This document shows positions 1 to 64,000 of a DNA stretch of 64,000 nt, piece by piece. The stretch's first letter is position 1. Each line of letters starts with the position of its first letter. The translations under genes and the position numbers were made by a program. The notes beneath the pieces are model-generated. The model was not told the DNA's origin and did not search any database. It saw nothing but the letters and a program-made list of their open reading frames with translations. Where the stretch lies: positions 2,356,001 to 2,420,000 of the forward strand of contig NZ_CP033169.1 of the NCBI RefSeq assembly GCF_003691585.1, read 5' to 3'. This DNA is from Biomaibacter acetigenes. Its GTDB lineage: Bacteria; Bacillota; Thermosediminibacteria; Thermosediminibacterales; Tepidanaerobacteraceae.

Positions 1-958
1 TGGGGGGCAGCATGGGGATTACTCTGTCCACAAGATAGACGCTGGTGCCCCTCTTCATGGCTTCGATATCCAGGGGGCTTTTTTCCCTGACATAGTAGCT
101 AACATCGGCTATGTGAACTCCCAGCCGGTATCCGCCCTGTATCCGCTCCACACCGACGGCATCATCTAAGTCTTTAGCGTCCTCTCCGTCTATCGTCACT
201 ATTTTCTTATCTCTGAAATCCTCCCTGCCTTCAAGGTCTTCCTGCCTCACCTCATCGGGTATATCTTCCAGTTGATTTAAGACCTTTTTCGGAAATTCCA
301 GGGGAAGATCATATTTTTTAATGATGGAAAGTATATCGATGCCTTTTTCCCCTTCATACCCCAGCACTTCTATGACTTCACCCTCGGGGTTGCGCCTTTT
401 TTCAGGCCACCGGGTTATCTTCACAACCACCTTCTGGCCGGACTTTGCTCCCATGGTCTGATCTTTGGGGACAAATATGTCATAATAAAACCTCTTGTCA
501 TCGGGTGTTACAAAGGAAAAATACCTGTCCCTTTCAATGGTACCCACGACCTTTTTGCTGGCCCTCTTCAGAATTCTTATCACTTCACCTTCGGTTTTAC
601 CCTCATGTCTTGCGGGCAGCTTGGGACGGACTACGACTTTGTCGCCGTGCAGGGCACCGTTCAAATCTTCGCGGCTTATATAGATATCATCTATATCCTG
701 ATTTTCAGGGATTAAAAAGGCATAACCTTTAGGATGGCCTTCGATCATCCCCACTACCAGGTTCATTTTTTCCGGGATACCGTAGCGGCCCCGGCGGGTT
801 TTTACCACAAGGCCTTCCTTTTCCATATAATTCAAGGCTTTAAGTAAAAGGTCAAGCTCCCCGGCGTGAACATTCAGGGCCTGGGCCAGTTCATTTTCTG
901 TCATGGGCTTGTAGGCTTCCTGTTTCATGAATTCTATGAGCTGTTCTTTAAATGGCAT
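1..958 (-). CDS. rnr: Ribonuclease R, N-terminal part (cut by window edge)
   Basis: About 319 codons are present; the C-terminus lies off the left edge. RNase R is a processive 3'-5' exoribonuclease that degrades structured RNA and mRNA in the cytoplasm. Visible order: an N-terminal winged-helix region (about residues 1-65), cold-shock/OB-like sequence, then the start of the RNB catalytic domain with the acidic motif IDGEDAKDLDDA that supplies metal-binding aspartates. The ATG at 958 is preceded by AGGAGG about 6 nt upstream, which fixes the start. In many Firmicutes rnr follows eno-secG; here it is separated from secG by hppA, a toxin-antitoxin pair and transport genes. Product assignment is firm from the motif and domain order. 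Confidence 0.95.
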   Translation of the reverse strand, partial: MPFKEQLIEFMKQEAYKPMTENELAQALNVHAGELDLLLKALNYMEKEGLVVKTRRGRYGIPEKMNLVVGMIEGHPKGYAFLIPENQDIDDIYISREDLNGALHGDKVVVRPKLPARHEGKTEGEVIRILKRASKKVVGTIERDRYFSFVTPDDKRFYYDIFVPKDQTMGAKSGQKVVVKITRWPEKRRNPEGEVIEVLGYEGEKGIDILSIIKKYDLPLEFPKKVLNQLEDIPDEVRQEDLEGREDFRDKKIVTIDGEDAKDLDDAVGVERIQGGYRLGVHIADVSYYVREKSPLDIEAMKRGTSVYLVDRVIPMLPP

Positions 959-1039
959 GCTGTGCCTCCTGTTTTTATATAATTTATCTCCTGACTTATT
1001 TTATGCTTTTCTGGCATATTTTACAAGCTATGTAAAGGC

Positions 1040-1951
1040 TTATCTGAAAATATTTTTGTCTCTTTCGTGCCGGTTACTATCATAATATCTTACAATGCCA
1101 TTAGTTATAGCCTGGGCCGTTCTTTCTTTAAAAACCGGGCTCCGGAGCCAGCCTTCTTCGACAGGGTTTGATATAGTGCAAACTTCAATGGTGACAAAGG
1201 GTATGTTGGCCGTTGTTCCGATGGCATCGAAACCTTTAGAAAAGCTTTCTTCATGTACACCTTTACTTTCCAGTTTCAATTTTTTGCCAAGTTCTTCAAG
1301 AATAAACCTGCAAAGAAGTTCTCCCGGTTTGGAATGATACAGCGCTGCGGCTCCACAGCTGTTTTTGACCCGGTCCCAGCGGGTATGAATGCTTATCCAC
1401 AGATCAGCTTCCAGTAAACCTGCAACTTCCAGCCTGTCTTTTAAACCCATGGATATGTCTTTTTCTCTTGTCAATACAGCCCTGGCTCCTGTATTGATAA
1501 TTTTTGACTTCATGAAGCCTGAGATATGCATCACTACATTTTTTTCCAGGAGGTTTATATAGCCCCTGCGGCCGATGTCGCCCCCACCATGACCCGAGTC
1601 GATTATTACTAATTTATCCCTCATTACATTCTTTATATATGCTCTGTCAAAACATATCTCAAGCCTATCCGGAATGCCCCGGATTTGTTTTAAGCGGTAT
1701 GATGACGGATATTGGAGCGCTACGGAAACCAGTGTGCCTCCATTCTGTTCCGCAACCTTAACCGTGTTTATCAGACCGTCATAAATGTTTATGGTATCCG
1801 GCGCCATTATTAGTCCCCCATCCAGAGAGAACTCATAAACATTGCGGGCAGACCTCCTCAGAGCATGGGAAAGCGGCATGGTGGATTCCATTATCATTGT
1901 GGAAAAATCGGCATCGGTCTTTACATATACATTTGTCAGGCCGCGTTTCAT
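1040..1951 (-). CDS. N-acetylmuramoyl-L-alanine amidase (Amidase_3) with N-terminal AMIN-like region
   Basis: 303 aa. Amidase_3 enzymes are zinc hydrolases that cut the bond between MurNAc and L-Ala in peptidoglycan. The catalytic domain begins near residue 113: SGHGG supplies His121, LLEKN supplies Glu136, SIHT supplies His189 and TIEVCTISN supplies Glu256, matching the usual zinc ligands and catalytic Glu. The Asn that normally follows SIH is Thr here. Residues 1-110 look beta-rich and resemble an AMIN-type wall-binding domain (weak call). No signal peptide or membrane segment is visible, which is odd for a wall enzyme. A run of G precedes ATG 1951. It is divergent from the CofE-like gene at 2084. 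Confidence 0.85.
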   Translation of the reverse strand: MKRGLTNVYVKTDADFSTMIMESTMPLSHALRRSARNVYEFSLDGGLIMAPDTINIYDGLINTVKVAEQNGGTLVSVALQYPSSYRLKQIRGIPDRLEICFDRAYIKNVMRDKLVIIDSGHGGGDIGRRGYINLLEKNVVMHISGFMKSKIINTGARAVLTREKDISMGLKDRLEVAGLLEADLWISIHTRWDRVKNSCGAAALYHSKPGELLCRFILEELGKKLKLESKGVHEESFSKGFDAIGTTANIPFVTIEVCTISNPVEEGWLRSPVFKERTAQAITNGIVRYYDSNRHERDKNIFR

Positions 1952-2083
1952 ACCGAACCCCCCTGTTTTAATTTCGTATCATATTTATATTATTCCGGAA
2001 CCTTTAAAACGGTGACGGACAAACACCTAATTCTAAAAACCGGGATGGTTGAATAAAAATGTAAATGGAGGGAAGGGGTAAAA

Positions 2084-2728
2084 ATGGTTTTATCAGCCGT
2101 GAAATGGGTGCCTGTACCCATCAGAACCCATATAATTACCGAAAAGGATGACATTGTGGAGGTTGTTTTAAAATACACTTCTCCCGTGGCTGAATCCGGA
2201 GACATCATAGTCATAGCCGAAAGTCCCGTGGCTATAGCCCAGGGAAGGGCGGTTTTATCCAGTTCCATGAAAAGCGGTCTCCTGGCGCGTTTCCTGTCCA
2301 AATTCCCCAACAAGGACGGGAGTCTCGGCACCCCTGAAGCCATGCAGCTGGCCATAAATGAGGTGGGGACATTTCGTATAATCCTTGGAGCTCTAGCGGC
2401 CGCCCTGGGAAAAATGGTGGGCCGTAAAGGCGACTTTTACAGGGTTGCCGGTAGAGACCTGGCCAAGATCGATGACATAGCGGGAACCCTTCCGCCTTAC
2501 GACCGCTACATTGTGCCGGGGCCTAAAAATCCAAAGGAAATTACGGATAAGATATTCAAAAAAACCGGTATAACCACCGTTATTGCGGATATTAATGATA
2601 TAAAATGTGTTGACATCCTGGCCATCTCCGGAAAAGTAAAAGAAAAGGAGTTTATTGAAATCCTAAAAAACAATCCTCTTGGAAATGATGACCAGCAAAC
2701 GCCCATAGTGGTGTTAAAGCGCGTATAA
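2084..2728 (+). CDS. CofE-like (F420-0:gamma-glutamyl ligase family) protein
   Basis: 214 aa, similar in length and pattern to the CofE fold: an N-terminal VKWVPVPIRT segment, SGDIIVIAESPVAIAQGR, then a Gly-rich region and a C-terminal IADINDIKCVDILA block. CofE adds glutamates to coenzyme F420 in archaea and actinobacteria. No other F420 gene is visible here and most Firmicutes lack F420, so the family assignment is good but the substrate is unknown. The GGAGGGAAGGGG stretch just before ATG 2084 is a strong ribosome site. It is followed 29 bp later by the cwlD-like amidase, so the two are probably co-transcribed. Confidence 0.75.
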   Translation: MVLSAVKWVPVPIRTHIITEKDDIVEVVLKYTSPVAESGDIIVIAESPVAIAQGRAVLSSSMKSGLLARFLSKFPNKDGSLGTPEAMQLAINEVGTFRIILGALAAALGKMVGRKGDFYRVAGRDLAKIDDIAGTLPPYDRYIVPGPKNPKEITDKIFKKTGITTVIADINDIKCVDILAISGKVKEKEFIEILKNNPLGNDDQQTPIVVLKRV

Positions 2729-2757
2729 ATTCATAAGAAAGTCGGGTGGTGTGATTT

Positions 2758-3507
2758 ATGAAAAACCTGTTAAGAAAGTTTTCCATCCTGCAAAAAAACT
2801 GGGGCAAAAAAGTCCTCAATCCAAAATTGCCGGCGCTAATTTTTCTGGTGGTGCTTCTGGGTTTGACTTATAACATATTTATTACCAGAAACATTCCCGT
2901 ATTGAAATTATTTATTGCCGACAGAACCGTGGCCGTAGACCCGGGGCATGGAACCATTGACCGAGGGGTGGTTCACCGGGACAGCGGTGTGGCCGAAAGC
3001 CCAATTAATCTTGCAGTTTCTTTGAAACTAAAAGAAATCCTGATGCAGCAAAAATTCAATGTGGTTCTCACCCGGGACCATGAGACCCAGGAACAGATGG
3101 CAAACCACAAAGAACTCAAGCGCAGAATCGATGTGGCAGTTTCAAACAAAGCGGACATGTTTGTGAGCATACATGTGAACCAGTATCCCGATTCGTCCTG
3201 CTTTGGAGCCCAGTGTTTTTACAATCCTCAAAAACCCGAAAGCAAGCTGCTGGCTCTGCTGATTCAGGAGGAATTAAAAGCCCTGGAACCTGAAAATTTC
3301 CGGGAAGCACTACCCCAGGACCTGTTTATATTGCGGGAATCCCCCATGCCTGCGGTGCTGGTGGAAATGGGGTTTATATCCAATCCCTCGGACCGTCAGA
3401 AACTTCAGGACCCTTCTTACCAGGAAAAGATAGCAAAGGCCATAGCGGCAGGTATAAACCGCTACTTTAATAAAGATACTCCCAAACATACTCCTGAATA
3501 CAATTAA
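2758..3507 (+). CDS. cwlD: CwlD-type N-acetylmuramoyl-L-alanine amidase, membrane anchored
   Basis: 249 aa. An N-terminal hydrophobic segment (about residues 24-43) acts as signal anchor. The Amidase_3 domain follows with DPGHGTIDRG (His64), Glu80, SIHVN (His139) and VLVEMGFISNP (Glu203), the complete zinc/catalytic set. CwlD is required in sporulating Firmicutes to make muramic-delta-lactam in the spore cortex; length and architecture match that group better than general autolysins. The gene ends just before a hairpin at 3532 and lies directly downstream of the CofE-like gene. The symbol is by family resemblance; a different cortex or wall amidase remains possible. Confidence 0.8.
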   Translation: MKNLLRKFSILQKNWGKKVLNPKLPALIFLVVLLGLTYNIFITRNIPVLKLFIADRTVAVDPGHGTIDRGVVHRDSGVAESPINLAVSLKLKEILMQQKFNVVLTRDHETQEQMANHKELKRRIDVAVSNKADMFVSIHVNQYPDSSCFGAQCFYNPQKPESKLLALLIQEELKALEPENFREALPQDLFILRESPMPAVLVEMGFISNPSDRQKLQDPSYQEKIAKAIAAGINRYFNKDTPKHTPEYN

Positions 3508-3531
3508 AAAAATGTAACGTATCCTGCTCCT

Positions 3532-3576
3532 CCTCTCATATTATATTTTGAAAAATCAAATGAGAGGGGTTTTTTT
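3532..3576 (+). terminator. Hairpin with T-run between cwlD and the arginine decarboxylase gene
   Basis: CCTCTCAT (3532-3539) pairs with ATGAGAGG (3560-3567) across a 20-nt loop, followed by GG and T7 that abuts the ATG at 3577. It looks like an intrinsic terminator for cwlD. The GAGAGGGG at the end of the stem is also the only plausible ribosome site for the next gene. Confidence 0.75.
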
Positions 3577-4038
3577 ATGCTGCCAATGCCAACAAAATAC
3601 AGGATGGTGGCGGGTAGTTCGGAAGGGGCTACTGAACTCAATGCCTTCGATGGCGCGCTGCTTTCGGCCGGAGCCGGAAACCTCAATCTCCTCCGGGTTA
3701 GCAGTATTTTACCTCCAGGTGCGGTATATGATGAAACTCTGGTTATACCCCCGGGGAATCTGGTACCCGTAGCCTATGGTTCCATCGTGAACAGCAGGCC
3801 CGGGGCCACCATATCTGCTGCGGTGGCGGTAGGAATCCCGGAAGACGGTGATTACGGCGTCATAATGGAGCTTTCCGGGGAATTTGACAGGTTCACTGCC
3901 GAAAGCAGGATAAGGCAGATGGTGGTGAATGCCTTCAAAATTAGAAACAAGCCTCTGGCCGATGTAAGAATCTGTTCTGCCGAGCACATGGTGGATAAAA
4001 TCGGTTGCGCCTTTGCAGGAGTTCTACTCTGGTATTAA
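3577..4038 (+). CDS. pdaD: Pyruvoyl-dependent arginine decarboxylase
   Basis: 153 aa, the normal length for PvlArgDC, which converts arginine to agmatine (polyamine synthesis or acid consumption). The proenzyme self-cleaves: VSSILPPG contains the Ser42-Ser43 scissile bond, and Ser43 would become the pyruvoyl group. GVIMELSG carries the conserved Glu98, and the C-terminal HMVDKIGCAFAGVLLWY matches the archaeal and chlamydial enzymes. AGSSEGATELNAFDGALL is the family-typical N-terminus. ATG 3577 directly follows a terminator-like T-run, an unusual layout. The azlCD transporter genes follow with their own promoter. Confidence 0.93.
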   Translation: MLPMPTKYRMVAGSSEGATELNAFDGALLSAGAGNLNLLRVSSILPPGAVYDETLVIPPGNLVPVAYGSIVNSRPGATISAAVAVGIPEDGDYGVIMELSGEFDRFTAESRIRQMVVNAFKIRNKPLADVRICSAEHMVDKIGCAFAGVLLWY

Positions 4039-4048
4039 TAAAAATATA

Positions 4049-4077
4049 TTGACTTGTGTCAATGGTTTTTGTTATAT
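4049..4077 (+). promoter_or_regulatory. Promoter of azlCD with inverted repeat over the -35
   Basis: TTGACT (4049-4054), 17-nt spacer, TTATAT (4072-4077), about 35 bp before the azlC start. TTGAC-ttgt-GTCAA (4049-4062) is a perfect 5+4+5 inverted repeat that includes the -35 hexamer and could be an operator. Confidence 0.6.
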
Positions 4078-4111
4078 TTTTATTAAATTAACATATATAA
4101 GAGGAACCGTC

Positions 4112-4792
4112 ATGACATCCACTGAAAAAAATCAACTCGCATTTGGCATTAAACGCGCGATGCCTATAGTGATGGGTTATATTCCCGTGGGATTTGCCCT
4201 GGGGGTGCTGGCGTCGGGCAACGGCCTTTCTCCATTCGAAACCGGAGTCATGTCTATTCTGGTCTATGCCGGTTCGGCCCAATTTATAGCCGTAAATATG
4301 CTGGGAGCGGGCATAAGCCCACTCCCCATTATTATTACCACGCTGTTGGTAAACTTAAGGCATATTCTGTTCAGCGCTTCCCTGAGCCCTTATTTCCGGG
4401 AAGTAAACAAAAAGCTGATCCCGCTGATTTCCTTTTATATCACCGATGAAAGTTTTGCCGTAAGCATCACCGATGTTAAAGAAAAAAGTTTAACCCATAC
4501 TTACTTTCTGGGGCTTTACATAACTTCATATTTGAGCTGGGTGCTGAGCACCATACTGGGCTCGGCTTTTGGAAGCCTCATACCGGATACAAAAGCCCTG
4601 GGTTTTGACTTCGCCCTGCCGGGCATGTTCCTTGCACTTTTATGCATGCAGTTGAAGGATATGAAAACCATCGCCGTGGCTCTGGCGGCCGGTGCATTGT
4701 CCATGTTTTTCATTTTCACTATTCCGGGCAACTGGAACGTAATTCTTGCCACCATCATCGCTGCTGCACTGGGGGTGTTTCTTGAAAAATGA
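4112..4792 (+). CDS. azlC: AzlC-family branched-chain amino acid exporter, large subunit
   Basis: 226 aa from ATG 4112, which has GAGGA 7 nt upstream; a longer reading frame to 4013 lacks a ribosome site and overlaps pdaD. About seven hydrophobic segments and the family motif GYIPVGFALGVLA followed by YAGSAQFIAVNMLGAG and LVNLRHILFSASLSPYF identify AzlC. With AzlD it forms a small/large subunit membrane complex that exports branched-chain (or related) amino acids or analogues. The stop overlaps the azlD start by 4 bp, indicating translational coupling. Confidence 0.9.
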   Translation: MTSTEKNQLAFGIKRAMPIVMGYIPVGFALGVLASGNGLSPFETGVMSILVYAGSAQFIAVNMLGAGISPLPIIITTLLVNLRHILFSASLSPYFREVNKKLIPLISFYITDESFAVSITDVKEKSLTHTYFLGLYITSYLSWVLSTILGSAFGSLIPDTKALGFDFALPGMFLALLCMQLKDMKTIAVALAAGALSMFFIFTIPGNWNVILATIIAAALGVFLEK

Positions 4793-5115
4793 AATTGAGT
4801 TATGTTTATCTTATTGTCGGCATGGGAATAGTGACATACCTACCCCGCATGATGCCGGCCACAGTGCTCTCCCGGAAGCAATTGCCAGAGCTTTTGATAA
4901 GGTTCCTGAACTACATCCCTGCTGCGGTGTTATCGGCCCTGTTTTTCCCCAGCGTGCTGGTGACAGGGCACGAAATCAATATAGGGATGTCAAATCCCCT
5001 TTTTATAACGTCACTGCTTACATTTCCCATAGCATACAAAACCAAAAATATGTTTCTGACCGTAATTATCGGAATGATAATAACTATAATTTTAAATAAC
5101 CTTATATATCAGTGA
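4789..5115 (+). CDS. azlD: AzlD-family small subunit
   Basis: 108 aa with four hydrophobic segments and the family signature GMGIVTYLPRMMPATVLSRKQLPELLIRFLNYIPAAVLSAL split over residues 10-50. It partners AzlC. The ATG overlaps the azlC stop (ATGA). It converges on the MFS gene ending at 5180; no strong terminator is visible in the 64-bp gap. Confidence 0.88.
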   Translation: MKLSYVYLIVGMGIVTYLPRMMPATVLSRKQLPELLIRFLNYIPAAVLSALFFPSVLVTGHEINIGMSNPLFITSLLTFPIAYKTKNMFLTVIIGMIITIILNNLIYQ

Positions 5116-5179
5116 CCGTATATCATCATTCCTTTACGGAATGCGCAGTGCTGTCCCCTGGCGAACGGCTGAGGTATTG

Positions 5180-6313
5180 TTAGATTAAAATCCATATGCC
5201 GATGGCTGCCAGAATCCCCATAAACCCTCCGAAGTAAAAGGGCGCAGCAGCCCCGAACATGTTCCATAAAGCCCCGGCCAGGATAGAAGCGGGCAGAAGG
5301 CCTATACCCACCAGAGTGGCGTGCAGGCCTATTAATGTCCCCCTCAAGTTTTCCGGCGCTATGTCTGTTACAAAGGCCTTTTCCACGCCTTCGGTGAAGG
5401 CTATGTAAAGCCCGTAGACTCCGAATAAAACCCAGATGGCGGCAGGTGTCCGGGCCAGGCCAAATCCGAAGTATACCAGGCCGTAAACGAGATAGCCCGC
5501 CACCAACATTTTCTTCCTGCCAATGCGGTCCGATATCAATCCCGCAGGATAGGAAAATATATCGTATATTACATTATACAAAAGGTATAGAAGCAGTACA
5601 GTCTTTGCATCAAAACCCACATTCTGGGCTTTCAAAAGCAGGAATTGGTTGGATGAATTTCCAAGGGTAAAAATAAACATCAGAATTAAAAAGGATTTCA
5701 ATCGTTTATCCAGATCGTTCCAGTTCAGTGATAATTTTTTGGATGCATTTTTAACCTGAGTGACCTTTTCTTTTACCAGAAAGAGTGCCGCCACACCCAG
5801 CACTGCCGGAATCAGGGAATAAAGGAACACGCTGTAGTAATTGTCGGGGTGTCTGGTCAGAAAATAATAGGCCAGTACAACACCTATGGCTGCCCCCAGG
5901 GTATCCATGGCCCTGTGCAGTCCGAAAGCCCTGCCCCTGGCATCGGGGGGCGCCGACTCGGCAATGAGCGCATCCCGCGGCGCGGTCCGCACTCCCTTCC
6001 CTAAGCGGTCCGCCACCCTGCCCGCCAGCACGAAGGGCCAGGATGTGGCCAGGTACAGCAGCACCTTTCCTATGGTGGAAAAGCTGTATCCCATTATAGC
6101 AAAGGGTTTCCGCCTTTCCATTTTATCGGAAAAATACCCGGAAAAAACCTTCAAAAGGCTGGCCAGGCTTTCGGCTATACCTTCAATAGTACCCACAATC
6201 AAAGGTGTGGCTCCCAGTTTGGTGGTCAAAAAAACAGGGAGCAGAGGATACACCATCTCGGTGCTGATATCGGTTAAAAGACTGGTAAGACCCAGTATAA
6301 TGATGTTAAACAA
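5180..6313 (-). CDS. Major facilitator superfamily transporter
   Basis: 377 aa with about 12 hydrophobic segments. The loop motif GYFSDKMERRKP between the early helices and RVADRLGKGVRTAPRDALIAES later are typical of MFS drug/ion exporters. The start is TTG at 6313, which abuts the TGA of the upstream gene (TGA immediately followed by TTG) with GAGGGG about 10 nt upstream, so translation is probably coupled. Substrate is not readable from sequence; the ChrB-like partner hints at an oxyanion or toxic-compound role, which is inference. Confidence 0.85.
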   Translation of the reverse strand: MFNIIILGLTSLLTDISTEMVYPLLPVFLTTKLGATPLIVGTIEGIAESLASLLKVFSGYFSDKMERRKPFAIMGYSFSTIGKVLLYLATSWPFVLAGRVADRLGKGVRTAPRDALIAESAPPDARGRAFGLHRAMDTLGAAIGVVLAYYFLTRHPDNYYSVFLYSLIPAVLGVAALFLVKEKVTQVKNASKKLSLNWNDLDKRLKSFLILMFIFTLGNSSNQFLLLKAQNVGFDAKTVLLLYLLYNVIYDIFSYPAGLISDRIGRKKMLVAGYLVYGLVYFGFGLARTPAAIWVLFGVYGLYIAFTEGVEKAFVTDIAPENLRGTLIGLHATLVGIGLLPASILAGALWNMFGAAAPFYFGGFMGILAAIGIWILI

Positions 6314-6856
6314 TCAGATCGTCCCCTCTTTTTTGTATATTTTTTCTGCAAATTCTAAGAGATACTGCCGGCATTTCGCCATCATTTCCTCGGCTTTTTG
6401 CCTCTTCTCCGAACCGAAAAAATCCCTTTCCTTTATCTTTGAAAACCACCGGGACAGCTTGTCAATCTCCTCATCGTTTTCTTCCAGCTCCGCAAAAGTA
6501 AAGTTTTGTTTTGCCGTTTCCTTTTCTATCTCGGAGAAAAAGTCATTGCATTTGTCCATGAGTTCCTCATACTCCAGGTCCCTCTGCTCGTTGAATTTTG
6601 AGATAAGATAATTTTCATCTTCACTGGAAAGGGCCGCCACTTGAAGCAGAAGAGCTTCTCCCCCGGATTCCTTTATATCTCTTGTCAGGATGCGGATTTC
6701 ATTCTCGAGGTTGTTTATGCCCGGGTAAACGGCTACCGACTGCTGCAAATATAATGCCCCCACCTCTTTCAGCTTTCTCCAGGCCTTCACCCGGAGGGTT
6801 GAGGGCTCCGACGGGACTTTATAGATGAGTAGAAGCCAAGAAATTTTTTCTGACAT
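6314..6856 (-). CDS. ChrB N-terminal-domain-like protein
   Basis: 180 aa. The start WLLLIYKVPSEPSTLRVKAWRKLKEVGALYLQQSVAVYP, read over residues 7-46, is the typical ChrB_N block found in proteins linked to chromate resistance, followed by a charged helical region rich in Glu/Lys that may form a coiled coil. ChrB proteins are reported as regulators or accessory factors of chromate transport; the C-terminal ChrB domain is absent here. It is followed without a gap by the MFS gene. Two AACATATGTT palindromes lie just upstream, so the pair is probably regulated as one unit. Confidence 0.7.
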   Translation of the reverse strand: MSEKISWLLLIYKVPSEPSTLRVKAWRKLKEVGALYLQQSVAVYPGINNLENEIRILTRDIKESGGEALLLQVAALSSEDENYLISKFNEQRDLEYEELMDKCNDFFSEIEKETAKQNFTFAELEENDEEIDKLSRWFSKIKERDFFGSEKRQKAEEMMAKCRQYLLEFAEKIYKKEGTI

Positions 6857-6877
6857 AACATAATAAACCTCCTGTGC

Positions 6878-6913
6878 AACATATGTTTATCAAGAACAAT
6901 TGTAACATATGTT
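6878..6913 (-). promoter_or_regulatory. Two AACATATGTT palindromes upstream of the ChrB-like/MFS pair
   Basis: Perfect 10-bp palindromes at 6878-6887 and 6904-6913, 26 bp apart (about 2.5 helical turns). The proximal one is next to the AGGAGG ribosome site. They have the geometry of paired operators for a dimeric repressor of the minus-strand operon. Confidence 0.55.
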
Positions 6914-6952
6914 TCTGATTAATGCAACAGCCGTTAAATTTTGATTTAAATA

Positions 6953-6981
6953 TTGACATCTATTTTAATGTATTTTACAAT
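6953..6981 (+). promoter_or_regulatory. Sigma-A-type promoter of the AbrB/VapC module
   Basis: TTGACA (6953-6958), 17-nt spacer, TACAAT (6976-6981), about 40 bp before the antitoxin start. It is a near-consensus housekeeping promoter. Confidence 0.75.
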
Positions 6982-7023
6982 TTTATGTAAGAATTTATTA
7001 CTATAAGTAAGGAGGTAAGAAGA

Positions 7024-7305
7024 GTGAATTATAATATTGTAAAAGTAACAAGTAAGGGTCAGATGACTATTCCACATCTCATTAGAAAGAAACTGAATAT
7101 AAAAAAAGATGATTCTTTAATAGTCTATTTACAAAATGATGAAATCAGGATAAAGAAGCTGTCAGTGGTAGAACCATTGGGAGATAATGATCCTATATGG
7201 AAATTCGCAGGTACCCTGGTTGATGAGCCGGATGTAGCCGAAAATCACGACAAATATTTAGTAATGGAAGAAAAGAAGCATTTAGAATATAAAAAGGATG
7301 AATAA
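7024..7305 (+). CDS. AbrB/SpoVT-family antitoxin
   Basis: 93 aa. Residues 3-47 form the swapped-hairpin AbrB domain (VTSKGQMTIPHLIRKKLNI, then DEIRIKKL), the DNA-binding half of many VapBC antitoxins. The C-terminal half is acidic and likely wraps the toxin. The start is GTG 7024, set by AAGGAGG 8 nt upstream. It overlaps or abuts the PIN toxin gene and has its own near-consensus promoter, so autoregulation is expected from the family. Confidence 0.85.
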   Translation: MNYNIVKVTSKGQMTIPHLIRKKLNIKKDDSLIVYLQNDEIRIKKLSVVEPLGDNDPIWKFAGTLVDEPDVAENHDKYLVMEEKKHLEYKKDE

Positions 7306-7705
7306 GATGAGCAGAAAGATATTGGTTGATACCAGTGCCTTATATGAAATCTTCAATAAGACCGGTTATTATCATGAGTCTGCTATGAATATCTTAAAGA
7401 ATATGAATAAATATAAAATGATCCCAATATTAACAAACTTTATCGTAGCAGAAATCTATACATTGATTTTAATCCGGGTCGGAGCCGATAAGGCAAGAGC
7501 CTGGATAAAAAATAATATATGGCATATTGAAAGAATAACGGAAGAAGATGAAAAACGTGCGATAAATATTTTATTAAGCTATACTGATAAAACCTTTTCT
7601 TATACTGACGCAACAACTTTTGCATTAATGGAAAGATTAAATATAGATACAGCCTTTACTTTTGATAAACATTTTGTACAATACGGATTTAAACAACTAC
7701 AATAA
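7298..7705 (+). CDS. PIN-domain ribonuclease toxin (VapC family)
   Basis: 135 aa from ATG 7298, or 132 aa from ATG 7307, which leaves 1 bp after the antitoxin stop. PIN hallmarks: ILVDTSALYEIF with the first catalytic Asp, a mid-protein acidic residue in IVAEIYT, and the C-terminal SYTDATTFALMERLNIDTAFTFDKHF with the remaining aspartates. VapC toxins cleave RNA and are neutralised by the antitoxin encoded just upstream. All catalytic acids appear present, so the module looks intact. Confidence 0.88.
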   Translation: MNKMSRKILVDTSALYEIFNKTGYYHESAMNILKNMNKYKMIPILTNFIVAEIYTLILIRVGADKARAWIKNNIWHIERITEEDEKRAINILLSYTDKTFSYTDATTFALMERLNIDTAFTFDKHFVQYGFKQLQ

Positions 7706-7743
7706 AAAAGCTTCTACTTTATCTGTCAAGTAGAAGCTTTTTT
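7704..7743. terminator. Bidirectional terminator between vapC and hppA
   Basis: A 16-bp stem, AAAAAAGCTTCTACTT (7704-7719) with AAGTAGAAGCTTTTTT (7728-7743), and an 8-nt loop. The A-tract and T-tract arms serve both convergent transcripts. Confidence 0.9.
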
Positions 7744-7747
7744 ATCT

Positions 7748-9754
7748 CTATCTCATAAAAAGCGGTGCAAACACCAGCGCCACGATCGTCATTAGCTTTA
7801 TCAATATGTTGAGCGATGGTCCGGAGGTATCTTTGAAAGGATCTCCTACGGTGTCCCCTACCACGGCAGCTGCATGGGTGGGTGTGCCCTTGCCTCCGTA
7901 GTTCCCCGATTCGATGTACTTCTTGGCATTGTCCCAGGCGCCGCCGGAGTTTGCCATCTGAATGGCTATCATGACGCCGGTCACCAGCGCTCCCGCCAGG
8001 AGGCCGCCCAGAGCTTCTCTCCCGAATATCAGACCCACCGCCAGAGGTGCCGCTACAGCCATGAGCCCCGGTATAATCATTTCTTTTAGTGCGGCGGCGG
8101 TGCTGATATCTACGCACTTTGCATATTCGGGCCTGGCTTTGCCTTCCATGAGGCCGGGAATGGTCTTAAACTGTCTTCTTACCTCTTCTATCATCTGGAA
8201 GGCCGCCTTACCGACGGCTTCCATGGTCATGGCCGAAAAGAGGTAAGGCAACATGCCGCCGATTAAGAGGCCCATTATGACATCGGCCCTCAGGAGGTTT
8301 ATGCCCTCCCTCAAGCCCGCAGCGGTGGTATAGGCGGAAAAGAGGGCCAGGGCTGTTAGAGCCGCAGAACCTATGGCGAACCCCTTGCCTATGGCCGCAG
8401 TGGTATTGCCTACAGAGTCGAGTTTGTCGGTGATCTTTCTTACTTCAGGGTCAAGTTCTGACATTTCGGCTATGCCTCCGGCATTGTCTGCTATGGGACC
8501 GTAGGCGTCCACCGCTACCGTCATCCCGGTGGTGGAAAGCATACCTATGGCTGCCAGGGCAATACCGTAAAGGCCTGCAAATTTATAGGCTATGATTATG
8601 GCAAAAGCTATAAACAATACGGGCCATGCGGTACTCTTCATGCCCACCGCCAATCCGGAGATAATATTCGTGGCGGGGCCTGTCTGGGAAGATTTGGCTA
8701 TACCCTGGACCGGAGGGTTATCGGAGGATGTATAGTATTCGGTTATCATACCTATAATGATTCCTACGATGATTCCTGAAGCTGTGGCATAGAAAACTCC
8801 CAGTTCTCCCAGAATGTATTTGCTCAAAAAGAAGGATGCCAGTATTATGAGTATGCCGCTGGCAAAGGTTCCGTTCATCAGGGCTTTCTGGGGGCTTGCC
8901 CCTTCACCGGTTTTAACAAAGAGAGTGCCGATAATGGAACTTAAGATTCCCGCTGCAGCTATTACCATGGGAAATATTATGCCCTTGATGCCATAAGGCT
9001 GGCCGGTGACGGTGCTTACTGCTACGGCTCCTATGGCCATGCCAGATACGATGGATCCTACATAGGATTCGAAGAGGTCTGCACCCATACCCGCCACATC
9101 GCCCACATTGTCACCCACGTTGTCCGCTATAACTGCAGGGTTTCTGGGGTCATCTTCGGGAATTCCAGCCTCCACCTTGCCCACCAGATCTGCTCCCACG
9201 TCGGCGGCTTTAGTGTATATGCCGCCTCCCACCCTGGCAAAAAGGGCTATGGAGCTGGCTCCTAGAGCAAATCCGTTTATAACGTCAAAACTCTTTATGT
9301 CGGCCGGGTTGCCGAATATGAAGTAAAGTATCCCGAGGCCCAAAAGGCCCAGGCCTACTACAGACATACCCATTACCGCTCCTCCGGAAAAGGCTATGGC
9401 CAGGGCTTTATTCTGGCCTTCCCTGGCAGCGTTGGCTGTGCGGACATTGGCTCTGGTAGCAACATTCATACCTATGAAGCCTGCCGACACCGAGGCTATA
9501 GTCCCGGTTATGTAGCTTACCGCAGTCTGCCAGTTTATGAATATGCTAATTACAATAAACATGACAATAACAAATATGGCAAGGGTCCTGTATTCCCTGA
9601 AAAGAAACGCCATAGCCCCTTCATGGATAGCATCGGAAATTTCCCTCATGCGTTCATCTCCTGCAGGGCTTTTTACCACTCGCATAGCCAGCATGTATGC
9701 AAAAGCGAGGGCCACTATGCCCATGACAGGGGCTGATACGATCAAGTTTTCCAT
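7748..9754 (-). CDS. hppA: Membrane-bound cation-pumping pyrophosphatase
   Basis: 668 aa from ATG 9754, chosen because GGAGGG lies 7 nt upstream; an ATG 15 nt earlier overlaps that site. The protein has about 16 hydrophobic segments and the family core [35 protein letters not shown] (residues about 190-225) that binds Mg-PPi. It couples PPi hydrolysis to H+ and/or Na+ transport across the membrane. In [13 protein letters not shown] the residue after GNTT is Ala, the family marker for K+-dependent enzymes; K+-independent ones carry Lys. K+-dependent members are often Na+ pumps, but ion specificity is not settled here. It follows secG after a terminator. Confidence 0.95.
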
Positions 9755-9817
9755 TAATTGTCCCTCCATATTAGGTTAGTATAGAATTTACATCCAAATC
9801 ATGTAATATAAACCTTG

Positions 9818-9838
9818 AAAAAAAGCCGCTCCTGCGGC
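9818..9838 (-). terminator. Terminator after secG
   Basis: Read on the minus strand: GCCGC-AGGA-GCGGC followed by seven T (plus-strand A run at 9818-9824). It separates secG from hppA. Confidence 0.8.
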
Positions 9839-9844
9839 CTTTGA

Positions 9845-10072
9845 CTACTTTAAAAATACCATCATTATAATTGACATCGCCAGAAAACCTACTGCCAGCA
9901 ACTCGGTGTAGCGTGCAAGTTTTTCATCTATGCCTTTCTTTTTGCCAAAGAAAGTTTCCGCTCCCCCAGCAATGCTACCGGATAGTCCGGCACTTTTACC
10001 CGATTGAAGTAACACAGTTGCAATAAGTCCCAGGCAAATCAAAACATATACAATCATTAAAAATATCTCCAT
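9845..10072 (-). CDS. secG: Preprotein translocase subunit SecG
   Basis: 75 aa from ATG 10072, set by AGGAGGTG upstream. Two membrane segments flank the family loop LLQSGKSAGLSGSIAGGAETFFGKKKGID. SecG is the small SecYEG subunit that aids preprotein translocation. Its position after eno is the common Firmicutes arrangement, although a 290-bp gap with its own promoter and an eno terminator separates them. Confidence 0.95.
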   Translation of the reverse strand: MEIFLMIVYVLICLGLIATVLLQSGKSAGLSGSIAGGAETFFGKKKGIDEKLARYTELLAVGFLAMSIIMMVFLK

Positions 10073-10103
10073 CAGTGCACCTCCTGAAAATTTTACGAAT
10101 GTT

Positions 10104-10132
10104 ATTTTACCACAAAGCCTGTAAAAACTCAA
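10104..10132 (-). promoter_or_regulatory. Promoter of secG
   Basis: On the minus strand: TTGAGT (10132-10127), 17-nt spacer ending TGG, TAAAAT (10109-10104), about 30 nt before the secG start. The rest of the 10073-10359 gap is AT-rich, with only the eno terminator recognisable. Confidence 0.6.
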
Positions 10133-10330
10133 TATACATTGGAAATAATTATGACATATTTTTTCAACTTATTTACATAAATGTTGTGACCTATTTGTTA
10201 AAACAGCCATCTTTTTAAACTTTATTACATTGTTTCATGATATACTAATTGCCCTATCCTCTACTGCTTATTATTTACATATTTCCCCTTTTTATCGTTA
10301 ATCAAACACAATTTTGGGTCATAAAATAAA

Positions 10331-10350
10331 GTGACCGGAATTCCGGTCAC
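10331..10350 (-). terminator. Terminator of the glycolytic operon after eno
   Basis: A perfect 20-bp palindrome, GTGACCGGAA/TTCCGGTCAC, 10 bp past the eno stop. On the minus strand it is followed by CTTTATTTTAT. Confidence 0.75.
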
Positions 10351-10359
10351 CCTGGGTTT

Positions 10360-11661
<1,302 letters not shown>

Positions 11662-11682
11662 CTACTTTTTAAAGTAATTGAT

Positions 11683-13237
11683 TTATAAATCAGATTCCAT
11701 CAATGATTCTCCGGTCATTTCTTCCGGCTTTTCAATATTTAAAAGTTCCAGCATGGTAGGTGCCACATCTGCCAGCTTCCCCGGGTGCAGCCTGTAGTGT
11801 CTGTCGCCCACCAGGATAAAGGGCACGGGATTGCTGGTATGGGCGGTATGGGGTTCGCCGCTGGTATAATCCACCATCTGTTCCGCATTGCCGTGGTCGG
11901 CGGTAATGAGCACGGTGCCGCCCTTTTCACGGATGGATTCTACCACCCTTCCTATACATTTGTCAACGGCTTCCACCGCTTCTACTGCCGCCTCAAAAAC
12001 ACCGGTATGGCCTACCATATCTGAATTGGCGTAGTTCAATATGATGACATCATATATGTCTTCCCGGATTTTTTCTATGACCTTGTCGGTGACCTCATAG
12101 GCACTCATTTCCGGCTTCATGTCATAAGTGGCCACTTTGGGCGATGGAATCAGGATACGGTCCTCGCCGGGATATGACTTTTCCACGCCGCCGTTGAAAA
12201 AGAAAGTAACGTGGGCGTACTTTTCCGTCTCGGCTATGCGAAGCTGTTTCAGTCCGGCCCTGGATATCACTTCAGCAAATATATTGTCAAGGGATTGAGG
12301 TTCATAGGCGATGTGGGCGTTTTTTACCTTCACATCGTACTGGGTCATGCACACGAAAAGCACCGGGAATAAACCCTTTTTACGCTCAAAACCTTGAAAA
12401 TCCTCGTTGCAGAAGGCATAGGTAAGCTGCCGGGCTCTATCGGGCCTGAAGTTAAAGAAAATAATCGAATCTCCTTCTCTCACAGTGCCCCGAGGTTTTC
12501 CATTTTTATCCACTATTACCGTGGGCACCACGAATTCATCGGTTTCTTCCCGGGCATAGCTCTTTTCAAGGGCTGCCAGGGCATTGTCGGCTTTCATCCC
12601 CTCGCCGAAAACAATTGCATTATAGGCCTTTTCGGTCCTGTCCCATCTCTTATCTCTATCCATGGCATAATAGCGGCCGGCGATGGTGGCTATCTCACCG
12701 ATGCCAAGCTCGCCCATCACGTTTTCAAGGCGTTTTATATATATTCCCGCATTGGCCGGCGGCACATCCCTTCCATCGAGAAAGGCATGAACATACACCT
12801 TTTTCAAGCCTTCCTGTTTTGCCATTTTCAAAAGGGCCAGAAGATGGTCTATATGGCTGTGCACCCCCCCCATCGGATAAAAGCCCCATCAGATGCAGGG
12901 CACTGTCATTTTTTCTGGCATTGTCCATGGCATCCAGCAAAACCTGGTTTTTAAATAAGCATCCCTTTTTTATATCCTCGCTGATTCTGGTAAATTCCTG
13001 ATAAACAATGCGGCCTGCTCCCAGATTCAAATGACCAACTTCCGAGTTGCCCATCTGCCCTTCGGGTAGTCCCACGGAAAGGCCGCTGGTTTCCAGGATA
13101 GTATTGGGATAATACCGCATGAGTTTATCAAAATTGGGGGTTTGAGCTTTCAGGATGGCGTTTCCTTCGGCCCGCTCATTGATCCCCCATCCATCGAGGA
13201 TCATTAACATTAATGGCTTTTTTGACACTGTATTCAA
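11683..13237 (-). pseudogene. gpmI: 2,3-bisphosphoglycerate-independent phosphoglycerate mutase, split by an apparent +1 frameshift
   Basis: The enzyme converts 3-phosphoglycerate to 2-phosphoglycerate using two Mn ions and a phosphoserine. The N-terminal frame starts at 13237 (LMILDGWG; catalytic Ser65 in [10 protein letters not shown]) and reads to LLSDGG. The continuing sequence [16 protein letters not shown] is found in another frame from about 12873 to the stop at 11683, with the metal motifs [10 protein letters not shown] and [12 protein letters not shown] intact. The switch is at a run of eight G on the coding strand (12864-12871); seven would restore one 517-aa protein of normal length. 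Everything else is conserved, so a sequencing error or very recent mutation is likely. Neighbours: tpiA 3 bp upstream, eno downstream. Confidence 0.9.
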
Positions 13238-13240
13238 CTC

Positions 13241-13999
13241 CTAGTTTTGGTTAAATGCCGCTATTGAATAAAATCCGTCAGGTTTCAGGCTGGCACCGCC
13301 CACCAGGGCTCCGTCTATGTCGGGCTGTGCCATGAGCTCTTTTATATTCTCGGGTTTAACACTGCCGCCATAGAGGATCCTTACCTTATTCGACACACCG
13401 GCATTAAAGAGATCCGCAATCTTTTTTCTGATGGCTCCGATAACCTCCTGGGCATCCTGGCTGGAGGCAGTTTTACCCGTGCCGATGGCCCAAATGGGTT
13501 CATAAGCGAAAACTATCTTCTGCACTTCTGCATCGGTAAGTCCTTCAAGAGCCTTTTCAACCTGCCCTAAAACCCAGGACATGGTAATGCCCTGCTCTCT
13601 TTGCTCCAGAGTTTCTCCCACGCAAATGATGGGTGTCAATCCATATTTTAAGGCAGTCTTTACCTTTTTATTCACTGTTTCGTCGGTTTCGGCAAAATAC
13701 TGCCGCCTTTCCGAATGGCCTATAATCACGTAATCGCAGGGAATTTCTATCAGCATGGCCGGAGAAACTTCTCCGGTAAAGGCCCCCTTTTCCTCCCAGT
13801 GCAGGTTCTGGGCTCCCAGCTTCACTGCTGTGTCTTTCAATTTCTCCGCAGCGGGCCACAGGTCCGTGAAAGGCGGGCATATCACCACCTCGACCTCTAA
13901 ACCCTTTGCCTTCGGTAAAAAGGCTTCCAGAAACTCCAGGGTTTCCCTTCTATTATTGTGCATCTTCCAGTTGCCAGCTATCAAAGGTATCCTGTTCAA
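13241..13999 (-). CDS. tpiA: Triosephosphate isomerase
   Basis: 252 aa. It interconverts dihydroxyacetone phosphate and glyceraldehyde 3-phosphate. Active-site elements are all present: AGNWKMHNN (Lys12), VIIGHSERR (His), FAYEPIWAIGTG (Glu), and the phosphate-binding YGGSVKPEN and GALVGGASL loops. It sits between pgk (29 bp upstream) and gpmI (3 bp downstream) in the glycolytic operon. Confidence 0.97.
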   Translation of the reverse strand: MNRIPLIAGNWKMHNNRRETLEFLEAFLPKAKGLEVEVVICPPFTDLWPAAEKLKDTAVKLGAQNLHWEEKGAFTGEVSPAMLIEIPCDYVIIGHSERRQYFAETDETVNKKVKTALKYGLTPIICVGETLEQREQGITMSWVLGQVEKALEGLTDAEVQKIVFAYEPIWAIGTGKTASSQDAQEVIGAIRKKIADLFNAGVSNKVRILYGGSVKPENIKELMAQPDIDGALVGGASLKPDGFYSIAAFNQN

Positions 14000-14028
14000 A
14001 ATATCACCCCCGGGGATAAATTTATTAA

Positions 14029-15213
14029 TTATTTATCATTGAGCACCGCCACTCCGGGCAGTTCCTTACCTTCCAGGAATTCCAGCGAGGCTCCACCGCC
14101 GGTGGAAATATGGGTCATGGCATCGGCAAAGCCCAGTTGTTCCACCGCCGCCGCCGAATCTCCACCGCCTATGATGGTTACGGCACCGGATTCTGCCATG
14201 GCCCGGGCTACAGCCAGAGTCCCTTGCGCGAACTCGCGAATTTCAAAAACTCCCATGGGACCGTTCCATACCACAGTCTTTGCATCCTTTATAACCTTTG
14301 CGAATTTCTCCCGGGTCTTTTGGCCGATGTCGACTCCCATTAAATCTTCTGGGATTTCACTAATGGGAACTGTACTGAAGGGCACACCCTCCTTTAATTC
14401 CGTTGTAACCACCACATCGTCGGGAAGAAGCAGGTTAACTCCCCTTTCCTTGGCCTGCTTCAAAAGGTCCTCCGCAAGCTCAATCTTATCCTGTTCCAGC
14501 AGGGATTTGCCTATTTCATATCCCATGCTCTTCAGGAAAGTATAAGCCATACCCCCGCCGATGAGCAGAGAATCCACTTTAGTAAGGAGATTTTGAATAA
14601 CGCCTATCTTATCCCCGACCTTGGCACCACCCAGAATTGCTACAAAGGGTCTTTCGGGATTCTCCAGGGCCTTGCCCATGACCTCAATTTCCTTTTTCAT
14701 CAAATACCCGGCTCCGGCGGGCAGGAACTCCGCTACTCCTGCGGTGGATGCATGGGCTCTATGGGCTGTGCCAAAGGCATCATTTATATAAAGTTCAGCA
14801 AGACTTGCGAGCTTTTTGGCAAATTCCCTGTCATTTTTTTCCTCTTCCGCATAAAATCTCACATTTTCGAGCAAGACTACATCTCCCGGCTTGGCGGCCG
14901 CCACTGCCTTTTCAGCGGGTTCCCCGATACAGTCTTCTGCCATTGTCACATCTTTTCCCATCAATTCCGAAAGTCTCTTTGCCACAGGACCAAGGCTGTA
15001 TTTCATATTCACTTTTCCCTTAGGCCGGCCCAGATGGGAAGCCAGTATGACCTTCGCCCCATGTTCCGAAAGGTATTTTATTGTAGGCAGTGCAGCCCTT
15101 ATTCTGGTGTCATCGGTAATGTGCCCCTGTTCATCCATGGGCACATTGAAATCCACCCTGACCAAAACTTTCTTGCCATTGACATCAAAATCTTCAAGAG
15201 TTTTTTTATTCAC
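14029..15213 (-). CDS. pgk: Phosphoglycerate kinase
   Basis: 394 aa. It transfers phosphate from 1,3-bisphosphoglycerate to ADP. Motifs: RVDFNVPMD and HLGRPKG in the N-terminal (3-PG) domain, [14 protein letters not shown] in the hinge/nucleotide region, [11 protein letters not shown], and the C-terminal [13 protein letters not shown] plus [13 protein letters not shown]. The start overlaps the end of cggR by 8 bp, so translation of the two is coupled. Confidence 0.97.
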
Positions 15214-16246
15214 TCTCTATCCCTCCTTCTATTTCAAGAAGCCTTCGTGCGGCTCCCTCATCAGTTATAAGTACCGTCGGATGGTGGTACCTTAAAAAAG
15301 CCTGTATGGCCGGCGCCTTACTGGCGCCGCCGGCGATGGCTATTACCGTCCTGATGTTTTTCAGGTCCTTGATAGAAAGCCCAACACTGGTGGTGGTATG
15401 GACTATCATGCCCTCCTTATTAAAGTAAAATCCAAAGGCTTCGGCCACGGCGCCTTTTTTCAATATCTCCCCGACTTCTTCCTCGGACAGGCCCCGCCGC
15501 CGGGCCATTTCCTCGGCACCGCCGATGCCGTGGAGCAGTATGCTGGCCTGGCGGATGGTGGCTATGACCTCCTTGATGCCCGGTTCGTTCACTACCGACT
15601 CCATAGCATCGGCGCCCAGATTGTCGGGAACATAAAGAAGCCTGTATTGAGCTCCCAGCTTTTCTGCCAGCTCTGCGGCTATGGTGTTGGATTGCAGTTC
15701 CACTCTTTCGCCCAGGCCTCCCCTGCCGGGCACCACGATAACATCTTCAAATCCTGAAGCAGGAGTCATGCTTCTGGGTATTTGAGCCATGGTGGTCCCG
15801 CCCGTTACAGCTACAATATCCCTATTTTTCAGGAACGATATAAGGTTTCGGGCCGCTTCCTTGCCCAGTTGCTTCTTGATGGCCTCATCTTGATCTGAAT
15901 CCCCGGGAACGATAATAACATGCTGACAGTGAAATTTTTCCATGACGCTTTGGGCAACAGGGTTCAGGCCTTTCAGATAAAATATGAAATTTTCAAGCCG
16001 GGAAATTACATCTTCTCCTTCGCCGGACACCTTCATTCCCTTTTGCTCAATTTCTATCAGACCCTGTTCCTCCAGCTTTTTTATCTCGTTCCTGAGGGGC
16101 CTTTCCGACCAGGAGATTATTCCGGCCAGGGCTCTCCTACCAATGGGCTGGTTAAAATAGATATTCTGCAGGATGGTATAGCGGTTTTCCACCTCTTTCA
16201 CAACTTCAGGAACTATTTTTTTGAGCAATTCCGCCACTTGTTCCAT
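15206..16246 (-). CDS. cggR: Central glycolytic gene regulator CggR (SorC family)
   Basis: 346 aa from ATG 16246, set by AAGGAG 7 nt upstream; a longer frame to 16276 runs into the upstream hairpin. An N-terminal winged-helix region ([40 protein letters not shown] over residues 24-63) precedes a SorC sugar-binding domain with [10 protein letters not shown] and [12 protein letters not shown]. CggR represses glycolytic genes and is released by fructose-1,6-bisphosphate. In Bacillus the order is cggR-gap-pgk; here gap precedes cggR. A CggR-type tandem operator lies in front of gap. Confidence 0.92.
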
Positions 16247-16262
16247 GTATAATCTCCTTAGT

Positions 16263-16292
16263 TTAAAATAGCCCAAAGATGGGCTATTTTAA
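16263..16292 (-). terminator. Strong hairpin between gap and cggR (attenuator or processing site)
   Basis: 12-bp stem: TTAAAATAGCCC (16263-16274) and GGGCTATTTTAA (16281-16292), loop 6 nt. It begins 1 bp after the gap stop and ends 3 nt before the cggR ribosome site. The A/T-tract arms resemble a bidirectional terminator with the U-tract inside the stem. Confidence 0.7.
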
Positions 16293-16293
16293 C

Positions 16294-17322
<1,029 letters not shown>

Positions 17323-17336
17323 TTATGTATTTTGTT

Positions 17337-17355
17337 CTGCTGAAAAATTCAGCAG
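17337..17355 (-). promoter_or_regulatory. 5' UTR hairpin upstream of gap
   Basis: 8-bp stem CTGCTGAA/TTCAGCAG with a 3-nt loop, 12-20 nt before the gap ribosome site. It lacks a T-run and is more likely an mRNA-stability element or part of a processed 5' end than a terminator. Confidence 0.5.
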
Positions 17356-17426
17356 CAATATCCTAATTTAAGAATTAGTTATTAAAGTAAATTTTATGCA
17401 GTATGGCTATATATAGGATTATGTGG

Positions 17427-17462
17427 GACGCTTTAAGACCCATATTTTTATTTTATGTCCCA
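17427..17462 (-). promoter_or_regulatory. Tandem CggR operator
   Basis: On the minus strand TGGGAC (17462-17457) and TGGGTC (17442-17437) are direct repeats with a period of exactly 20 bp; CGTC follows the second repeat after 6 nt (17430-17427). This spacing matches the known Bacillus CggR operator (CGGGAC-N6-TGTC-N4, twice). It lies downstream of the promoter and upstream of gap. Confidence 0.75.
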
Positions 17463-17497
17463 TATGGTCCAAAAAATCAGGGTTATATTAAACCCCA

Positions 17498-17525
17498 ATT
17501 ATATATTTCTACACCTTTTGGTAAA
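17498..17525 (-). promoter_or_regulatory. Probable promoter of the gap-eno operon
   Basis: On the minus strand: TTTACC (17525-17520), 16-nt spacer, TATAAT (17503-17498). Transcription would start near 17490, placing the CggR operator about 25-65 nt downstream, as in Bacillus where CggR blocks elongation. Confidence 0.6.
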
Positions 17526-17549
17526 TTCCTGCTTCACAAGCAAAATTTT

Positions 17550-18940
17550 TTAATACCTTTTTCTCTTGGCTGATGATGGGATGCCTATCTCCTCCCTGTA
17601 CTTTGCAACGGTCCTTCGAGAAATGATAATACCCTTTTTCTTTAAATCATCGGCTATTTTCTGATCGCTCAGCGGATTGTAGGGATCTTCGCCTCCGACC
17701 ATTTCTTTTATCATTTTTTTGATGCTCTCGGAGGAAGTAGATGAACCATTGGTATTATCCAGGCCGTTTTTAAAGAAAAACTTCAGTTCAAACAGCCCCC
17801 GGGGAGTTTGAACGTACTTTCCGCTTATGGCTCTCGAAACGGTAGACTCATGAATACCCACCCTGTCGGCGATCTGCTTCATGGTAAGAGGTTTGAGACA
17901 TGTGACGCCGTAATCCAGGAAATCCCTCTGCACTTCTACTATGGTGCTAATCACCTTGTTTAAGGTGATGCGGCGCTGTTCGATACTTTTAATGAGCCAT
18001 AGGGCTGAATCCAGTCTTTGAGATAAAAATTTGGATATGTTGGATTCCCGGTTTTCTGAATAAAGGAGGGAACGGTAATAGGAATTAATGGACAGCCTCG
18101 GTGATACACTGTCATTCATGATTACCACATAATCATTGCCCACCTTTTCAATAACAGCATCCGGAATGATATACTGGGTATCATTCACAGAAGAGAAATT
18201 CCTTCCGGGCTTGGGATCCAGCGTCAATATAACATCTTTAAGCCTCTGAACTTCGGAAAGGGATATGTTTAGCGCCTCGGCAATCCTGCTGTAACGGGCT
18301 TCAGCCAGGTCCTTCAGGTGGCCGGTTATTAATTCCTTTATTTTGGGCATATCTATATTTCTCTGTTCAACCTGAATCAAAAGGCATTCAATAAGGTTGC
18401 GTGCTCCGATTCCGGCAGGCTCGAAGGTCTGAATAAGCTTCAATACCTTTTCCACTTCTTGTTCGGATACTTTTAAAAGTTTCGCAGCCTCGGCAGTGCT
18501 TATAGTCAAATAACCCCTTTTATCAAGGTTTCCTATAAGAAACTCCCCGATTTTAAATTCCGTCCTGGATATAGAGCAAAGGTGAAGCTGCATTATGAGA
18601 TGTTCTTGAAGAGAAGGTGTTGAGGATACGAAATTTTCAAATCCCAATTCTTCTTCTTTTTTTCCAGCGGAAATCTCAAAAAATCCAGGTCCGAACAATC
18701 CTGAAAATAGTCCTCCCAATCAATAGTGTCGGAATCCTTTTGGCTCTGCTTATCAATGATATCATCATTTTTGGGAATATCCTCATTCAAATCCAACAGG
18801 GGATTTTCAAGAAGCTCCTGTTCTATATATTCATCGAGTTCCAGTGCGGACAGCTGTAATATTGTGATGGCCTGCCTCAACTCCGGTGTCATGACAAGCT
18901 TTTGCGTTTGTGAAAGCGTGAGGCTGAAACTTGCCTGCAT
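17550..18940 (-). pseudogene. rpoN: RNA polymerase sigma-54 factor, split at a -1 slippery sequence
   Basis: Sigma-54 directs transcription from -24/-12 promoters with AAA+ activators. Frame 1 starts at ATG 18940: the activator-interacting N-terminus (LSLTLSQTQKLVMTPELRQAI, then ELLENPLLD) and the acidic linker up to FPLEKKKK. It then ends after 18 further codons. The core-binding domain, helix-turn-helix (MKQIADRVGIHESTVSRA) and RpoN box (SRRTVAKYREE) continue in the -1 frame to 17550. The junction is A7 on the coding strand (18657-18663), read GAA-AAA-AAG, so it contains A-AAA-AAG in frame. Eight A, or a -1 slip, yields 463 aa of normal length. Sequencing error, real mutation and recoding are all open. 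Confidence 0.88.
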
Positions 18941-18984
18941 TTTTAACCCCCCAAAGGCCTAGAAGTGTTTCAAAACTATATCTT

Positions 18985-19013
18985 TATATATAATATATTC
19001 TATAAAACATCAA
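18985..19013 (-). promoter_or_regulatory. Candidate promoter of rpoN
   Basis: On the minus strand TTGATG (19013-19008), 17-nt spacer, TATATA (18990-18985). The region is very AT-rich, so the call is tentative. Confidence 0.4.
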
Positions 19014-19154
19014 TTTTTCCTCTTTTTTTTCAACAAATCCCCGTGTATACTATATCCTTGAAGTTAAATCTGTTATATATAACTACTTTATTAATTATTA
19101 TATCATAAAACAGTTATACGTGGAAGCCAATTTCAACCGGTTTGAAAGTTTTAA

Positions 19155-19182
19155 AAAACAGGATCCTGTCGGACCCTGTTTT
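19155..19182 (-). terminator. Terminator after the YflT-domain gene
   Basis: AAAACAGG (19155-19162) pairs with CCTGTTTT (19175-19182); on the minus strand a T run follows. It lies just past the stop at 19188. Confidence 0.75.
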
Positions 19183-19187
19183 AATGC

Positions 19188-19694
19188 TCAATGTGTTTCG
19201 ACATCTTTTGCTCCGTTTTGTCTCATTATCTTGGCCGCATTGCCCACTTTCTGCTCGTGCGCCCTAACTACTGCTAAAATCCTGCCTTTTTTGACTTCAC
19301 CCTCGTAATAACGGCCTCTCTCTTCGGGAATCCCCCAGTCAATCAAACCTCCGGCCACTCCACCGGTGGCAGCCCCGGAGATCAAACCAGCTATGGGGCC
19401 GGCCGCAATGATCGGTCCGAGGCCCGGTACGGCTAATGCACCTGCTCCAAGGGCAAGGCCTGCAAGGCCCCCGAGAACTCCGCCTGTGGTGGTCCCGTCA
19501 GCCACTGTATCCATGCCGAGGTTACCATCACCATCATCATCATCATCGCCATTGCCGCCTCTTCCGGCTTCTCCTTTTGCTCCTTTTGCCACAATGGATA
19601 TTTCGTTGGTATCAAAACCGGAATTTCTCATCTGGGAAACGGCCTTTTCCGCCTGTTCCTTACTGTCAAACACACCTATGACGGTCTTAACCAT
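19188..19694 (-). CDS. General stress protein, YflT/GSP17M-like domain with glycine-zipper segment
   Basis: 168 aa. Residues 1-40 (KTVIGVFDSKEQAEKAVSQMRNSGF) match the heat-induced stress protein YflT domain. A low-complexity acidic stretch GGNGDDDDDGDGN follows, then a Gly/Ala-rich segment (GGVLGGLAGLALGAGALAVPG) able to insert in a membrane, and a C-terminal beta-alpha piece VRAHEQKVGNAAKIMRQNG. The role is unknown beyond stress association in Bacillus. It is divergent from the coiled-coil gene at 19846; the 150-bp gap between them shows no clear promoter motif. Confidence 0.75.
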   Translation of the reverse strand: MVKTVIGVFDSKEQAEKAVSQMRNSGFDTNEISIVAKGAKGEAGRGGNGDDDDDGDGNLGMDTVADGTTTGGVLGGLAGLALGAGALAVPGLGPIIAAGPIAGLISGAATGGVAGGLIDWGIPEERGRYYEGEVKKGRILAVVRAHEQKVGNAAKIMRQNGAKDVETH

Positions 19695-19845
19695 TCAGGC
19701 ATTCCTCCTCATAAAAGTTTAAACAGTCTTATTTTATCCTTTTTTTATCATGTTATACCGCCCTGGTTTTCCATAAAAGATGTATTGATCTTTTAAAAAA
19801 GGAAATATTAAAAAAGAAAAAAATTAAAAGCGAGGAGGAAAAACT

Positions 19846-20436
19846 TTGGCTGATAAAACCGACATAACCCAAAAAAGCAAACAGGACAAGACCATGAGCG
19901 AAATCAGTGAAAGGCTGGGGGCAGAAACCGTAAATCAAATCCAGGATATTGTCAACCAGCAGCGCCAGCAGAACACCATGCAATACCAGAATGCCCAGCA
20001 CAAGCAATTTTCCACCAGTATTGAATGCCTGGTGAATTCCGCCCGGGAGCAGCAAATGGCATCTGAACAACAAATTCAAAGCACTTTGAATCAGGCTTCC
20101 ACCAGCCTTATGGATGCCCGCAGGCTGGAAAACCTTTACAATAGCGCTCTACAGCTTCAGCAGGCGGCTCAACTGGGAATTTCAAACCTTCAGATGAATG
20201 CCAGGCAGTATAAGCAGACCATTGAACAAATGGAAAAAGACTGCCACGAACAGCAGGTAGCCATGGATATGCAGGTAATCCAGTCCATGCAGCAAGCCGT
20301 CTCAGCTCTGGCCCAGGCTCAGAATGCCATCCTGCAGAGCCAGGCCATCAATAAGATGTTCGATTCCATAACAAAATGCGAGGACAATCTTACCCAGATA
20401 GAACAGATGGGACAAAAGACAACCCCGGCAATGTAA
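19846..20436 (+). CDS. Gln-rich coiled-coil protein, unrecognised
   Basis: 196 aa. Start TTG 19846 is set by GAGGAGG 8 nt upstream. The composition is striking: very rich in Gln, Met, Ala and Asn and nearly all predicted helix, with long heptad-like stretches (for example NQIQDIVNQQRQQNTMQYQN near the N-terminus and QSMQQAVSALAQAQNAILQS near the C-terminus). There is no signal peptide or membrane segment, and only a few Cys. I recognise no family; similar Gln-rich helical proteins occur in spore-formers, but a spore link is only a guess. It ends in a strong terminator. Confidence 0.7.
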   Translation: MADKTDITQKSKQDKTMSEISERLGAETVNQIQDIVNQQRQQNTMQYQNAQHKQFSTSIECLVNSAREQQMASEQQIQSTLNQASTSLMDARRLENLYNSALQLQQAAQLGISNLQMNARQYKQTIEQMEKDCHEQQVAMDMQVIQSMQQAVSALAQAQNAILQSQAINKMFDSITKCEDNLTQIEQMGQKTTPAM

Positions 20437-20442
20437 ATTAAA

Positions 20443-20468
20443 AAAGCGGACCATTTTCGGTCCGCTTT
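20443..20468. terminator. Bidirectional terminator between convergent genes
   Basis: AAAGCGGACC (20443-20452) pairs perfectly with GGTCCGCTTT (20459-20468), flanked by A and T runs on both sides. Confidence 0.9.
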
Positions 20469-20491
20469 GTTTTTGAGGGCTAAAAATTACA

Positions 20492-21925
20492 TCAAGGATC
20501 ATCACACCAGCAGGGCTCTACAAGTTTCACCAGCATCTCGAACAGTATGGTCACCTTGACTCTTCTGGGGCTTACCACATCTACATTAATATGTTCTACC
20601 TTGAAAAACACCAGGGCTTCCATGCCCGGTTCGGCGCCATAAAGGTGGACAAACTGCAGAAATGGAAAGGTGGCTTCAAAGAAGTGCACCGGCTGGGAGG
20701 GAAGGGCTGCCACATAAAGTATTTTTGCGGTCACTTCTCCATCCACAATAACTTTATCGCAGAGCACTTTTACTTCATCTACCGTAAAAGCTGCTCTGGC
20801 TTCCACCCCTCTTTCTGCATCGGGCTTGCCGGCGGGAATATCCACTGTATCCTGCACTATAGCCTGAATCTTTCCCACCCATAATTTACCCCGCTGCATA
20901 TCCCGGCGGGCTTCCATCACATATATATAGCCGTACACGGTGCCCAGGCAAATCTCTCCCAGCCCTCTCTGGTTCAATTCTCCAACTTCGACGCATATGA
21001 CACCATTGGGTATGGTCTGCTTCCACTCCAGAACAATGCTCCTACCCTTCCATCCATAAATATACACGGTGTTAAGGCATACGATCACCAGTTCCCTTTG
21101 GCCATCCCCATCCACATCAAATACAGCCACATCCTTGGGGTCCTGGTCCAGATCCGGGCATCCCCACATGATTCCGTATATTCCGCCTTTAAAATGCAGG
21201 ATCTTTACTGTGCGGTCAGTGCAATCAAAGATTATTTCATCCCTCCCATCGCCATCAAAATCATCCACTACTATAAAATCTTTATCGGCGTCGGGGATAT
21301 TGCCGCTCCACTTTTCCATCTTTTTACCATCTTTGAAACAAAGCACATAGACGACGCTGCCTCCATGGCTCCGGGTCTTAATCACAACCTCCACCGTTCC
21401 ATCACCATCAGTATCCCCGGCATCCAGACAATACACGTTGTATCTAAAAACTTCCGGCCTTAAAAATACCAGCTTGCCGTCAAAGCGGAAAATATATATT
21501 TTTGATCTCCCTCTGGCCGCCGCCACAATTTCCAGTTTACCATCGCCATCGATATCGGCTATGGCCAGGGACACGACTTCTCCATCCATGGCGGTGCTTT
21601 CTGCGATTTTTATCAGTTCTTTGCCCCTCATCTTGTAAATAAATATGCCCCCGTAGCTTCCTACTATGATTTCATCTCTGCCGTCGCCATCGATATCGTA
21701 AACTTTTATGCAGCGGACATCTTCATTTCCTAAATTAATTCTGGCCAGTTGGTGGTAGGTATTATTTTCAAATCTGAATACATAAAGGTTTGAATTGCCC
21801 GAAGTGGCTGCGGTGGTCCCCGCAACGATATTTATCCTGCCGTCGCCGTTTACATCTCCGAGGGCTATCCTGGTCTCTTGCCCCAGATCCTTGCTGGCCC
21901 ACTCAAGCTGATAAGTTTGCCGCAT
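20492..21925 (-). CDS. FG-GAP/VCBS-type beta-propeller protein with C-terminal SPOCS (DUF3794) domain
   Basis: About 477 aa; ATG 21925 (or 21928) is chosen because GGGAGGGG lies just upstream. Residues 1-340 hold at least six repeats with the Ca-binding signature DxDGDGxxE (DVNGDGRINIVAG, DIDGDGRDEIIVG, DTDGDGTVEVVI, DFDGDGRDEIIF, DVDGDGQRELVIV), which should fold as a beta-propeller. The last 130 residues (VIVDGEVTAKILYVAALPSQ to VTILFEMLVKLVEP) look like DUF3794/SPOCS, the domain of SipL and other spore morphogenetic proteins. No signal peptide is visible, which suggests a cytoplasmic or spore-coat location. The combination is uncommon. A spore-surface role is inference. Confidence 0.7.
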   Translation of the reverse strand: MRQTYQLEWASKDLGQETRIALGDVNGDGRINIVAGTTAATSGNSNLYVFRFENNTYHQLARINLGNEDVRCIKVYDIDGDGRDEIIVGSYGGIFIYKMRGKELIKIAESTAMDGEVVSLAIADIDGDGKLEIVAAARGRSKIYIFRFDGKLVFLRPEVFRYNVYCLDAGDTDGDGTVEVVIKTRSHGGSVVYVLCFKDGKKMEKWSGNIPDADKDFIVVDDFDGDGRDEIIFDCTDRTVKILHFKGGIYGIMWGCPDLDQDPKDVAVFDVDGDGQRELVIVCLNTVYIYGWKGRSIVLEWKQTIPNGVICVEVGELNQRGLGEICLGTVYGYIYVMEARRDMQRGKLWVGKIQAIVQDTVDIPAGKPDAERGVEARAAFTVDEVKVLCDKVIVDGEVTAKILYVAALPSQPVHFFEATFPFLQFVHLYGAEPGMEALVFFKVEHINVDVVSPRRVKVTILFEMLVKLVEPCWCDDP

Positions 21926-21997
21926 CATATCCCCTCCCTTCGAAACATTCATCTTCTTATATAATATTCCAGGGAGAGGGAGATGGTTCTTGACGGT

Positions 21998-23010
21998 TTA
22001 AATAAGTGAATGTTCCACCATATATTCCGCTATCTGTACCGCATTGTAGGCGGCTCCCTTTCTCAAATTGTCAGCCACGATCCAGAGGTTGAGGCCGCAG
22101 GGAATCGAAAAATCTTCCCGGATTCTGCCGACAAACACATCATTTTGCCCTGATACATCTTTCGGGAGGGGATAAATCCTCTTTGGGGATCATCCACCAC
22201 TTTCACTCCGGGAGCCTGCGACAGAATACTGCGGGCACCGTCGGCGGTAAGCTTTTCAACTGTTTCGATATTGACCGCCTCGGAATGGCAGTTGAAAACA
22301 GGAACCCGCACCGTGGTGGCAGTCACCGCTATACTTTCATCTCCCATAATTTTCTTTGTCTCCCTCACCATTTTCCATTCTTCCATGCTGTAGCCCGTAT
22401 CATCAAATACATCTATATGGGGCAAGACATTAAAGGCTATGGGATATGGATAAACCCGGGGTTCGGGCTTATCCCCGCTTAAAATTTTCCTTGACTGGAG
22501 TTTCAATTCCTCTATGGCATCCACACCAGTCCCGGATACAGCCTGGTATGTAGACACCACTACCCTTTTTATCCTGGCCTTTTCATGAATTGGCTTTAAA
22601 ACCACCACCATCTGAATGGTGGAACAGTTGGGATTGGCAATGAGCCCTTTGTGCCGGTGAATATCACCGGGATTTACCTCCGGAACCACCAGAGGCACTT
22701 CGGGGGCCATCCTGAAGGCGCTGCTGTTGTCAATGACAACGGCTCCCCTCTTTACTGCTTCCGGCGCCAGCTCCATGCTCACTTCATTGCCGGCGGAGAA
22801 AAGAGCTATATCTATCCCCTCAAAAGCCGAAGGCATCGCTTCCTCCACCTTTATCTTTTCTCCCCTGAATTCCACCGAATGACCGTTGGACCTGGCAGAA
22901 GCCAGAGGTAAAATTCTTTTCACCGGAAAATTGCGCTCCTGTAAAATCTTGATCATGGTCTGTCCTACCGCTCCGGTAGCTCCCACCACTGCCACATTGT
23001 AACTCTTCAT
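21998..23010 (-). pseudogene. asd: Aspartate-semialdehyde dehydrogenase, copy 1, apparent frameshift near the 3' end
   Basis: Asd reduces aspartyl phosphate to the semialdehyde for lysine, threonine and methionine. Start ATG 23010 (GAGGGG 8 nt upstream). GATGAVGQTM is the NADPH loop, NPNCSTIQM holds the catalytic Cys, and NCHSEAVNIE and the PQRG region follow. After PQRGFIP the frame goes off-family and stops at 22063. The normal end (LPKDVSGQNDVFVGRIRE ... LNLWIVADNLRKGAA ... VEHSLI) is in the adjacent frame to 21998. One more C in the run at 22168-22171 (coding CCCC to CCCCC) restores a full protein. It has its own promoter, 380 bp downstream of lysC, and duplicates the intact asd at 24427. 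Confidence 0.88.
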
Positions 23011-23087
23011 TTCAGACACCCCTCTAAATTAAAAATGTGAAATATGAGGACGTGATGAGCAGTCTCACTCATCATTATATGAAAAAT

Positions 23088-23117
23088 ATATTATTATATT
23101 GCTTGCCATCATGTCAA
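23088..23117 (-). promoter_or_regulatory. Promoter of asd copy 1
   Basis: On the minus strand TTGACA (23117-23112), 18-nt spacer, TAATAT (23093-23088). A small hairpin GATGAG/CTCATC lies between it and the gene. The rest of 23118-23299 is AT-rich without a recognisable feature. Confidence 0.65.
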
Positions 23118-23299
23118 TACAAAAAACCGATTTTTAAAAAATTTAACTAAAATTTAACACTGAAAATACAAAAATCCAAAATGTCCTCGTATCGTAGATT
23201 TTTGTTCTTCTTTTGAAGACAATTGAAGTTATATATTCGACGCAAATTTTTAAAATCCTTTTATCTGAAATTTTTTTCTTGTTCGAAATTATAAAGGAG

Positions 23300-23331
23300 A
23301 AAAAAGGAGTTTGACTTTTTGTCAAACTCCT
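23300..23331 (-). terminator. Terminator after lysC
   Basis: 11-bp stem AGGAGTTTGAC (23305-23315)/GTCAAACTCCT (23321-23331); on the minus strand T6 follows. It separates lysC from asd copy 1. Confidence 0.85.
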
Positions 23332-23392
23332 ATAGAATCAAATCGTCATTATGCTTTGAGCTTATACTATGCCCTTTGATATTTTCCGAAAA

Positions 23393-24415
23393 TCAGCCCA
23401 CCTCTTTTGCTTCTTCCGGGAAAAAGCCGTCGAATATGGCTCGTACCGCCAGCTCGGCGTATTCCTGCGGTATTGCCGCGTAAAAGCAGTTCGACAGGGT
23501 CTTGCGCTCTCTGATAGGAATATTGCCTCCGGCCAGCAGCGATTCAATCTTTCGGCTTATGGCACGGGAGTTTACCGCGGCGTCGCTTTCATTATATACC
23601 ACCGACACTCCGGAAAGCCCCTCAAATATGTTCTTTTGCAGTGATATGCCTGAAATGGGGAATTCGTTCCCCATCTGTCCCACCAGCGTGCCGTCACCAT
23701 CATCAAAGGTGGACTTTATCCTGAAGGGCATGTTGAAATTCATGGCTGCCTTTACTGCCCTGGGGTGGATGACCTTCGCACCGCTTTCTGCCATGGTAAG
23801 CATTTCCTTGAAGGAGATCCGCGAAAGGAAAGGCGCCTCCGGAATGATACGCGGGTCAGTTACTGCCACACCGGGTACATCGGTATATATATCCACCACA
23901 TCGGCCTTGAGATAACCCCCCAGCACCACGGCAGTGGTGTCGCTGCCCCCCCGTCCCAGAGTGGTTATCTCGCCTTTTTCGGTCTGGCCCTGGAATCCGG
24001 CCACCACTACCACCCTGCCCTCTTTCAGTTTTTCCAGAATGGGTTCCGGATTGACATTAATTATATCTGCGTTGCCGAACTCCCCTGTAGTTAGTATTCC
24101 CGCCTGAAAGCCCGTCATGGCCTCGGCGGGGATTCCGGCGGATTCGATATATGCAGCCATGACCGCCGATGAAATAATTTCTCCGCAGGCCATTATAAGG
24201 TCCTTTTTCTTAGGACATACAGGCCCGCCCTGGGATTCCAGGAGTTGTATTAGGGTATCGGTAGCATAAGGGTCACCCTTGCGGCCCATGGCCGACACCA
24301 CCACAACAACATCAAACCCCTCTTCTTTAGCTCGTATTATATGTTTCAATGCTGCCTTGCGGCTCTCCGGAGATTTCACGGAGGTTCCGCCAAATTTCTG
24401 TACAATAATCGCCAT
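23393..24415 (-). CDS. lysC: Aspartate kinase with short regulatory domain
   Basis: 340 aa. It phosphorylates aspartate, the entry step to lysine, threonine and methionine. VQKFGGTSVKSPESR at the N-terminus, LGRGGSDTTAVVLG and VDIYTDVPGVAVTDPRI identify the amino-acid kinase domain (about residues 1-250). Only about 90 residues follow, against about 150 for the usual pair of ACT domains, so one ACT unit is reduced or missing and feedback control may differ. The end contains no sign of a frameshift. It lies 11 bp after asd copy 2, in the same transcript. Confidence 0.88.
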   Translation of the reverse strand: MAIIVQKFGGTSVKSPESRKAALKHIIRAKEEGFDVVVVVSAMGRKGDPYATDTLIQLLESQGGPVCPKKKDLIMACGEIISSAVMAAYIESAGIPAEAMTGFQAGILTTGEFGNADIINVNPEPILEKLKEGRVVVVAGFQGQTEKGEITTLGRGGSDTTAVVLGGYLKADVVDIYTDVPGVAVTDPRIIPEAPFLSRISFKEMLTMAESGAKVIHPRAVKAAMNFNMPFRIKSTFDDGDGTLVGQMGNEFPISGISLQKNIFEGLSGVSVVYNESDAAVNSRAISRKIESLLAGGNIPIRERKTLSNCFYAAIPQEYAELAVRAIFDGFFPEEAKEVG

Positions 24416-24426
24416 AAATTCGCCCC

Positions 24427-25440
24427 CTAAATGAGATTCATTTTAATTAAGGTTTCCGCAATCTGGACGGCATTGAGTGCGGCGCCTTTTCTCAGGTTGT
24501 CGGCCACCACCCACATATTCAGGCCGTTTTCTACGGAAATATCCTTCCTTATCCTGCCCACATAAACATAATCGGTGCCGGCCAGGTCCGCCGCAAGAGG
24601 ATAAAGGTTTTTGGAAAGGTCATCCATTACCTTCACACCGGGAGCCTTCTCCAGGATTTCCCTGGCTTCTTCCACACTGATGGGCTTTTCGGTCTCTATG
24701 TTGATAGCCTCCGAATGGCAGCGCACCACGGGAATCCTGACAGCCGTGGGACAAACGGCGATGCTGTCATCATGAAGCATCTTATGGGTCTCATTTACCA
24801 TTTTCATTTCTTCCCTGCTGTAGCCGTTTTCCATGAAGACATCAATGTGGGGAATGGCATTAAACGCAATCTGATGAGGATACACTTTTACATCAAGCGG
24901 CTTTCCCTCGGTATAAGCTCTGACCTGGCTTTCCAGCTCTGCCATGCCCGGTATGCCCGTTCCCGAAACAGCCTGGTAAGTAGAGACAACTATCCTCCTT
25001 ATTGTGAAATGGTCATGAAGGGGTTTTAAGGCCACCAGCATCTGAATGGTGGAACAATTGGGATTGGCAATGATTTTCTTGTGCCATTTGAGGTCTTCCG
25101 GGTTAACCTCAGGGATTACCAGCGGCACAGCAGGGTTCATACGAAAGGCATTGCTGTTGTCAATGACTATACACCCCTCGGCCGCTGCCACCGGGGAAAG
25201 TTTCAGGCTGGCAGCCTCACCGGCGGAAAAGAGAGCAATATCCAGGTCTTTAAAAGCCCCTTCCCTGGCCACCTCCACAGAGACTCTCTCACCCCTGAAA
25301 ACAATCATCTTTCCTTCATTTTCCGGTATGTCCAGGGGTTTTATCTTTTCTATGGGAAAGTCCCTCTGCTCCAGTGTCTTTAGCATCTCCGTGCCCACAG
25401 CTCCCAGAGCTCCTACAACACCTACCCGATACTTTTTCAT
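24427..25440 (-). CDS. asd: Aspartate-semialdehyde dehydrogenase, copy 2 (intact)
   Basis: 337 aa, full length. GALGAVGTEMLK is the nucleotide loop, NPNCSTIQMLVALKPLHD contains the catalytic Cys, RCHSEAINIE and the complete C-terminus GLNMWVVADNLRKGAALNAVQIAETLI are present. GGGAGGAG lies 6 nt before ATG 25440. It is the first gene of the asd-lysC transcript, driven by a consensus promoter at 25613-25642. It is clearly paralogous to the frameshifted copy 1 downstream. Confidence 0.95.
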   Translation of the reverse strand: MKKYRVGVVGALGAVGTEMLKTLEQRDFPIEKIKPLDIPENEGKMIVFRGERVSVEVAREGAFKDLDIALFSAGEAASLKLSPVAAAEGCIVIDNSNAFRMNPAVPLVIPEVNPEDLKWHKKIIANPNCSTIQMLVALKPLHDHFTIRRIVVSTYQAVSGTGIPGMAELESQVRAYTEGKPLDVKVYPHQIAFNAIPHIDVFMENGYSREEMKMVNETHKMLHDDSIAVCPTAVRIPVVRCHSEAINIETEKPISVEEAREILEKAPGVKVMDDLSKNLYPLAADLAGTDYVYVGRIRKDISVENGLNMWVVADNLRKGAALNAVQIAETLIKMNLI

Positions 25441-25612
25441 GCAAGCTCCTCCCTGATATTTTATTTAATAATGAAACCGGATATGGCCTGATAATAAAAA
25501 AAATAGTTCTCATTTCAAATACATTTGTTCTTATAATGAAAACATTAGCTGAATATATTCGACATTCCGTTCCAAAATCCTTTTTTTGAAAAATACTATC
25601 TATTTTTTTGTG

Positions 25613-25642
25613 ATTATATTTGAAAATGCAATAACCTGTCAA
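25613..25642 (-). promoter_or_regulatory. Promoter of asd(2)-lysC
   Basis: On the minus strand TTGACA (25642-25637), 18-nt spacer, TATAAT (25618-25613): both hexamers are consensus. A leader of about 165 nt follows; I see no lysine riboswitch or other known motif in it. Confidence 0.85.
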
Positions 25643-25659
25643 CTTAAAAATTATAAAAA

Positions 25660-25698
25660 AATGCCCAAATCCTTTATATTCATAGGTTTAGGCATTTA
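25660..25698 (-). terminator. Terminator of the pheA-aroF-tyrA-aroA operon
   Basis: On the minus strand AAATGCC-TAAACC pairs imperfectly with GGATTTG-GGCATTT, followed by a T7 run. It ends the aromatic operon before the asd promoter. Confidence 0.7.
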
Positions 25699-25732
25699 TA
25701 ATTTTTATTTATAATTTTTAGAATGACACGTC

Positions 25733-25942
25733 TTGCGAACAATATTTCTTGACTTAGTCCAGGAAAACGAATTGTTCCTGAGCGCCGCCAGCGGCTGGGA
25801 GATAGCCATAAAGGCAAGGCTTGGCAAATTGCAAGTGCCGGACAATCTGGAATTATTCATGGCTGACCAGCTGGCTGCCAATGACATCAATGTATTGCCG
25901 GTCCAGATGAGCCATGTACGGAAATTTTTGTCAGGGTCTTAA
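25733..25942 (+). pseudogene. Fragment of a PIN-domain toxin gene
   Basis: About 69 codons encode the middle of a VapC-type PIN protein: ENELFLSAASGWEIAIKARLGKL, then [11 protein letters not shown]. The N-terminal LDTHALLW-type start and the C-terminal HxDPFDR catalytic segment are missing, so it is dead at both ends. It is antisense to, and overlaps, the last 56 bp of aroA, suggesting that the aroA 3' end was reshaped by this insertion or deletion event. Confidence 0.7.
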
Positions 25943-27266
25943 AAAAATCCGGGTAGGATATATTTACACAATCCACGTTTTCTATAATAGTACTGCCTTC
26001 CGCTCCCAGGGCTGTTATGGCCTGGGACATGGCTATGCGGTGGTCGCCGTAACTTTTTACTCTGCCGCCTTTCAGCTTGCCCCCACCTTCGATTACCATA
26101 CCGTCTTCCGTTTCCGTTATGCTGGCTCCGAACGTTGAAAGTCCGTCCACCATGGCAGCTATCCTGTTGCTTTCCTTCACCTTTAATTCCCCGGCATCTT
26201 TTATTACAGTAACGCCTTCTGCGAAGGCCGCCGCCACCGCAAGGATGGGGATCTCGTCGATGATGCGGGGAATGATAGGACCCTTGACATTAATACCTTT
26301 GAGGCGGCTGCTCCTGACCCTTATATCCGCCACAGGTTCACCGTTTGTTATAGATTCATTTAAAATCTCAATATCAGCCCCCATGAGCCTGAGGGCATCG
26401 ACTATCCCTGTCCGGGTGGGGTTTATGCCCACATTTTTTATTATGATGTCCGAATCCGGCAGAATGCAGGCTCCTACCATGAAAAAGGCCGCCGAAGATA
26501 TGTCGCCGGGTATAGTTATCTTCTGAGGCCTTAATTCTGGCACGGGATTCAACCTGACGGTGTTGTTTTCCCGGGAAATATCGACTCCGAAGGCCTTCAT
26601 CATTATTTCCGTATGGTCCCGGGACTTTTCCGGCTCTTCAATGGTAGTCTGCCCTTTGGCATAGAGCCCCGCCAGCAGCAGGGAAGACTTCACCTGGGCG
26701 CTGGCCACCGGAAGCCTGTAATTTATAGCAAAAAGTTTGCCACCCCTTATCTTCAAGGGAGCTTTATTGCCGCCTTCGGCGCCCTCAATATTTGCGCCCA
26801 TAAGCCTTAGAGGCTCCGTCACCCGGCCCATAGGCCTGCGCCTGATAGATTCATCCCCGGTGATTTCCACGTCAAAATCCTGGCCTGCCAGGATGCCGGA
26901 AAGAAGTCTTATAGTAGTGCCGGAATTACCGACATATAAAGGGCAGTCGGGTTTTTTAAGGCCGTGTAATCCCTTGCCGAAAACTTTAACCTTTGCATTT
27001 TCGGGATTAAAATCGAGTACCTCGGACTTACCCGCTATTTCTTTACCGGTTGAACTCATATTTTCATGTATTATCCGTATATCTATACCCATTTTCCTGA
27101 AGCAGTCCACGGTGGCAAGGCAGTCTTCGGCCATCAGAAATCTTTCAATTTCCGTGACACCCTGCGCAATGGCTCCGAGCATGATGGCGCGATGGGAAAT
27201 GGATTTGTCGCCGGGCACCGTAATCTGGCCTCTAAGGCTACGGCTACCTCTGATTGTTATGTCCAT
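25887..27266 (-). CDS. aroA: 3-phosphoshikimate 1-carboxyvinyltransferase (EPSP synthase)
   Basis: 459 aa from ATG 27266 (GGAGGTGA upstream); a typical enzyme has about 430. It joins shikimate 3-phosphate and PEP. Motifs: [93 protein letters not shown]. About 20 extra residues lie between residues 60 and 100, and the last dozen residues after [14 protein letters not shown] are read from DNA that is antisense to a PIN-toxin remnant. Fourth gene of the T-box operon. Confidence 0.95.
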
Positions 27267-27292
27267 GGTTTCACCTCCAAAAGCGCTGGAAC

Positions 27293-28159
27293 TCATTTTT
27301 TATATGCTTTTGCATTCTGAAACCTTCCCTTGATTACGGCCTCATCGGACGATTTTATTGCTGATTCCAGGACGGAAAGCTGTTCCTTAAAGGCTGATAT
27401 CAGGGGCAGGATTTCGTCTTTATTGGAAATCAGGATGTCCTTCCACATGACAGCATTGGAGCCGGCTATTCGAGTGGTATCGCGCCATCCGCCACCTGCC
27501 AGGTCCATGACACTGCCTTCGGGGTGAACTTCTGCCACGGCATTCACCAGAGTTGTGGATATGATTTGCGGAAGGTGGCTCACGGCGGCTACAACTCTAT
27601 CATGCTCCTCAGGGGACATGATGATAGGCTTTGCACCAAGGTCCCTCACCAGCTTAACCATGGTCCACAGAATTTCGGCATCGGTGCCGGGTGTGGGAGT
27701 AAGTATATAGGGAGCTCCGTAAAACATGTCTTCCCTGGCCCACCCGAACCCCGAGCGTTCTGAGCCTGCCATTGGATGTCCTCCTACAAAAGATACACCG
27801 TCAGGTAAAACCGCTTCCACATCCCGGACTATCACTTTTTTCACACTGCCTGTATCGGTGATGATGGCGCCCCTGGGAACATGATTTGCTATAAGCTTTA
27901 CGGTTGAAGAGATAAATGATACAGGAACACAAAGAAATATAATTCCGGTATGAGAGAATATATCCGGGATGGCCGTTTCGCCGGCCATCCCCTGGGTGTT
28001 AAAGCAATGGGTTTCAATCCCCTCGCTTTTAGCCATTGCCAGTGTTTGTTCATCGGAATCCAGACCCATCACTTTTATTCCCATTTTTTTCAATGCCTTT
28101 GCTATGGAACCACCTATTAACCCAAGTCCGATTACTGCTGCTGAATCTTTAATTGCCAT
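27293..28159 (-). CDS. tyrA: Prephenate dehydrogenase
   Basis: 288 aa, without an ACT domain. It converts prephenate to 4-hydroxyphenylpyruvate in tyrosine synthesis. [16 protein letters not shown] is the NAD-binding loop; [20 protein letters not shown] and AVSHLPQI carry conserved substrate-binding and catalytic residues (the His of GGHPMAGSE). It overlaps the end of aroF by 11 bp, and aroA begins 27 bp after its stop. Confidence 0.93.
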
Positions 28160-29174
28160 CCCTGAAGTACCTCCCGCTGATGGCCGCTGTCTGTTTTAGC
28201 TCCTTGCTCAAGATCATGAGGTTTTCGGGATTCAGAGATTGAGGTCCGTCGGACAGGGCTTCTTTTGGATTTGGGTGCACCTCTATGATAAGGCCATCGG
28301 CCCCTACCGCTACGGCACCCCGGGCCAGGGGCATAACCCACCGCCAGTTTCCGGCTGCATGGCTGGGGTCAACGATGACCGGAAGATGGCTCAAATGCTT
28401 TACTATAGGTACGGAGCTGAGGTCCAGCGTATTTCTGGTCATGGTTTCAAAGGTCCTGATTCCCCGCTCGCATAGAATGACATTGAAATTTCCCTCGTTC
28501 ATGATGTATTCGGCGGCATTGAGCCATTCCTCTATGGTGGCGGAAAGCCCTCTCTTGAGCATAACTGGTTTATTGATCCTGCCTACGGCTTTTAAAAGTG
28601 GAAAGTTCTGCATATTCCTTGCTCCAATTTGTATAATATCGGTATACTCTGCCACCACATCCACCGTGTCGGTACCCACCACCTCTGTTATTATAGGCAA
28701 TCCGGTTTTTTCCCGGGCTTCTGCCAGAATCTCAAGCCCCTTTTCTCCCAGGCCCTGAAAAGAATAAGGGGAAGTCCTGGGTTTGAAAGCCCCACCGCGA
28801 AGTACCTTAGCCCCGGCCTTTTTCACAATTTCCGCCGTCTCCAGAAGCTGTTCCCGGCTCTCCACGGCACAGGGACCTGCCATCAGGATAACCTCATTGC
28901 CGCCAATCTCCACATCCTTTACCTTTATCACCGAAGGTTCGGGATGAAATGTTCGGCTGGCCAGCTTATACGGTTCCATGATAGGCACTGTCTTTTCTAC
29001 ACCGTCCATCAGCTCAATGGGTTTTTCCGCCAGCTTGCGCCTATCACCGATGACACCGATGATAGTTACATCTTCGCCCTTTGATATGTGAACCCCAAGT
29101 CCTGCACTTTTTATCACCTCACACACATTTTCGATATCCTTTGGGGTTGCATTTTTTTCCATTACGATTATCAT
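28149..29174 (-). CDS. aroF: 3-deoxy-7-phosphoheptulonate synthase (DAHP synthase, type I-beta)
   Basis: 341 aa from ATG 29174, with GGAGGA 8 nt upstream. It condenses PEP and erythrose 4-phosphate, the first step of the shikimate pathway. Residues 1-70 form a ferredoxin-like regulatory domain as in Thermotoga-type enzymes. The barrel carries [54 protein letters not shown] and VDPSHAAGN. It follows pheA by 68 bp and overlaps tyrA. Confidence 0.95.
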
Positions 29175-29242
29175 TGTCAATTCCTCCAAACCATACTACG
29201 TATTTTTTTGATAATTGAATTTCAAATAGCCTTCCTACCATC

Positions 29243-30214
29243 CTACACTGCTTCTTCTCCCCCCGAAGGGGGATAATCTTCCTTCACCGGCTTCCAGGTA
29301 AAAAATCGAGGAACTTCTTCGCTCCCTTGAAGGCGGAAAGAAGTCTCTTTTACACCCTTACCGGATAAAGCAATATCAAATATCGGGTAAGATCCAAGCA
29401 GCTTAATAAAACCCGTATATTGTTTCAGTTTTTCCAGAGCTTCTTTTAATACCCCATCTTCCCTGTGTCCCTCCACTTCGACGAAAAATATATACTCGCC
29501 CAGGATTCTTTTGGACGGCCGTGATTCGATTTTGGTCAGGTTTAAATTCCTTTCCGCAAACACCCTTAGGCTGTTAAAGAGACTGCCGGGTTTGTTTTCC
29601 GTAGAAAATACAACAGCAGTCTTGTCCCGGCCGGTCCTGTCGCCGTCTTTTGATGACAGCACATAGAATCTTGTCATATTGTTTTTATGCCCTTGTATAT
29701 CTTCCGCCAGGATTTTCAAACCGTAAATTTCGGCAAGGCGCCGACTTCCAATAGCTGCGGTATTTCCGCCTCGCTCCGCCACAATCCTTGCGGCCTCGGC
29801 GGTGCTTAAAGTTTCATTTACTCTAGCTTGAGGCAATCTGTCGTATATAAACTTCCGGCTCTGATAAAGAGCCTGGGGATGGGAATAAATTTCTTCCACA
29901 CCTTCCAGGAAAGTCTCTTCTCTTGCCAGCAGATTTTGTTTTATGGGCAATATCAATTCCCCTTTTACTCTGGCATCCACTTCATGTATCAGTAAATCTA
30001 TGGTTATGTTGACAGAGCCTTCCAGGGAATTTTCGATGGGTGCTACAGCCTCGTCGATTTCCATGCCCAGTGCATGGATCAGCTTTTGAATGGAACAGTA
30101 TTCTACCTTTATATACTTATTTATTGTATCATGTTTTTGTCTTTCAATCCACATTTCCATGGCTTCTTCCGTAAAAGTTCCTTTTGGGCCGAGATAGCCT
30201 ATTTTTACTGACAT
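29243..30214 (-). CDS. pheA: Prephenate dehydratase with ACT domain
   Basis: 323 aa from ATG 30214 (GGAGGG 5 nt upstream). It makes phenylpyruvate from prephenate. KIGYLGPKGTFTEEA starts the catalytic domain; PIENSLEGSVN and the signature NMTRFYVLSS follow. The ACT domain (ENKPGSLFNSLRVFAERNLNLTKIESRPSK) has the GALY/ESRP-type phenylalanine-binding features. About 40 extra residues trail the ACT domain, possibly unstructured. It is the first gene after the T-box, which places the whole aromatic branch under an uncharged-tRNA signal. Confidence 0.93.
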   Translation of the reverse strand: MSVKIGYLGPKGTFTEEAMEMWIERQKHDTINKYIKVEYCSIQKLIHALGMEIDEAVAPIENSLEGSVNITIDLLIHEVDARVKGELILPIKQNLLAREETFLEGVEEIYSHPQALYQSRKFIYDRLPQARVNETLSTAEAARIVAERGGNTAAIGSRRLAEIYGLKILAEDIQGHKNNMTRFYVLSSKDGDRTGRDKTAVVFSTENKPGSLFNSLRVFAERNLNLTKIESRPSKRILGEYIFFVEVEGHREDGVLKEALEKLKQYTGFIKLLGSYPIFDIALSGKGVKETSFRLQGSEEVPRFFTWKPVKEDYPPSGGEEAV

Positions 30215-30338
30215 GGCATCCCTCCTGTTCATCTAGTTTTGAGAGCTTTCATCACATTTTTGGGCGCCTTTTCAAAAAGGTGATGAATAAGCTTTTCTTT
30301 AGTAAATCACAAGCCGGCTTGCATCTTTATATATAATT

Positions 30339-30376
30339 AAAAAAACCTCTCGACCCCTACAAAGGGGCGAGAGGTT
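30339..30376 (-). terminator. T-box terminator upstream of pheA
   Basis: AACCTCTCG (30344-30352) with CGAGAGGTT (30368-30376), plus an inner CCCC/GGGG pairing; on the minus strand T7 follows. It is the terminator that competes with the antiterminator containing the T-box bases. Confidence 0.9.
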
Positions 30377-30640
30377 ATGCTTTCCCGTGGTACCACCCAT
30401 ATTGGCCTGTGAAAAAACAGACCCGCTCTTCAAAGGTACGAGACATTAAATGTCTTTATACCCCCTTCCTTTTCACGGTGGAAGTTTCCGGTCACGCCTA
30501 ATAGCTTTCGGGAAAAATACCCCGCGCATTCAGGTGACAGCTCCAGGGGGAACTTCAAAGGATTCCTTCATACCGGCTTTCACCTTCCCGGCTCGCTTTA
30601 AATCCGATAATCCATCTACTTTCCCCTGTCATGGCTTTTT
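30339..30640 (-). promoter_or_regulatory. T-box riboswitch controlling the aromatic amino acid operon
   Basis: Read on the minus strand. Stem I closes with GACAG (30630-30626) and CTGTC (30540-30536) and contains AGTA and the GGATT/AATCC helix; the 3' side of the presumed specifier loop reads TTTGAAGTTCC. The conserved T-box stretch, close to ATGGGTGGTACCACGGG, lies at about 30385-30403, followed by the terminator. Uncharged tRNA pairing with the specifier and T-box allows read-through. Both TTT and TTC (Phe codons) occur in the specifier region, so tRNA-Phe is the likely ligand, but I cannot assign the exact codon with certainty. Confidence 0.88.
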
Positions 30641-30672
30641 AACTACATTTATATTCCTGATTGTTGAGAAAA

Positions 30673-30702
30673 ATTATATACCATTGCCAAGATGTTTGTC
30701 AA
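30673..30702 (-). promoter_or_regulatory. Promoter of the T-box/pheA operon
   Basis: On the minus strand TTGACA (30702-30697), 18-nt spacer, TATAAT (30678-30673), both consensus, about 40 nt before stem I. Confidence 0.88.
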
Positions 30703-30737
30703 TAGTGCAATTTAATTCATAAGCAATTTTATGGACC

Positions 30738-31238
30738 TCATCGGTATTCCCTGGCCAGCTCCGCATACTCTAGAGCCCGTTTTTTCGCCATCTCTATGTA
30801 TTCCTTCGGAAGCTCTTTCACCACTTTTGCCGGGACACCAATCGCCATGGTATAAGGTGGTATCTCTTTTCCTTCCGTTACCAGAGCTCCCGCCCCGATA
30901 AGGGCGCCTTCACCTATCACTGCTCCGTCCAGGATAATGGCCCCCATGCCGATAAAAGCGTTGTCTTTTATGGTGCAGCCATGAACAATGGCTCCATGGC
31001 CTATGGTGACATTGTTTCCTATGATGGCGGGATTCTCTCCCGCTACATGGACTATGGTGCCGTCCTGAATATTGGTGTAACAACCTATATCGATCCTGTT
31101 CACGTCTCCTCTAAGCACCGCATGGTGCCATATGCTGGAGTTTTCGCCTATGGTCACATCACCTATAACATCGGCAGAAGGGGCTATAAAAACCGTCTCG
31201 TGAATTTTTGGATTTTTATCCTTGAAATTAGTTATCAT
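30738..31238 (-). CDS. Gamma-carbonic anhydrase family protein (left-handed beta-helix)
   Basis: 166 aa from ATG 31238 (GGGAGGT upstream). Hexapeptide repeats run through the middle (IGENSSIWHHAVLRGDVNRI, ...GNNVTIGHGAIVHGC, ...IGMGAIILDGAVIGEGALIGAGALV). The His in SIWHHAV-type, GHGAIVHGC and the QDGTIVHV segment are the metal-ligand positions of the YrdA/PaaY/Cam-like group. These proteins form trimers; some hydrate CO2, others have unknown activity. A MITE-like element starts about 28 bp upstream of its start codon. Confidence 0.88.
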   Translation of the reverse strand: MITNFKDKNPKIHETVFIAPSADVIGDVTIGENSSIWHHAVLRGDVNRIDIGCYTNIQDGTIVHVAGENPAIIGNNVTIGHGAIVHGCTIKDNAFIGMGAIILDGAVIGEGALIGAGALVTEGKEIPPYTMAIGVPAKVVKELPKEYIEMAKKRALEYAELAREYR

Positions 31239-31265
31239 ATTGCTACCTCCCATCTTTCCCTTAAA

Positions 31266-31607
31266 TAGCCCACCCTTGGTGCTGCCTTGACACCATCATA
31301 TCAAACAGCTCAATCTAAGGAGGTTTTTAATCCATGCCTCAGCCATTTCTCCACTGCGTATTCATTCAGGCATATCTATAAGGTAATTCCTTACGTTCCC
31401 GAAGTAGTAATTGTAACTGTAAAATTCAAATTTACCAGGCTTTCTCCGACAGGAATATCTTTTCCCCATCTTTTACTACCGAAATAACAAAATATGATGC
31501 ACCAGGTTCTAGATATCTTCTTAGCTGAGTCAATGCAAAACCCCCTATGATATAATAGCCATATTATACTATAAAATGCCAATTGTTGCAACATTAAGGG
31601 TGGGCTA
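31266..31607. mobile_element. MITE-like element with 20-bp imperfect terminal inverted repeats
   Basis: Left end TAGCCCACCCTTGGTGCTGC (31266-31285); the right end (31588-31607), read in reverse complement, is TAGCCCACCCTTAATGTTGC, 17 of 20 identical. There is no credible ORF inside. The right end continues as CTATGTTATT...CGGTAA to 31627, and this 29-bp stretch recurs with one mismatch at 39283-39311 at the edge of the DruA-type IS. So this is probably a small non-autonomous relative of that element. No target duplication was identified. Confidence 0.6.
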
Positions 31608-31663
31608 CTATGTTATTTTTTCGGTAAATCCAAAAAAGTCGATGGATTACAATGCCCCCGTAC

Positions 31664-32374
31664 CTATTCCAAAAGTGTCAACGGCACATAATACTTGGAA
31701 TACCTGTTCCCCTGATTGTCTGCAAAGGGACCGTCTTTATCTCTGACCATTACAGTCGCCCTTTTATTGATATTATAAAGGATACCCTGCAACCTTTTCC
31801 CATTGAATGTGAATGAAACAGTATCTCCTATGTTCAGGCTAAACTTCTGCTTTGCTATTTGTTTATATGTCGGCAATTTATGATAGCTCTCTGTGTGGCC
31901 GAATAAATTGTTTGCTATCACCTTGAACCTGGCCCCGCTGCAGTTGGACTCTTTAAAATGAATGAACTCAATTACATGACAGAGCTCATGCTCAAACACG
32001 AGTTGTAGTGCTTCAAGACTGCTGTTTGTCTTGACACCACAAACTGTCTCGCTTCCTTCAACCAAACCGTAATGAAAAAAGAAATCTACACCTATTCTGA
32101 TTTCAATAACGAGCTCCTCCGGCTTTATTTTATCTATGTTTTTTGGACAAAGCGTTAAACCGGCACTCTTTGTCATTCGCCTGGAAAGAGAGAACTTGAA
32201 CTTCCCTTTGAAGTTGCGTTTAAACCAGCTTCCAAAAAAGATTTGGTCATATAGTTCAAACATCAGCTTAAGGTCAGCAGTGGATATGGTGCTGATCGTC
32301 CCATTCTTAATGTTAGCTGATTTTTGTATTAAAAGCTTTGAAATCTCTGCACGTTTACTGACGATCTCATCCAT
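31664..32374 (-). CDS. SprT-like zinc metalloprotease-domain protein
   Basis: 236 aa. A SprT-like fold is suggested by LMFELYDQIFFGSWF near the start, then FEHELCHVIEF carrying the HExxH zinc motif (HELCH) after the long strand region, and a downstream His in NLFGHTESYHKL that could be the third ligand. The C-terminal 60 residues form a small beta-domain (IGDTVSFTFNGKRLQGILYNINKRATVMV) possibly binding nucleic acid. Substrate is unknown; SprT/Spartan proteins act on DNA-protein crosslinks in other organisms. It lies at the edge of the MITE in an accessory zone and ends 10 bp upstream of the PHP gene's terminus side. Confidence 0.72.
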   Translation of the reverse strand: MDEIVSKRAEISKLLIQKSANIKNGTISTISTADLKLMFELYDQIFFGSWFKRNFKGKFKFSLSRRMTKSAGLTLCPKNIDKIKPEELVIEIRIGVDFFFHYGLVEGSETVCGVKTNSSLEALQLVFEHELCHVIEFIHFKESNCSGARFKVIANNLFGHTESYHKLPTYKQIAKQKFSLNIGDTVSFTFNGKRLQGILYNINKRATVMVRDKDGPFADNQGNRYSKYYVPLTLLE

Positions 32375-32383
32375 TTTTTATCT

Positions 32384-33226
32384 CTACCAATAGATTCCAT
32401 CAAGTTTTAATTGTGAGAGGCGGATTTCGGGATGTCCAAGATATCTTCCGGCCACAAACTCCCCATGGCAATCCGAGCCGCCGGTTACCAGTAAGTCTTT
32501 GGATTTGCATATTTCAAGACAGAATCGGGTAATCTCCTCACTGTTTTCAGGATGATAGCACTCTATGCCTTTGATTCCTTCACCGATCATGAACGAAATT
32601 AGAGACTTATAATCCCTGTCATAAAAATCCGCACCGGGATGTGCCAGTATGGGGACTCCTCCGGCCATGCTGATGGTTTTTATGGCTTCGCCGGGGGAGG
32701 CAAATATGAGTTTCTCAAAAGGGTTTCCCCAGCCATCAAATAGACCGAAGAAGTCTCTATAGCTGCTACACAATCCTTTATCTATAAGATAGTTTAAGGC
32801 TTTCCAGCCTCCCCGTTCCGGATTGTAGACATATTTCTTATAATCATCAAAGGAGACATTCGGAAGTTTGCCTTCAAGATATTTTATGCTCTCGTCATCC
32901 TTGGCCTCCATCAATTCCCTGTTTCTTTTCAGCATTGTCTGCAGGCCTTCGTGTTCAGGATTTATCCCGAGACCCAGGATGTGATAATTTCGGCCGTTAT
33001 AAGAAGTGCTGACCTCTACTCCGGTAATAAATTCAAGGCCGTTCTCTCTGGCTATTGAAGCCGCTCCTGCAAGATTTTCCGTAGTATCGTGGTCTGTTAC
33101 GGCAAACAGGTGTATACCTGCTACCAGCAGGTTCTTCACCAGGTCTTCAGGTCCCCAGGTGCCGTCGGACGCTGTCGTATGAACGTGTAAATCCACTCTT
33201 ACTGGAGTAAGGCTTGAATTTTTCAC
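32384..33226 (-). CDS. PHP-domain phosphoesterase (YciV/RNase AM-like)
   Basis: 280 aa from GTG 33226 (GGAGGA 7 nt upstream). PHP metal motifs are complete: VDLHVHTTASDG, VTDHDTTEN, ITGVEVS, PILAHPG, and TGGSDCHG. The group includes 5'-3' exonucleases and 3',5'-nucleotide bisphosphate phosphatases acting on short RNAs or pAp. A promoter lies at 33343-33371. The SprT-like gene follows 10 bp downstream and may be co-transcribed. Confidence 0.85.
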   Translation of the reverse strand: MKNSSLTPVRVDLHVHTTASDGTWGPEDLVKNLLVAGIHLFAVTDHDTTENLAGAASIARENGLEFITGVEVSTSYNGRNYHILGLGINPEHEGLQTMLKRNRELMEAKDDESIKYLEGKLPNVSFDDYKKYVYNPERGGWKALNYLIDKGLCSSYRDFFGLFDGWGNPFEKLIFASPGEAIKTISMAGGVPILAHPGADFYDRDYKSLISFMIGEGIKGIECYHPENSEEITRFCLEICKSKDLLVTGGSDCHGEFVAGRYLGHPEIRLSQLKLDGIYW

Positions 33227-33342
33227 TTGTTCTCCTCCCCAAAGCTTTGAAATATTTCCCGAATGAATCTGCCTTTACCCGCACTCGGCCTTATCTTTGA
33301 GATATTTAATCCGCGCTTTCCTGTCATTTTTTCATTAGTGTA

Positions 33343-33371
33343 ATCATACCATCGGCAAGGGGATATTTCAA
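33343..33371 (-). promoter_or_regulatory. Promoter of the PHP gene
   Basis: On the minus strand TTGAAA (33371-33366), 17-nt spacer ending TGG, TATGAT (33348-33343). The remaining 33372-33549 stretch shows no other feature. Confidence 0.6.
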
Positions 33372-33549
33372 GACCTACCCCGTCAATTCACTTTGTCCTA
33401 AACTGTTATTTGGCTGCTCTTATACAAAGTCTCCCGGTCGCCGTCTATTGAGCAAAAAGGTATATAATCATTACCGCAGGCTTGATGGAAATATATACTT
33501 CCAGTTCTTCTATCCTGGATTTTGCCACGCCGTCTCCCCCATCTTAGAA

Positions 33550-34186
33550 TTAATCACCGCTGTATCTGACCGCCAGCAGCAGTCCATGTTTTATTCCAAT
33601 CCTGACGGTATCTTCCAAAAATATGTTGCTGATTCCCCGGGCAGGCCCCATGAACAATGTCTCACCTTTCAAGGGATAATACAGGCTCCAGGTCTCTACC
33701 CCGCAAGCTTCGGAACTTATGGGGATCAGCGAAAGAATATCTCCCTTTTTCCCGTGAATTTCCACAGGACCGTCTATTAAAAACATCCCAATTTCTATCG
33801 GCAAGTTTTACCTCAAGCCCCAGTTTCTTAAAGCCCACCATCAAAAATATATTGGCAAGGCTGTGGTCCGGCCGGTCTCCAAGGGCGCCCAGGATTATCG
33901 CCTCATCGGCTCCTTTTTTTAGTGCTATATCCAGCGCCAATTCCGTATCCGTACAGTCCTTTTCCGATGGGAATTGCTGCCTTTCTATGCCCAGCTTATT
34001 CGCCTTTTCCAGGCTGGCGGAGCTGATGGAATCCATATCCCCCACCAGCAGATCCGGCTCAATTCCCATATTAAAAGCATGCTCGACACCGCTATCAGCA
34101 CATATAATAAGACTGCTGCCCTCTAGATACTTTTTAACCTTTTTGTAGCTATCGATGCTTCCACCGGCGAAAATGACTGCCTTCAT
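33550..34186 (-). pseudogene. thiN: Thiamine pyrophosphokinase, split by an apparent +1 frameshift
   Basis: ThiN makes thiamine diphosphate from thiamine and ATP. ATG 34186 has GGAGG 6 nt upstream. The N-terminal frame carries ICADSGVEHAF, PDLLVGDMDSIS, FPSEKDCTDTELAL and LGALGDRPDHSLANI, then goes off-family after LADRN. The rest (GMFLIDGPVEIHGKKGDILSLIP, then YPLKGETL and GISNIF) continues in another frame to 33550. Removing one base from the AATTGGG stretch near 33786-33793 joins them as LADRNGMFLIDG in a protein of about 211 aa, the normal length. Both halves are well conserved, so an indel error or very recent mutation is likely. Confidence 0.82.
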
Positions 34187-34284
34187 CATAATCCTCCAAG
34201 ACATCCACAAAAGCTTTTATTATATTATATTATTATATCACTTTTAATCCCGATGTGGAAATCTTTATCTTACGGAGCAAAGTT

Positions 34285-34322
34285 GACACCGATTCCGGTT
34301 CAAAATAGACACTTATTCCGGT
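34285..34322. repeat. Two 15-bp direct repeats, GACACnnATTCCGGT
   Basis: Copies at 34285-34299 and 34308-34322, period 23 bp, differing only at the two n positions. They sit directly upstream of the ISLre2 remnant. Repeats like this occur in insertion-sequence ends; the origin is not established here. Confidence 0.55.
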
Positions 34323-34328
34323 CAGACA

Positions 34329-34727
34329 ATGAACGCCTTAAGGAAGGCCGGCAACCTGAAAACCAATAAAACAACTGATGCCAGGAAAAAAGCCCGAGTT
34401 ATCTATATAGAAGCCGATGAAGACCACATACATCTACAAAACGGCAAAGCCGGGATGGTCAAATTAATATACGTAATATTTTCCCGGAAAACGCCTAAAA
34501 ACCCGGTAACAAAATAATACCAGGCCTACACCAATAACAGCTGGGATGGAGCATGCGCATATTTCCTTTATAAAAACCAAATAACAGGATGCAGTGCGGA
34601 AAGCCACGTAAGCCATGTTTTATCAAAAAGATTGTCCCGAGGGCCCATATCATGTAGTAAAACAAGAGCCAATAAAATAGCTCAGTTAAGAGCGATAAAA
34701 GCAAAACAGCAGATCAATACCCAGTAA
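34329..34727 (+). pseudogene. Remnant of an ISLre2/UPF0236-type transposase
   Basis: Two collinear pieces survive. The first (34329-34480) encodes ARKKARVIYIEADEDHIHLQ, the family's core motif. The second (about 34575-34727) encodes ESHVSHVLSKRLSRGPISCS and ANKIAQLRAIKA, the family C-terminus. The roughly 250 residues that normally separate them are missing and stops intervene. A short in-frame stretch downstream (34740-34900, containing QKNKILLVSTEDNRIIFKAG) is not recognised. Confidence 0.7.
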
Positions 34728-34898
34728 CAACGTAGTTGTCACCGCACTGGAGACTGTAATTCAGGTGGTTCAAAAAAATAAAATCCTGCTGGTATCCACG
34801 GAAGATAATCGAATAATTTTCAAAGCCGGAGCTTTGATGCAAAATATTAGGTGTGCTGGAAGTTTTATATATCCCAAGAATTTACAATTGCTTTTCCT

Positions 34899-35238
34899 CT
34901 AATAACATTTATAGAATAACTGCCGCTTCCGAATACCGTTTCTCCTTCTATATCCCGGTACGGCTGAAAATTCCTGGAGTGCTTCGCATATTTCCTTTTG
35001 GAAGATATCCTGAATTACAGCTATTTCTTTCCGGGCTATCAGCGCCGGTGCAACTTTTGAGGGAAGCGCCAGGAGTTTTGCCCTGAAATCGGATAGCATC
35101 CTTGTCATAACTCTTTCCACTTCAGAAGCGTGATGCATGGCCATTCTCCTGGATCCGGCGTTCTATAACGCCAAAGAGATTTGCAAGCACTTTTATATTT
35201 ACCACAATTCCATCTAAGTTTTTAACTTGTTGGTTCAT
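34899..35238 (-). pseudogene. Remnant of a phage terminase small subunit (Nu1-like)
   Basis: From ATG 35238 the sequence encodes KVLANLFGVIERRIQE, the winged-helix DNA-binding start of Nu1-type small terminases. That frame closes shortly after. Another frame from about 35144 gives HHASEVERVMTRMLSDFRAKLLALPSK followed by EIAVIQDIFQKEICEALQEF, the usual C-terminal half. The linker is shortened and frameshifted, so the gene is dead. It is the only phage-like sequence seen and marks a vanished prophage. Confidence 0.7.
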
Positions 35239-35413
35239 ATGATCACCCCGATAATTCGGCAGGAAGTGGCCATAAAAATTTTTCTATATCTAGCCGTTTT
35301 TCAGGCCTCGCCAGACCCGCATTTGGCCTACCCCTCCGGAAGGACCCGCTCGTAGTGCATAGAACTTATATACTTCAAACATATAAAACTCCAAAATATT
35401 TTTAAATAGTCTA

Positions 35414-35442
35414 TTGACACGTATTAATATACGTATTATAAT
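35414..35442 (+). promoter_or_regulatory. Promoter/operator of hicAB
   Basis: TTGACA (35414-35419), 17-nt spacer, TATAAT (35437-35442), both consensus. The inverted repeat ACGTAT-TAAT-ATACGT (35419-35434) fills the spacer, the expected place for the autorepressor (HicB or HicAB) to bind. Confidence 0.8.
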
Positions 35443-35465
35443 TATAATTGCAAGGGAGAAGTTAA

Positions 35466-35663
35466 ATGAAATCATACTCATCGAGAGAAGTGATTAAAAT
35501 ACTTATAGAATATGGCTGGTATGAAGTAGGATGCGTAGGTGACCACCACCAATTCAAACATCATTCAAAACCCGGTAAAGTCACGGTAACACACCCCGTA
35601 AAGGATATACCAATCCAAACTCTTAAAAGTATCGAAAAGCAGGCGGGAATTAATTTTCCCTAA
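35466..35663 (+). CDS. hicA: HicA mRNA interferase toxin
   Basis: 65 aa, typical size. SSREVIKILIEYGWYEVGCVGDHHQFKHHSK is the double-stranded-RNA-binding-like HicA fold with the catalytic His in GDHHQF, followed by VTVTHPVKDIPIQTLKSIEKQAGI. HicA cleaves mRNA independently of the ribosome's codon position. AAGGGAGA lies upstream of ATG 35466. The cognate HicB follows 47 bp later. The gene appears intact although it stands among decayed mobile remnants. Confidence 0.93.
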   Translation: MKSYSSREVIKILIEYGWYEVGCVGDHHQFKHHSKPGKVTVTHPVKDIPIQTLKSIEKQAGINFP

Positions 35664-35710
35664 TCCCTCCTCTTCCCCCATTTTAATTTTTCATGAAGGA
35701 GTTGATTCTT

Positions 35711-36121
35711 TTGATAAAAGACATTTACGTCTTTCCAGCGATATTCGATTATGCAGAAGACGGTATTTCCATCGAATTCCCCGATTTGCCTGGGTGCTTA
35801 CCGTGCGCCAAAACAACTGAAGAAGCCATTAAAAACGCCAAAGAAGCTATGGCTCTGCATCTTTGGGGTATGGAAAAAGACGGGGATCCTATACCCGAAC
35901 CCACTCCGGTAGATAAAATCCAGGTGAGAGAAAATCAGGCTGTAATGCTGATTGAAGTATATATGCCTCTTTACAGAGAAGCAATTGAAAATCAGTCAGT
36001 AAAGAAGACCTTAACCATTCCTCAATGGCTGAACAAATTGGCCGAAGAAAAGAATGTTAATTTCTCTCAATTACTTCAATCAGCATTAAAAGAACATTTA
36101 GGTATTCACGATAGGCCGTAA
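35711..36121 (+). CDS. hicB: HicB antitoxin
   Basis: About 136 aa from TTG 35711, preferred because AAGGAG (35696-35701) is 9 nt upstream; an ATG at 35693 would put that site inside the coding region. The partially degraded RNase H-like domain is clear (DIYVFPAIFDYAEDGISIEFPDLPGCL, then TTEEAIKNAKEAM). The C-terminus (TLTIPQWLNKLAEEKNVNFSQLLQSALKEHL) looks like the DNA-binding ribbon-helix-helix/HTH tail. It neutralises HicA and represses the operon. Confidence 0.92.
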   Translation: MIKDIYVFPAIFDYAEDGISIEFPDLPGCLPCAKTTEEAIKNAKEAMALHLWGMEKDGDPIPEPTPVDKIQVRENQAVMLIEVYMPLYREAIENQSVKKTLTIPQWLNKLAEEKNVNFSQLLQSALKEHLGIHDRP

Positions 36122-36131
36122 TGGCCTTTTT
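36113..36131 (+). terminator. Terminator of hicAB
   Basis: AGGCC-gtaat-GGCCT followed by T4-5; the loop contains the hicB stop codon. Confidence 0.75.
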
Positions 36132-36235
36132 GATTTTGGGCATGAAAAAAGAGCCCATGGGTTCTAAAATAACAAGGCAAACTTAAAAAACCTAATAATA
36201 TCAAGGCTTACAGTGAGTTATAAAAAGTTAACAAC

Positions 36236-37714
36236 TCAACTTTCGCAGGAACAAAGTGCCAACTTTTCCTTAAGGAAAGTGGGCAGACAAGACATAAAAT
36301 AATCTAAAAACTCACTGATTGCTTCCTTTGAAAGCACGAGCTTTTCACGCAAAGCAGTCTTAAGAGCATCAATCAATAGCTGCAAAGCTTCTATGAACTT
36401 TATATCCTGAAGCTCATCACAGAAGTAATAGAACAAGCCTCCTATAGTCCGCAAATCCTTGTTATTGCGGTTTTCAACAGCCAGCATGATGTACCTTGCA
36501 AAAACAATAGTAGTATGGGCAACAATGGAATCATAAGAACGCCCCTGAAACTCTTTTGCAAGATTAAGGTAAGACTTGCATATCTTGAAAAATATCTCAA
36601 TATCCCAGCGCTTGCCATAAATCCTTATGATTTCTTCATCAGAAAGCGTTGTATCTGTAGAAATAATGGCAAGCCAGTTGCGAGATCTGTTGCGATCCCT
36701 TACAAATACAATCTTTGCAAGAACTTCATTACCATCATTGTCAGTGCCGATACCAACTACAACTGATGAAAGTATCTTTGCCTTACCGCCGCGTTTCTTT
36801 CTTACGCAAGAATATATAGACTGAAGGCTCATTCTTTTGCCTTGAAAACTGTAATAAATTTTCTTCATGCCCTTAACCATGGCTATGACGTGAAGGTTTA
36901 ATCCGAGGATCTTCAACAATATGCTTGGGTAAGTAAACCAGCTATCAAACAGCACATATTTTGCAGGGATGTTATTCTCCACTGCCTGTTTTAGCAGGTC
37001 TATCATGGCATCGGTTTCTTTCGCGAGTGAAGAAATTCGGCGCTTGTAGCCTATGCTCCTTTTATCAATTTCACTGTTCATAGGTTGCAACCTGTTTTCA
37101 GAAGTTTGTGCACTCAAGAGGTTGAAGCCGAGCGGGATGAAGGTATTTCCATCAGACCATCCGAGGGTGAGAAGTCTGAACCCCTTAACGTATTTTTGTG
37201 CCACATGGTCTCTTACTCTGGCTAAAATTTCGACAACCTTGCTTCTATTCCTACTGTATATAGAATCGCCTATTATTAGGACATTGACACGATTCTTATC
37301 CAGCACAGAACCTTCACATGCAAGCGTCAGATATTTGATAAAACCCCGTATCCCAAGTTCTTTAACTTTGTCTGCAAGTAATTCGCTGTTTAGTGCCAGT
37401 ACATTTAAAAAGTGGCCTATCTTCATCAGATAATGGAAGCCTTTCATTGCATTCCATGAGTATGAAAAACAGTGCTCATATTCATACCCCTGATGTTTTT
37501 CTACCAATATGTTGTTTTCAATCTTCCACCTGTACCGGCCTATTTTGGTGCATCTGAAAAACACGTTCTTATGATTGATTTGACGTGATGATAACCAGGC
37601 ATACCGTGTGTGTTTTTCTTCTTTTTCTCCTGAAGTTCTTGAGTGGTCTTCCTCCCAGGTTTCATAGCAGATGACTACATTGAGGATTTCCTTCTTTTTC
37701 ACTTTTTCTGCCAT
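36236..37714 (-). CDS. Chimeric transposase ORF (IS-DDE tail fused to IS4-type catalytic part)
   Basis: 492 aa, open but probably not functional. Residues 1-141 (RYRWKIENNILVEKHQGYEYEHCFSYSWNAMKGFHYLMKI) are the C-terminal third of a DDE transposase belonging to the DruA-type element upstream. From residue 142 (RVNVLIIGDSIYSRNRSK) the sequence becomes an IS4-family transposase lacking its own N-terminus: GWSDGNTFIPLGF, LFDSWFTYP and the Y-2-R-3-E-6-K signature in YGKRWDIEIFFKICK. The join is exactly in frame, as if a deletion fused two neighbouring ISs. Its start codon is simply the first ATG after a stop in the decayed upstream part. Confidence 0.75.
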   Translation of the reverse strand: MAEKVKKKEILNVVICYETWEEDHSRTSGEKEEKHTRYAWLSSRQINHKNVFFRCTKIGRYRWKIENNILVEKHQGYEYEHCFSYSWNAMKGFHYLMKIGHFLNVLALNSELLADKVKELGIRGFIKYLTLACEGSVLDKNRVNVLIIGDSIYSRNRSKVVEILARVRDHVAQKYVKGFRLLTLGWSDGNTFIPLGFNLLSAQTSENRLQPMNSEIDKRSIGYKRRISSLAKETDAMIDLLKQAVENNIPAKYVLFDSWFTYPSILLKILGLNLHVIAMVKGMKKIYYSFQGKRMSLQSIYSCVRKKRGGKAKILSSVVVGIGTDNDGNEVLAKIVFVRDRNRSRNWLAIISTDTTLSDEEIIRIYGKRWDIEIFFKICKSYLNLAKEFQGRSYDSIVAHTTIVFARYIMLAVENRNNKDLRTIGGLFYYFCDELQDIKFIEALQLLIDALKTALREKLVLSKEAISEFLDYFMSCLPTFLKEKLALCSCES

Positions 37715-38256
37715 ATATTCATATTCAATTCCATTGGCCTATGCATAGACCTGCTCACGGTTTCCCCAATGACATCTTAACGGTCTTCAGGGTTTATTTT
37801 CATCAATGCCAGGGCTTTTTTCCAGACTGCAGGCATGCTGTCTTCTTTCAATACTATCATATAGTCTCAGCCGTACTTCCTGCAGGTTGTGATAACGGGG
37901 CCACAGGCATAAAGAACATCAGCAATTATTGACAGTTTTGTTTTACGGAATATTTTCTTCAATTTCTCCGCCATGCGGTAAAAGCCTTTGCGTTCACAGC
38001 CCTGCTTGCTTTCTTCTTTATTGTTCTCGTTATTTTCTATGAATTCGCTCATCACGGGCAGTGTAATTGTATTGTCCAAAATCAAGACTGCTTCCAGCAC
38101 ATAGCAATAATATTGGGGAGTTTGTGTTTCTCCACCTACATGCCTTTGAAGGCATTCAGGCGCCCATTGAAAGTCGCGGAAAAATTTTTGCGTGTGCTCT
38201 TCAATCTTGGCCTCTCTTGTTTTTCTTTCTTGGATTTTCTTTTCTCTATGACTCAT
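37712..38256 (-). pseudogene. Decayed N-terminal part of the DDE transposase next to the DruA-like gene
   Basis: From ATG 38256 the frame encodes MSHREKKIQERKTREAKIEE and, later, FYRMAEKLKKIFRKTKLSII, then LYACGPVITTCRKYG. It hits TGA at 37867-37869 where relatives have Trp. The same frame goes on with DYMIVLKEDSMPAVWKKALA, then a TAA, a 1-nt frame change near HWGNREQVYA and TAG at 37739-37741, again where Trp is expected (VYA*ANGIEYEY). Four separate lesions show long decay. The start overlaps the DruA-like stop by 4 bp. Confidence 0.7.
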
Positions 38257-39278
38257 TGGGGCGCCACCACCTTATACGGCTTTTCCCCTTTGAGGCATTC
38301 TTTAAAGTCGGCCTGCAAGGGATATACGAATATTGCTTTTTTTGATAGTGTGCCTTCTTTCCCGGTGCGGCCAGATCCTTTTGTCTTGCCAAGATATATC
38401 CAGTTTGATGCCTTATATGATATCCCTTGATATTTCTCGGTGTCTACAAATGTCTCCAGTAATACCGGCGCATAGCAATATTCCCTAAGAAAGTCTTCTT
38501 GGATTTGCTTTGTCGCCAGAGATAAAGCCTTGCTCGCCAGATTCTTGATGTGTACCCAGGGAAAGATTAAAAACCGGCTGTTGTTTATGATTAGGTGAAG
38601 TCTGACCTTTTTGTCTTCTTTTGTCCACCCGATCCATTTGTCACGTTCTTCCAAAGCCCATGCAGCGGCTGAAAACTGCATGCATCCAAGTTCTGCATCA
38701 CCTGACTTTACAAAGTATTGGAGCCTGGAGCCAAATACTTGTTTGTCTTTCAGGATATGATACTGGTTTATGTATGCACGCCAGCGTTTTAAGTCCTCGC
38801 CGGGTTTTGCAATCACAAGCCTGACTGGCTCGTAATCACCAATATTTCCTTTTAGTTCTCTTGTGTCAAACTCAAATTCTTTCCTGCGTATTCTGCATTT
38901 GTTTTATTTCATTTTGTTTATTGGCGGTAATTGTATAATCCCTTCTGCCTCCAGTTTCTCTAAAAAAGCTGCACATTGGATCATTTTTGCATTTCCGGCT
39001 GGAGTGGTCCAGCCCAATAGTTCGCAAACGGTGGCTGCAAATTCATGTCTGGGCAGGTTTGGATATGTTTTTCTTGCCCACTTTATCATCTCGATATCTT
39101 CAGGTCTGAATGCCCTGCCTGAAAATACCCTGATTGTATTGTCCATGACTTGGTTACCTACCTTTCCAAGTCTACTATACAATATCAGGTTTGTGTTTGT
39201 CCACCCCCGTTTTGCGAAACTATTTTTTATTATACCATGTAGCTCTTTATTTCTCTTGTTCTCAAATTCATGCTTCAC
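38253..39278 (-). pseudogene. DruA-like DUF4338 protein gene interrupted by an in-frame stop
   Basis: ATG 39278 opens a 124-codon piece (FRPEDIEMIKWARKTYPNLPRHEFAATVCELLGW, then FLEKLEAEGIIQLPP) that ends in TAA at 38904-38906. The same frame then continues KCRIRRKEFEFDTRELKG, DYEPVRLVIA, WRAYINQYHIL and on to NNSRFLIFPWVHIKNLAS, LLETFVDTEKYQG and SNWIYLGKTKG, ending at 38253. Together they match the DUF4338 (DruA) family over its full length. DruA is known from Druantia anti-phage systems, but DUF4338 genes also accompany DDE transposases, and that is the context here (4-bp overlap). Confidence 0.72.
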
Positions 39279-39482
39279 CTCTGGTGGGCTACTATGTTAT
39301 TGTTTCGGTAATTTATTTTTACCAGATTTTATTACAAAAAAAATGTCTATGTTAGTTATTTCTCTGGTACTTACATATACATGATGTACAATCCAGGTTT
39401 ACTTTTTTGGTCTTTTCGTATATTATTAATTTTCTCAATACGGTATATAATTTAATAAACGTTAATATGGAGATGATTTACT

Positions 39483-41156
39483 GTGGTAGCTTTACTGGAT
39501 TTGCCCGACTTTTACAAGACTGTCCACGACATAACCCTTGACCTTATAAAAACTCCAAGCATAGTTGCCACACAGGGCGAGGGTCGTATTGCTTTGAAGA
39601 TAATGAACATATTAAAAGCCAGCCCATATTTTCAAAAGCATCCGGACAATCTATGGCTGGTTGATGTTCCCGGTGGTCCATGGCCCAAATATACCGTCAT
39701 GGCTCTTGTGGAAGGAGAAAAAAATAGAAGTTCTCAAACAGTGGTGCTTTTAGGACACATAGACACTGTCAGAGTGGAGGATTTCGGCACTTTAAAGTAC
39801 TATGCCTTTAACCCCAAAGGACTTGTAAGACATTTTAGTAGCTTAAATATCGGTGGGGATGTAAAAGAAGATCTTGATAGTGGAAAATACATGTTTGGCC
39901 GGGGCTCGGTAGATATGAAAAGCGGTGTTGCAGCACACATGGCGGTTTTAATGTATTTATCTGAAATCGCCGAAGGTTTTTCGGGGAACGTTTTACTTGC
40001 AGCCACTCCCGACGAGGAGGATATGTCCAGCGGAGCCATCGCTGCTCTCGATGAACTTTTCCGGTTAAAAAAAGAGCGGGGATTTGAATATATTGCTTTA
40101 ATAAACGCCGATTACACATCCCCCTTATATCCTGGAGATGACCACAGATATGTTTATCTGGGAACCGTCGGCAAACTATTACCGTCATTCTTCATAGCCG
40201 GGCGCGAAACTCATGTGGGTCAGTGCTTCGAGGGATTTGACCCCAATTTGCTGGCAGCGGAACTGACACGGCTCTTTGATATGAATACGGATTTATGCGA
40301 CGAGGTGGAAGGTGAAGTGACGCTGCCGCCGGTCTCCCTGAAACAAAGAGACCTTAAAGAATTATATGATGTGCAGATACCCTTTGCCGCCCAATGCTAC
40401 TACAACTTTTTCACTCACAGCCGCTCTCCCGAGGATATAATGAAGCTTTGTAAAGAAATCGCTCGGAAAGCCTTTGTCAATGTCATCACCACCATGGAGC
40501 AAAAGCGGCGTCATTATTATGATAAAGCAAACATGCCATATCATCCAGTCCCCTATGAACCACTGGTTTACTCCTATCATGAATTTTATCAAAAGGTCAT
40601 TTCAAAACATCCCGAACTCATCTCAAATCTTGAAACTCTGAATGAAAACCTCCTCCAGGATCCTAACATAGACCTCAGAGAACATAGTTTAAGGGTTGTG
40701 GAGGAAGTCTGGAAACAGTCCGAAGAATTTAATAATAGGATTCCACTTATCATCGTATACTTTTCCTCGGCTTTTAATGCCCGGGTCCATATAAAGGGCG
40801 AAAAACCTTCGGAGGTCCGTCTAATGGATGCCGTAAAGAAAACTGTCGGTGAAATAACCCAAAAGACCAGTGAAAATATAAGCATCCGCAAATTTTTCCC
40901 ATACATCTCCGACATGAGCATTTTCGGTATCAGCGATACTCCTGAAGAAATTGAGGTCTTAAAATGCAATATGCCGGCCTGGGGGAAAAAGTATTTCCTG
41001 GATACGGAAAAAATCAGGGCTATAAATATACCTATGGTCAATATCGGTCCTTACGGCAAAGATGCCCATAAGATGTTCGAGAGGGTTGAAATGAATTATT
41101 CCTTCAGGATAGTTCCCCAACTTATCTTTATGTGTATTTCAAACTTACTACTCTGA
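39483..41156 (+). CDS. RocB-like M20-family peptidase
   Basis: 557 aa, typical of the RocB branch and longer than ordinary M20 enzymes. Start GTG 39483 has GGAGATGA upstream. Metal-binding features: GHIDTV, MFGRGSVDMKSGVAAHM and ATPDEEDMSSGA. RocB lies in the arginine-catabolic locus of Bacillus and is thought to be a metallopeptidase or amidohydrolase of unknown substrate. Neighbours here are amino-acid transporters and lysine aminomutase, supporting a role in amino-acid or peptide use. The gene starts 170 bp beyond the IS edge. Confidence 0.85.
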   Translation: MVALLDLPDFYKTVHDITLDLIKTPSIVATQGEGRIALKIMNILKASPYFQKHPDNLWLVDVPGGPWPKYTVMALVEGEKNRSSQTVVLLGHIDTVRVEDFGTLKYYAFNPKGLVRHFSSLNIGGDVKEDLDSGKYMFGRGSVDMKSGVAAHMAVLMYLSEIAEGFSGNVLLAATPDEEDMSSGAIAALDELFRLKKERGFEYIALINADYTSPLYPGDDHRYVYLGTVGKLLPSFFIAGRETHVGQCFEGFDPNLLAAELTRLFDMNTDLCDEVEGEVTLPPVSLKQRDLKELYDVQIPFAAQCYYNFFTHSRSPEDIMKLCKEIARKAFVNVITTMEQKRRHYYDKANMPYHPVPYEPLVYSYHEFYQKVISKHPELISNLETLNENLLQDPNIDLREHSLRVVEEVWKQSEEFNNRIPLIIVYFSSAFNARVHIKGEKPSEVRLMDAVKKTVGEITQKTSENISIRKFFPYISDMSIFGISDTPEEIEVLKCNMPAWGKKYFLDTEKIRAINIPMVNIGPYGKDAHKMFERVEMNYSFRIVPQLIFMCISNLLL

Positions 41157-41341
41157 AAAACATAGTTAAATTGGTCAGACCCCAAATTAACAATTTTTGT
41201 TAAGGGAAGTGATAGTTTTCATTCATGTGAGAGTGCTACAAAGTAGCATAGTAGTCTGATTAAAAAACAAATTCGTTATAGGGGGAGGTGATTTAGCAGA
41301 GTTAAAACTTATACCCCATACTTTGAAAGGAGTTGATAGAA

Positions 41342-42709
41342 ATGCAATCTTTCCTTGATGTAGTAGGCGAAGTATCTGGATGGATCTGGGGTATCCCCAT
41401 GCTGCTCATTCTGGGCGGTGGCGGCCTTTTCCTTACCATTGCGTTAGGATTTTTCCAGTTCAAATACTTTGGGTACATTATAAAACAGACCTTCGGCAAG
41501 ATCTTGAGTAAAAATGTTGAAGGCGAAGGTACCGTGACACCATTCCAGGCGGCATCCTCGGCCCTGGCCTCTACCGTCGGGGCATCCAATATAGTCGGCG
41601 TCCCCGTTGCCATAGCGTTAGGAGGCCCCGGAGCAGTATTCTGGATGTGGATCATCGCATTGTTGGGATGTGCCTCAAAATTTACCGAAGTGGTCCTTGG
41701 CTTGAAGTACCGTGAAAAGAACGAAGTGGGTGAATATGTAGGAGGGCCAATGTATTATATTGAGAAAGGTCTAAACTGGAAGCCTGTCTCAGTTTTATTC
41801 GCATTTTTCCTCATGATAGAACTGGTCCCAAGCATTATGGTTCAGGCCAATTCCGTGGCTGGTTCTGCCGTAACCATGGGCATCTCCCCGGTTATAACCG
41901 GAATCGTAGTAATGATACTTGTTGGTCTGGTAGTGGTCGGAGGTATCGGGAGGATAGGCCGGGTATGCGAAAAATTGGTGCCGTTTATGGCCTTACTGTA
42001 TTTATTGGGTGCTTTTATAATCATATTAATGAACATCACTAATTTGCCCTCGGCTATTGCCCTTATTTTCACCCATGCCTTCATCCCTGCCGCGCCGGTA
42101 GGCGGTTTTGCCGGAGCCGCCATGGCTTCTGCCCTTCGATGGGGTTCTGCCCGCGGCACTTACTCCAATGAGGCCGGGATGGGAACGGCCCCCATGGCTC
42201 ACTCGGCAGCCATCATCGACCATCCGGTGAGGCAGGGCTTCTGGGGCATCTTTGAGGTAATCGTGGATACCCTGATAATTTGCTCCACCACAGCCTTTTT
42301 GGTGCTGACCACGGGATTATGGACACAGGTGGAATCCTCACAGGCTGCAGGCATACCCGCTATGGCCTTTTCTTCTGTCTTCGGTCCAGCTGGGGGTACG
42401 GTGGTTACATTGTCGTTGCTGTTATTCGTTATTTCCACTATCATAGTTATAACCTTTTACGGGGAGAAACAGGCAGAATACCTCTTCGGCCTTGGGTTTT
42501 CCCATGTCATGAGATATGTCTACCTGATATCCATAGTCATCGGCGCCGTAGGTGGTATGAAATTTCTATGGCAGTTCCTGGATATTTTGCTGGCCTGTAT
42601 TATCATACCCAATATGATATCGATATTGGCACTCCATAAGGATGTAGTTGAACTCAAAAATGAGTTCTTCGCCAGCCCCAATTTCTTTAAAAAGGATATT
42701 AATATTTAG
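41342..42709 (+). CDS. Alanine/glycine:cation symporter (AGCS family, AlsT-like)
   Basis: 455 aa from ATG 41342 (AAAGGAG 9 nt upstream). About 11 membrane segments. Family motifs: FQAASSALASTVGASNIVGVPVAIALGGPGAVFWMW, in which the usual TGTGN is replaced by VGASN; GGPMYYIEKGL; and GSARGTYSNEAGMGTAPMAHSAA. These carriers import alanine or glycine (some glutamine) with Na+ or H+. The variant in the substrate-binding helix suggests altered specificity. The 185-bp upstream gap has two small hairpins and no clear promoter. Confidence 0.88.
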   Translation: MQSFLDVVGEVSGWIWGIPMLLILGGGGLFLTIALGFFQFKYFGYIIKQTFGKILSKNVEGEGTVTPFQAASSALASTVGASNIVGVPVAIALGGPGAVFWMWIIALLGCASKFTEVVLGLKYREKNEVGEYVGGPMYYIEKGLNWKPVSVLFAFFLMIELVPSIMVQANSVAGSAVTMGISPVITGIVVMILVGLVVVGGIGRIGRVCEKLVPFMALLYLLGAFIIILMNITNLPSAIALIFTHAFIPAAPVGGFAGAAMASALRWGSARGTYSNEAGMGTAPMAHSAAIIDHPVRQGFWGIFEVIVDTLIICSTTAFLVLTTGLWTQVESSQAAGIPAMAFSSVFGPAGGTVVTLSLLLFVISTIIVITFYGEKQAEYLFGLGFSHVMRYVYLISIVIGAVGGMKFLWQFLDILLACIIIPNMISILALHKDVVELKNEFFASPNFFKKDINI

Positions 42710-42771
42710 CAAAATAATAAATCACCGGCGGGATTAATTCTAAAAATCCTATCGGTTTATTATTATATTTT

Positions 42772-42798
42772 TCCCCCGGCAATTTATGCCGGGGGGTT
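42772..42798. repeat. Strong GC hairpin between convergent genes
   Basis: CCCCCGGCA/TGCCGGGGG with a short AT loop between the AGCS gene and kamA. T-rich sequence precedes it on the plus strand, but no T-run follows on either strand, so it is not a textbook terminator. It may still stop or stabilise both transcripts. Confidence 0.5.
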
Positions 42799-42818
42799 CA
42801 GGATTGTATGGGGTAGTT

Positions 42819-44087
42819 TCAATGACTTTTGCCTCTTTTTCGCCTCGCAAGATCCACCGGTTCCAGGCTCAAACGCTCGCCGCTGTAAAGGGATGCAAGG
42901 CCAACGTCGTATTTCGGTTTTCCTTGGGGGTCTTTTTTGCCGCAGATACCGCAGTTTTGACAGCGGCTCCTGTTATCTTCCGGTTCGGTATAGACACATA
43001 TAACACCTTCATAGTTTCTCAAGATGACTTTCCTATCGGAATAAGATATGAGGTATTGCGGCATGAGGGGAATCTTTCCGCCGCCACCGGGCGCGTCAAC
43101 CACAAAAGTGGGCACCGCAAATCCGGAAGTATGGCCTCGAAGGTGCTCAATCATCTCAATGCCTTTTCCGACGGATGTCCTGAAGTGTTCTATCCCCACG
43201 GAGAGATCACATTGATAGATATAGTATGGCCGTACCCGGATTTTCACCAGCTCCTGGACCAGTTTTTTCATTATAAACGGACAGTCATTTACACCCTTCA
43301 ATAATACCGACTGGTTTCCCAGAGGTATACCGGCATCGGCCAACATCTCACAGGCTTTCTTTGATTCTTCAGTAACCTCGCTGGGATGATTGAAATGGGT
43401 GCTTATCCAAATGGGATGATATTTTTTCAGCATTTTTACAAGTTCCGGCGTTATCCTGTATGGTAGCACCACCGGTGTCCTGGTGCCTATGCGGATAATT
43501 TCTACATGGGGTATGTGTCTCAAGCTTTTGATGATATATTCCAGCATTTCATCACTTATTATAAGACCGTCACCGCCGGATATTAGCACATCCCTTACTA
43601 CCGGAGTATTTTTAATATATTCAATGTCTCTATCTATCTTATCTTTCGGCATGGCGTGGTCTGTCTGGCCTGCCCAGCGCCGCCGGGTGCAGTGCCTGCA
43701 ATACATGGAACACTGGTCTGTCACAAGAAATAGTACCCTATCAGGATAGCGGTGGGTTATCCCCGGCACGGGAGAATCGATGTCTTCATGGAGGGGATCA
43801 AGTATATCGCTTTCGGACCTTTTTAGCTCCAGGGATGTAGGGACCGCCTGTTTTCTTATGGGATCTTCCGGGTTTTCCGGATCCATCAGGGTGGCGTAGT
43901 ACGGGGTAATGGCCATCCTCAGAGTCTTAAGGCACTCTTTGATTCCTTCCTGCTCCGGAAATGTCAAGTTTATGACTTGCTTTAACTCATCCACACCAGT
44001 AATTCGGTGAGCCATCTGCCATCTCCAATCCTTCCACTCCTCTTCAGAGACATTTTTCCATAGGGCAATTTGCCGATAGTCCCTCAT
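42819..44087 (-). CDS. kamA: L-lysine 2,3-aminomutase (radical SAM)
   Basis: 422 aa from ATG 44087 (GGAGGTGG upstream). It converts L-lysine to beta-lysine using SAM, a [4Fe-4S] cluster and PLP. Radical-SAM cysteines lie in [25 protein letters not shown] follows, and [13 protein letters not shown] and [18 protein letters not shown] contain the PLP-Lys and substrate region. A Cys-rich C-terminus ([11 protein letters not shown]) may bind zinc. Beta-lysine serves lysine fermentation or as an osmolyte; neighbouring transporter and peptidase genes favour catabolism. It is divergent from the PucR-type regulator. Confidence 0.9.
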
Positions 44088-44343
44088 AAAACCACCTCCG
44101 ACCGCCTTTTTCTTTATTTTATAAAGGCCCGGAAAGTTAATCATTAGACGATTATCCAGAATTCATACAAACTTTATATACGAAACGGATGATGAGACCT
44201 GTAATAATTGATTTTATTGGCAGGGATTTCAATTATACTTGAATACAATTTTTAATAATTTTTTTTATACATAGTGTATAATAGTATAAACAGGATAAAG
44301 CATTTAGACGTGGAATATATATTTAATTAAAAAGGTGATTGGA

Positions 44344-45510
44344 ATGATGGTATCTGATATCCTTGACCTTCCTGAGTTTAAAGAAGTGAAGATTCTGGCC
44401 GGAAATCAGAATGTTACAAATCGAATAAAATGGGTAAATATCTTGGAGATTCTGGATGAACTCAGCAGACTCCACGAGGGTGAATTTTTAATTACTACTG
44501 CTTATGGATTTGATTTTCACAATATTAACAATACATATGATTTAGTAAACTATTTATCTAACAAGCGTATTGCAGCTTTAGCATTACAAGTGGGGTTTTA
44601 TGTAGACAAAATCCCTGATAAATTTATTAAAGTTTGCAATGAAAAGGGATTGCCCTTGCTTTGCCTTCCACCCTCCGTTTCTTTTAGTGAGATAACAAGG
44701 ACTCTGTCAAAGAGGCTTTTTGAAGAAGAAGAAAGGCAAAGGACCAGGGCACGGATGGCCGATGAACTGGTGGAACAGATCCTGTCCGATTCTCCTCCCG
44801 GCCAGGAGTTAATAAGACAAAAGTATCATGAATTGAGTTTTGATTGGAGTACTCCCTTTGTAGTAAGCATGCTTCACGTGGAGAATGACAAAATCAATTC
44901 CCAAAGGCTCAGGGGAAATCTGGAGTTCTATTTAAATCAACAAAATTTAAAATACATTTTATCCATCACACATGGAGAGTTATTGATTTTTATCTCTTTA
45001 GGCTGTTGCGGTGATAAGTTATCTCAGGTTTTCTCGCTTATCACCGATAATCTTAAAAGATATATAGAAAATACCAGATTTTATTTTGGTATAGGAGAAG
45101 CTGTAAATAGTATATCGGAAGCAAAATTAAGTCTTATGCAGGCTCAAAAAGTGGTGGATTTTTTTAAAAGAGGTTTCTCCCCAGATAAAAATTTTATGAC
45201 ATATCATGACCTGGGGATCTTTAAGCTGCTGATTGAAATACCGGAAAAAGTGCTTACATCCTTTTATGACGAAATATTGGGAGAGCTCTGTGCTTATGAC
45301 AACAGACACTCAGCTGAGCTTCTAAAAACCCTTGACATTTATCTTGAAAACGGAAATATCACCCATACTGCAGAAAACCTTTTTACTCACCGGCATACAA
45401 TCCGTTATAGGTTAGCTAAGATAAAAGAACTCACAGGCCTGGATGTGGAAAATGGGAAGGACAGGATGACCTTATATATGGCCAATCTCATAAAAAAGCT
45501 TTTGCCATAA
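44344..45510 (+). CDS. PucR-family transcriptional regulator
   Basis: 388 aa from ATG 44344 (AGGTG upstream). The N-terminal PucR domain begins VSDILDLPEFKEVKILAG and contains EILDELSRLHEGEFLITTAYGF. A central degenerate-GGDEF-like region follows, and the C-terminal HTH_30 helix-turn-helix reads ENGNITHTAENLFTHRHTIRYRLAKIKELTGLD (residues about 340-372). PucR-type proteins activate purine or amino-acid catabolic genes. Its position between kamA (divergent) and the YfcC and M20 genes suggests it governs them. A TATAC-atagt-GTATA inverted repeat lies near the likely -10 at about 44266-44281. Confidence 0.88.
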   Translation: MMVSDILDLPEFKEVKILAGNQNVTNRIKWVNILEILDELSRLHEGEFLITTAYGFDFHNINNTYDLVNYLSNKRIAALALQVGFYVDKIPDKFIKVCNEKGLPLLCLPPSVSFSEITRTLSKRLFEEEERQRTRARMADELVEQILSDSPPGQELIRQKYHELSFDWSTPFVVSMLHVENDKINSQRLRGNLEFYLNQQNLKYILSITHGELLIFISLGCCGDKLSQVFSLITDNLKRYIENTRFYFGIGEAVNSISEAKLSLMQAQKVVDFFKRGFSPDKNFMTYHDLGIFKLLIEIPEKVLTSFYDEILGELCAYDNRHSAELLKTLDIYLENGNITHTAENLFTHRHTIRYRLAKIKELTGLDVENGKDRMTLYMANLIKKLLP

Positions 45511-45575
45511 ATTTTGACTGAAAGTCTCCTATGGGTTCCCGTCTCAAATAAAATATAAAAGTAAGGATGGTCATT

Positions 45576-46976
45576 ATGGAAGAAAAGGTTGGGTTTAAGC
45601 TCAATGTTCCCCATGTATTTATCATCCTGGCTATCCTCGTATTCCTTGCCGCGGCGGCAACATGGGTGCTGCCGGCGGGCACTTTCGACAGGGTGGAAAA
45701 TGAAGAGGGGAGGGAGGTCGTGGTCCCCGGCACTTACAAAGTTGCCGAATCATCTCCTGTTGGAGTTTTTATTTTTCTCATGTCGTTTTACGACGGCATA
45801 ATCGAGGCAGCAGATGTAATATCATTTATACTGTTGGTTTCAGGTGCCTTTGCGATTGTAAGAAAAACCGGAGCACTGGATGCAGGCATTACTTCCGCTG
45901 TCCAGCACATCCGTGGCGGCGAATATTTCGCCTTGACTATCCTGATGGTACTTTTTGCCATATGCGGGGCTACTTTTGGCATGTATGAAGAAGCCTACCC
46001 CTTTGTATTTATGCTGATGCCCCTGTGTGTCCAGATGGGATTCGATGCTATGACTGGAGCTGCAGTCCTCTTCATCGGCATAAATGCAGGATTTGCCGGA
46101 GCCTTTTTCAATCCCTTTACGGTTGGTTTATCCCAGAGCCTTGCAAAACTCCCGCTATATTCCGGCATAGGTTTTAGGGTGATAACATGTATAATCCTTG
46201 TGGGGGAAGGTATATGGTTTACCCTTAGATATGCTAAAAAAATCCGGGAAAATCCAGATTTATCCATTTCCAAAGAAGCTACCGAATACTGGAAAAACAG
46301 ACTGAATTCCAGCAGCCCCGAATCTAAAATGAATTTGAGGCACACAGTAGTCCTTTTAATACTCTTGGCAGCAATGATCGGCCTCATCTATGGCGTCTTA
46401 AAATATGAATGGTACATGGCGGAGATTTCGGCATTGTTCCTGTTGATGGGTATTGTTTCAGGATTTGTTGGAGGCATATCTTTAAATAAGATGGCCGAGG
46501 AAATGGAAAAGGCCGCATCGGAGATAATAGGTCCATGTATGGTGATCGGCTTTGCCAGGGCTATTATGGTGGTGCTGAATAAAGGTAATGTTACCGATAC
46601 CATTCTTTATGGTATGTCAAATACGGTGAGCATCTTTGGTGGAATCGGTGCAGCAGTGCTAATGTATATCATAATATATCTGCTGGAATTCCTTATTTCT
46701 TCAGGCACAGCTAAGGCAGCCATACTGGTCCCTATCCTCACTCCTCTTTGTGACCTGGTAGGAGTCTCAAGGCAGACCATGGTACTGGCTTACCAGCTGG
46801 GCGATGGCATCCTCAACATGTGGGAGCCCACAAGTCCCGAAGTATATTCTATACTCGGTGCCGCAAAAATCAAATTTGTAGAATGGTTTAAATGGGCCCT
46901 TCCTATTACAATAATATGGACCGTGACAGGTTTCATCCTGGTAGTGGTGGCACAACTGATAAACTATGGGCCATAA
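45576..46976 (+). CDS. YfcC-family membrane transporter
   Basis: 466 aa with about 12 hydrophobic segments. ATG 45576 (AAGGA 8 nt upstream) is preferred to the ATG 9 nt earlier. The family signature FKLNVPHVFIILAILVFLAAAATWVLPAGTFDR covers the N-terminus; later FGMYEEAYPFVFMLMPLC, INAGFAGAFFNPFTVGLSQ and SSGTAKAAILVPILTPLCDLVGVSRQ mark the YfcC/DcuC-like ion-transporter superfamily. Members move C4-dicarboxylates, basic amino acids or peptides; the substrate here is unknown but an amino-acid derivative fits the neighbours. The M20 hydrolase gene follows after 110 bp. Confidence 0.82.
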   Translation: MEEKVGFKLNVPHVFIILAILVFLAAAATWVLPAGTFDRVENEEGREVVVPGTYKVAESSPVGVFIFLMSFYDGIIEAADVISFILLVSGAFAIVRKTGALDAGITSAVQHIRGGEYFALTILMVLFAICGATFGMYEEAYPFVFMLMPLCVQMGFDAMTGAAVLFIGINAGFAGAFFNPFTVGLSQSLAKLPLYSGIGFRVITCIILVGEGIWFTLRYAKKIRENPDLSISKEATEYWKNRLNSSSPESKMNLRHTVVLLILLAAMIGLIYGVLKYEWYMAEISALFLLMGIVSGFVGGISLNKMAEEMEKAASEIIGPCMVIGFARAIMVVLNKGNVTDTILYGMSNTVSIFGGIGAAVLMYIIIYLLEFLISSGTAKAAILVPILTPLCDLVGVSRQTMVLAYQLGDGILNMWEPTSPEVYSILGAAKIKFVEWFKWALPITIIWTVTGFILVVVAQLINYGP

Positions 46977-47037
46977 TCGCTGGGCTATGGCATAAAATAG
47001 CAATTAAATTAAAAGTTTGAAAGGGTTTGAAATAAAT

Positions 47038-47057
47038 CCCCGCCTTCAAAGGCGGGG
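47038..47057 (+). repeat. GC hairpin between the YfcC and M20 genes
   Basis: CCCCGCCT...AGGCGGGG, stem of about 8 bp with a 4-nt loop, no T-run. It is placed as an attenuating or mRNA-stabilising element inside a probable operon. Confidence 0.45.
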
Positions 47058-47086
47058 GCCTAAATTTTAATGGGGAGGTAGTCACT

Positions 47087-48292
47087 GTGGATGTTTCAGA
47101 CATCGAGGAATTAAAAAAAGAAGCCTTCAAGATAGAAGACGAAATGGCAGGTGAAATAGAAGGAATCAGCGACTTCATATTTAACCATCCGGAGCTGGGC
47201 GGAGAAGAATTTGAATCATCAAAATTTCTGGCTAATCTTCTCTCCAATTACGGATTTGAAGTAGTCTATCCTTACCTTAATATACCTACGGCTTTCAGGG
47301 CTGAAATTGGCACACAGGATCGTCCTGCCTTTGCTTTTCTTGCCGAATATGACGCCCTCCCCGGCATGGGTGACGACGGAAGTCCCGCCCATGCCTGCGG
47401 CCACAACTGGATTTCCGCCACCTCCGTGGGAGCAGGTCTTGTCCTCGGGCGGATTAAAGAAAAACTTCCGGGCCGGATAGTAGTTTTTGGCACTCCCGCC
47501 GAGGAGACTTTGGGATACAAGGTTAATATGGTGGAAAAGGGGGCTTTTGAGACAATAGATGCGGCCTTCCAGTTGCACCTGGAAAATAACAATCTTTTAA
47601 ATACATCAGCCCTGGCCATGGATGCATTGGAATTTGAATTTACCGGCAAAGCAGCCCATGCTGCATCTTTCCCCCACGAGGGTATTAACGCCCTGGATGC
47701 GGTAAATCTCACATTTGCAGGGATAAACGCCCTGAGGCAGCACGTCACCTCCGATGTTCGTATTCATGGGATCATAACCAAAGGCGGTGAGGCGCCAAAT
47801 ATTGTGCCCGATTATTGCGCCTGCAGGTTTTATGTCAGAGCCAACCGCCGACATTATTTAAACAAGGTAAGTGAAAGAATAATAAACTGTGCCCGGGGGG
47901 CAGCATTTATGACAGGGGCTAAACTGACGGTAAACCGCTTCGAAAACCCTTTGGATGACCTTGTAATAAACCCTGTCTTACGGAAGATAGGTGAGCAAAA
48001 TCTCAGGATGGCAGGTTTCGACGACTTCAAGGAAATTGATGAATTTCCGGGTTCATCAGATATCGGCAATGTCAGCCACGTGGTACCCACCGTCTATGGC
48101 TATATAGATATCGGACCAAAGGTGGAAGTGCATGAGCGTGAATTTGTAAAATATGCCAATGGACCAGATGCAAAAATAAGGCTGCACAAAGCCGTTAAGG
48201 GTATGGTCGGCACAACTATAGATGTACTTTTACAACCCGGGCTGTTGGAAGAAATTAAAAAAGCCTTCGCCCTGTCCGTTAAAAAAAGTTAG
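47087..48292 (+). CDS. M20-family amidohydrolase (AbgB/aminoacylase-like)
   Basis: 401 aa from GTG 47087 (GGGGAGGT upstream). EYDALPGMG, AHACGHNWISATSVGAGL, GTPAEETLGYK and GAFETIDAAFQLHLE are the metal and substrate motifs of the p-aminobenzoyl-glutamate hydrolase/aminoacylase group. These enzymes release free amino acids from N-acyl or dipeptide-like amides. It directly follows the YfcC transporter, so import plus hydrolysis of one substrate is likely. Confidence 0.85.
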   Translation: MDVSDIEELKKEAFKIEDEMAGEIEGISDFIFNHPELGGEEFESSKFLANLLSNYGFEVVYPYLNIPTAFRAEIGTQDRPAFAFLAEYDALPGMGDDGSPAHACGHNWISATSVGAGLVLGRIKEKLPGRIVVFGTPAEETLGYKVNMVEKGAFETIDAAFQLHLENNNLLNTSALAMDALEFEFTGKAAHAASFPHEGINALDAVNLTFAGINALRQHVTSDVRIHGIITKGGEAPNIVPDYCACRFYVRANRRHYLNKVSERIINCARGAAFMTGAKLTVNRFENPLDDLVINPVLRKIGEQNLRMAGFDDFKEIDEFPGSSDIGNVSHVVPTVYGYIDIGPKVEVHEREFVKYANGPDAKIRLHKAVKGMVGTTIDVLLQPGLLEEIKKAFALSVKKS

Positions 48293-48348
48293 GATGATTG
48301 TGATATAATAAATATAAATTCTTTTATGGTTTGAGGGAGGCGACATTT

Positions 48349-48600
48349 TTGAGTATAAGATATAACTTATACATCACCTTCCCTTCTATTCATGATGTCC
48401 TTGCCATGGAGAAGGCTTTGAAAAGTGTCAGAGATACCAGCATACGGTTTGAAATTGTACCGACGCCCCAATCATTAACAAAAAGCTGCAGTTCCTGCAT
48501 AAAAACCGATGAACAAAATAAAGGGGCAATCCTGGAGATTGCCCGCAAAACACATATCCCTGTGACAGGTGTTTATTTAATGGAAGATAAGTTCAGTTAA
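48349..48600 (+). CDS. DUF3343-family small protein
   Basis: About 83 aa from TTG 48349 (GGGAGG 8 nt upstream). YNLYITFPSIHDVLAMEKALK and FEIVPTPQSLTKSCSSCIK match DUF3343, putative Se/S-carrier-like proteins that fold as a small alpha/beta unit with conserved cysteines. The exact role is unknown. Its stop overlaps the convergent gapB-like gene by 8 bp. Confidence 0.7.
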   Translation: MSIRYNLYITFPSIHDVLAMEKALKSVRDTSIRFEIVPTPQSLTKSCSSCIKTDEQNKGAILEIARKTHIPVTGVYLMEDKFS

Positions 48601-49651
48601 GCTGCACACAGGTATTATATTTTTCCCGCATCTCTTCCCGGCGGCATGCATTATATACATAGTCGGCCAGGTCCAGCACCCTCATGGTATAGCCGTACTC
48701 GTTGTCGTACCAGGCCAGAACTTTAACTATCATGTCATCGATGACCATGGTAGAAATTCCGTCTATAATGGATGAATGAGGATTTTTGAGAAAGTCGGTG
48801 GAAACCAGGGGTTCCTCCGTATAGTCAAGGATTCCCTTTAATCTTCCCCGGCTGGCCTCCTTGAACATGTTATTTACCTCTTCTTTAGAAGTAGGCCTCT
48901 CCACATTGGCCACGAAGTCTATGATGGATACCGCCGGGGTGGGGACTCTGAAGGCGCATCCGTTGAGCTTTCCAGAAAGGTGGGGCATCACCTGTCCTAT
49001 GGCCTTTGCCGCTCCGGTGGTAGTGGGTATGATGGACATGGCGGCCCCCCTGGCCCGCCTCAAATCTTTATGGGGTTTATCCATCAGCTGCTGGTCGGCG
49101 GTGTAGGCATGGACGGTGGTCAGGGAACCGTTTATAATCCTGAGGTTTTCATCCAGCACCCTTACCACCGGTGCGAGACAGTTAGTGGTGCAGGATGCCG
49201 CCGAGATTATGTAATCTCTCTCTGGTACAAAATCACCTTCATTGACACCCATCACAAGGGTCTTATCGGCTTCTTCCGCCGGTGCCGTTATGATCACCCT
49301 CTTTGCTCCGGCTTTTATATGCTTTATTGCATCGGCTTTTTTCTTCAATTTTCCTGTAGATTCTATAACTATGTCGACCCCCAGCTCTGCCCAGGGCATA
49401 TTCTCGGGATTTTTTTCCGAGAAAAACGGGATGGGTTTGCCATTTATGATAATGGTATCGTCCGAGGCATCCACACTGCCCGGAAAAATACCGTATACCG
49501 AGTCATATTTGAAAAGATGCGCATGAGCCCTTGGCCCGCTGGTGCTGTTAATGGCCACTACATCCATGTCATTTTTCCTGTTTTCCAGCCAGATTCTGAG
49601 AGCGTTCTTACCTATCCTGCCAAATCCATTGATAGCGACTTTTAATTTCAT
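48593..49651 (-). CDS. Second glyceraldehyde-3-phosphate dehydrogenase, GapB-like
   Basis: 352 aa from ATG 49651 (GGAGG upstream), with a 20-residue C-terminal tail beyond the usual end. Catalytic [13 protein letters not shown] and HAYTADQ are intact. In the cofactor loop the NAD-specific VNDL of the glycolytic enzyme is replaced by INSTSGP, removing the Asp that excludes NADP+. This is the pattern of GapB enzymes that use NADP(H) in gluconeogenesis or biosynthesis. It stands alone with its own promoter. Confidence 0.88.
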   Translation of the reverse strand: MKLKVAINGFGRIGKNALRIWLENRKNDMDVVAINSTSGPRAHAHLFKYDSVYGIFPGSVDASDDTIIINGKPIPFFSEKNPENMPWAELGVDIVIESTGKLKKKADAIKHIKAGAKRVIITAPAEEADKTLVMGVNEGDFVPERDYIISAASCTTNCLAPVVRVLDENLRIINGSLTTVHAYTADQQLMDKPHKDLRRARGAAMSIIPTTTGAAKAIGQVMPHLSGKLNGCAFRVPTPAVSIIDFVANVERPTSKEEVNNMFKEASRGRLKGILDYTEEPLVSTDFLKNPHSSIIDGISTMVIDDMIVKVLAWYDNEYGYTMRVLDLADYVYNACRREEMREKYNTCVQLN

Positions 49652-49687
49652 AAAAGTTCTCCTCCCCGATAAATTGTTACGGTATGT

Positions 49688-49696
49688 ATTATAGCA
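49688..49696 (-). promoter_or_regulatory. Extended -10 promoter of the GapB-like gene
   Basis: On the minus strand TGCTATAAT (49696-49688), about 40 nt before the start. No good -35 is present, as expected for an extended -10 promoter. Confidence 0.6.
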
Positions 49697-49868
49697 CATT
49701 ATATTGAATTATGCTATACTAATTACTTATTTTTAACATAATATATATCTCTTTTTTAAATTTTATCAAAAAATCAATTGTGGTGTAAAAATGGAACTTT
49801 TTTTGTTTTTTTTCGTCTATATAAGTGAGACAAACTTTCCAGAAGTTTTCAGCTCCGAGGGGAAGGAT

Positions 49869-49896
49869 TTGCGGTTTAAGTTGCGAATAGTATAAT
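49869..49896 (+). promoter_or_regulatory. Promoter of the phosphodiester glycosidase gene
   Basis: TTGCGG (49869-49874), 16-nt spacer, TATAAT (49891-49896). A leader of about 115 nt follows with a GGAGGG motif (49918-49923) and no known riboswitch; upstream, 49700-49868 is AT-rich and featureless. Confidence 0.55.
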
Positions 49897-50018
49897 AGTC
49901 CGGGGGATCTCAAAAAGGAGGGATAATAAAATACGGGCTTACACCGCCTATCATCGTTGCCGCTGTCGCTGCTTGAACTATAAAATATAATAACGCTACC
50001 ACATATGGAGGGAAATAC

Positions 50019-53000
50019 ATGTTACATAAAAAGAAGTTTTTGTGCCCCTGGAAAAGCAGGTTTTTACCTATTTTCCTGGCAGTTTTGATTATGCTGGGTA
50101 GTTTCCCGGTTTTCGCCCAGGAAATATCTCTCTATGAGGAATCTCAAAACTTTCCTGTAACAAGGGGAGTGACTTACGAGGGTAAAACCCTTTTTACATC
50201 CCTGGGATGGCAAAAGATTCACATTCTGAAAGTGGACCTCTCTTCGGAAAATATTGACATTGATTCTCTTCTGCCGGGAAAGGGCCTCTCGCAAAGGGAA
50301 GCTCTCAGCAAGATGGTGCAGGAGAACAATGCCGTAGCGGGTATAAATGGCGATTTCTTTATCATGGCCACACCTTCCGCTCCCATAGGAGCCCAGGTGA
50401 AAGACGGCAGGCTGGTATCATCGCCTTCCAACCGCAAGGACATGGCAGCTTTTGGGCTAACCATGGATAAATTGCCTGAGATTCTCCGGATGGAGTTTTC
50501 GGGAAAAGTTGAAGCTCCCGATGGAACCACCTTCGATATCGGAGGAATCAACAAAATTGGAGATGGTTACGGTAAAATACATATATATACCCCGGATTTC
50601 GGAACCGTAACTCCCGCAGTTTCCAATACTGTTTCTGATCTCACTTTCGCCATTGTAAGAAACAACAGGATAGTAAATATTATAGACGGAAAAACCGCCG
50701 ATATCCCTGAAGACGGTCTGGTGCTGGCTGCCGGGGGAGACGGGGCCAACTTCCTTAAAAGCCGTTTTAGCACTGGAGACACCATAAAGCTGCACCTCAA
50801 TATGACTCCGGATATTTCAAACTTAAAGATGGCCCTGGGCGGCGGCGCGGTTCTGGTGGAAAACGGAGCGGTTCCTGCCAGTTTTTCCCATGATATTCCC
50901 GGCAGTAATCCCCGGACCGCTGTCGGATTTTCTGCCGACAAAAAGACTATGTTTCTGGTGGTGGTAGACGGTCGCCAGGCCGAAAGCCGCGGTATGACCC
51001 AGAAGGAAATGGCGGAACTCATGGTGAAGCTCGGGGCTTCTTTTGCCCTGAATCTTGACGGGGGCGGCTCCTCCACCATGGTGGTGCGCCCTCTGGGAGA
51101 AAAGCAGCCTCAGGTGATAAATAGCGTTTCAGGTGGAGTGCAAAGGTTAATAACCAACGGCATAGGCATCTTTTCCAGAGCATCCGCCGGAAATGTCTAT
51201 GGTCTCAAGATAGTGGCCGATTCCTTTAACATCCCCAGAGGGGGGCACCGGACCTTCGAAATGCGGGCCTACGATAAAAATTACAACCCTCTGGATATAG
51301 ACGTAAGCAGCGTGAAGTGGAGCGTCTCCAACAACCTCGGCACCTTCAAAAATAATGTGTTTTTCGCCGTAAAATCCGGTTACGGCCAGGTGACGGCCAC
51401 CCTGGGGAGCATTAAGGCCACCCAGGAGATAAAGGTGCTCTCCGACGGGGCCGCGCTTTCGGTGAGTCCCGGAAAAGTTCAGATAAATAATGGGGCAAAA
51501 AAGGCCTTTGATGTCACCATAATCGATAAGGAAGGATATAAGGCGCCTGTGGAACCCTTTGATGTAAAATGGGAAGTAATGGGCAATATCGGAAGCTTTA
51601 ACAATGGAGAATTTGTAGCCGGTGAAAACCCTGGAAGCGGCGCCATCATCGCCGGTTTTTCAGGTTTAAAAGCCGGAGCTCTGGTACTGGTGGGCATGGG
51701 CGAAAAGATTCTGGATGACTTTGAAAAACCCGATGGCAGGGAATTTTCTTCATATCCATCCACTACAGGGGGGGCCTTCTCCATCGTGACACAGCCGGAA
51801 CCGGTAAATAGCGGCACATCTTCCGGAAAACTTGCCTATGAATTCCCGGTCGGGAATAGCACCAGGGCAGCTTATGTAAACTTTGGCAGCAATGGTCTTC
51901 CCCTACCTGTGGGAACCGTCAAGCTCTCGCTTATGGTCTACGGCCAGGCCCGCGGTCACTGGCTCCGGGGTACGGTGACAGATGCTGATGGAAACGAATA
52001 CAATATTGATTTTTCAAAGGATGTAAACTGGCAGGGGTGGAAGAAGGTGGAAGCTGAGCTTCCCGATGGCAAGCAGCCCTTCAGCTTGAAACGCATATAC
52101 CTGGTGGAAATAGATCCCAGCGACAGTGATTCCGGAGCCATATATCTGGATAATCTTGCGGCAGCGGTGGCCGGAAAATACGATAGCTCGCTCCTACCGC
52201 CGCCATCTCCATGGTTTGATACGGCAAACACTTCTTCAAAAACCGGAAATATTGTCATAGGCGCTTTTGGGAGTTTAGCCATGGATTCCAGCCCTGAAAG
52301 CCAGAAAATGGCGAGTCTTATAGCGTCTTTAACAAATCAATACAGACCTAAAATGAATTTAATAGCAGGCCAGACATCTATAAACAGCAAAATATCATCC
52401 AACAGTCCGCTGGCAGCTTTCATAAAAAATATGAAAACTGCAGGTACGGGTTATAAAACTTTAGCGGATAATGAAGCCTTCTTCATCTTCCTGGATTCCT
52501 CCAGAGGAAGTCTGAGGCTTACGGATTACAACCAGTGGATAAAGCTCAGGCAGGATTTGAATGCACTACCGATATCCAAAACAGTATTCATAGCCATAGA
52601 TAGAGCGCCCGAAACTTTTTCAGATTCCCTGGAAGGCAACCTGCTGAAAAAAATACTTTCAGACTATGTAAAAAATAAAAACCTCAACATCTGGATGCTT
52701 TACGGCGGGGCCGAACGTTTCGGTGCCAGAATGGAAAACGGTGTGCATTATGTTTCACTGCCCGGAACCAATGCAAAAGAACCGTCTGTGACCATTTTCA
52801 ACATTGGAAGGGGCCAGGTATACTACAAGGTAGTGCCGGTAGTAGAAAAAATAGTATCCGAAACCCCGGCCGTAAAAAGGGTCTTGCTGCCGATCTGAAG
52901 ATATATGGTATATCTCCTGGAGGACAGAAGGTCCTTCTATCTTACCCCTATGCCGTAGAATGGAAGCTTTCCAGCAGCAAACTGGGCACTTTTGATTCGA

Positions 53001-53458
53001 GGGAACTTGTATTCAAGGCAGCCAGCACCGGCACTCTGAACTTCACCGTCAAAACTGCGGGAATTTCCTCCGCATTCAACCTGACTGTGGTGGATATGAC
53101 TGTAAAAGTCAACGGCAAGGAGATTTCCTTCCCGGACCAGCAGCCTTATCTCAATAAAGACGGGCGCACCATGGTGCCGGTAAGGTTTATATCCGAAAGC
53201 CTGGGGGCGAAAGTCAGCTGGGATGAAAAGACAAAGACAGTAACTATAACGGGCAAAGACAGAGCAGGTGAAAGCAGAACCGTTAAATTGAAGATCGGAG
53301 AAAACAAGGCCGTTATAAACGGCAAGGCAGTAACCTTCGACACAAGAGCCGAGTTCAAAAACGGCAGGACCATGGTGCCCCTGAGGTTCGTGAGCGAAGT
53401 CCTGGGCGCAAAGGTAACATGGGACCAAAATACAAAGACCGTCGATATCAATGAATAA
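50019..53458 (+). pseudogene. Secreted phosphodiester glycosidase (NAGPA/DUF2233) with C-terminal copper-amine-oxidase-N domains, apparent frameshift
   Basis: ATG 50019 has GGAGGG upstream. A signal peptide (KSRFLPIFLAVLIMLGSFPVFAQ) precedes a glycosidase domain (about residues 50-395) with AGINGDFFIM, NPRTAVGFSAD and LNLDGGGSSTMVV. Big-2-like repeats, a carbohydrate-binding-like domain (about 560-720) and a phosphoesterase-like region follow. The frame stops at 52898. The adjacent frame continues without a break (ADLKIYGISPGGQK, then two Cu_amine_oxidN1-like units with GRTMVPVRFISESLGA and GRTMVPLRFVSEVLGA) to 53458. One extra A in AAAAA at 52874-52878 would fuse them. Such proteins trim wall or exopolysaccharide phosphodiesters outside the cell. 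Confidence 0.78.
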
Positions 53459-53471
53459 TTTTCCATTTAAA

Positions 53472-53504
53472 ATTGGCGGGCCATTTCTGCCCGCCAATCT
53501 TTTT
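53472..53504 (+). terminator. Terminator of the glycosidase gene
   Basis: ATTGGCGGGC (53472-53481) pairs with GCCCGCCAAT (53489-53498), followed by CTTTTT. Confidence 0.88.
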
Positions 53505-53520
53505 CCCTCGCGCTAGCTTT

Positions 53521-54639
53521 TTACAATTCCACTAGCTCATAATCCCCGCTGCCCATGCCCAGCTTCTCACCGTATTCGAGCTGGATGAGTCCGTTGGTCT
53601 TAGGGTGAACGGCTTTGAATTTATCCTCTCCAGGCGCAAGGCCGCTGTTTGCGTCACCCAGGGCGCTGGCGGCAAGCCCCGCCTGGCTGTTTACCAAATC
53701 AAAACTGGCTTTATCAATGGCGACAGGGTCGAAGGATGCCAGTATGCCTACATCAGGCACCAGCGGGGCATCACTCCAGGGAGTGCAGTCGCACAGGGGT
53801 GTTATGTTCATTACAAAGTTTATAAAGGCTATCTTGTTTTCTTTCTTGGTCTTGTAAGCCCCATAAGCATATTCCGTCATACGTTCGGTAAAGGCATCCA
53901 TGTCGGTTTCCCACTGGGGTTTTATGACCCGATAATAGCACATGGATATGCACTCACCGCAGCCTATACATTTCTCGGGGTCTATGTAGGCGACTCCATC
54001 CACCATAGATATGGCCTGTTCGGGGCAATTTCTTAAGCACGACTGGCATGCCCGGCAATTTTCTCCTACCACAGGTTTTAACGTTGAATGCTGCTGCTGT
54101 TTTCCGGCGGCCGGTGCGCAGCCCATGGCAAGATTTTTTATAGCGCCGCCGAATCCTGCCACTTCATGGGCTTTAAAGTGGGACATGACTATCATGGCAT
54201 CGGCATAATATATGTTGGATGATATCTTCACACTCTCAAAATGCTTTTTGCGGATCTCCACTTCCATGGAGTCCTTGCTCACAATACCGTCGGCGATAAC
54301 CAGAGGGGCATTTACCACCGCATAGGCGAATCCGTTTTCAATGGCCGTTACCAGATGGTCCACGGCATTGCTACGGGCCCCCTTATAAAGAGTGTTAGAA
54401 TCCGTCAGGAAGGGTTTTCCTCCGCAGCTTTTAATCTTATCCACCACCTGCCTCACATAGATGGGATTTATGTATGCGTTGTTGCCCTTTTCCCCGAAAT
54501 GTATCTTTACGGCCACAAGATCATCTTTTGAAATGGCGTTTTTGAATCCCGCCGCATCAAACAACCTTCCCACTTTATTTATAATATTTTCGGACCTCCT
54601 TTTGGCCCGCATGTTATAAAAATAGACTTTTGATTTCAT
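53521..54639 (-). CDS. DUF362 protein with two [4Fe-4S] ferredoxin clusters
   Basis: 372 aa. The DUF362 portion (VAVKIHFGEKGN, FLTDSNTLYKGARSNA, MIVMSHFKAHEVAGFGGAIKNLAMGC) precedes two ferredoxin motifs, CRACQSCLRNCP and CIGCGECISMC, at residues about 200-245. The C-terminus returns to DUF362 with LASFDPVAIDKASFDLVN. Such proteins are common in anaerobes; some DUF362 proteins are suspected in radical or redox chemistry but no activity is firmly assigned. No operon partner. Confidence 0.82.
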   Translation of the reverse strand: MKSKVYFYNMRAKRRSENIINKVGRLFDAAGFKNAISKDDLVAVKIHFGEKGNNAYINPIYVRQVVDKIKSCGGKPFLTDSNTLYKGARSNAVDHLVTAIENGFAYAVVNAPLVIADGIVSKDSMEVEIRKKHFESVKISSNIYYADAMIVMSHFKAHEVAGFGGAIKNLAMGCAPAAGKQQQHSTLKPVVGENCRACQSCLRNCPEQAISMVDGVAYIDPEKCIGCGECISMCYYRVIKPQWETDMDAFTERMTEYAYGAYKTKKENKIAFINFVMNITPLCDCTPWSDAPLVPDVGILASFDPVAIDKASFDLVNSQAGLAASALGDANSGLAPGEDKFKAVHPKTNGLIQLEYGEKLGMGSGDYELVEL

Positions 54640-54827
54640 GCCTCATCCTCCTGTTCCATAATTTTCATATCGAGTTTAGAACAAAAAGTCAGCGGAGGTG
54701 AAAATAGCGCTCTCCTACCGCTTACCTTTTACCAGCTAACTATCATTATATATAAAAATGCCAATAAGTAAAGATTTTGATTCAAGGGTAGAAATGCAAC
54801 TTTTTACACTCGATTTTTATATCAAAA

Positions 54828-54854
54828 CAAAAAAGCTCATGATCAAGCATGAGC
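54828..54854 (-). terminator. Terminator of the abgT/M20 operon
   Basis: On the minus strand GCTCATG-cttgat-CATGAGC then T6. The hairpin overlaps the last four codons and stop of the second M20 gene. Confidence 0.8.
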
Positions 54855-56144
54855 CCTTTTAAGCAACCTTTTCGCCATTTCCGCATGGAGGGTCACCGCC
54901 AGGGAAAGCCCCCTTTCGTCAAAATCGAAACGGCTGCTGTGGTGGTCTGCCGCTATGGGAGTTATGACCTGATAATAAAGAGCCTTACCTCCCCTGGTCT
55001 GGACTCTTTCCATGAAATACGTGGCATCTTCGCTGCCACCCACAGAACCTTTATCTACAATATGTTCAACTCCTATTTCCCGGCCGATACTTTTTATCAT
55101 AGATGCCAGTTCCTCGTCGCCTTCGGCGCTCATGGCACCTCCTGCCTCGTTTACCGTATAATCCAGGTCATACATGGCGGCACCGGCCTCTATTATTTTT
55201 AATGCTTTCTTCTTCATATAATCGTTCAGCGCCGTGGTGGCCCCCCGGGTTTCCAGCTTGATGACAGCCCTATCGGGAATCACATTCCTCCCGGTGCCTG
55301 CCTGCAGAACCCCAACATTTACCCTGGTGGCGCCATCGCTGTGGGGAGCTATGGCATGGAGGTTAAGAGCAACGGTGGCCGCCGCCAGCAATGCATTTTT
55401 CCCCTCCTGGGGTGTGGCTCCGGCATGGGAGGCTCTGCCGCGGTATTCCACATCCAGTTTCGATGTAGCGAGAAATCCGCCGGTCCTGGCTGCGATTCCT
55501 ATATCGCCGGAATTTCCAAAACCTATGTGCAGTGCCAGGAAATAATCGGCATCATCTACCACTCCCGCCTCCACCATAGCTCTGGCGCCTCTTACTCCCT
55601 CCTCGGCGGGTTGAAAGATGAGCTTAACCCTCCCGGTAAACTCGGGTTTCAGTCGGGTGAGCACTTCCGCCAGGCCCAATCCTATGGCTGCATGGCCGTC
55701 ATGGCCGCAGGCATGCATCACGCCGGGATGTGTGGAAGAAAACCCCTCTTTATATGGTTTATGATTATAATCCTTTGCCTCATCCACTTCCACCGCATCG
55801 ATGTCGAACCGGTAAGCCAGGACCGGCCCCGGCCGGCCGGTATCCATGATTCCCACGACCCCCGTCAAGCCATCCATTCTCTTTAGTATCTCCGGGTCAG
55901 CACCTTCTTTTACGGCGCGTTCCACATTGTTTGCGATATCCTCATCATGGGGCCTGCCCATGACCGCCTCTTTTTTGACAACTTCATGCCCAAGCTTCAC
56001 TTCATACCCTAGCTTCATCAAAATCGCCGCTATTTTGCCGGAAGTCCGGAACTCCAGCCAGCCCGGCTCCGGGTATCTGTGGAAATCCCGGCGGTACTCT
56101 ATGATTTTATCTTCAATGGAACTGACTATGGTTTTATTCTCCAT
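54843..56144 (-). CDS. M20-family amidohydrolase, second of pair
   Basis: 433 aa. MHACGHDGHAAIGLGLAEVL, QPAEEGVRGARAMVEAGVV, and the downstream GSVGGSEDATYFMERV identify the M20 aminoacylase/AbgA-AbgB family. An insert at residues about 60-110 (RPHDEDIANNVERAVKEGADP) is longer than in common members, as seen in AbgA. The start overlaps the previous M20 gene by 11 bp. It probably forms a heteromer with that protein, by analogy with AbgA/AbgB. Confidence 0.85.
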   Translation of the reverse strand: MENKTIVSSIEDKIIEYRRDFHRYPEPGWLEFRTSGKIAAILMKLGYEVKLGHEVVKKEAVMGRPHDEDIANNVERAVKEGADPEILKRMDGLTGVVGIMDTGRPGPVLAYRFDIDAVEVDEAKDYNHKPYKEGFSSTHPGVMHACGHDGHAAIGLGLAEVLTRLKPEFTGRVKLIFQPAEEGVRGARAMVEAGVVDDADYFLALHIGFGNSGDIGIAARTGGFLATSKLDVEYRGRASHAGATPQEGKNALLAAATVALNLHAIAPHSDGATRVNVGVLQAGTGRNVIPDRAVIKLETRGATTALNDYMKKKALKIIEAGAAMYDLDYTVNEAGGAMSAEGDEELASMIKSIGREIGVEHIVDKGSVGGSEDATYFMERVQTRGGKALYYQVITPIAADHHSSRFDFDERGLSLAVTLHAEMAKRLLKRAHA

Positions 56145-57366
56145 GTTTTTCCTCCTGTTCGGACAAGAGCCCCAGCGCCGCTATGCCGAAGGTTTTGATA
56201 CCGACGGATATACAACCTTCATCAAATATAACCCTGCTGTTGTGGAGAGGAATAAAACCAACATCTTCCGAGGAAACCGGAAGGGATGAGCCGAGTTTGA
56301 TATATACCGAAGGTACCTTTTGAGAAACAAACGAAAAATCTTCTCCCCCGGCATCCAGAGGTATTTCTTTTATAGCGCCTTCACCTAAGCTTTTCTTTAT
56401 AAGATCTTCCACTTTCTTTGTCAACGCTTCATCATTGATGGTCATGGGATAGCCGTTAATATAATCCATTTCAAACCTGGCCCCCACCGATGCTGCAGCT
56501 CCCTCGCCCGCCTGCCGGATAAGCTCGGGAATCTTATCATCATAGCCCGGGGACATGATTCTTACAGTGCCTTCCATCTCCACCTTATCGCAAATTACAT
56601 TGTAGCGATCCCCGCCCTGGATCCTTCCTATTGTGATAACGACACTGTCCCTGGGGTTTATCCGCCTGGAAATTATGGTCTGAAGGCTTGATATCACCTG
56701 GGCGGAGGCCACTATGGCATCAACCCCCTGATGGGGCGCCGAAGCATGACCCGATTTCCCCAGAACCCTAAGGAATATCCTGTCAGATCGGGCAGAAACG
56801 GGACCGGTTTTAAAACCCAGCTGCCCCACTTGAAGGTCCGGCCATACGTGCAGGGCTACGGCAAAATCTACTTTCGGATTTTCCAGGACCCCATCTTCAA
56901 TCATCTTTTTGGCGCCGCCGGTGGGACTGCACTCTTCGGCAGGCTGAAACATGAATTTGATGTTGCCATAAATGCGGTCCCTGTATAGTGACAGTACCCG
57001 GGCGGCTCCTAGAAGCACCGAGGTATGGATATCATGGCCGCAGGCGTGCATCTTTCCCGGGACCTTTGAGGCAAAGGGGAGCCCTGTTTCCTCCTGAATG
57101 GGCAGGGCATCCATGTCGGCCCGAAGGAGCAGGGTCTTGCCGGGTTTTGCCCCGGCAAGAAGCCCTACAACCCCTGTGCCGCCCACGCCTCTTGCCACTT
57201 TTATGCCATAGGATTCAAGCTTTCTTGCTACCAGCTCTGAAGTTTGATACTCTTCATAACCCAGCTCGGGATTTTGATGGATTGTCCTTCTTATTTTAAT
57301 TATATCGTCAATTATTTCATTGATTTTCCCGGAAATTTCTTTATCCAATTGCTTTGAATCCAACAC
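56134..57366 (-). CDS. M20-family amidohydrolase, first of pair
   Basis: 410 aa from GTG 57366 (GGAGG 7 nt upstream); an ATG 24 nt earlier lacks a ribosome site. LLLRADMDALPIQEETGLPF, MHACGHDIHTSVLLGAARVL, QPAEECSPTGGAKKMI and DAGGEDFSFVSQKVP carry the metal ligands and catalytic Glu. It hydrolyses N-acyl amino acids or related amides. It lies 60 bp after abgT and overlaps the second M20 gene. Confidence 0.88.
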   Translation of the reverse strand: MLDSKQLDKEISGKINEIIDDIIKIRRTIHQNPELGYEEYQTSELVARKLESYGIKVARGVGGTGVVGLLAGAKPGKTLLLRADMDALPIQEETGLPFASKVPGKMHACGHDIHTSVLLGAARVLSLYRDRIYGNIKFMFQPAEECSPTGGAKKMIEDGVLENPKVDFAVALHVWPDLQVGQLGFKTGPVSARSDRIFLRVLGKSGHASAPHQGVDAIVASAQVISSLQTIISRRINPRDSVVITIGRIQGGDRYNVICDKVEMEGTVRIMSPGYDDKIPELIRQAGEGAAASVGARFEMDYINGYPMTINDEALTKKVEDLIKKSLGEGAIKEIPLDAGGEDFSFVSQKVPSVYIKLGSSLPVSSEDVGFIPLHNSRVIFDEGCISVGIKTFGIAALGLLSEQEEKHGE

Positions 57367-57426
57367 TTTATATCCTCCAGTATAAGACATTTTTAATTGG
57401 TTAATTGCTATTCTTTGTATAAAATC

Positions 57427-58962
57427 TTACATATATATTCCCGCACCCGGACCTAAAGGTAACTTTAATGCCATCCATACGAACAACTGCAAAATCCAGA
57501 CCACCAGGAATATCAGGGAATAAGGAATCATCAGAGAAATAATGGTTCCAACACCGGCATTTTCATCATACTGTTGAGCCATCCCCAATACAATGGGGAA
57601 ATAAGGGAACAACGGAGAAATCGGATTCGTGGAGGAATCACCAATTCTGTATATTGCCTGAGTAAACGATGGGGAATATCCTAGCAACATCATCATCGGC
57701 ACGAAAATGGGAGCAAGCACTGACCACTTAGCAGAACCGCTGCCGATGAAAAGATTTATGATGGTTGACAGCAGGATCAACCCAAGAATCAGAGGAATGC
57801 CGGTAAATCCTATACTCTTAAGAAAATCGGCACCCTTTACAGCTAAAATGACGCCTATATTGCTCCAGTCAAAATATGCCACAAACTGCCCTATGACAAA
57901 TACCAGGACGATATAACCGGACATGGTCTTCATGGCTTCCGCCATGTGTTTTGGTACATCATCGGCTTTCTTTATAGTCCCCACGGTCTTTCCATAGGCC
58001 ACGGCAATGGTTATGAAGAAAAGCATCAAAATGGGGATGATACCGGACAGGAAAGGTGAAGGTATCAAGCCACCGGTTTTGGGATCGCGAAGAATTGCTC
58101 CCTGCGGTATAACAAAAATGCCGAGGATTATCAAAAACGCCAGTGCTGCAAGTCCTGCATTTCTTAACCCCTTGTTTTCCAGAGGTGTCAGGTCATTATT
58201 TTGCAAAACTTTAGCCTTGCCTTTGTAATCTCCCAACCGCGGAGCAATGATTCTATCGGTAATCCATGCTCCCACAATTGTAAATATTACTGTAGATGCC
58301 ATCATAAAATACCAGTTTATCGAAGGATTGACCTGCATGTTCGGGTCGAGAATCTTTACGGCCTCCTGAGTTATGCCGGCCAGCAGAGCGTCAGTACCCA
58401 CGATAATGAGGTTTGCGGAAAACCCGGCACAGGCGGCGGCATACCCAGCCACCAGACCCACCAGCGGATTCTTGCCTAAAGATAGGTAAACACTGGCCGC
58501 CAGAGCCGGAATAATGACCACCGAAGCATCGGATGCTATGTTGCCATTAATACCCACAAACATGACAGCCATACTGATAGCCCAAAGCGGGGCTCCATAC
58601 ATGGTCTTTCTCATGAATGCCGAAAGAAGGCCAACCTGTTCTGCCAGACCTATACCCATGAGCATGGCCAGCACCAGCCCTAACGGAGCAAAACCGGTGA
58701 AATTTTTAAGGGCGCTCTGGAGCATCCAGCGGATACCTTCAGCACTCAGGAGGCTTTTGGCTTCAACCACTTTTTGAGTGCCAGGGTTTACCACCGATAC
58801 CTTCGCTGAAGCAAGTACCGCGGAAATAATCATAAGTGCGATGGTAATATAGACAAAAAGAATAAAGGGATGCGGCAGTTTGTTACCAACCCGCTCTATC
58901 CAGTCGAGAACTTTCTCAAAACCTCCTTTCTTTACAGCAGTGGATTTGTTTTTTTCCAGCAT
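57427..58962 (-). CDS. AbgT-family transporter
   Basis: 511 aa, about 12 membrane segments. DWIERVGNKLPHPFILFVYI, VVNPGTQKVVEAKSLLSAEGIRWML, GIGLAEQVGLLSAFMRK and GSGSAKWSVLAPIFVPMMMLLGYSP are AbgT signatures. AbgT imports p-aminobenzoyl-glutamate; other members export sulfonamides. Two downstream M20 hydrolase genes match the abgABT pathway, in which imported aminobenzoyl-glutamate or a similar amide is cleaved. The upstream region holds GGTCAT operator-like repeats. Confidence 0.92.
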   Translation of the reverse strand: MLEKNKSTAVKKGGFEKVLDWIERVGNKLPHPFILFVYITIALMIISAVLASAKVSVVNPGTQKVVEAKSLLSAEGIRWMLQSALKNFTGFAPLGLVLAMLMGIGLAEQVGLLSAFMRKTMYGAPLWAISMAVMFVGINGNIASDASVVIIPALAASVYLSLGKNPLVGLVAGYAAACAGFSANLIIVGTDALLAGITQEAVKILDPNMQVNPSINWYFMMASTVIFTIVGAWITDRIIAPRLGDYKGKAKVLQNNDLTPLENKGLRNAGLAALAFLIILGIFVIPQGAILRDPKTGGLIPSPFLSGIIPILMLFFITIAVAYGKTVGTIKKADDVPKHMAEAMKTMSGYIVLVFVIGQFVAYFDWSNIGVILAVKGADFLKSIGFTGIPLILGLILLSTIINLFIGSGSAKWSVLAPIFVPMMMLLGYSPSFTQAIYRIGDSSTNPISPLFPYFPIVLGMAQQYDENAGVGTIISLMIPYSLIFLVVWILQLFVWMALKLPLGPGAGIYM

Positions 58963-58980
58963 ACAATAACCCTCCTTTTA

Positions 58981-59003
58981 GGTCATTTTTCGGTCATATG
59001 ACC
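58981..59003 (-). promoter_or_regulatory. GGTCAT repeat/palindrome upstream of abgT
   Basis: A perfect 12-bp palindrome GGTCATATGACC (58992-59003) plus one more GGTCAT half-site (58981-58986), 11 bp apart and 19-41 bp before the abgT start. It is a candidate operator, most simply for the regulator encoded next door. Confidence 0.6.
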
Positions 59004-59070
59004 TTTTATTTTGACTAAATATATTCTATAAAAAATTTAAAATTCCTTCTTTCATGTCAGGTTTTATATA

Positions 59071-59097
59071 AAAAAAGTGGGGAGTTCCCACTTTTTT
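59071..59097 (-). terminator. Terminator after the abgT-linked regulator
   Basis: AAAAAAGTGGG (59071-59081) with CCCACTTTTTT (59087-59097), 5-nt loop; T-run on the minus strand. Confidence 0.9.
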
Positions 59098-59105
59098 CTT
59101 AGATT

Positions 59106-60398
59106 TTATATCAAAACTTTATATATCAATCTGGGCCGCCCTTTGTCATACAGAGCCCTGTTCCCCACAATTCTCGCAGCTCCCTTTTTTTCCATTTGAG
59201 ATAGAATCCTGCGGGCACTTCGTTCACTTAAATTCATTGCAGCTCCCAGTTCCTGGGGAGTTATCCCGGTTTTATTGATATGGCGGAGAGCAGATTTAAT
59301 CTTTCGTAAGTTTAAAATGCTCATGTTAAGCTTTTTTGCCAGGTCTTCCAGGTCCATGTCAAGCTCCCCGGAACACGAGGAAGTCTCTGATCGCATGGGA
59401 CCTATAACTTTTCCTTCTTCCGCAATCAAAAAGCAGCAATTGCCGCCTTCACGGGCCGAAAGGGAAAGGGCCGTCCTGGCATTACTTTCCGCTATTCTGG
59501 CCGTGCGACCAAATCCTATACCCACCGTGACCCGCAGGGGAGAATTGGCTCTGATACTTTTTAAAAGCGGCGATCCCGAAAAAAGATTTGTGGATTCCTC
59601 GAGGCTTCCCCTTGTAGTAACCAGCATAAACTCAGTATCACCGGTCTTTACTATAGAAGCCTGGTTTTGCTCGCTGTAATCCAGCAGAATCTGCTGCAGG
59701 TCCAGCATGAGCCGCTGAACCTGATAGTTTGACCGTTCATGAAGCATCTCATTTACATCTTCAGCCCGGACAAGAATTAGGGCCATCTGGGTTTCCTTTA
59801 ATCTGGCGCTTTCTCCATATAACAGCGCCTTTTCAAGAGCTTGCCTTATTATGGACCGGGTAGGATATATACGGTATGTTAAAATCCCCAGTCTGCTCAA
59901 CTCTTCATAAGGTTTTTGAAGGCATGTTACCGCAGCCTTTGTTTTTTTCGATTTCCATAGTTTCACGTGGTAATCTATGATTTCGTCATAGGGAAGATAA
60001 CGGTCATAATCGATGGTGTTTACTTCACATAGCGGCAGCTTCAGCTCTTTATAAGTTTCCTCTATGTGAGCTTTACTTATAGTATCGAAGCTCAAAGCCG
60101 ACACGTCTACTTTATCGCGGTATAAGTCAAAAAGCACTCTGTACAGGCAGGTGCCGTTTCTCGGGATATATACCATGGGAATATCGGGATTTTCCCGGGT
60201 TTTTACCCAAAAATAAGGAGCCTGGCCGCTGAACAGTAACGTATCCAGATCCCGATAAAAACTTTTCAGACTTTCCAATTCCTCATAGCTCTCATAAACC
60301 TTTTCAATAATGGTGAATTCACCATCATACTCTTCTGCCACAGATCTTATGAGCTCGATGGAATCTTTCGGACCGATGACACCCATTCGTATGCTCAA
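59106..60398 (-). CDS. Probable transcriptional regulator with C-terminal winged helix
   Basis: 430 aa, no known name. Residues 1-170 have an alternating alpha/beta pattern starting MGVIGPKDSIELIRSVAEEY, recalling ligand-sensing receiver or PrpR-like N-domains. Residues 190-340 look like a degenerate GGDEF or nucleotide-cyclase-like fold (LILVRAEDVNEML, VTVGIGFGRTARIAESNARTALSLS). The C-terminal 80 residues form a clear DNA-binding winged helix (TGITPQELGAAMNLSERSARRILSQMEKKGAARIVG). It is upstream of abgT, in the same direction but separated by a terminator, and palindromic sites lie before abgT. Acting on abgT is inference. Confidence 0.7.
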   Translation of the reverse strand: MSIRMGVIGPKDSIELIRSVAEEYDGEFTIIEKVYESYEELESLKSFYRDLDTLLFSGQAPYFWVKTRENPDIPMVYIPRNGTCLYRVLFDLYRDKVDVSALSFDTISKAHIEETYKELKLPLCEVNTIDYDRYLPYDEIIDYHVKLWKSKKTKAAVTCLQKPYEELSRLGILTYRIYPTRSIIRQALEKALLYGESARLKETQMALILVRAEDVNEMLHERSNYQVQRLMLDLQQILLDYSEQNQASIVKTGDTEFMLVTTRGSLEESTNLFSGSPLLKSIRANSPLRVTVGIGFGRTARIAESNARTALSLSAREGGNCCFLIAEEGKVIGPMRSETSSCSGELDMDLEDLAKKLNMSILNLRKIKSALRHINKTGITPQELGAAMNLSERSARRILSQMEKKGAARIVGNRALYDKGRPRLIYKVLI

Positions 60399-60463
60399 GC
60401 TTTTCGACCCCCGGATAAAATATGGCTATTTAATCACATCAAAAGTATATTGCGTTATAGACC

Positions 60464-60874
60464 TCATAAAAGCCCTTTTATCTTCTCAATGGTTTCCTTA
60501 ATGGACAGAAACAGCGGTTTTTTTTCAACGCCCAGCAGGGTTATATCCTCGTTATCCATGATGGGTATAAGGATTTTTTTAGCGCTGCAGGATGTTATGG
60601 CTTCGGCGATTTTCGGAGTTATTTCTCCCATCATGGAATTAGGTATGACAATCCCCAGGGAACCCACCACCACATCTACCTTTTTTATGCTGTAGACAAT
60701 GGCGCTTTCCCCGGTGGCTCCCCTGTTGGCCTTTTCCTTCATCATGTTTGTGGTGGCGGCAGAATTGGTACCCAGGGCATATATCCTTACATCCGGCGGC
60801 AGGTCCTGCCTCAAAAGGGCGATAAGCTGGCTGCCGATGCCTCCCCCCATGCCGTCTACTACTGCCACTATCAT
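60464..60874 (-). CDS. DUF3842 family protein
   Basis: 136 aa. VVDGMGGGIGSQLIALLR resembles a dinucleotide-binding beta-alpha-beta; GTNSAATTNMMKEKANRGATGESAI and VGSLGIVIPNSMMGEITPKIAEAI are conserved in DUF3842. The protein family is found in anaerobes near corrinoid or CO-metabolism genes. No biochemical function is known to me. Its start overlaps the CooT-like stop by 4 bp (ATGA). Confidence 0.8.
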   Translation of the reverse strand: MIVAVVDGMGGGIGSQLIALLRQDLPPDVRIYALGTNSAATTNMMKEKANRGATGESAIVYSIKKVDVVVGSLGIVIPNSMMGEITPKIAEAITSCSAKKILIPIMDNEDITLLGVEKKPLFLSIKETIEKIKGLL

Positions 60875-61071
60875 CTTTTATCTTTCCTGTTTTCCAGAAT
60901 TACCTTGTGGTCCAGGAGCTTAACCTCTTTTATCACCGCATCCACTATTTTTTGCTCGCCCAGGAGGTCATACATGAACACCCTACCATCCTGGGGCTCA
61001 ATGTAAATCACGTTTTCCATTACCGGCTTTTCTTTGCCGTCTTCAAGAAGAAAAACTTTAGACTCGCACAT
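60871..61071 (-). CDS. CooT-family nickel-binding protein
   Basis: 66 aa from ATG 61071 (GAGTGAGGGAT upstream). The N-terminus MCESKVFLLEDGKEKPVMENVIYIE matches CooT, a small beta-rich dimer that binds Ni2+ through its N-terminal Met-Cys. CooT assists nickel delivery for CO dehydrogenase in Rhodospirillum and relatives. It overlaps the DUF3842 gene. Confidence 0.8.
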   Translation of the reverse strand: MCESKVFLLEDGKEKPVMENVIYIEPQDGRVFMYDLLGEQKIVDAVIKEVKLLDHKVILENRKDKR

Positions 61072-61134
61072 ATCCCTCACTCCTGCTTATTGTTTTTCCC
61101 TTAATACTATTTTGTATCATTTGGCCAATATTGT

Positions 61135-61374
61135 CTAGATGTATTTTTTAGCTTCCAGCAGATAACCGCTTGCTGCATTAAGCGAGTCCGCTGCCTTTGA
61201 TATCATCTCCGAAACCTTTGCCTTTCCGAGTTTTTCGGATTTGTCGGCCCATTCTCTAAAATTCTCCTCATGGGATTTATTGTGCTCTATCCAATGAGCC
61301 AGAAGAATGCGCAGGGTTTCTATTTCCTTATCCTGCCGAGGATCGCTTGCAGATGGGTGATTATGATCACACAT
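61135..61374 (-). CDS. Small conserved protein with Cys/His-rich N-terminus, function unknown
   Basis: 79 aa, almost all helix after residue 12. The N-terminus MCDHNHPSASD offers Cys and two His, a plausible metal site, then helices rich in charged residues (LRILLAHWIEHNKSHEENFREW). It is 55 bp upstream of the CooT-like gene in the same direction. I do not recognise the family with confidence; metal handling is a guess from composition and neighbours. Confidence 0.65.
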   Translation of the reverse strand: MCDHNHPSASDPRQDKEIETLRILLAHWIEHNKSHEENFREWADKSEKLGKAKVSEMISKAADSLNAASGYLLEAKKYI

Positions 61375-61519
61375 AGTTCAAACCTCCTTTTCAAACTATA
61401 GATTGATTCTGGGGTAAAAACTTGTCGATAGTGGTTCGTGACGGCCAAAGGCACCATAGAGTGAAGCCAAAGATGTTCTTAAGCTCGATACAAGCGGAGC
61501 AGGGGCGGCATGCCAGGAT

Positions 61520-63442
61520 TTATATTGCGCTTGCGCTGGGGAATAAGCTCATATCGGTATGGGGCAAAAAGCATGCGCTGACGAATTCCTCCATATATGC
61601 CGGATCTGCGCTGAGTTCAATATATGTCATCAAATCGGCGATCTGGCCGGCTTTTTGTCGGGCTTTATCGCTGATGAGGCACAGGTATGCCCCAGTAAGT
61701 GAGCTGTTTCCGATAAACTCGAACTTACCCCGGTCTATATCGGGTAGCAAACCTATTTTTATGGCGCTTTCAATATCGAGATTCTGGCCTATTCCTCCGG
61801 CAATTATTACCTTTTTAATATCTCCCCCGTCAAGGCCTACACTGTTGAGTAGTGTCTTTATTCCGGAGTAAACGGCACCTTTTGCCCTCAAGAAATTGTC
61901 TATATCAATCTCATTTATTACTATATCCCTTCCATGAGCGGTGCCTTCTGCGGGCACCAGCAAATATTCCCAGCATCCGGCAGTATGGTTGAACCTTATT
62001 CTTCGGTTTCGGGTAATTTGCCTTATTTTACCCTTCCCATCTATAATCCCGGATAGAAACATCCCGGCGATAAGGTCTATGATACCGGAACCACAAATAC
62101 CTCTGGGCCTGGTGTTTCCTATGGTTTTAATGCTGGGAATGAAGGTTTTGGTGTCAATCCTGACCTCCTCAATGGCACCCGGCGCAGCCCTCATGCCGCA
62201 ACTGATATCTCCTCCTTCGAAGGCCGGACCTGCGGAACAGGCACATGCCACCATCCATTCCCTATTGCCCAGCACCAGTTCTCCGTTGGTGCCCAGGTCC
62301 ATGAACAGGGTAATTTCATCGCTATTCCAGAAACCTGATGCCAGAACGCCGGAAACTATATCTCCACCCACATAGCTTGCCACATTGGGGAGCATATAAA
62401 CCGGGGCATTGGGATTTATGTGGAGGGCTATGTCTTTTGCTTTAATCACCGGAAAATTCCTGAAGGCCGAGATATAGGGCTCAAGCCTTATGTTCTCTGC
62501 AGGTATACCGAGGAAAAGATGGGCCATAGTAGTATTGCCGGCAAAGACCGAACATACTATGTCTTCGGGATTGCAACCCCGTTTATCCACCATCTGTTTT
62601 ATCAATTTGTTGACGGTGTCGTGAACTATGGCCCTGTGTAATTTTTCAAGGCCATCAGGCTTTGTGGAATAAATTATTCTGCTTATGACATCCCCTCCGT
62701 ACTGCATCTGCAGGTTGCCGCAGCTGGCCGATGCCTCTATCTCGCCAGTGGAGAGACCTACCAGGCAAGACGCCACTGTGGTGGTGCCTATATCCACACA
62801 GAGGCCGTATATTTTTTTGCTCTTTTGGGTCGTTATGTCCAGAATTTCATATGCCTTTTCATCTTTATGGAGCACAAGGCTCACATCAAAACCGGCTTCC
62901 CGGATTACCCGGGGCATCTTTCTGAACACTTCCACGGAGCACGACAGCTCCCCGGGCTTTACCATGAGTTTTAACTCTCTCAAGATCCTCTCAAAGTCCG
63001 GAATATTGTCATCCAGAGAAGGTTTGTTGAGTTTGACCCTGATTATGTCGAAGCTGTTTTGAATCTTTATTCCTAATTTTTCCAGTATCTTAATAGTCCT
63101 GTTCACCCTGGCCTGTTTGCCGAAATCGGATGTGATGTCTTCCACTATTATATCATTTATGGTATCGGTTTGCATCAGTTCCACCGTCATGTCGCCTTCT
63201 ACCTCTGTAAGGCAGGCAAGCCTTATTCCCTGTTTTAATTCTTTCTGAGTGAGAAGGTGGGAAGGCTGATACCGGTTTTCTCCGCCGAGCACTTTTACCC
63301 TGCATTTACCACACTGGCCTTTACCGCCACATGGTGCATCTATAAATACTCCGGCTTTACGCGCCGCATCCATGAGGCTGGTACCCTTTTCCACTTCCAC
63401 AGTCTTTCCCAGGGGTTTAAAACAAACCGAATATGTCTGCAT
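61520..63442 (-). CDS. ASKHA/DUF4445 protein with N-terminal [2Fe-2S] ferredoxin (RACo-like corrinoid activator)
   Basis: 640 aa. Cys38, Cys44, Cys47 and Cys77 (APCGGKGQCGKC ... RLACL) form the plant-type [2Fe-2S] cluster. The ASKHA-type ATPase core follows (GLCVDIGTTTVASCLV, AGNTTMAHLFLG, FMDLGTNGELVLG, IIAGGIGQNLD). RACo proteins use ATP to reduce inactive Co(II) corrinoid proteins of acetyl-CoA synthesis or methyltransferase systems to Co(I). No corrinoid protein is in the window, so the partner is not known. A promoter overlapping a hairpin lies at 63458-63493. Confidence 0.88.
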   Translation of the reverse strand: MQTYSVCFKPLGKTVEVEKGTSLMDAARKAGVFIDAPCGGKGQCGKCRVKVLGGENRYQPSHLLTQKELKQGIRLACLTEVEGDMTVELMQTDTINDIIVEDITSDFGKQARVNRTIKILEKLGIKIQNSFDIIRVKLNKPSLDDNIPDFERILRELKLMVKPGELSCSVEVFRKMPRVIREAGFDVSLVLHKDEKAYEILDITTQKSKKIYGLCVDIGTTTVASCLVGLSTGEIEASASCGNLQMQYGGDVISRIIYSTKPDGLEKLHRAIVHDTVNKLIKQMVDKRGCNPEDIVCSVFAGNTTMAHLFLGIPAENIRLEPYISAFRNFPVIKAKDIALHINPNAPVYMLPNVASYVGGDIVSGVLASGFWNSDEITLFMDLGTNGELVLGNREWMVACACSAGPAFEGGDISCGMRAAPGAIEEVRIDTKTFIPSIKTIGNTRPRGICGSGIIDLIAGMFLSGIIDGKGKIRQITRNRRIRFNHTAGCWEYLLVPAEGTAHGRDIVINEIDIDNFLRAKGAVYSGIKTLLNSVGLDGGDIKKVIIAGGIGQNLDIESAIKIGLLPDIDRGKFEFIGNSSLTGAYLCLISDKARQKAGQIADLMTYIELSADPAYMEEFVSACFLPHTDMSLFPSASAI

Positions 63443-63457
63443 CGTAACCCCACCATA

Positions 63458-63493
63458 ATTATATTTTACAAGCCACTTTTTTCAAGTGGCTTG
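63458..63493 (-). promoter_or_regulatory. Promoter and overlapping hairpin between gcvH and the ASKHA gene
   Basis: On the minus strand TTGAAA (63485-63480), 16-nt spacer, TATAAT (63463-63458). The hairpin CAAGCCACTT (63469-63478)/AAGTGGCTTG (63484-63493) covers the same DNA and may be a weak gcvH terminator. Confidence 0.55.
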
Positions 63494-63535
63494 CGGAAAA
63501 TTTAATTCAAAGCTTTGGTGATCTAAGCTCTTATT

Positions 63536-63910
63536 TTATAAACTTTTTTCATATGCACTACTGTCCATTAATTTTTCCAATTCTTTAACATCATCTATTT
63601 TTACCTTTATCATCCAGCCCTTTTCGTAGGGGGATTCGTTAACAAGCTCGGGGCTGTCGCTTAAATCGTTATTTACTTCTATGACTTCGCCGCTCACCGG
63701 TGCATACAGGTCTGAAGCCACCTTGGCGGATTCAATGCTCCCGAAGACTTCGCCCTGTTTTATTTTCTTTCCCGTATCCGGCAAATCCACATAGAGGATT
63801 TCTCCCAGCTGGTCCTGGGCGTGGTCGGTTATGCCGATGATGGCGATATCTTCTTCAACCCTTGCCCAGGTATGTTCGGGATGATATTTGATATTAGATG
63901 GAAATTCCAT
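63536..63910 (-). CDS. gcvH: Glycine cleavage system H protein
   Basis: 124 aa. The lipoyl-lysine is in GSIESAKVASDLYAP; YHPEHTWARVEEDIAIIGITDHAQDQLGEILYVDLP is the typical N-terminal half. H protein carries the aminomethyl group between P, T and L proteins. GAGGGAGAA precedes ATG 63910. No other gcv gene is visible in the window; the lipoylated carrier can also serve other lipoate pathways. The terminal stretch 63911-64000 holds a 9-bp hairpin GAAATTGGC/GCCAATTTC (63948-63968) but no gene I can support. Confidence 0.95.
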   Translation of the reverse strand: MEFPSNIKYHPEHTWARVEEDIAIIGITDHAQDQLGEILYVDLPDTGKKIKQGEVFGSIESAKVASDLYAPVSGEVIEVNNDLSDSPELVNESPYEKGWMIKVKIDDVKELEKLMDSSAYEKSL

Positions 63911-64000
63911 GTTCTCCCTCCTATCGTATTCTTAATTCGATTTTAAGGAAATTGGCAGAGCCAATTTCTACTATTCCCACTTCCAACCTCCGGCTTCCCA

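Follow-up and report, generated by a model that had tools for sequence, protein, structure and literature searches.

Does the interruption of the sigma-54 gene in the sequenced genome of Biomaibacter acetigenes reflect the way in which RpoN is made, a mutation of the strain, or a fault in the stored sequence? In the window, the whole 64,000-nucleotide stretch of DNA that was analysed, rpoN lies on the minus strand and its ORF translation falls into two frames, the C-terminal frame standing at -1 relative to the N-terminal one. The N-terminal ORF (18593..18940, minus strand, 115 aa) carries the Pfam domain Sigma54_AID (E 4.3e-20) and consists of about 95 sigma-54 residues, after which about 20 residues are read out of frame up to a stop. 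The C-terminal ORF (17550..18719, minus strand, 389 aa) carries Sigma54_CBD (1.9e-64) and Sigma54_DBD (6.9e-62) and matches TIGR02395. The sigma-54 domain set of AID, core-binding and DNA-binding domains is complete in Pfam, all three being over cut-off, and is spread over the two frames. At the junction, GAA AAA AAG (18656..18664, minus strand), an A7 run occupies 18657-18663 and the heptamer A-AAA-AAG lies in frame at 18656-18662, the N-terminal frame reading CTG GAA AAA AAG AAG AAG AAT TGG and the C-terminal frame GGA AAA AAA GAA GAA GAA TTG GGA. A slip heptamer of the form X-XXY-YYZ, as known from dnaX-type -1 frameshifting, is therefore present in the zero frame. The initial annotation, which had placed the frame break exactly at A-AAA-AAG, proved correct in every detail checked (ORFs and coordinates), as did its statement that a -1 slip restores the rest of sigma-54, since the -1 frame carries on the homologous protein through CBD and DBD. 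The joined product has 463 residues and shares 92.9% amino acid identity with RpoN of a relative from the same genus (G001).

The genome consists of one contig of 3,398,311 bases and has a single rpoN over the DBD cut-off. The idea that the interrupted gene is a dispensable copy beside a second rpoN was rejected, the two other matches being weak and below that cut-off. An RNA element at the junction was also considered and rejected, there being just two matches, both far under their gathering scores.

Among 61 genomes searched, including that of B. acetigenes itself, the C-terminal part of rpoN was matched in 46; the matches in G021, G007, G042 and G059 are incomplete or extend past a contig end. 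In total, 36 loci of relatives were read across the junction, five of them on contigs taken as duplicates by their length, which leaves 31 distinct relatives. In all 31, rpoN stands in a single frame at the junction. The same-genus relative G001 reads GAG AAA AGG GAA at this point, without a slip heptamer, and in the multiple alignment of the junction the B. acetigenes genome (G000) alone is shorter, by one base. An in-frame A-AAA-AAG is seen there in one of the 31 relatives (G004), in an intact frame 0 and unsplit, so the heptamer can arise at this place through codon drift in a Glu/Lys-rich linker. A slip site conserved together with a split frame, as in dnaX-type systems, was found in none of the 31 distinct relatives. 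The initial annotation had itself stated that recoding would be refuted if relatives showed an unbroken frame and lacked a conserved slip site, and this is the picture that the relatives give. As a separate observation, rpoN of a member of another family (G029:C26:1006-2147) is also found in two frames, elsewhere in the gene, the change falling near residue 262 when counted on the 389-aa query.

Heptamers of this kind are frequent in the genome. Across 340 kb of it, the 241 ORFs of 150 aa or longer contain 44 in-frame A-AAA-AAG and 55 in-frame A-AAA-AAA, with at least one such heptamer in 75 of the 241. Of 17 natural A8 runs in these ORFs, 10 yielded a slip heptamer in frame once one A was deleted, and for this reason the coincidence of break and heptamer is weak evidence. 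An indel in a long A run tends to make the very site that seems to explain it, and the slip heptamer in rpoN would be the by-product of a shortened A run in a Glu-Lys-Lys-Glu stretch.

Similar interruptions occur in neighbouring genes. Four genes of the window, namely gpmI, rpoN, asd and a gene whose counterpart in G004 encodes 1144 aa, are each broken in frame by a single base, in most cases within a homopolymer: G8 in gpmI, A7 in rpoN, A5 in the 1144-aa gene and one short A/G-rich site in asd. Base-level alignment of breaks with relatives covered these four. PF06415 found no iPGM-type gene in the genome besides gpmI, in which the frame changes at 12864..12871 (minus strand), where the G8 run is one base longer than in relatives. 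The asd gene (22063-23019, minus strand) loses its C-terminal end through a one-base frame change at 22174..22188, about 22181, the exact base not being fixed by the alignment. Next to it, at about 24450-25441, is a second, intact asd; it falls within about 1.46 kb of sequence, situated between lysC and the following aligned block, that is missing from G001 at this position. The 1144-aa gene (50001-53455, plus strand) changes frame at 52865..52880, about 52873. Its assignment to mfd turned out to be wrong, the sole NCBIfam match, to a primary-amine oxidase model, being weak and under the cut-off; the gene has no confident family, and its end reads like what we take to be a copper-amine-oxidase N-terminal-like repeat.

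Over the syntenic stretch, genes of relatives were compared both with the B. acetigenes genome and among the relatives, and a gene was counted as split only when each of two frames accounted for a different, complementary portion of the query. With G010 queries, 4 of 16 genes were frame-split in B. acetigenes and none of 37 in the relatives (0/13 in G001, 0/15 in G004, 0/9 in G013); with G004 queries, the figures were 4 of 44 against 0 of 48 (0/26 in G001, 0/13 in G010, 0/9 in G013), and with G013 queries 2 of 10 against 0/8 in G001, 0/9 in G004 and 0/8 in G010. Fisher p values were 0.006 for the G010 and 0.049 for the G004 queries, the gene sets overlapping and the two tests not being independent. 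Rows with internal stops in one frame only, which look like over-long or false ORFs, were left out for all targets (for the G004 queries, two in B. acetigenes and three in G001). Two rows of G001 queries in B. acetigenes were also left off the list of broken genes: one is a 105-aa ORF with a stop, in two pieces of 76-79% identity, the other a 212-aa ORF of 61-65% identity. Each is no more than a possible break. For the same genes, single-base breaks are thus in excess in B. acetigenes compared with relatives, as expected of residual assembly indels.

The rpoN sequence itself bears no mark of decay. Compared with G001, dN/dS is 0.045 for the C-terminal part (364 codons) and 0.064 for the N-terminal part (93 codons), and with both halves at about 0.05, strong selection must have acted on the gene up to the very recent past; since rpoN is constrained as a whole, the break is either very recent or not real. 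The genome also keeps about 29 unsplit strong matches to PF00158, the sigma-54 activator domain, which would be pointless without sigma-54. Among the strong PF00158 rows, tallied from the match tables, 2 of 31 genes are split in B. acetigenes and none of 47 in G001 and G004 together; in these counts, complementary neighbouring rows were merged as one gene, and weak AAA rows were left out (four in G000, three in G001, four in G004). The two split genes lie elsewhere in the genome, at G000:C1:3092204-3092372 and G000:C1:2726625-2726847, and each show two overlapping frames.

Unrelated genes of one assembly that carry single-base breaks in or near homopolymers, absent from relatives, have the look of residual indel errors, and we infer that the breaks in the window are probably errors rather than mutations. 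For rpoN, the uninterrupted relatives and the several neighbouring genes broken by similar single-base slips make such an error the leading explanation: judged from the sequence comparisons, the break is very probably a residual single-base homopolymer indel error of the assembly. The stored A run would then be one base short of a continuous sigma-54 frame, and the cell would most likely carry an ordinary, uninterrupted rpoN. The plain alternative that the initial annotation had offered, one missing A, is favoured. Several points stand against an assembly error, however. The genome is a single contig and 99.56% complete, qualities that a poor assembly might lack; the site in asd is no long homopolymer; an intact asd lies next door, so that the broken copy may be a true pseudogene; and a change found in the B. 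acetigenes genome only is also expected from a recent true mutation.

Such a mutation, a real indel that arose recently in the sequenced strain, for example in laboratory culture, and that knocked out rpoN and with it sigma-54-dependent transcription, ranks second after assembly error and is rather unlikely. It would explain why the change is confined to this genome, A7/A8 runs are mutable, and the good conservation of both halves fits a very recent mutation too. However, the retained PF00158 matches belong to a domain whose members work with sigma-54, and mutation in a living strain does not readily account for the other housekeeping genes of the stretch that are broken in like manner. Far less probable is that RpoN is made through -1 ribosomal frameshifting on A-AAA-AAG or transcriptional slippage on A7, in a compensating or regulatory role. 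The heptamer in frame at the break, the low dN/dS of the downstream frame, a tRNA-Lys with UUU anticodon and one 30-base fold at spacer 7 (z -2.27) agree with recoding, but the remaining evidence does not. The arrangement is conserved in no relative, and the heptamer of G004 sits in an intact frame 0. By eye, no Shine-Dalgarno-like purine run is present in the 30 bases upstream of A7, and the 97 bases after the slip site fold no better than shuffled sequences (z -0.22). Only the fold just mentioned fell below z -2 among 20 combinations of spacer and length, and it carries little, because 20 overlapping trials can give one by chance; a significant downstream stem of the dnaX type was thus found neither in the 97 bases nor in the 20 combinations. 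The initial annotation, which had seen no obvious Shine-Dalgarno stimulator or downstream stem and had taken this to speak for an error, is borne out here. The genome has tRNA-Lys with both CUU and UUU anticodons and therefore lacks the single-Lys-tRNA set that favours slippage at AAG; the CUU species should lower slippage at AAG without excluding it, and according to PMC4066793 a single Lys tRNA is no absolute requirement. In that study, frameshift-prone heptamers in E. coli that lacked stimulators exceeded the background without a motif, about 0.055%, by factors of 2.1 to 10 (PMC4066793). Recoding of rpoN would also leave the gpmI break unexplained. The proposal that RpoN arises by recoding thus fails on conservation, on stimulators and on the similar, unrelated breaks in neighbouring genes.

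Programmed or compensatory frameshifting in rpoN is therefore unlikely, and no rpoN or sigma-54 with a programmed frameshift was found among the 20 of 201 literature matches listed, nor did the literature collection searched contain a paper joining rpoN, frameshifting and slippery. The narrower variant in which a real, lineage-specific indel in rpoN is offset at A-AAA-AAG by -1 frameshifting at a low level, or by transcriptional slippage, appears, from the sequence evidence, slightly more doubtful still; if it were true, the abundance of sigma-54 in this strain would be set by recoding. Hardly credible is the reading in which two separate proteins are made, a 115-aa N-terminal piece and an internally started sigma-54 without region I that bypasses activators. 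The C-terminal ORF extends uninterrupted from a TTG at 18719, but inspection by eye of the 30 bases ahead of this TTG showed no clear, properly spaced Shine-Dalgarno sequence, and the frame is split at the rpoN junction in none of the relatives read.

Residual assembly error as the probable source of the break has consequences for how this genome is used. If the split goes unexamined, rpoN would enter the records as a pseudogene or a candidate for recoding, and the organism would be called sigma-54-negative despite its about 29 unsplit strong activator-domain matches. With several single-base frame breaks in so short a stretch, other broken genes of the assembly need a read check before they are interpreted.

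Compared with known systems, the rpoN site shares with dnaX-type -1 frameshifting an in-frame A-AAA-AAG heptamer and a -1 frame that continues the homologous protein. In contrast to that system, it has neither stimulators nor conservation, and the shift would serve the main product; in dnaX, frameshifting gives a shorter second product. A further parallel is offered by the singleton frameshift genes of the GeneTack survey, for which the authors state that BLAST-validated singleton frame transitions are expected to be sequencing errors (PMC3711429). Like these, the rpoN break is homology-validated, located in a homopolymer and unshared at its site, and no difference from them was found. With the RpoN family (TIGR02395; PF00309, PF04963, PF04552), finally, the B. 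acetigenes protein shares all three Pfam domains in the same order, the sole difference being that the stored sequence of rpoN here stands in two frames.
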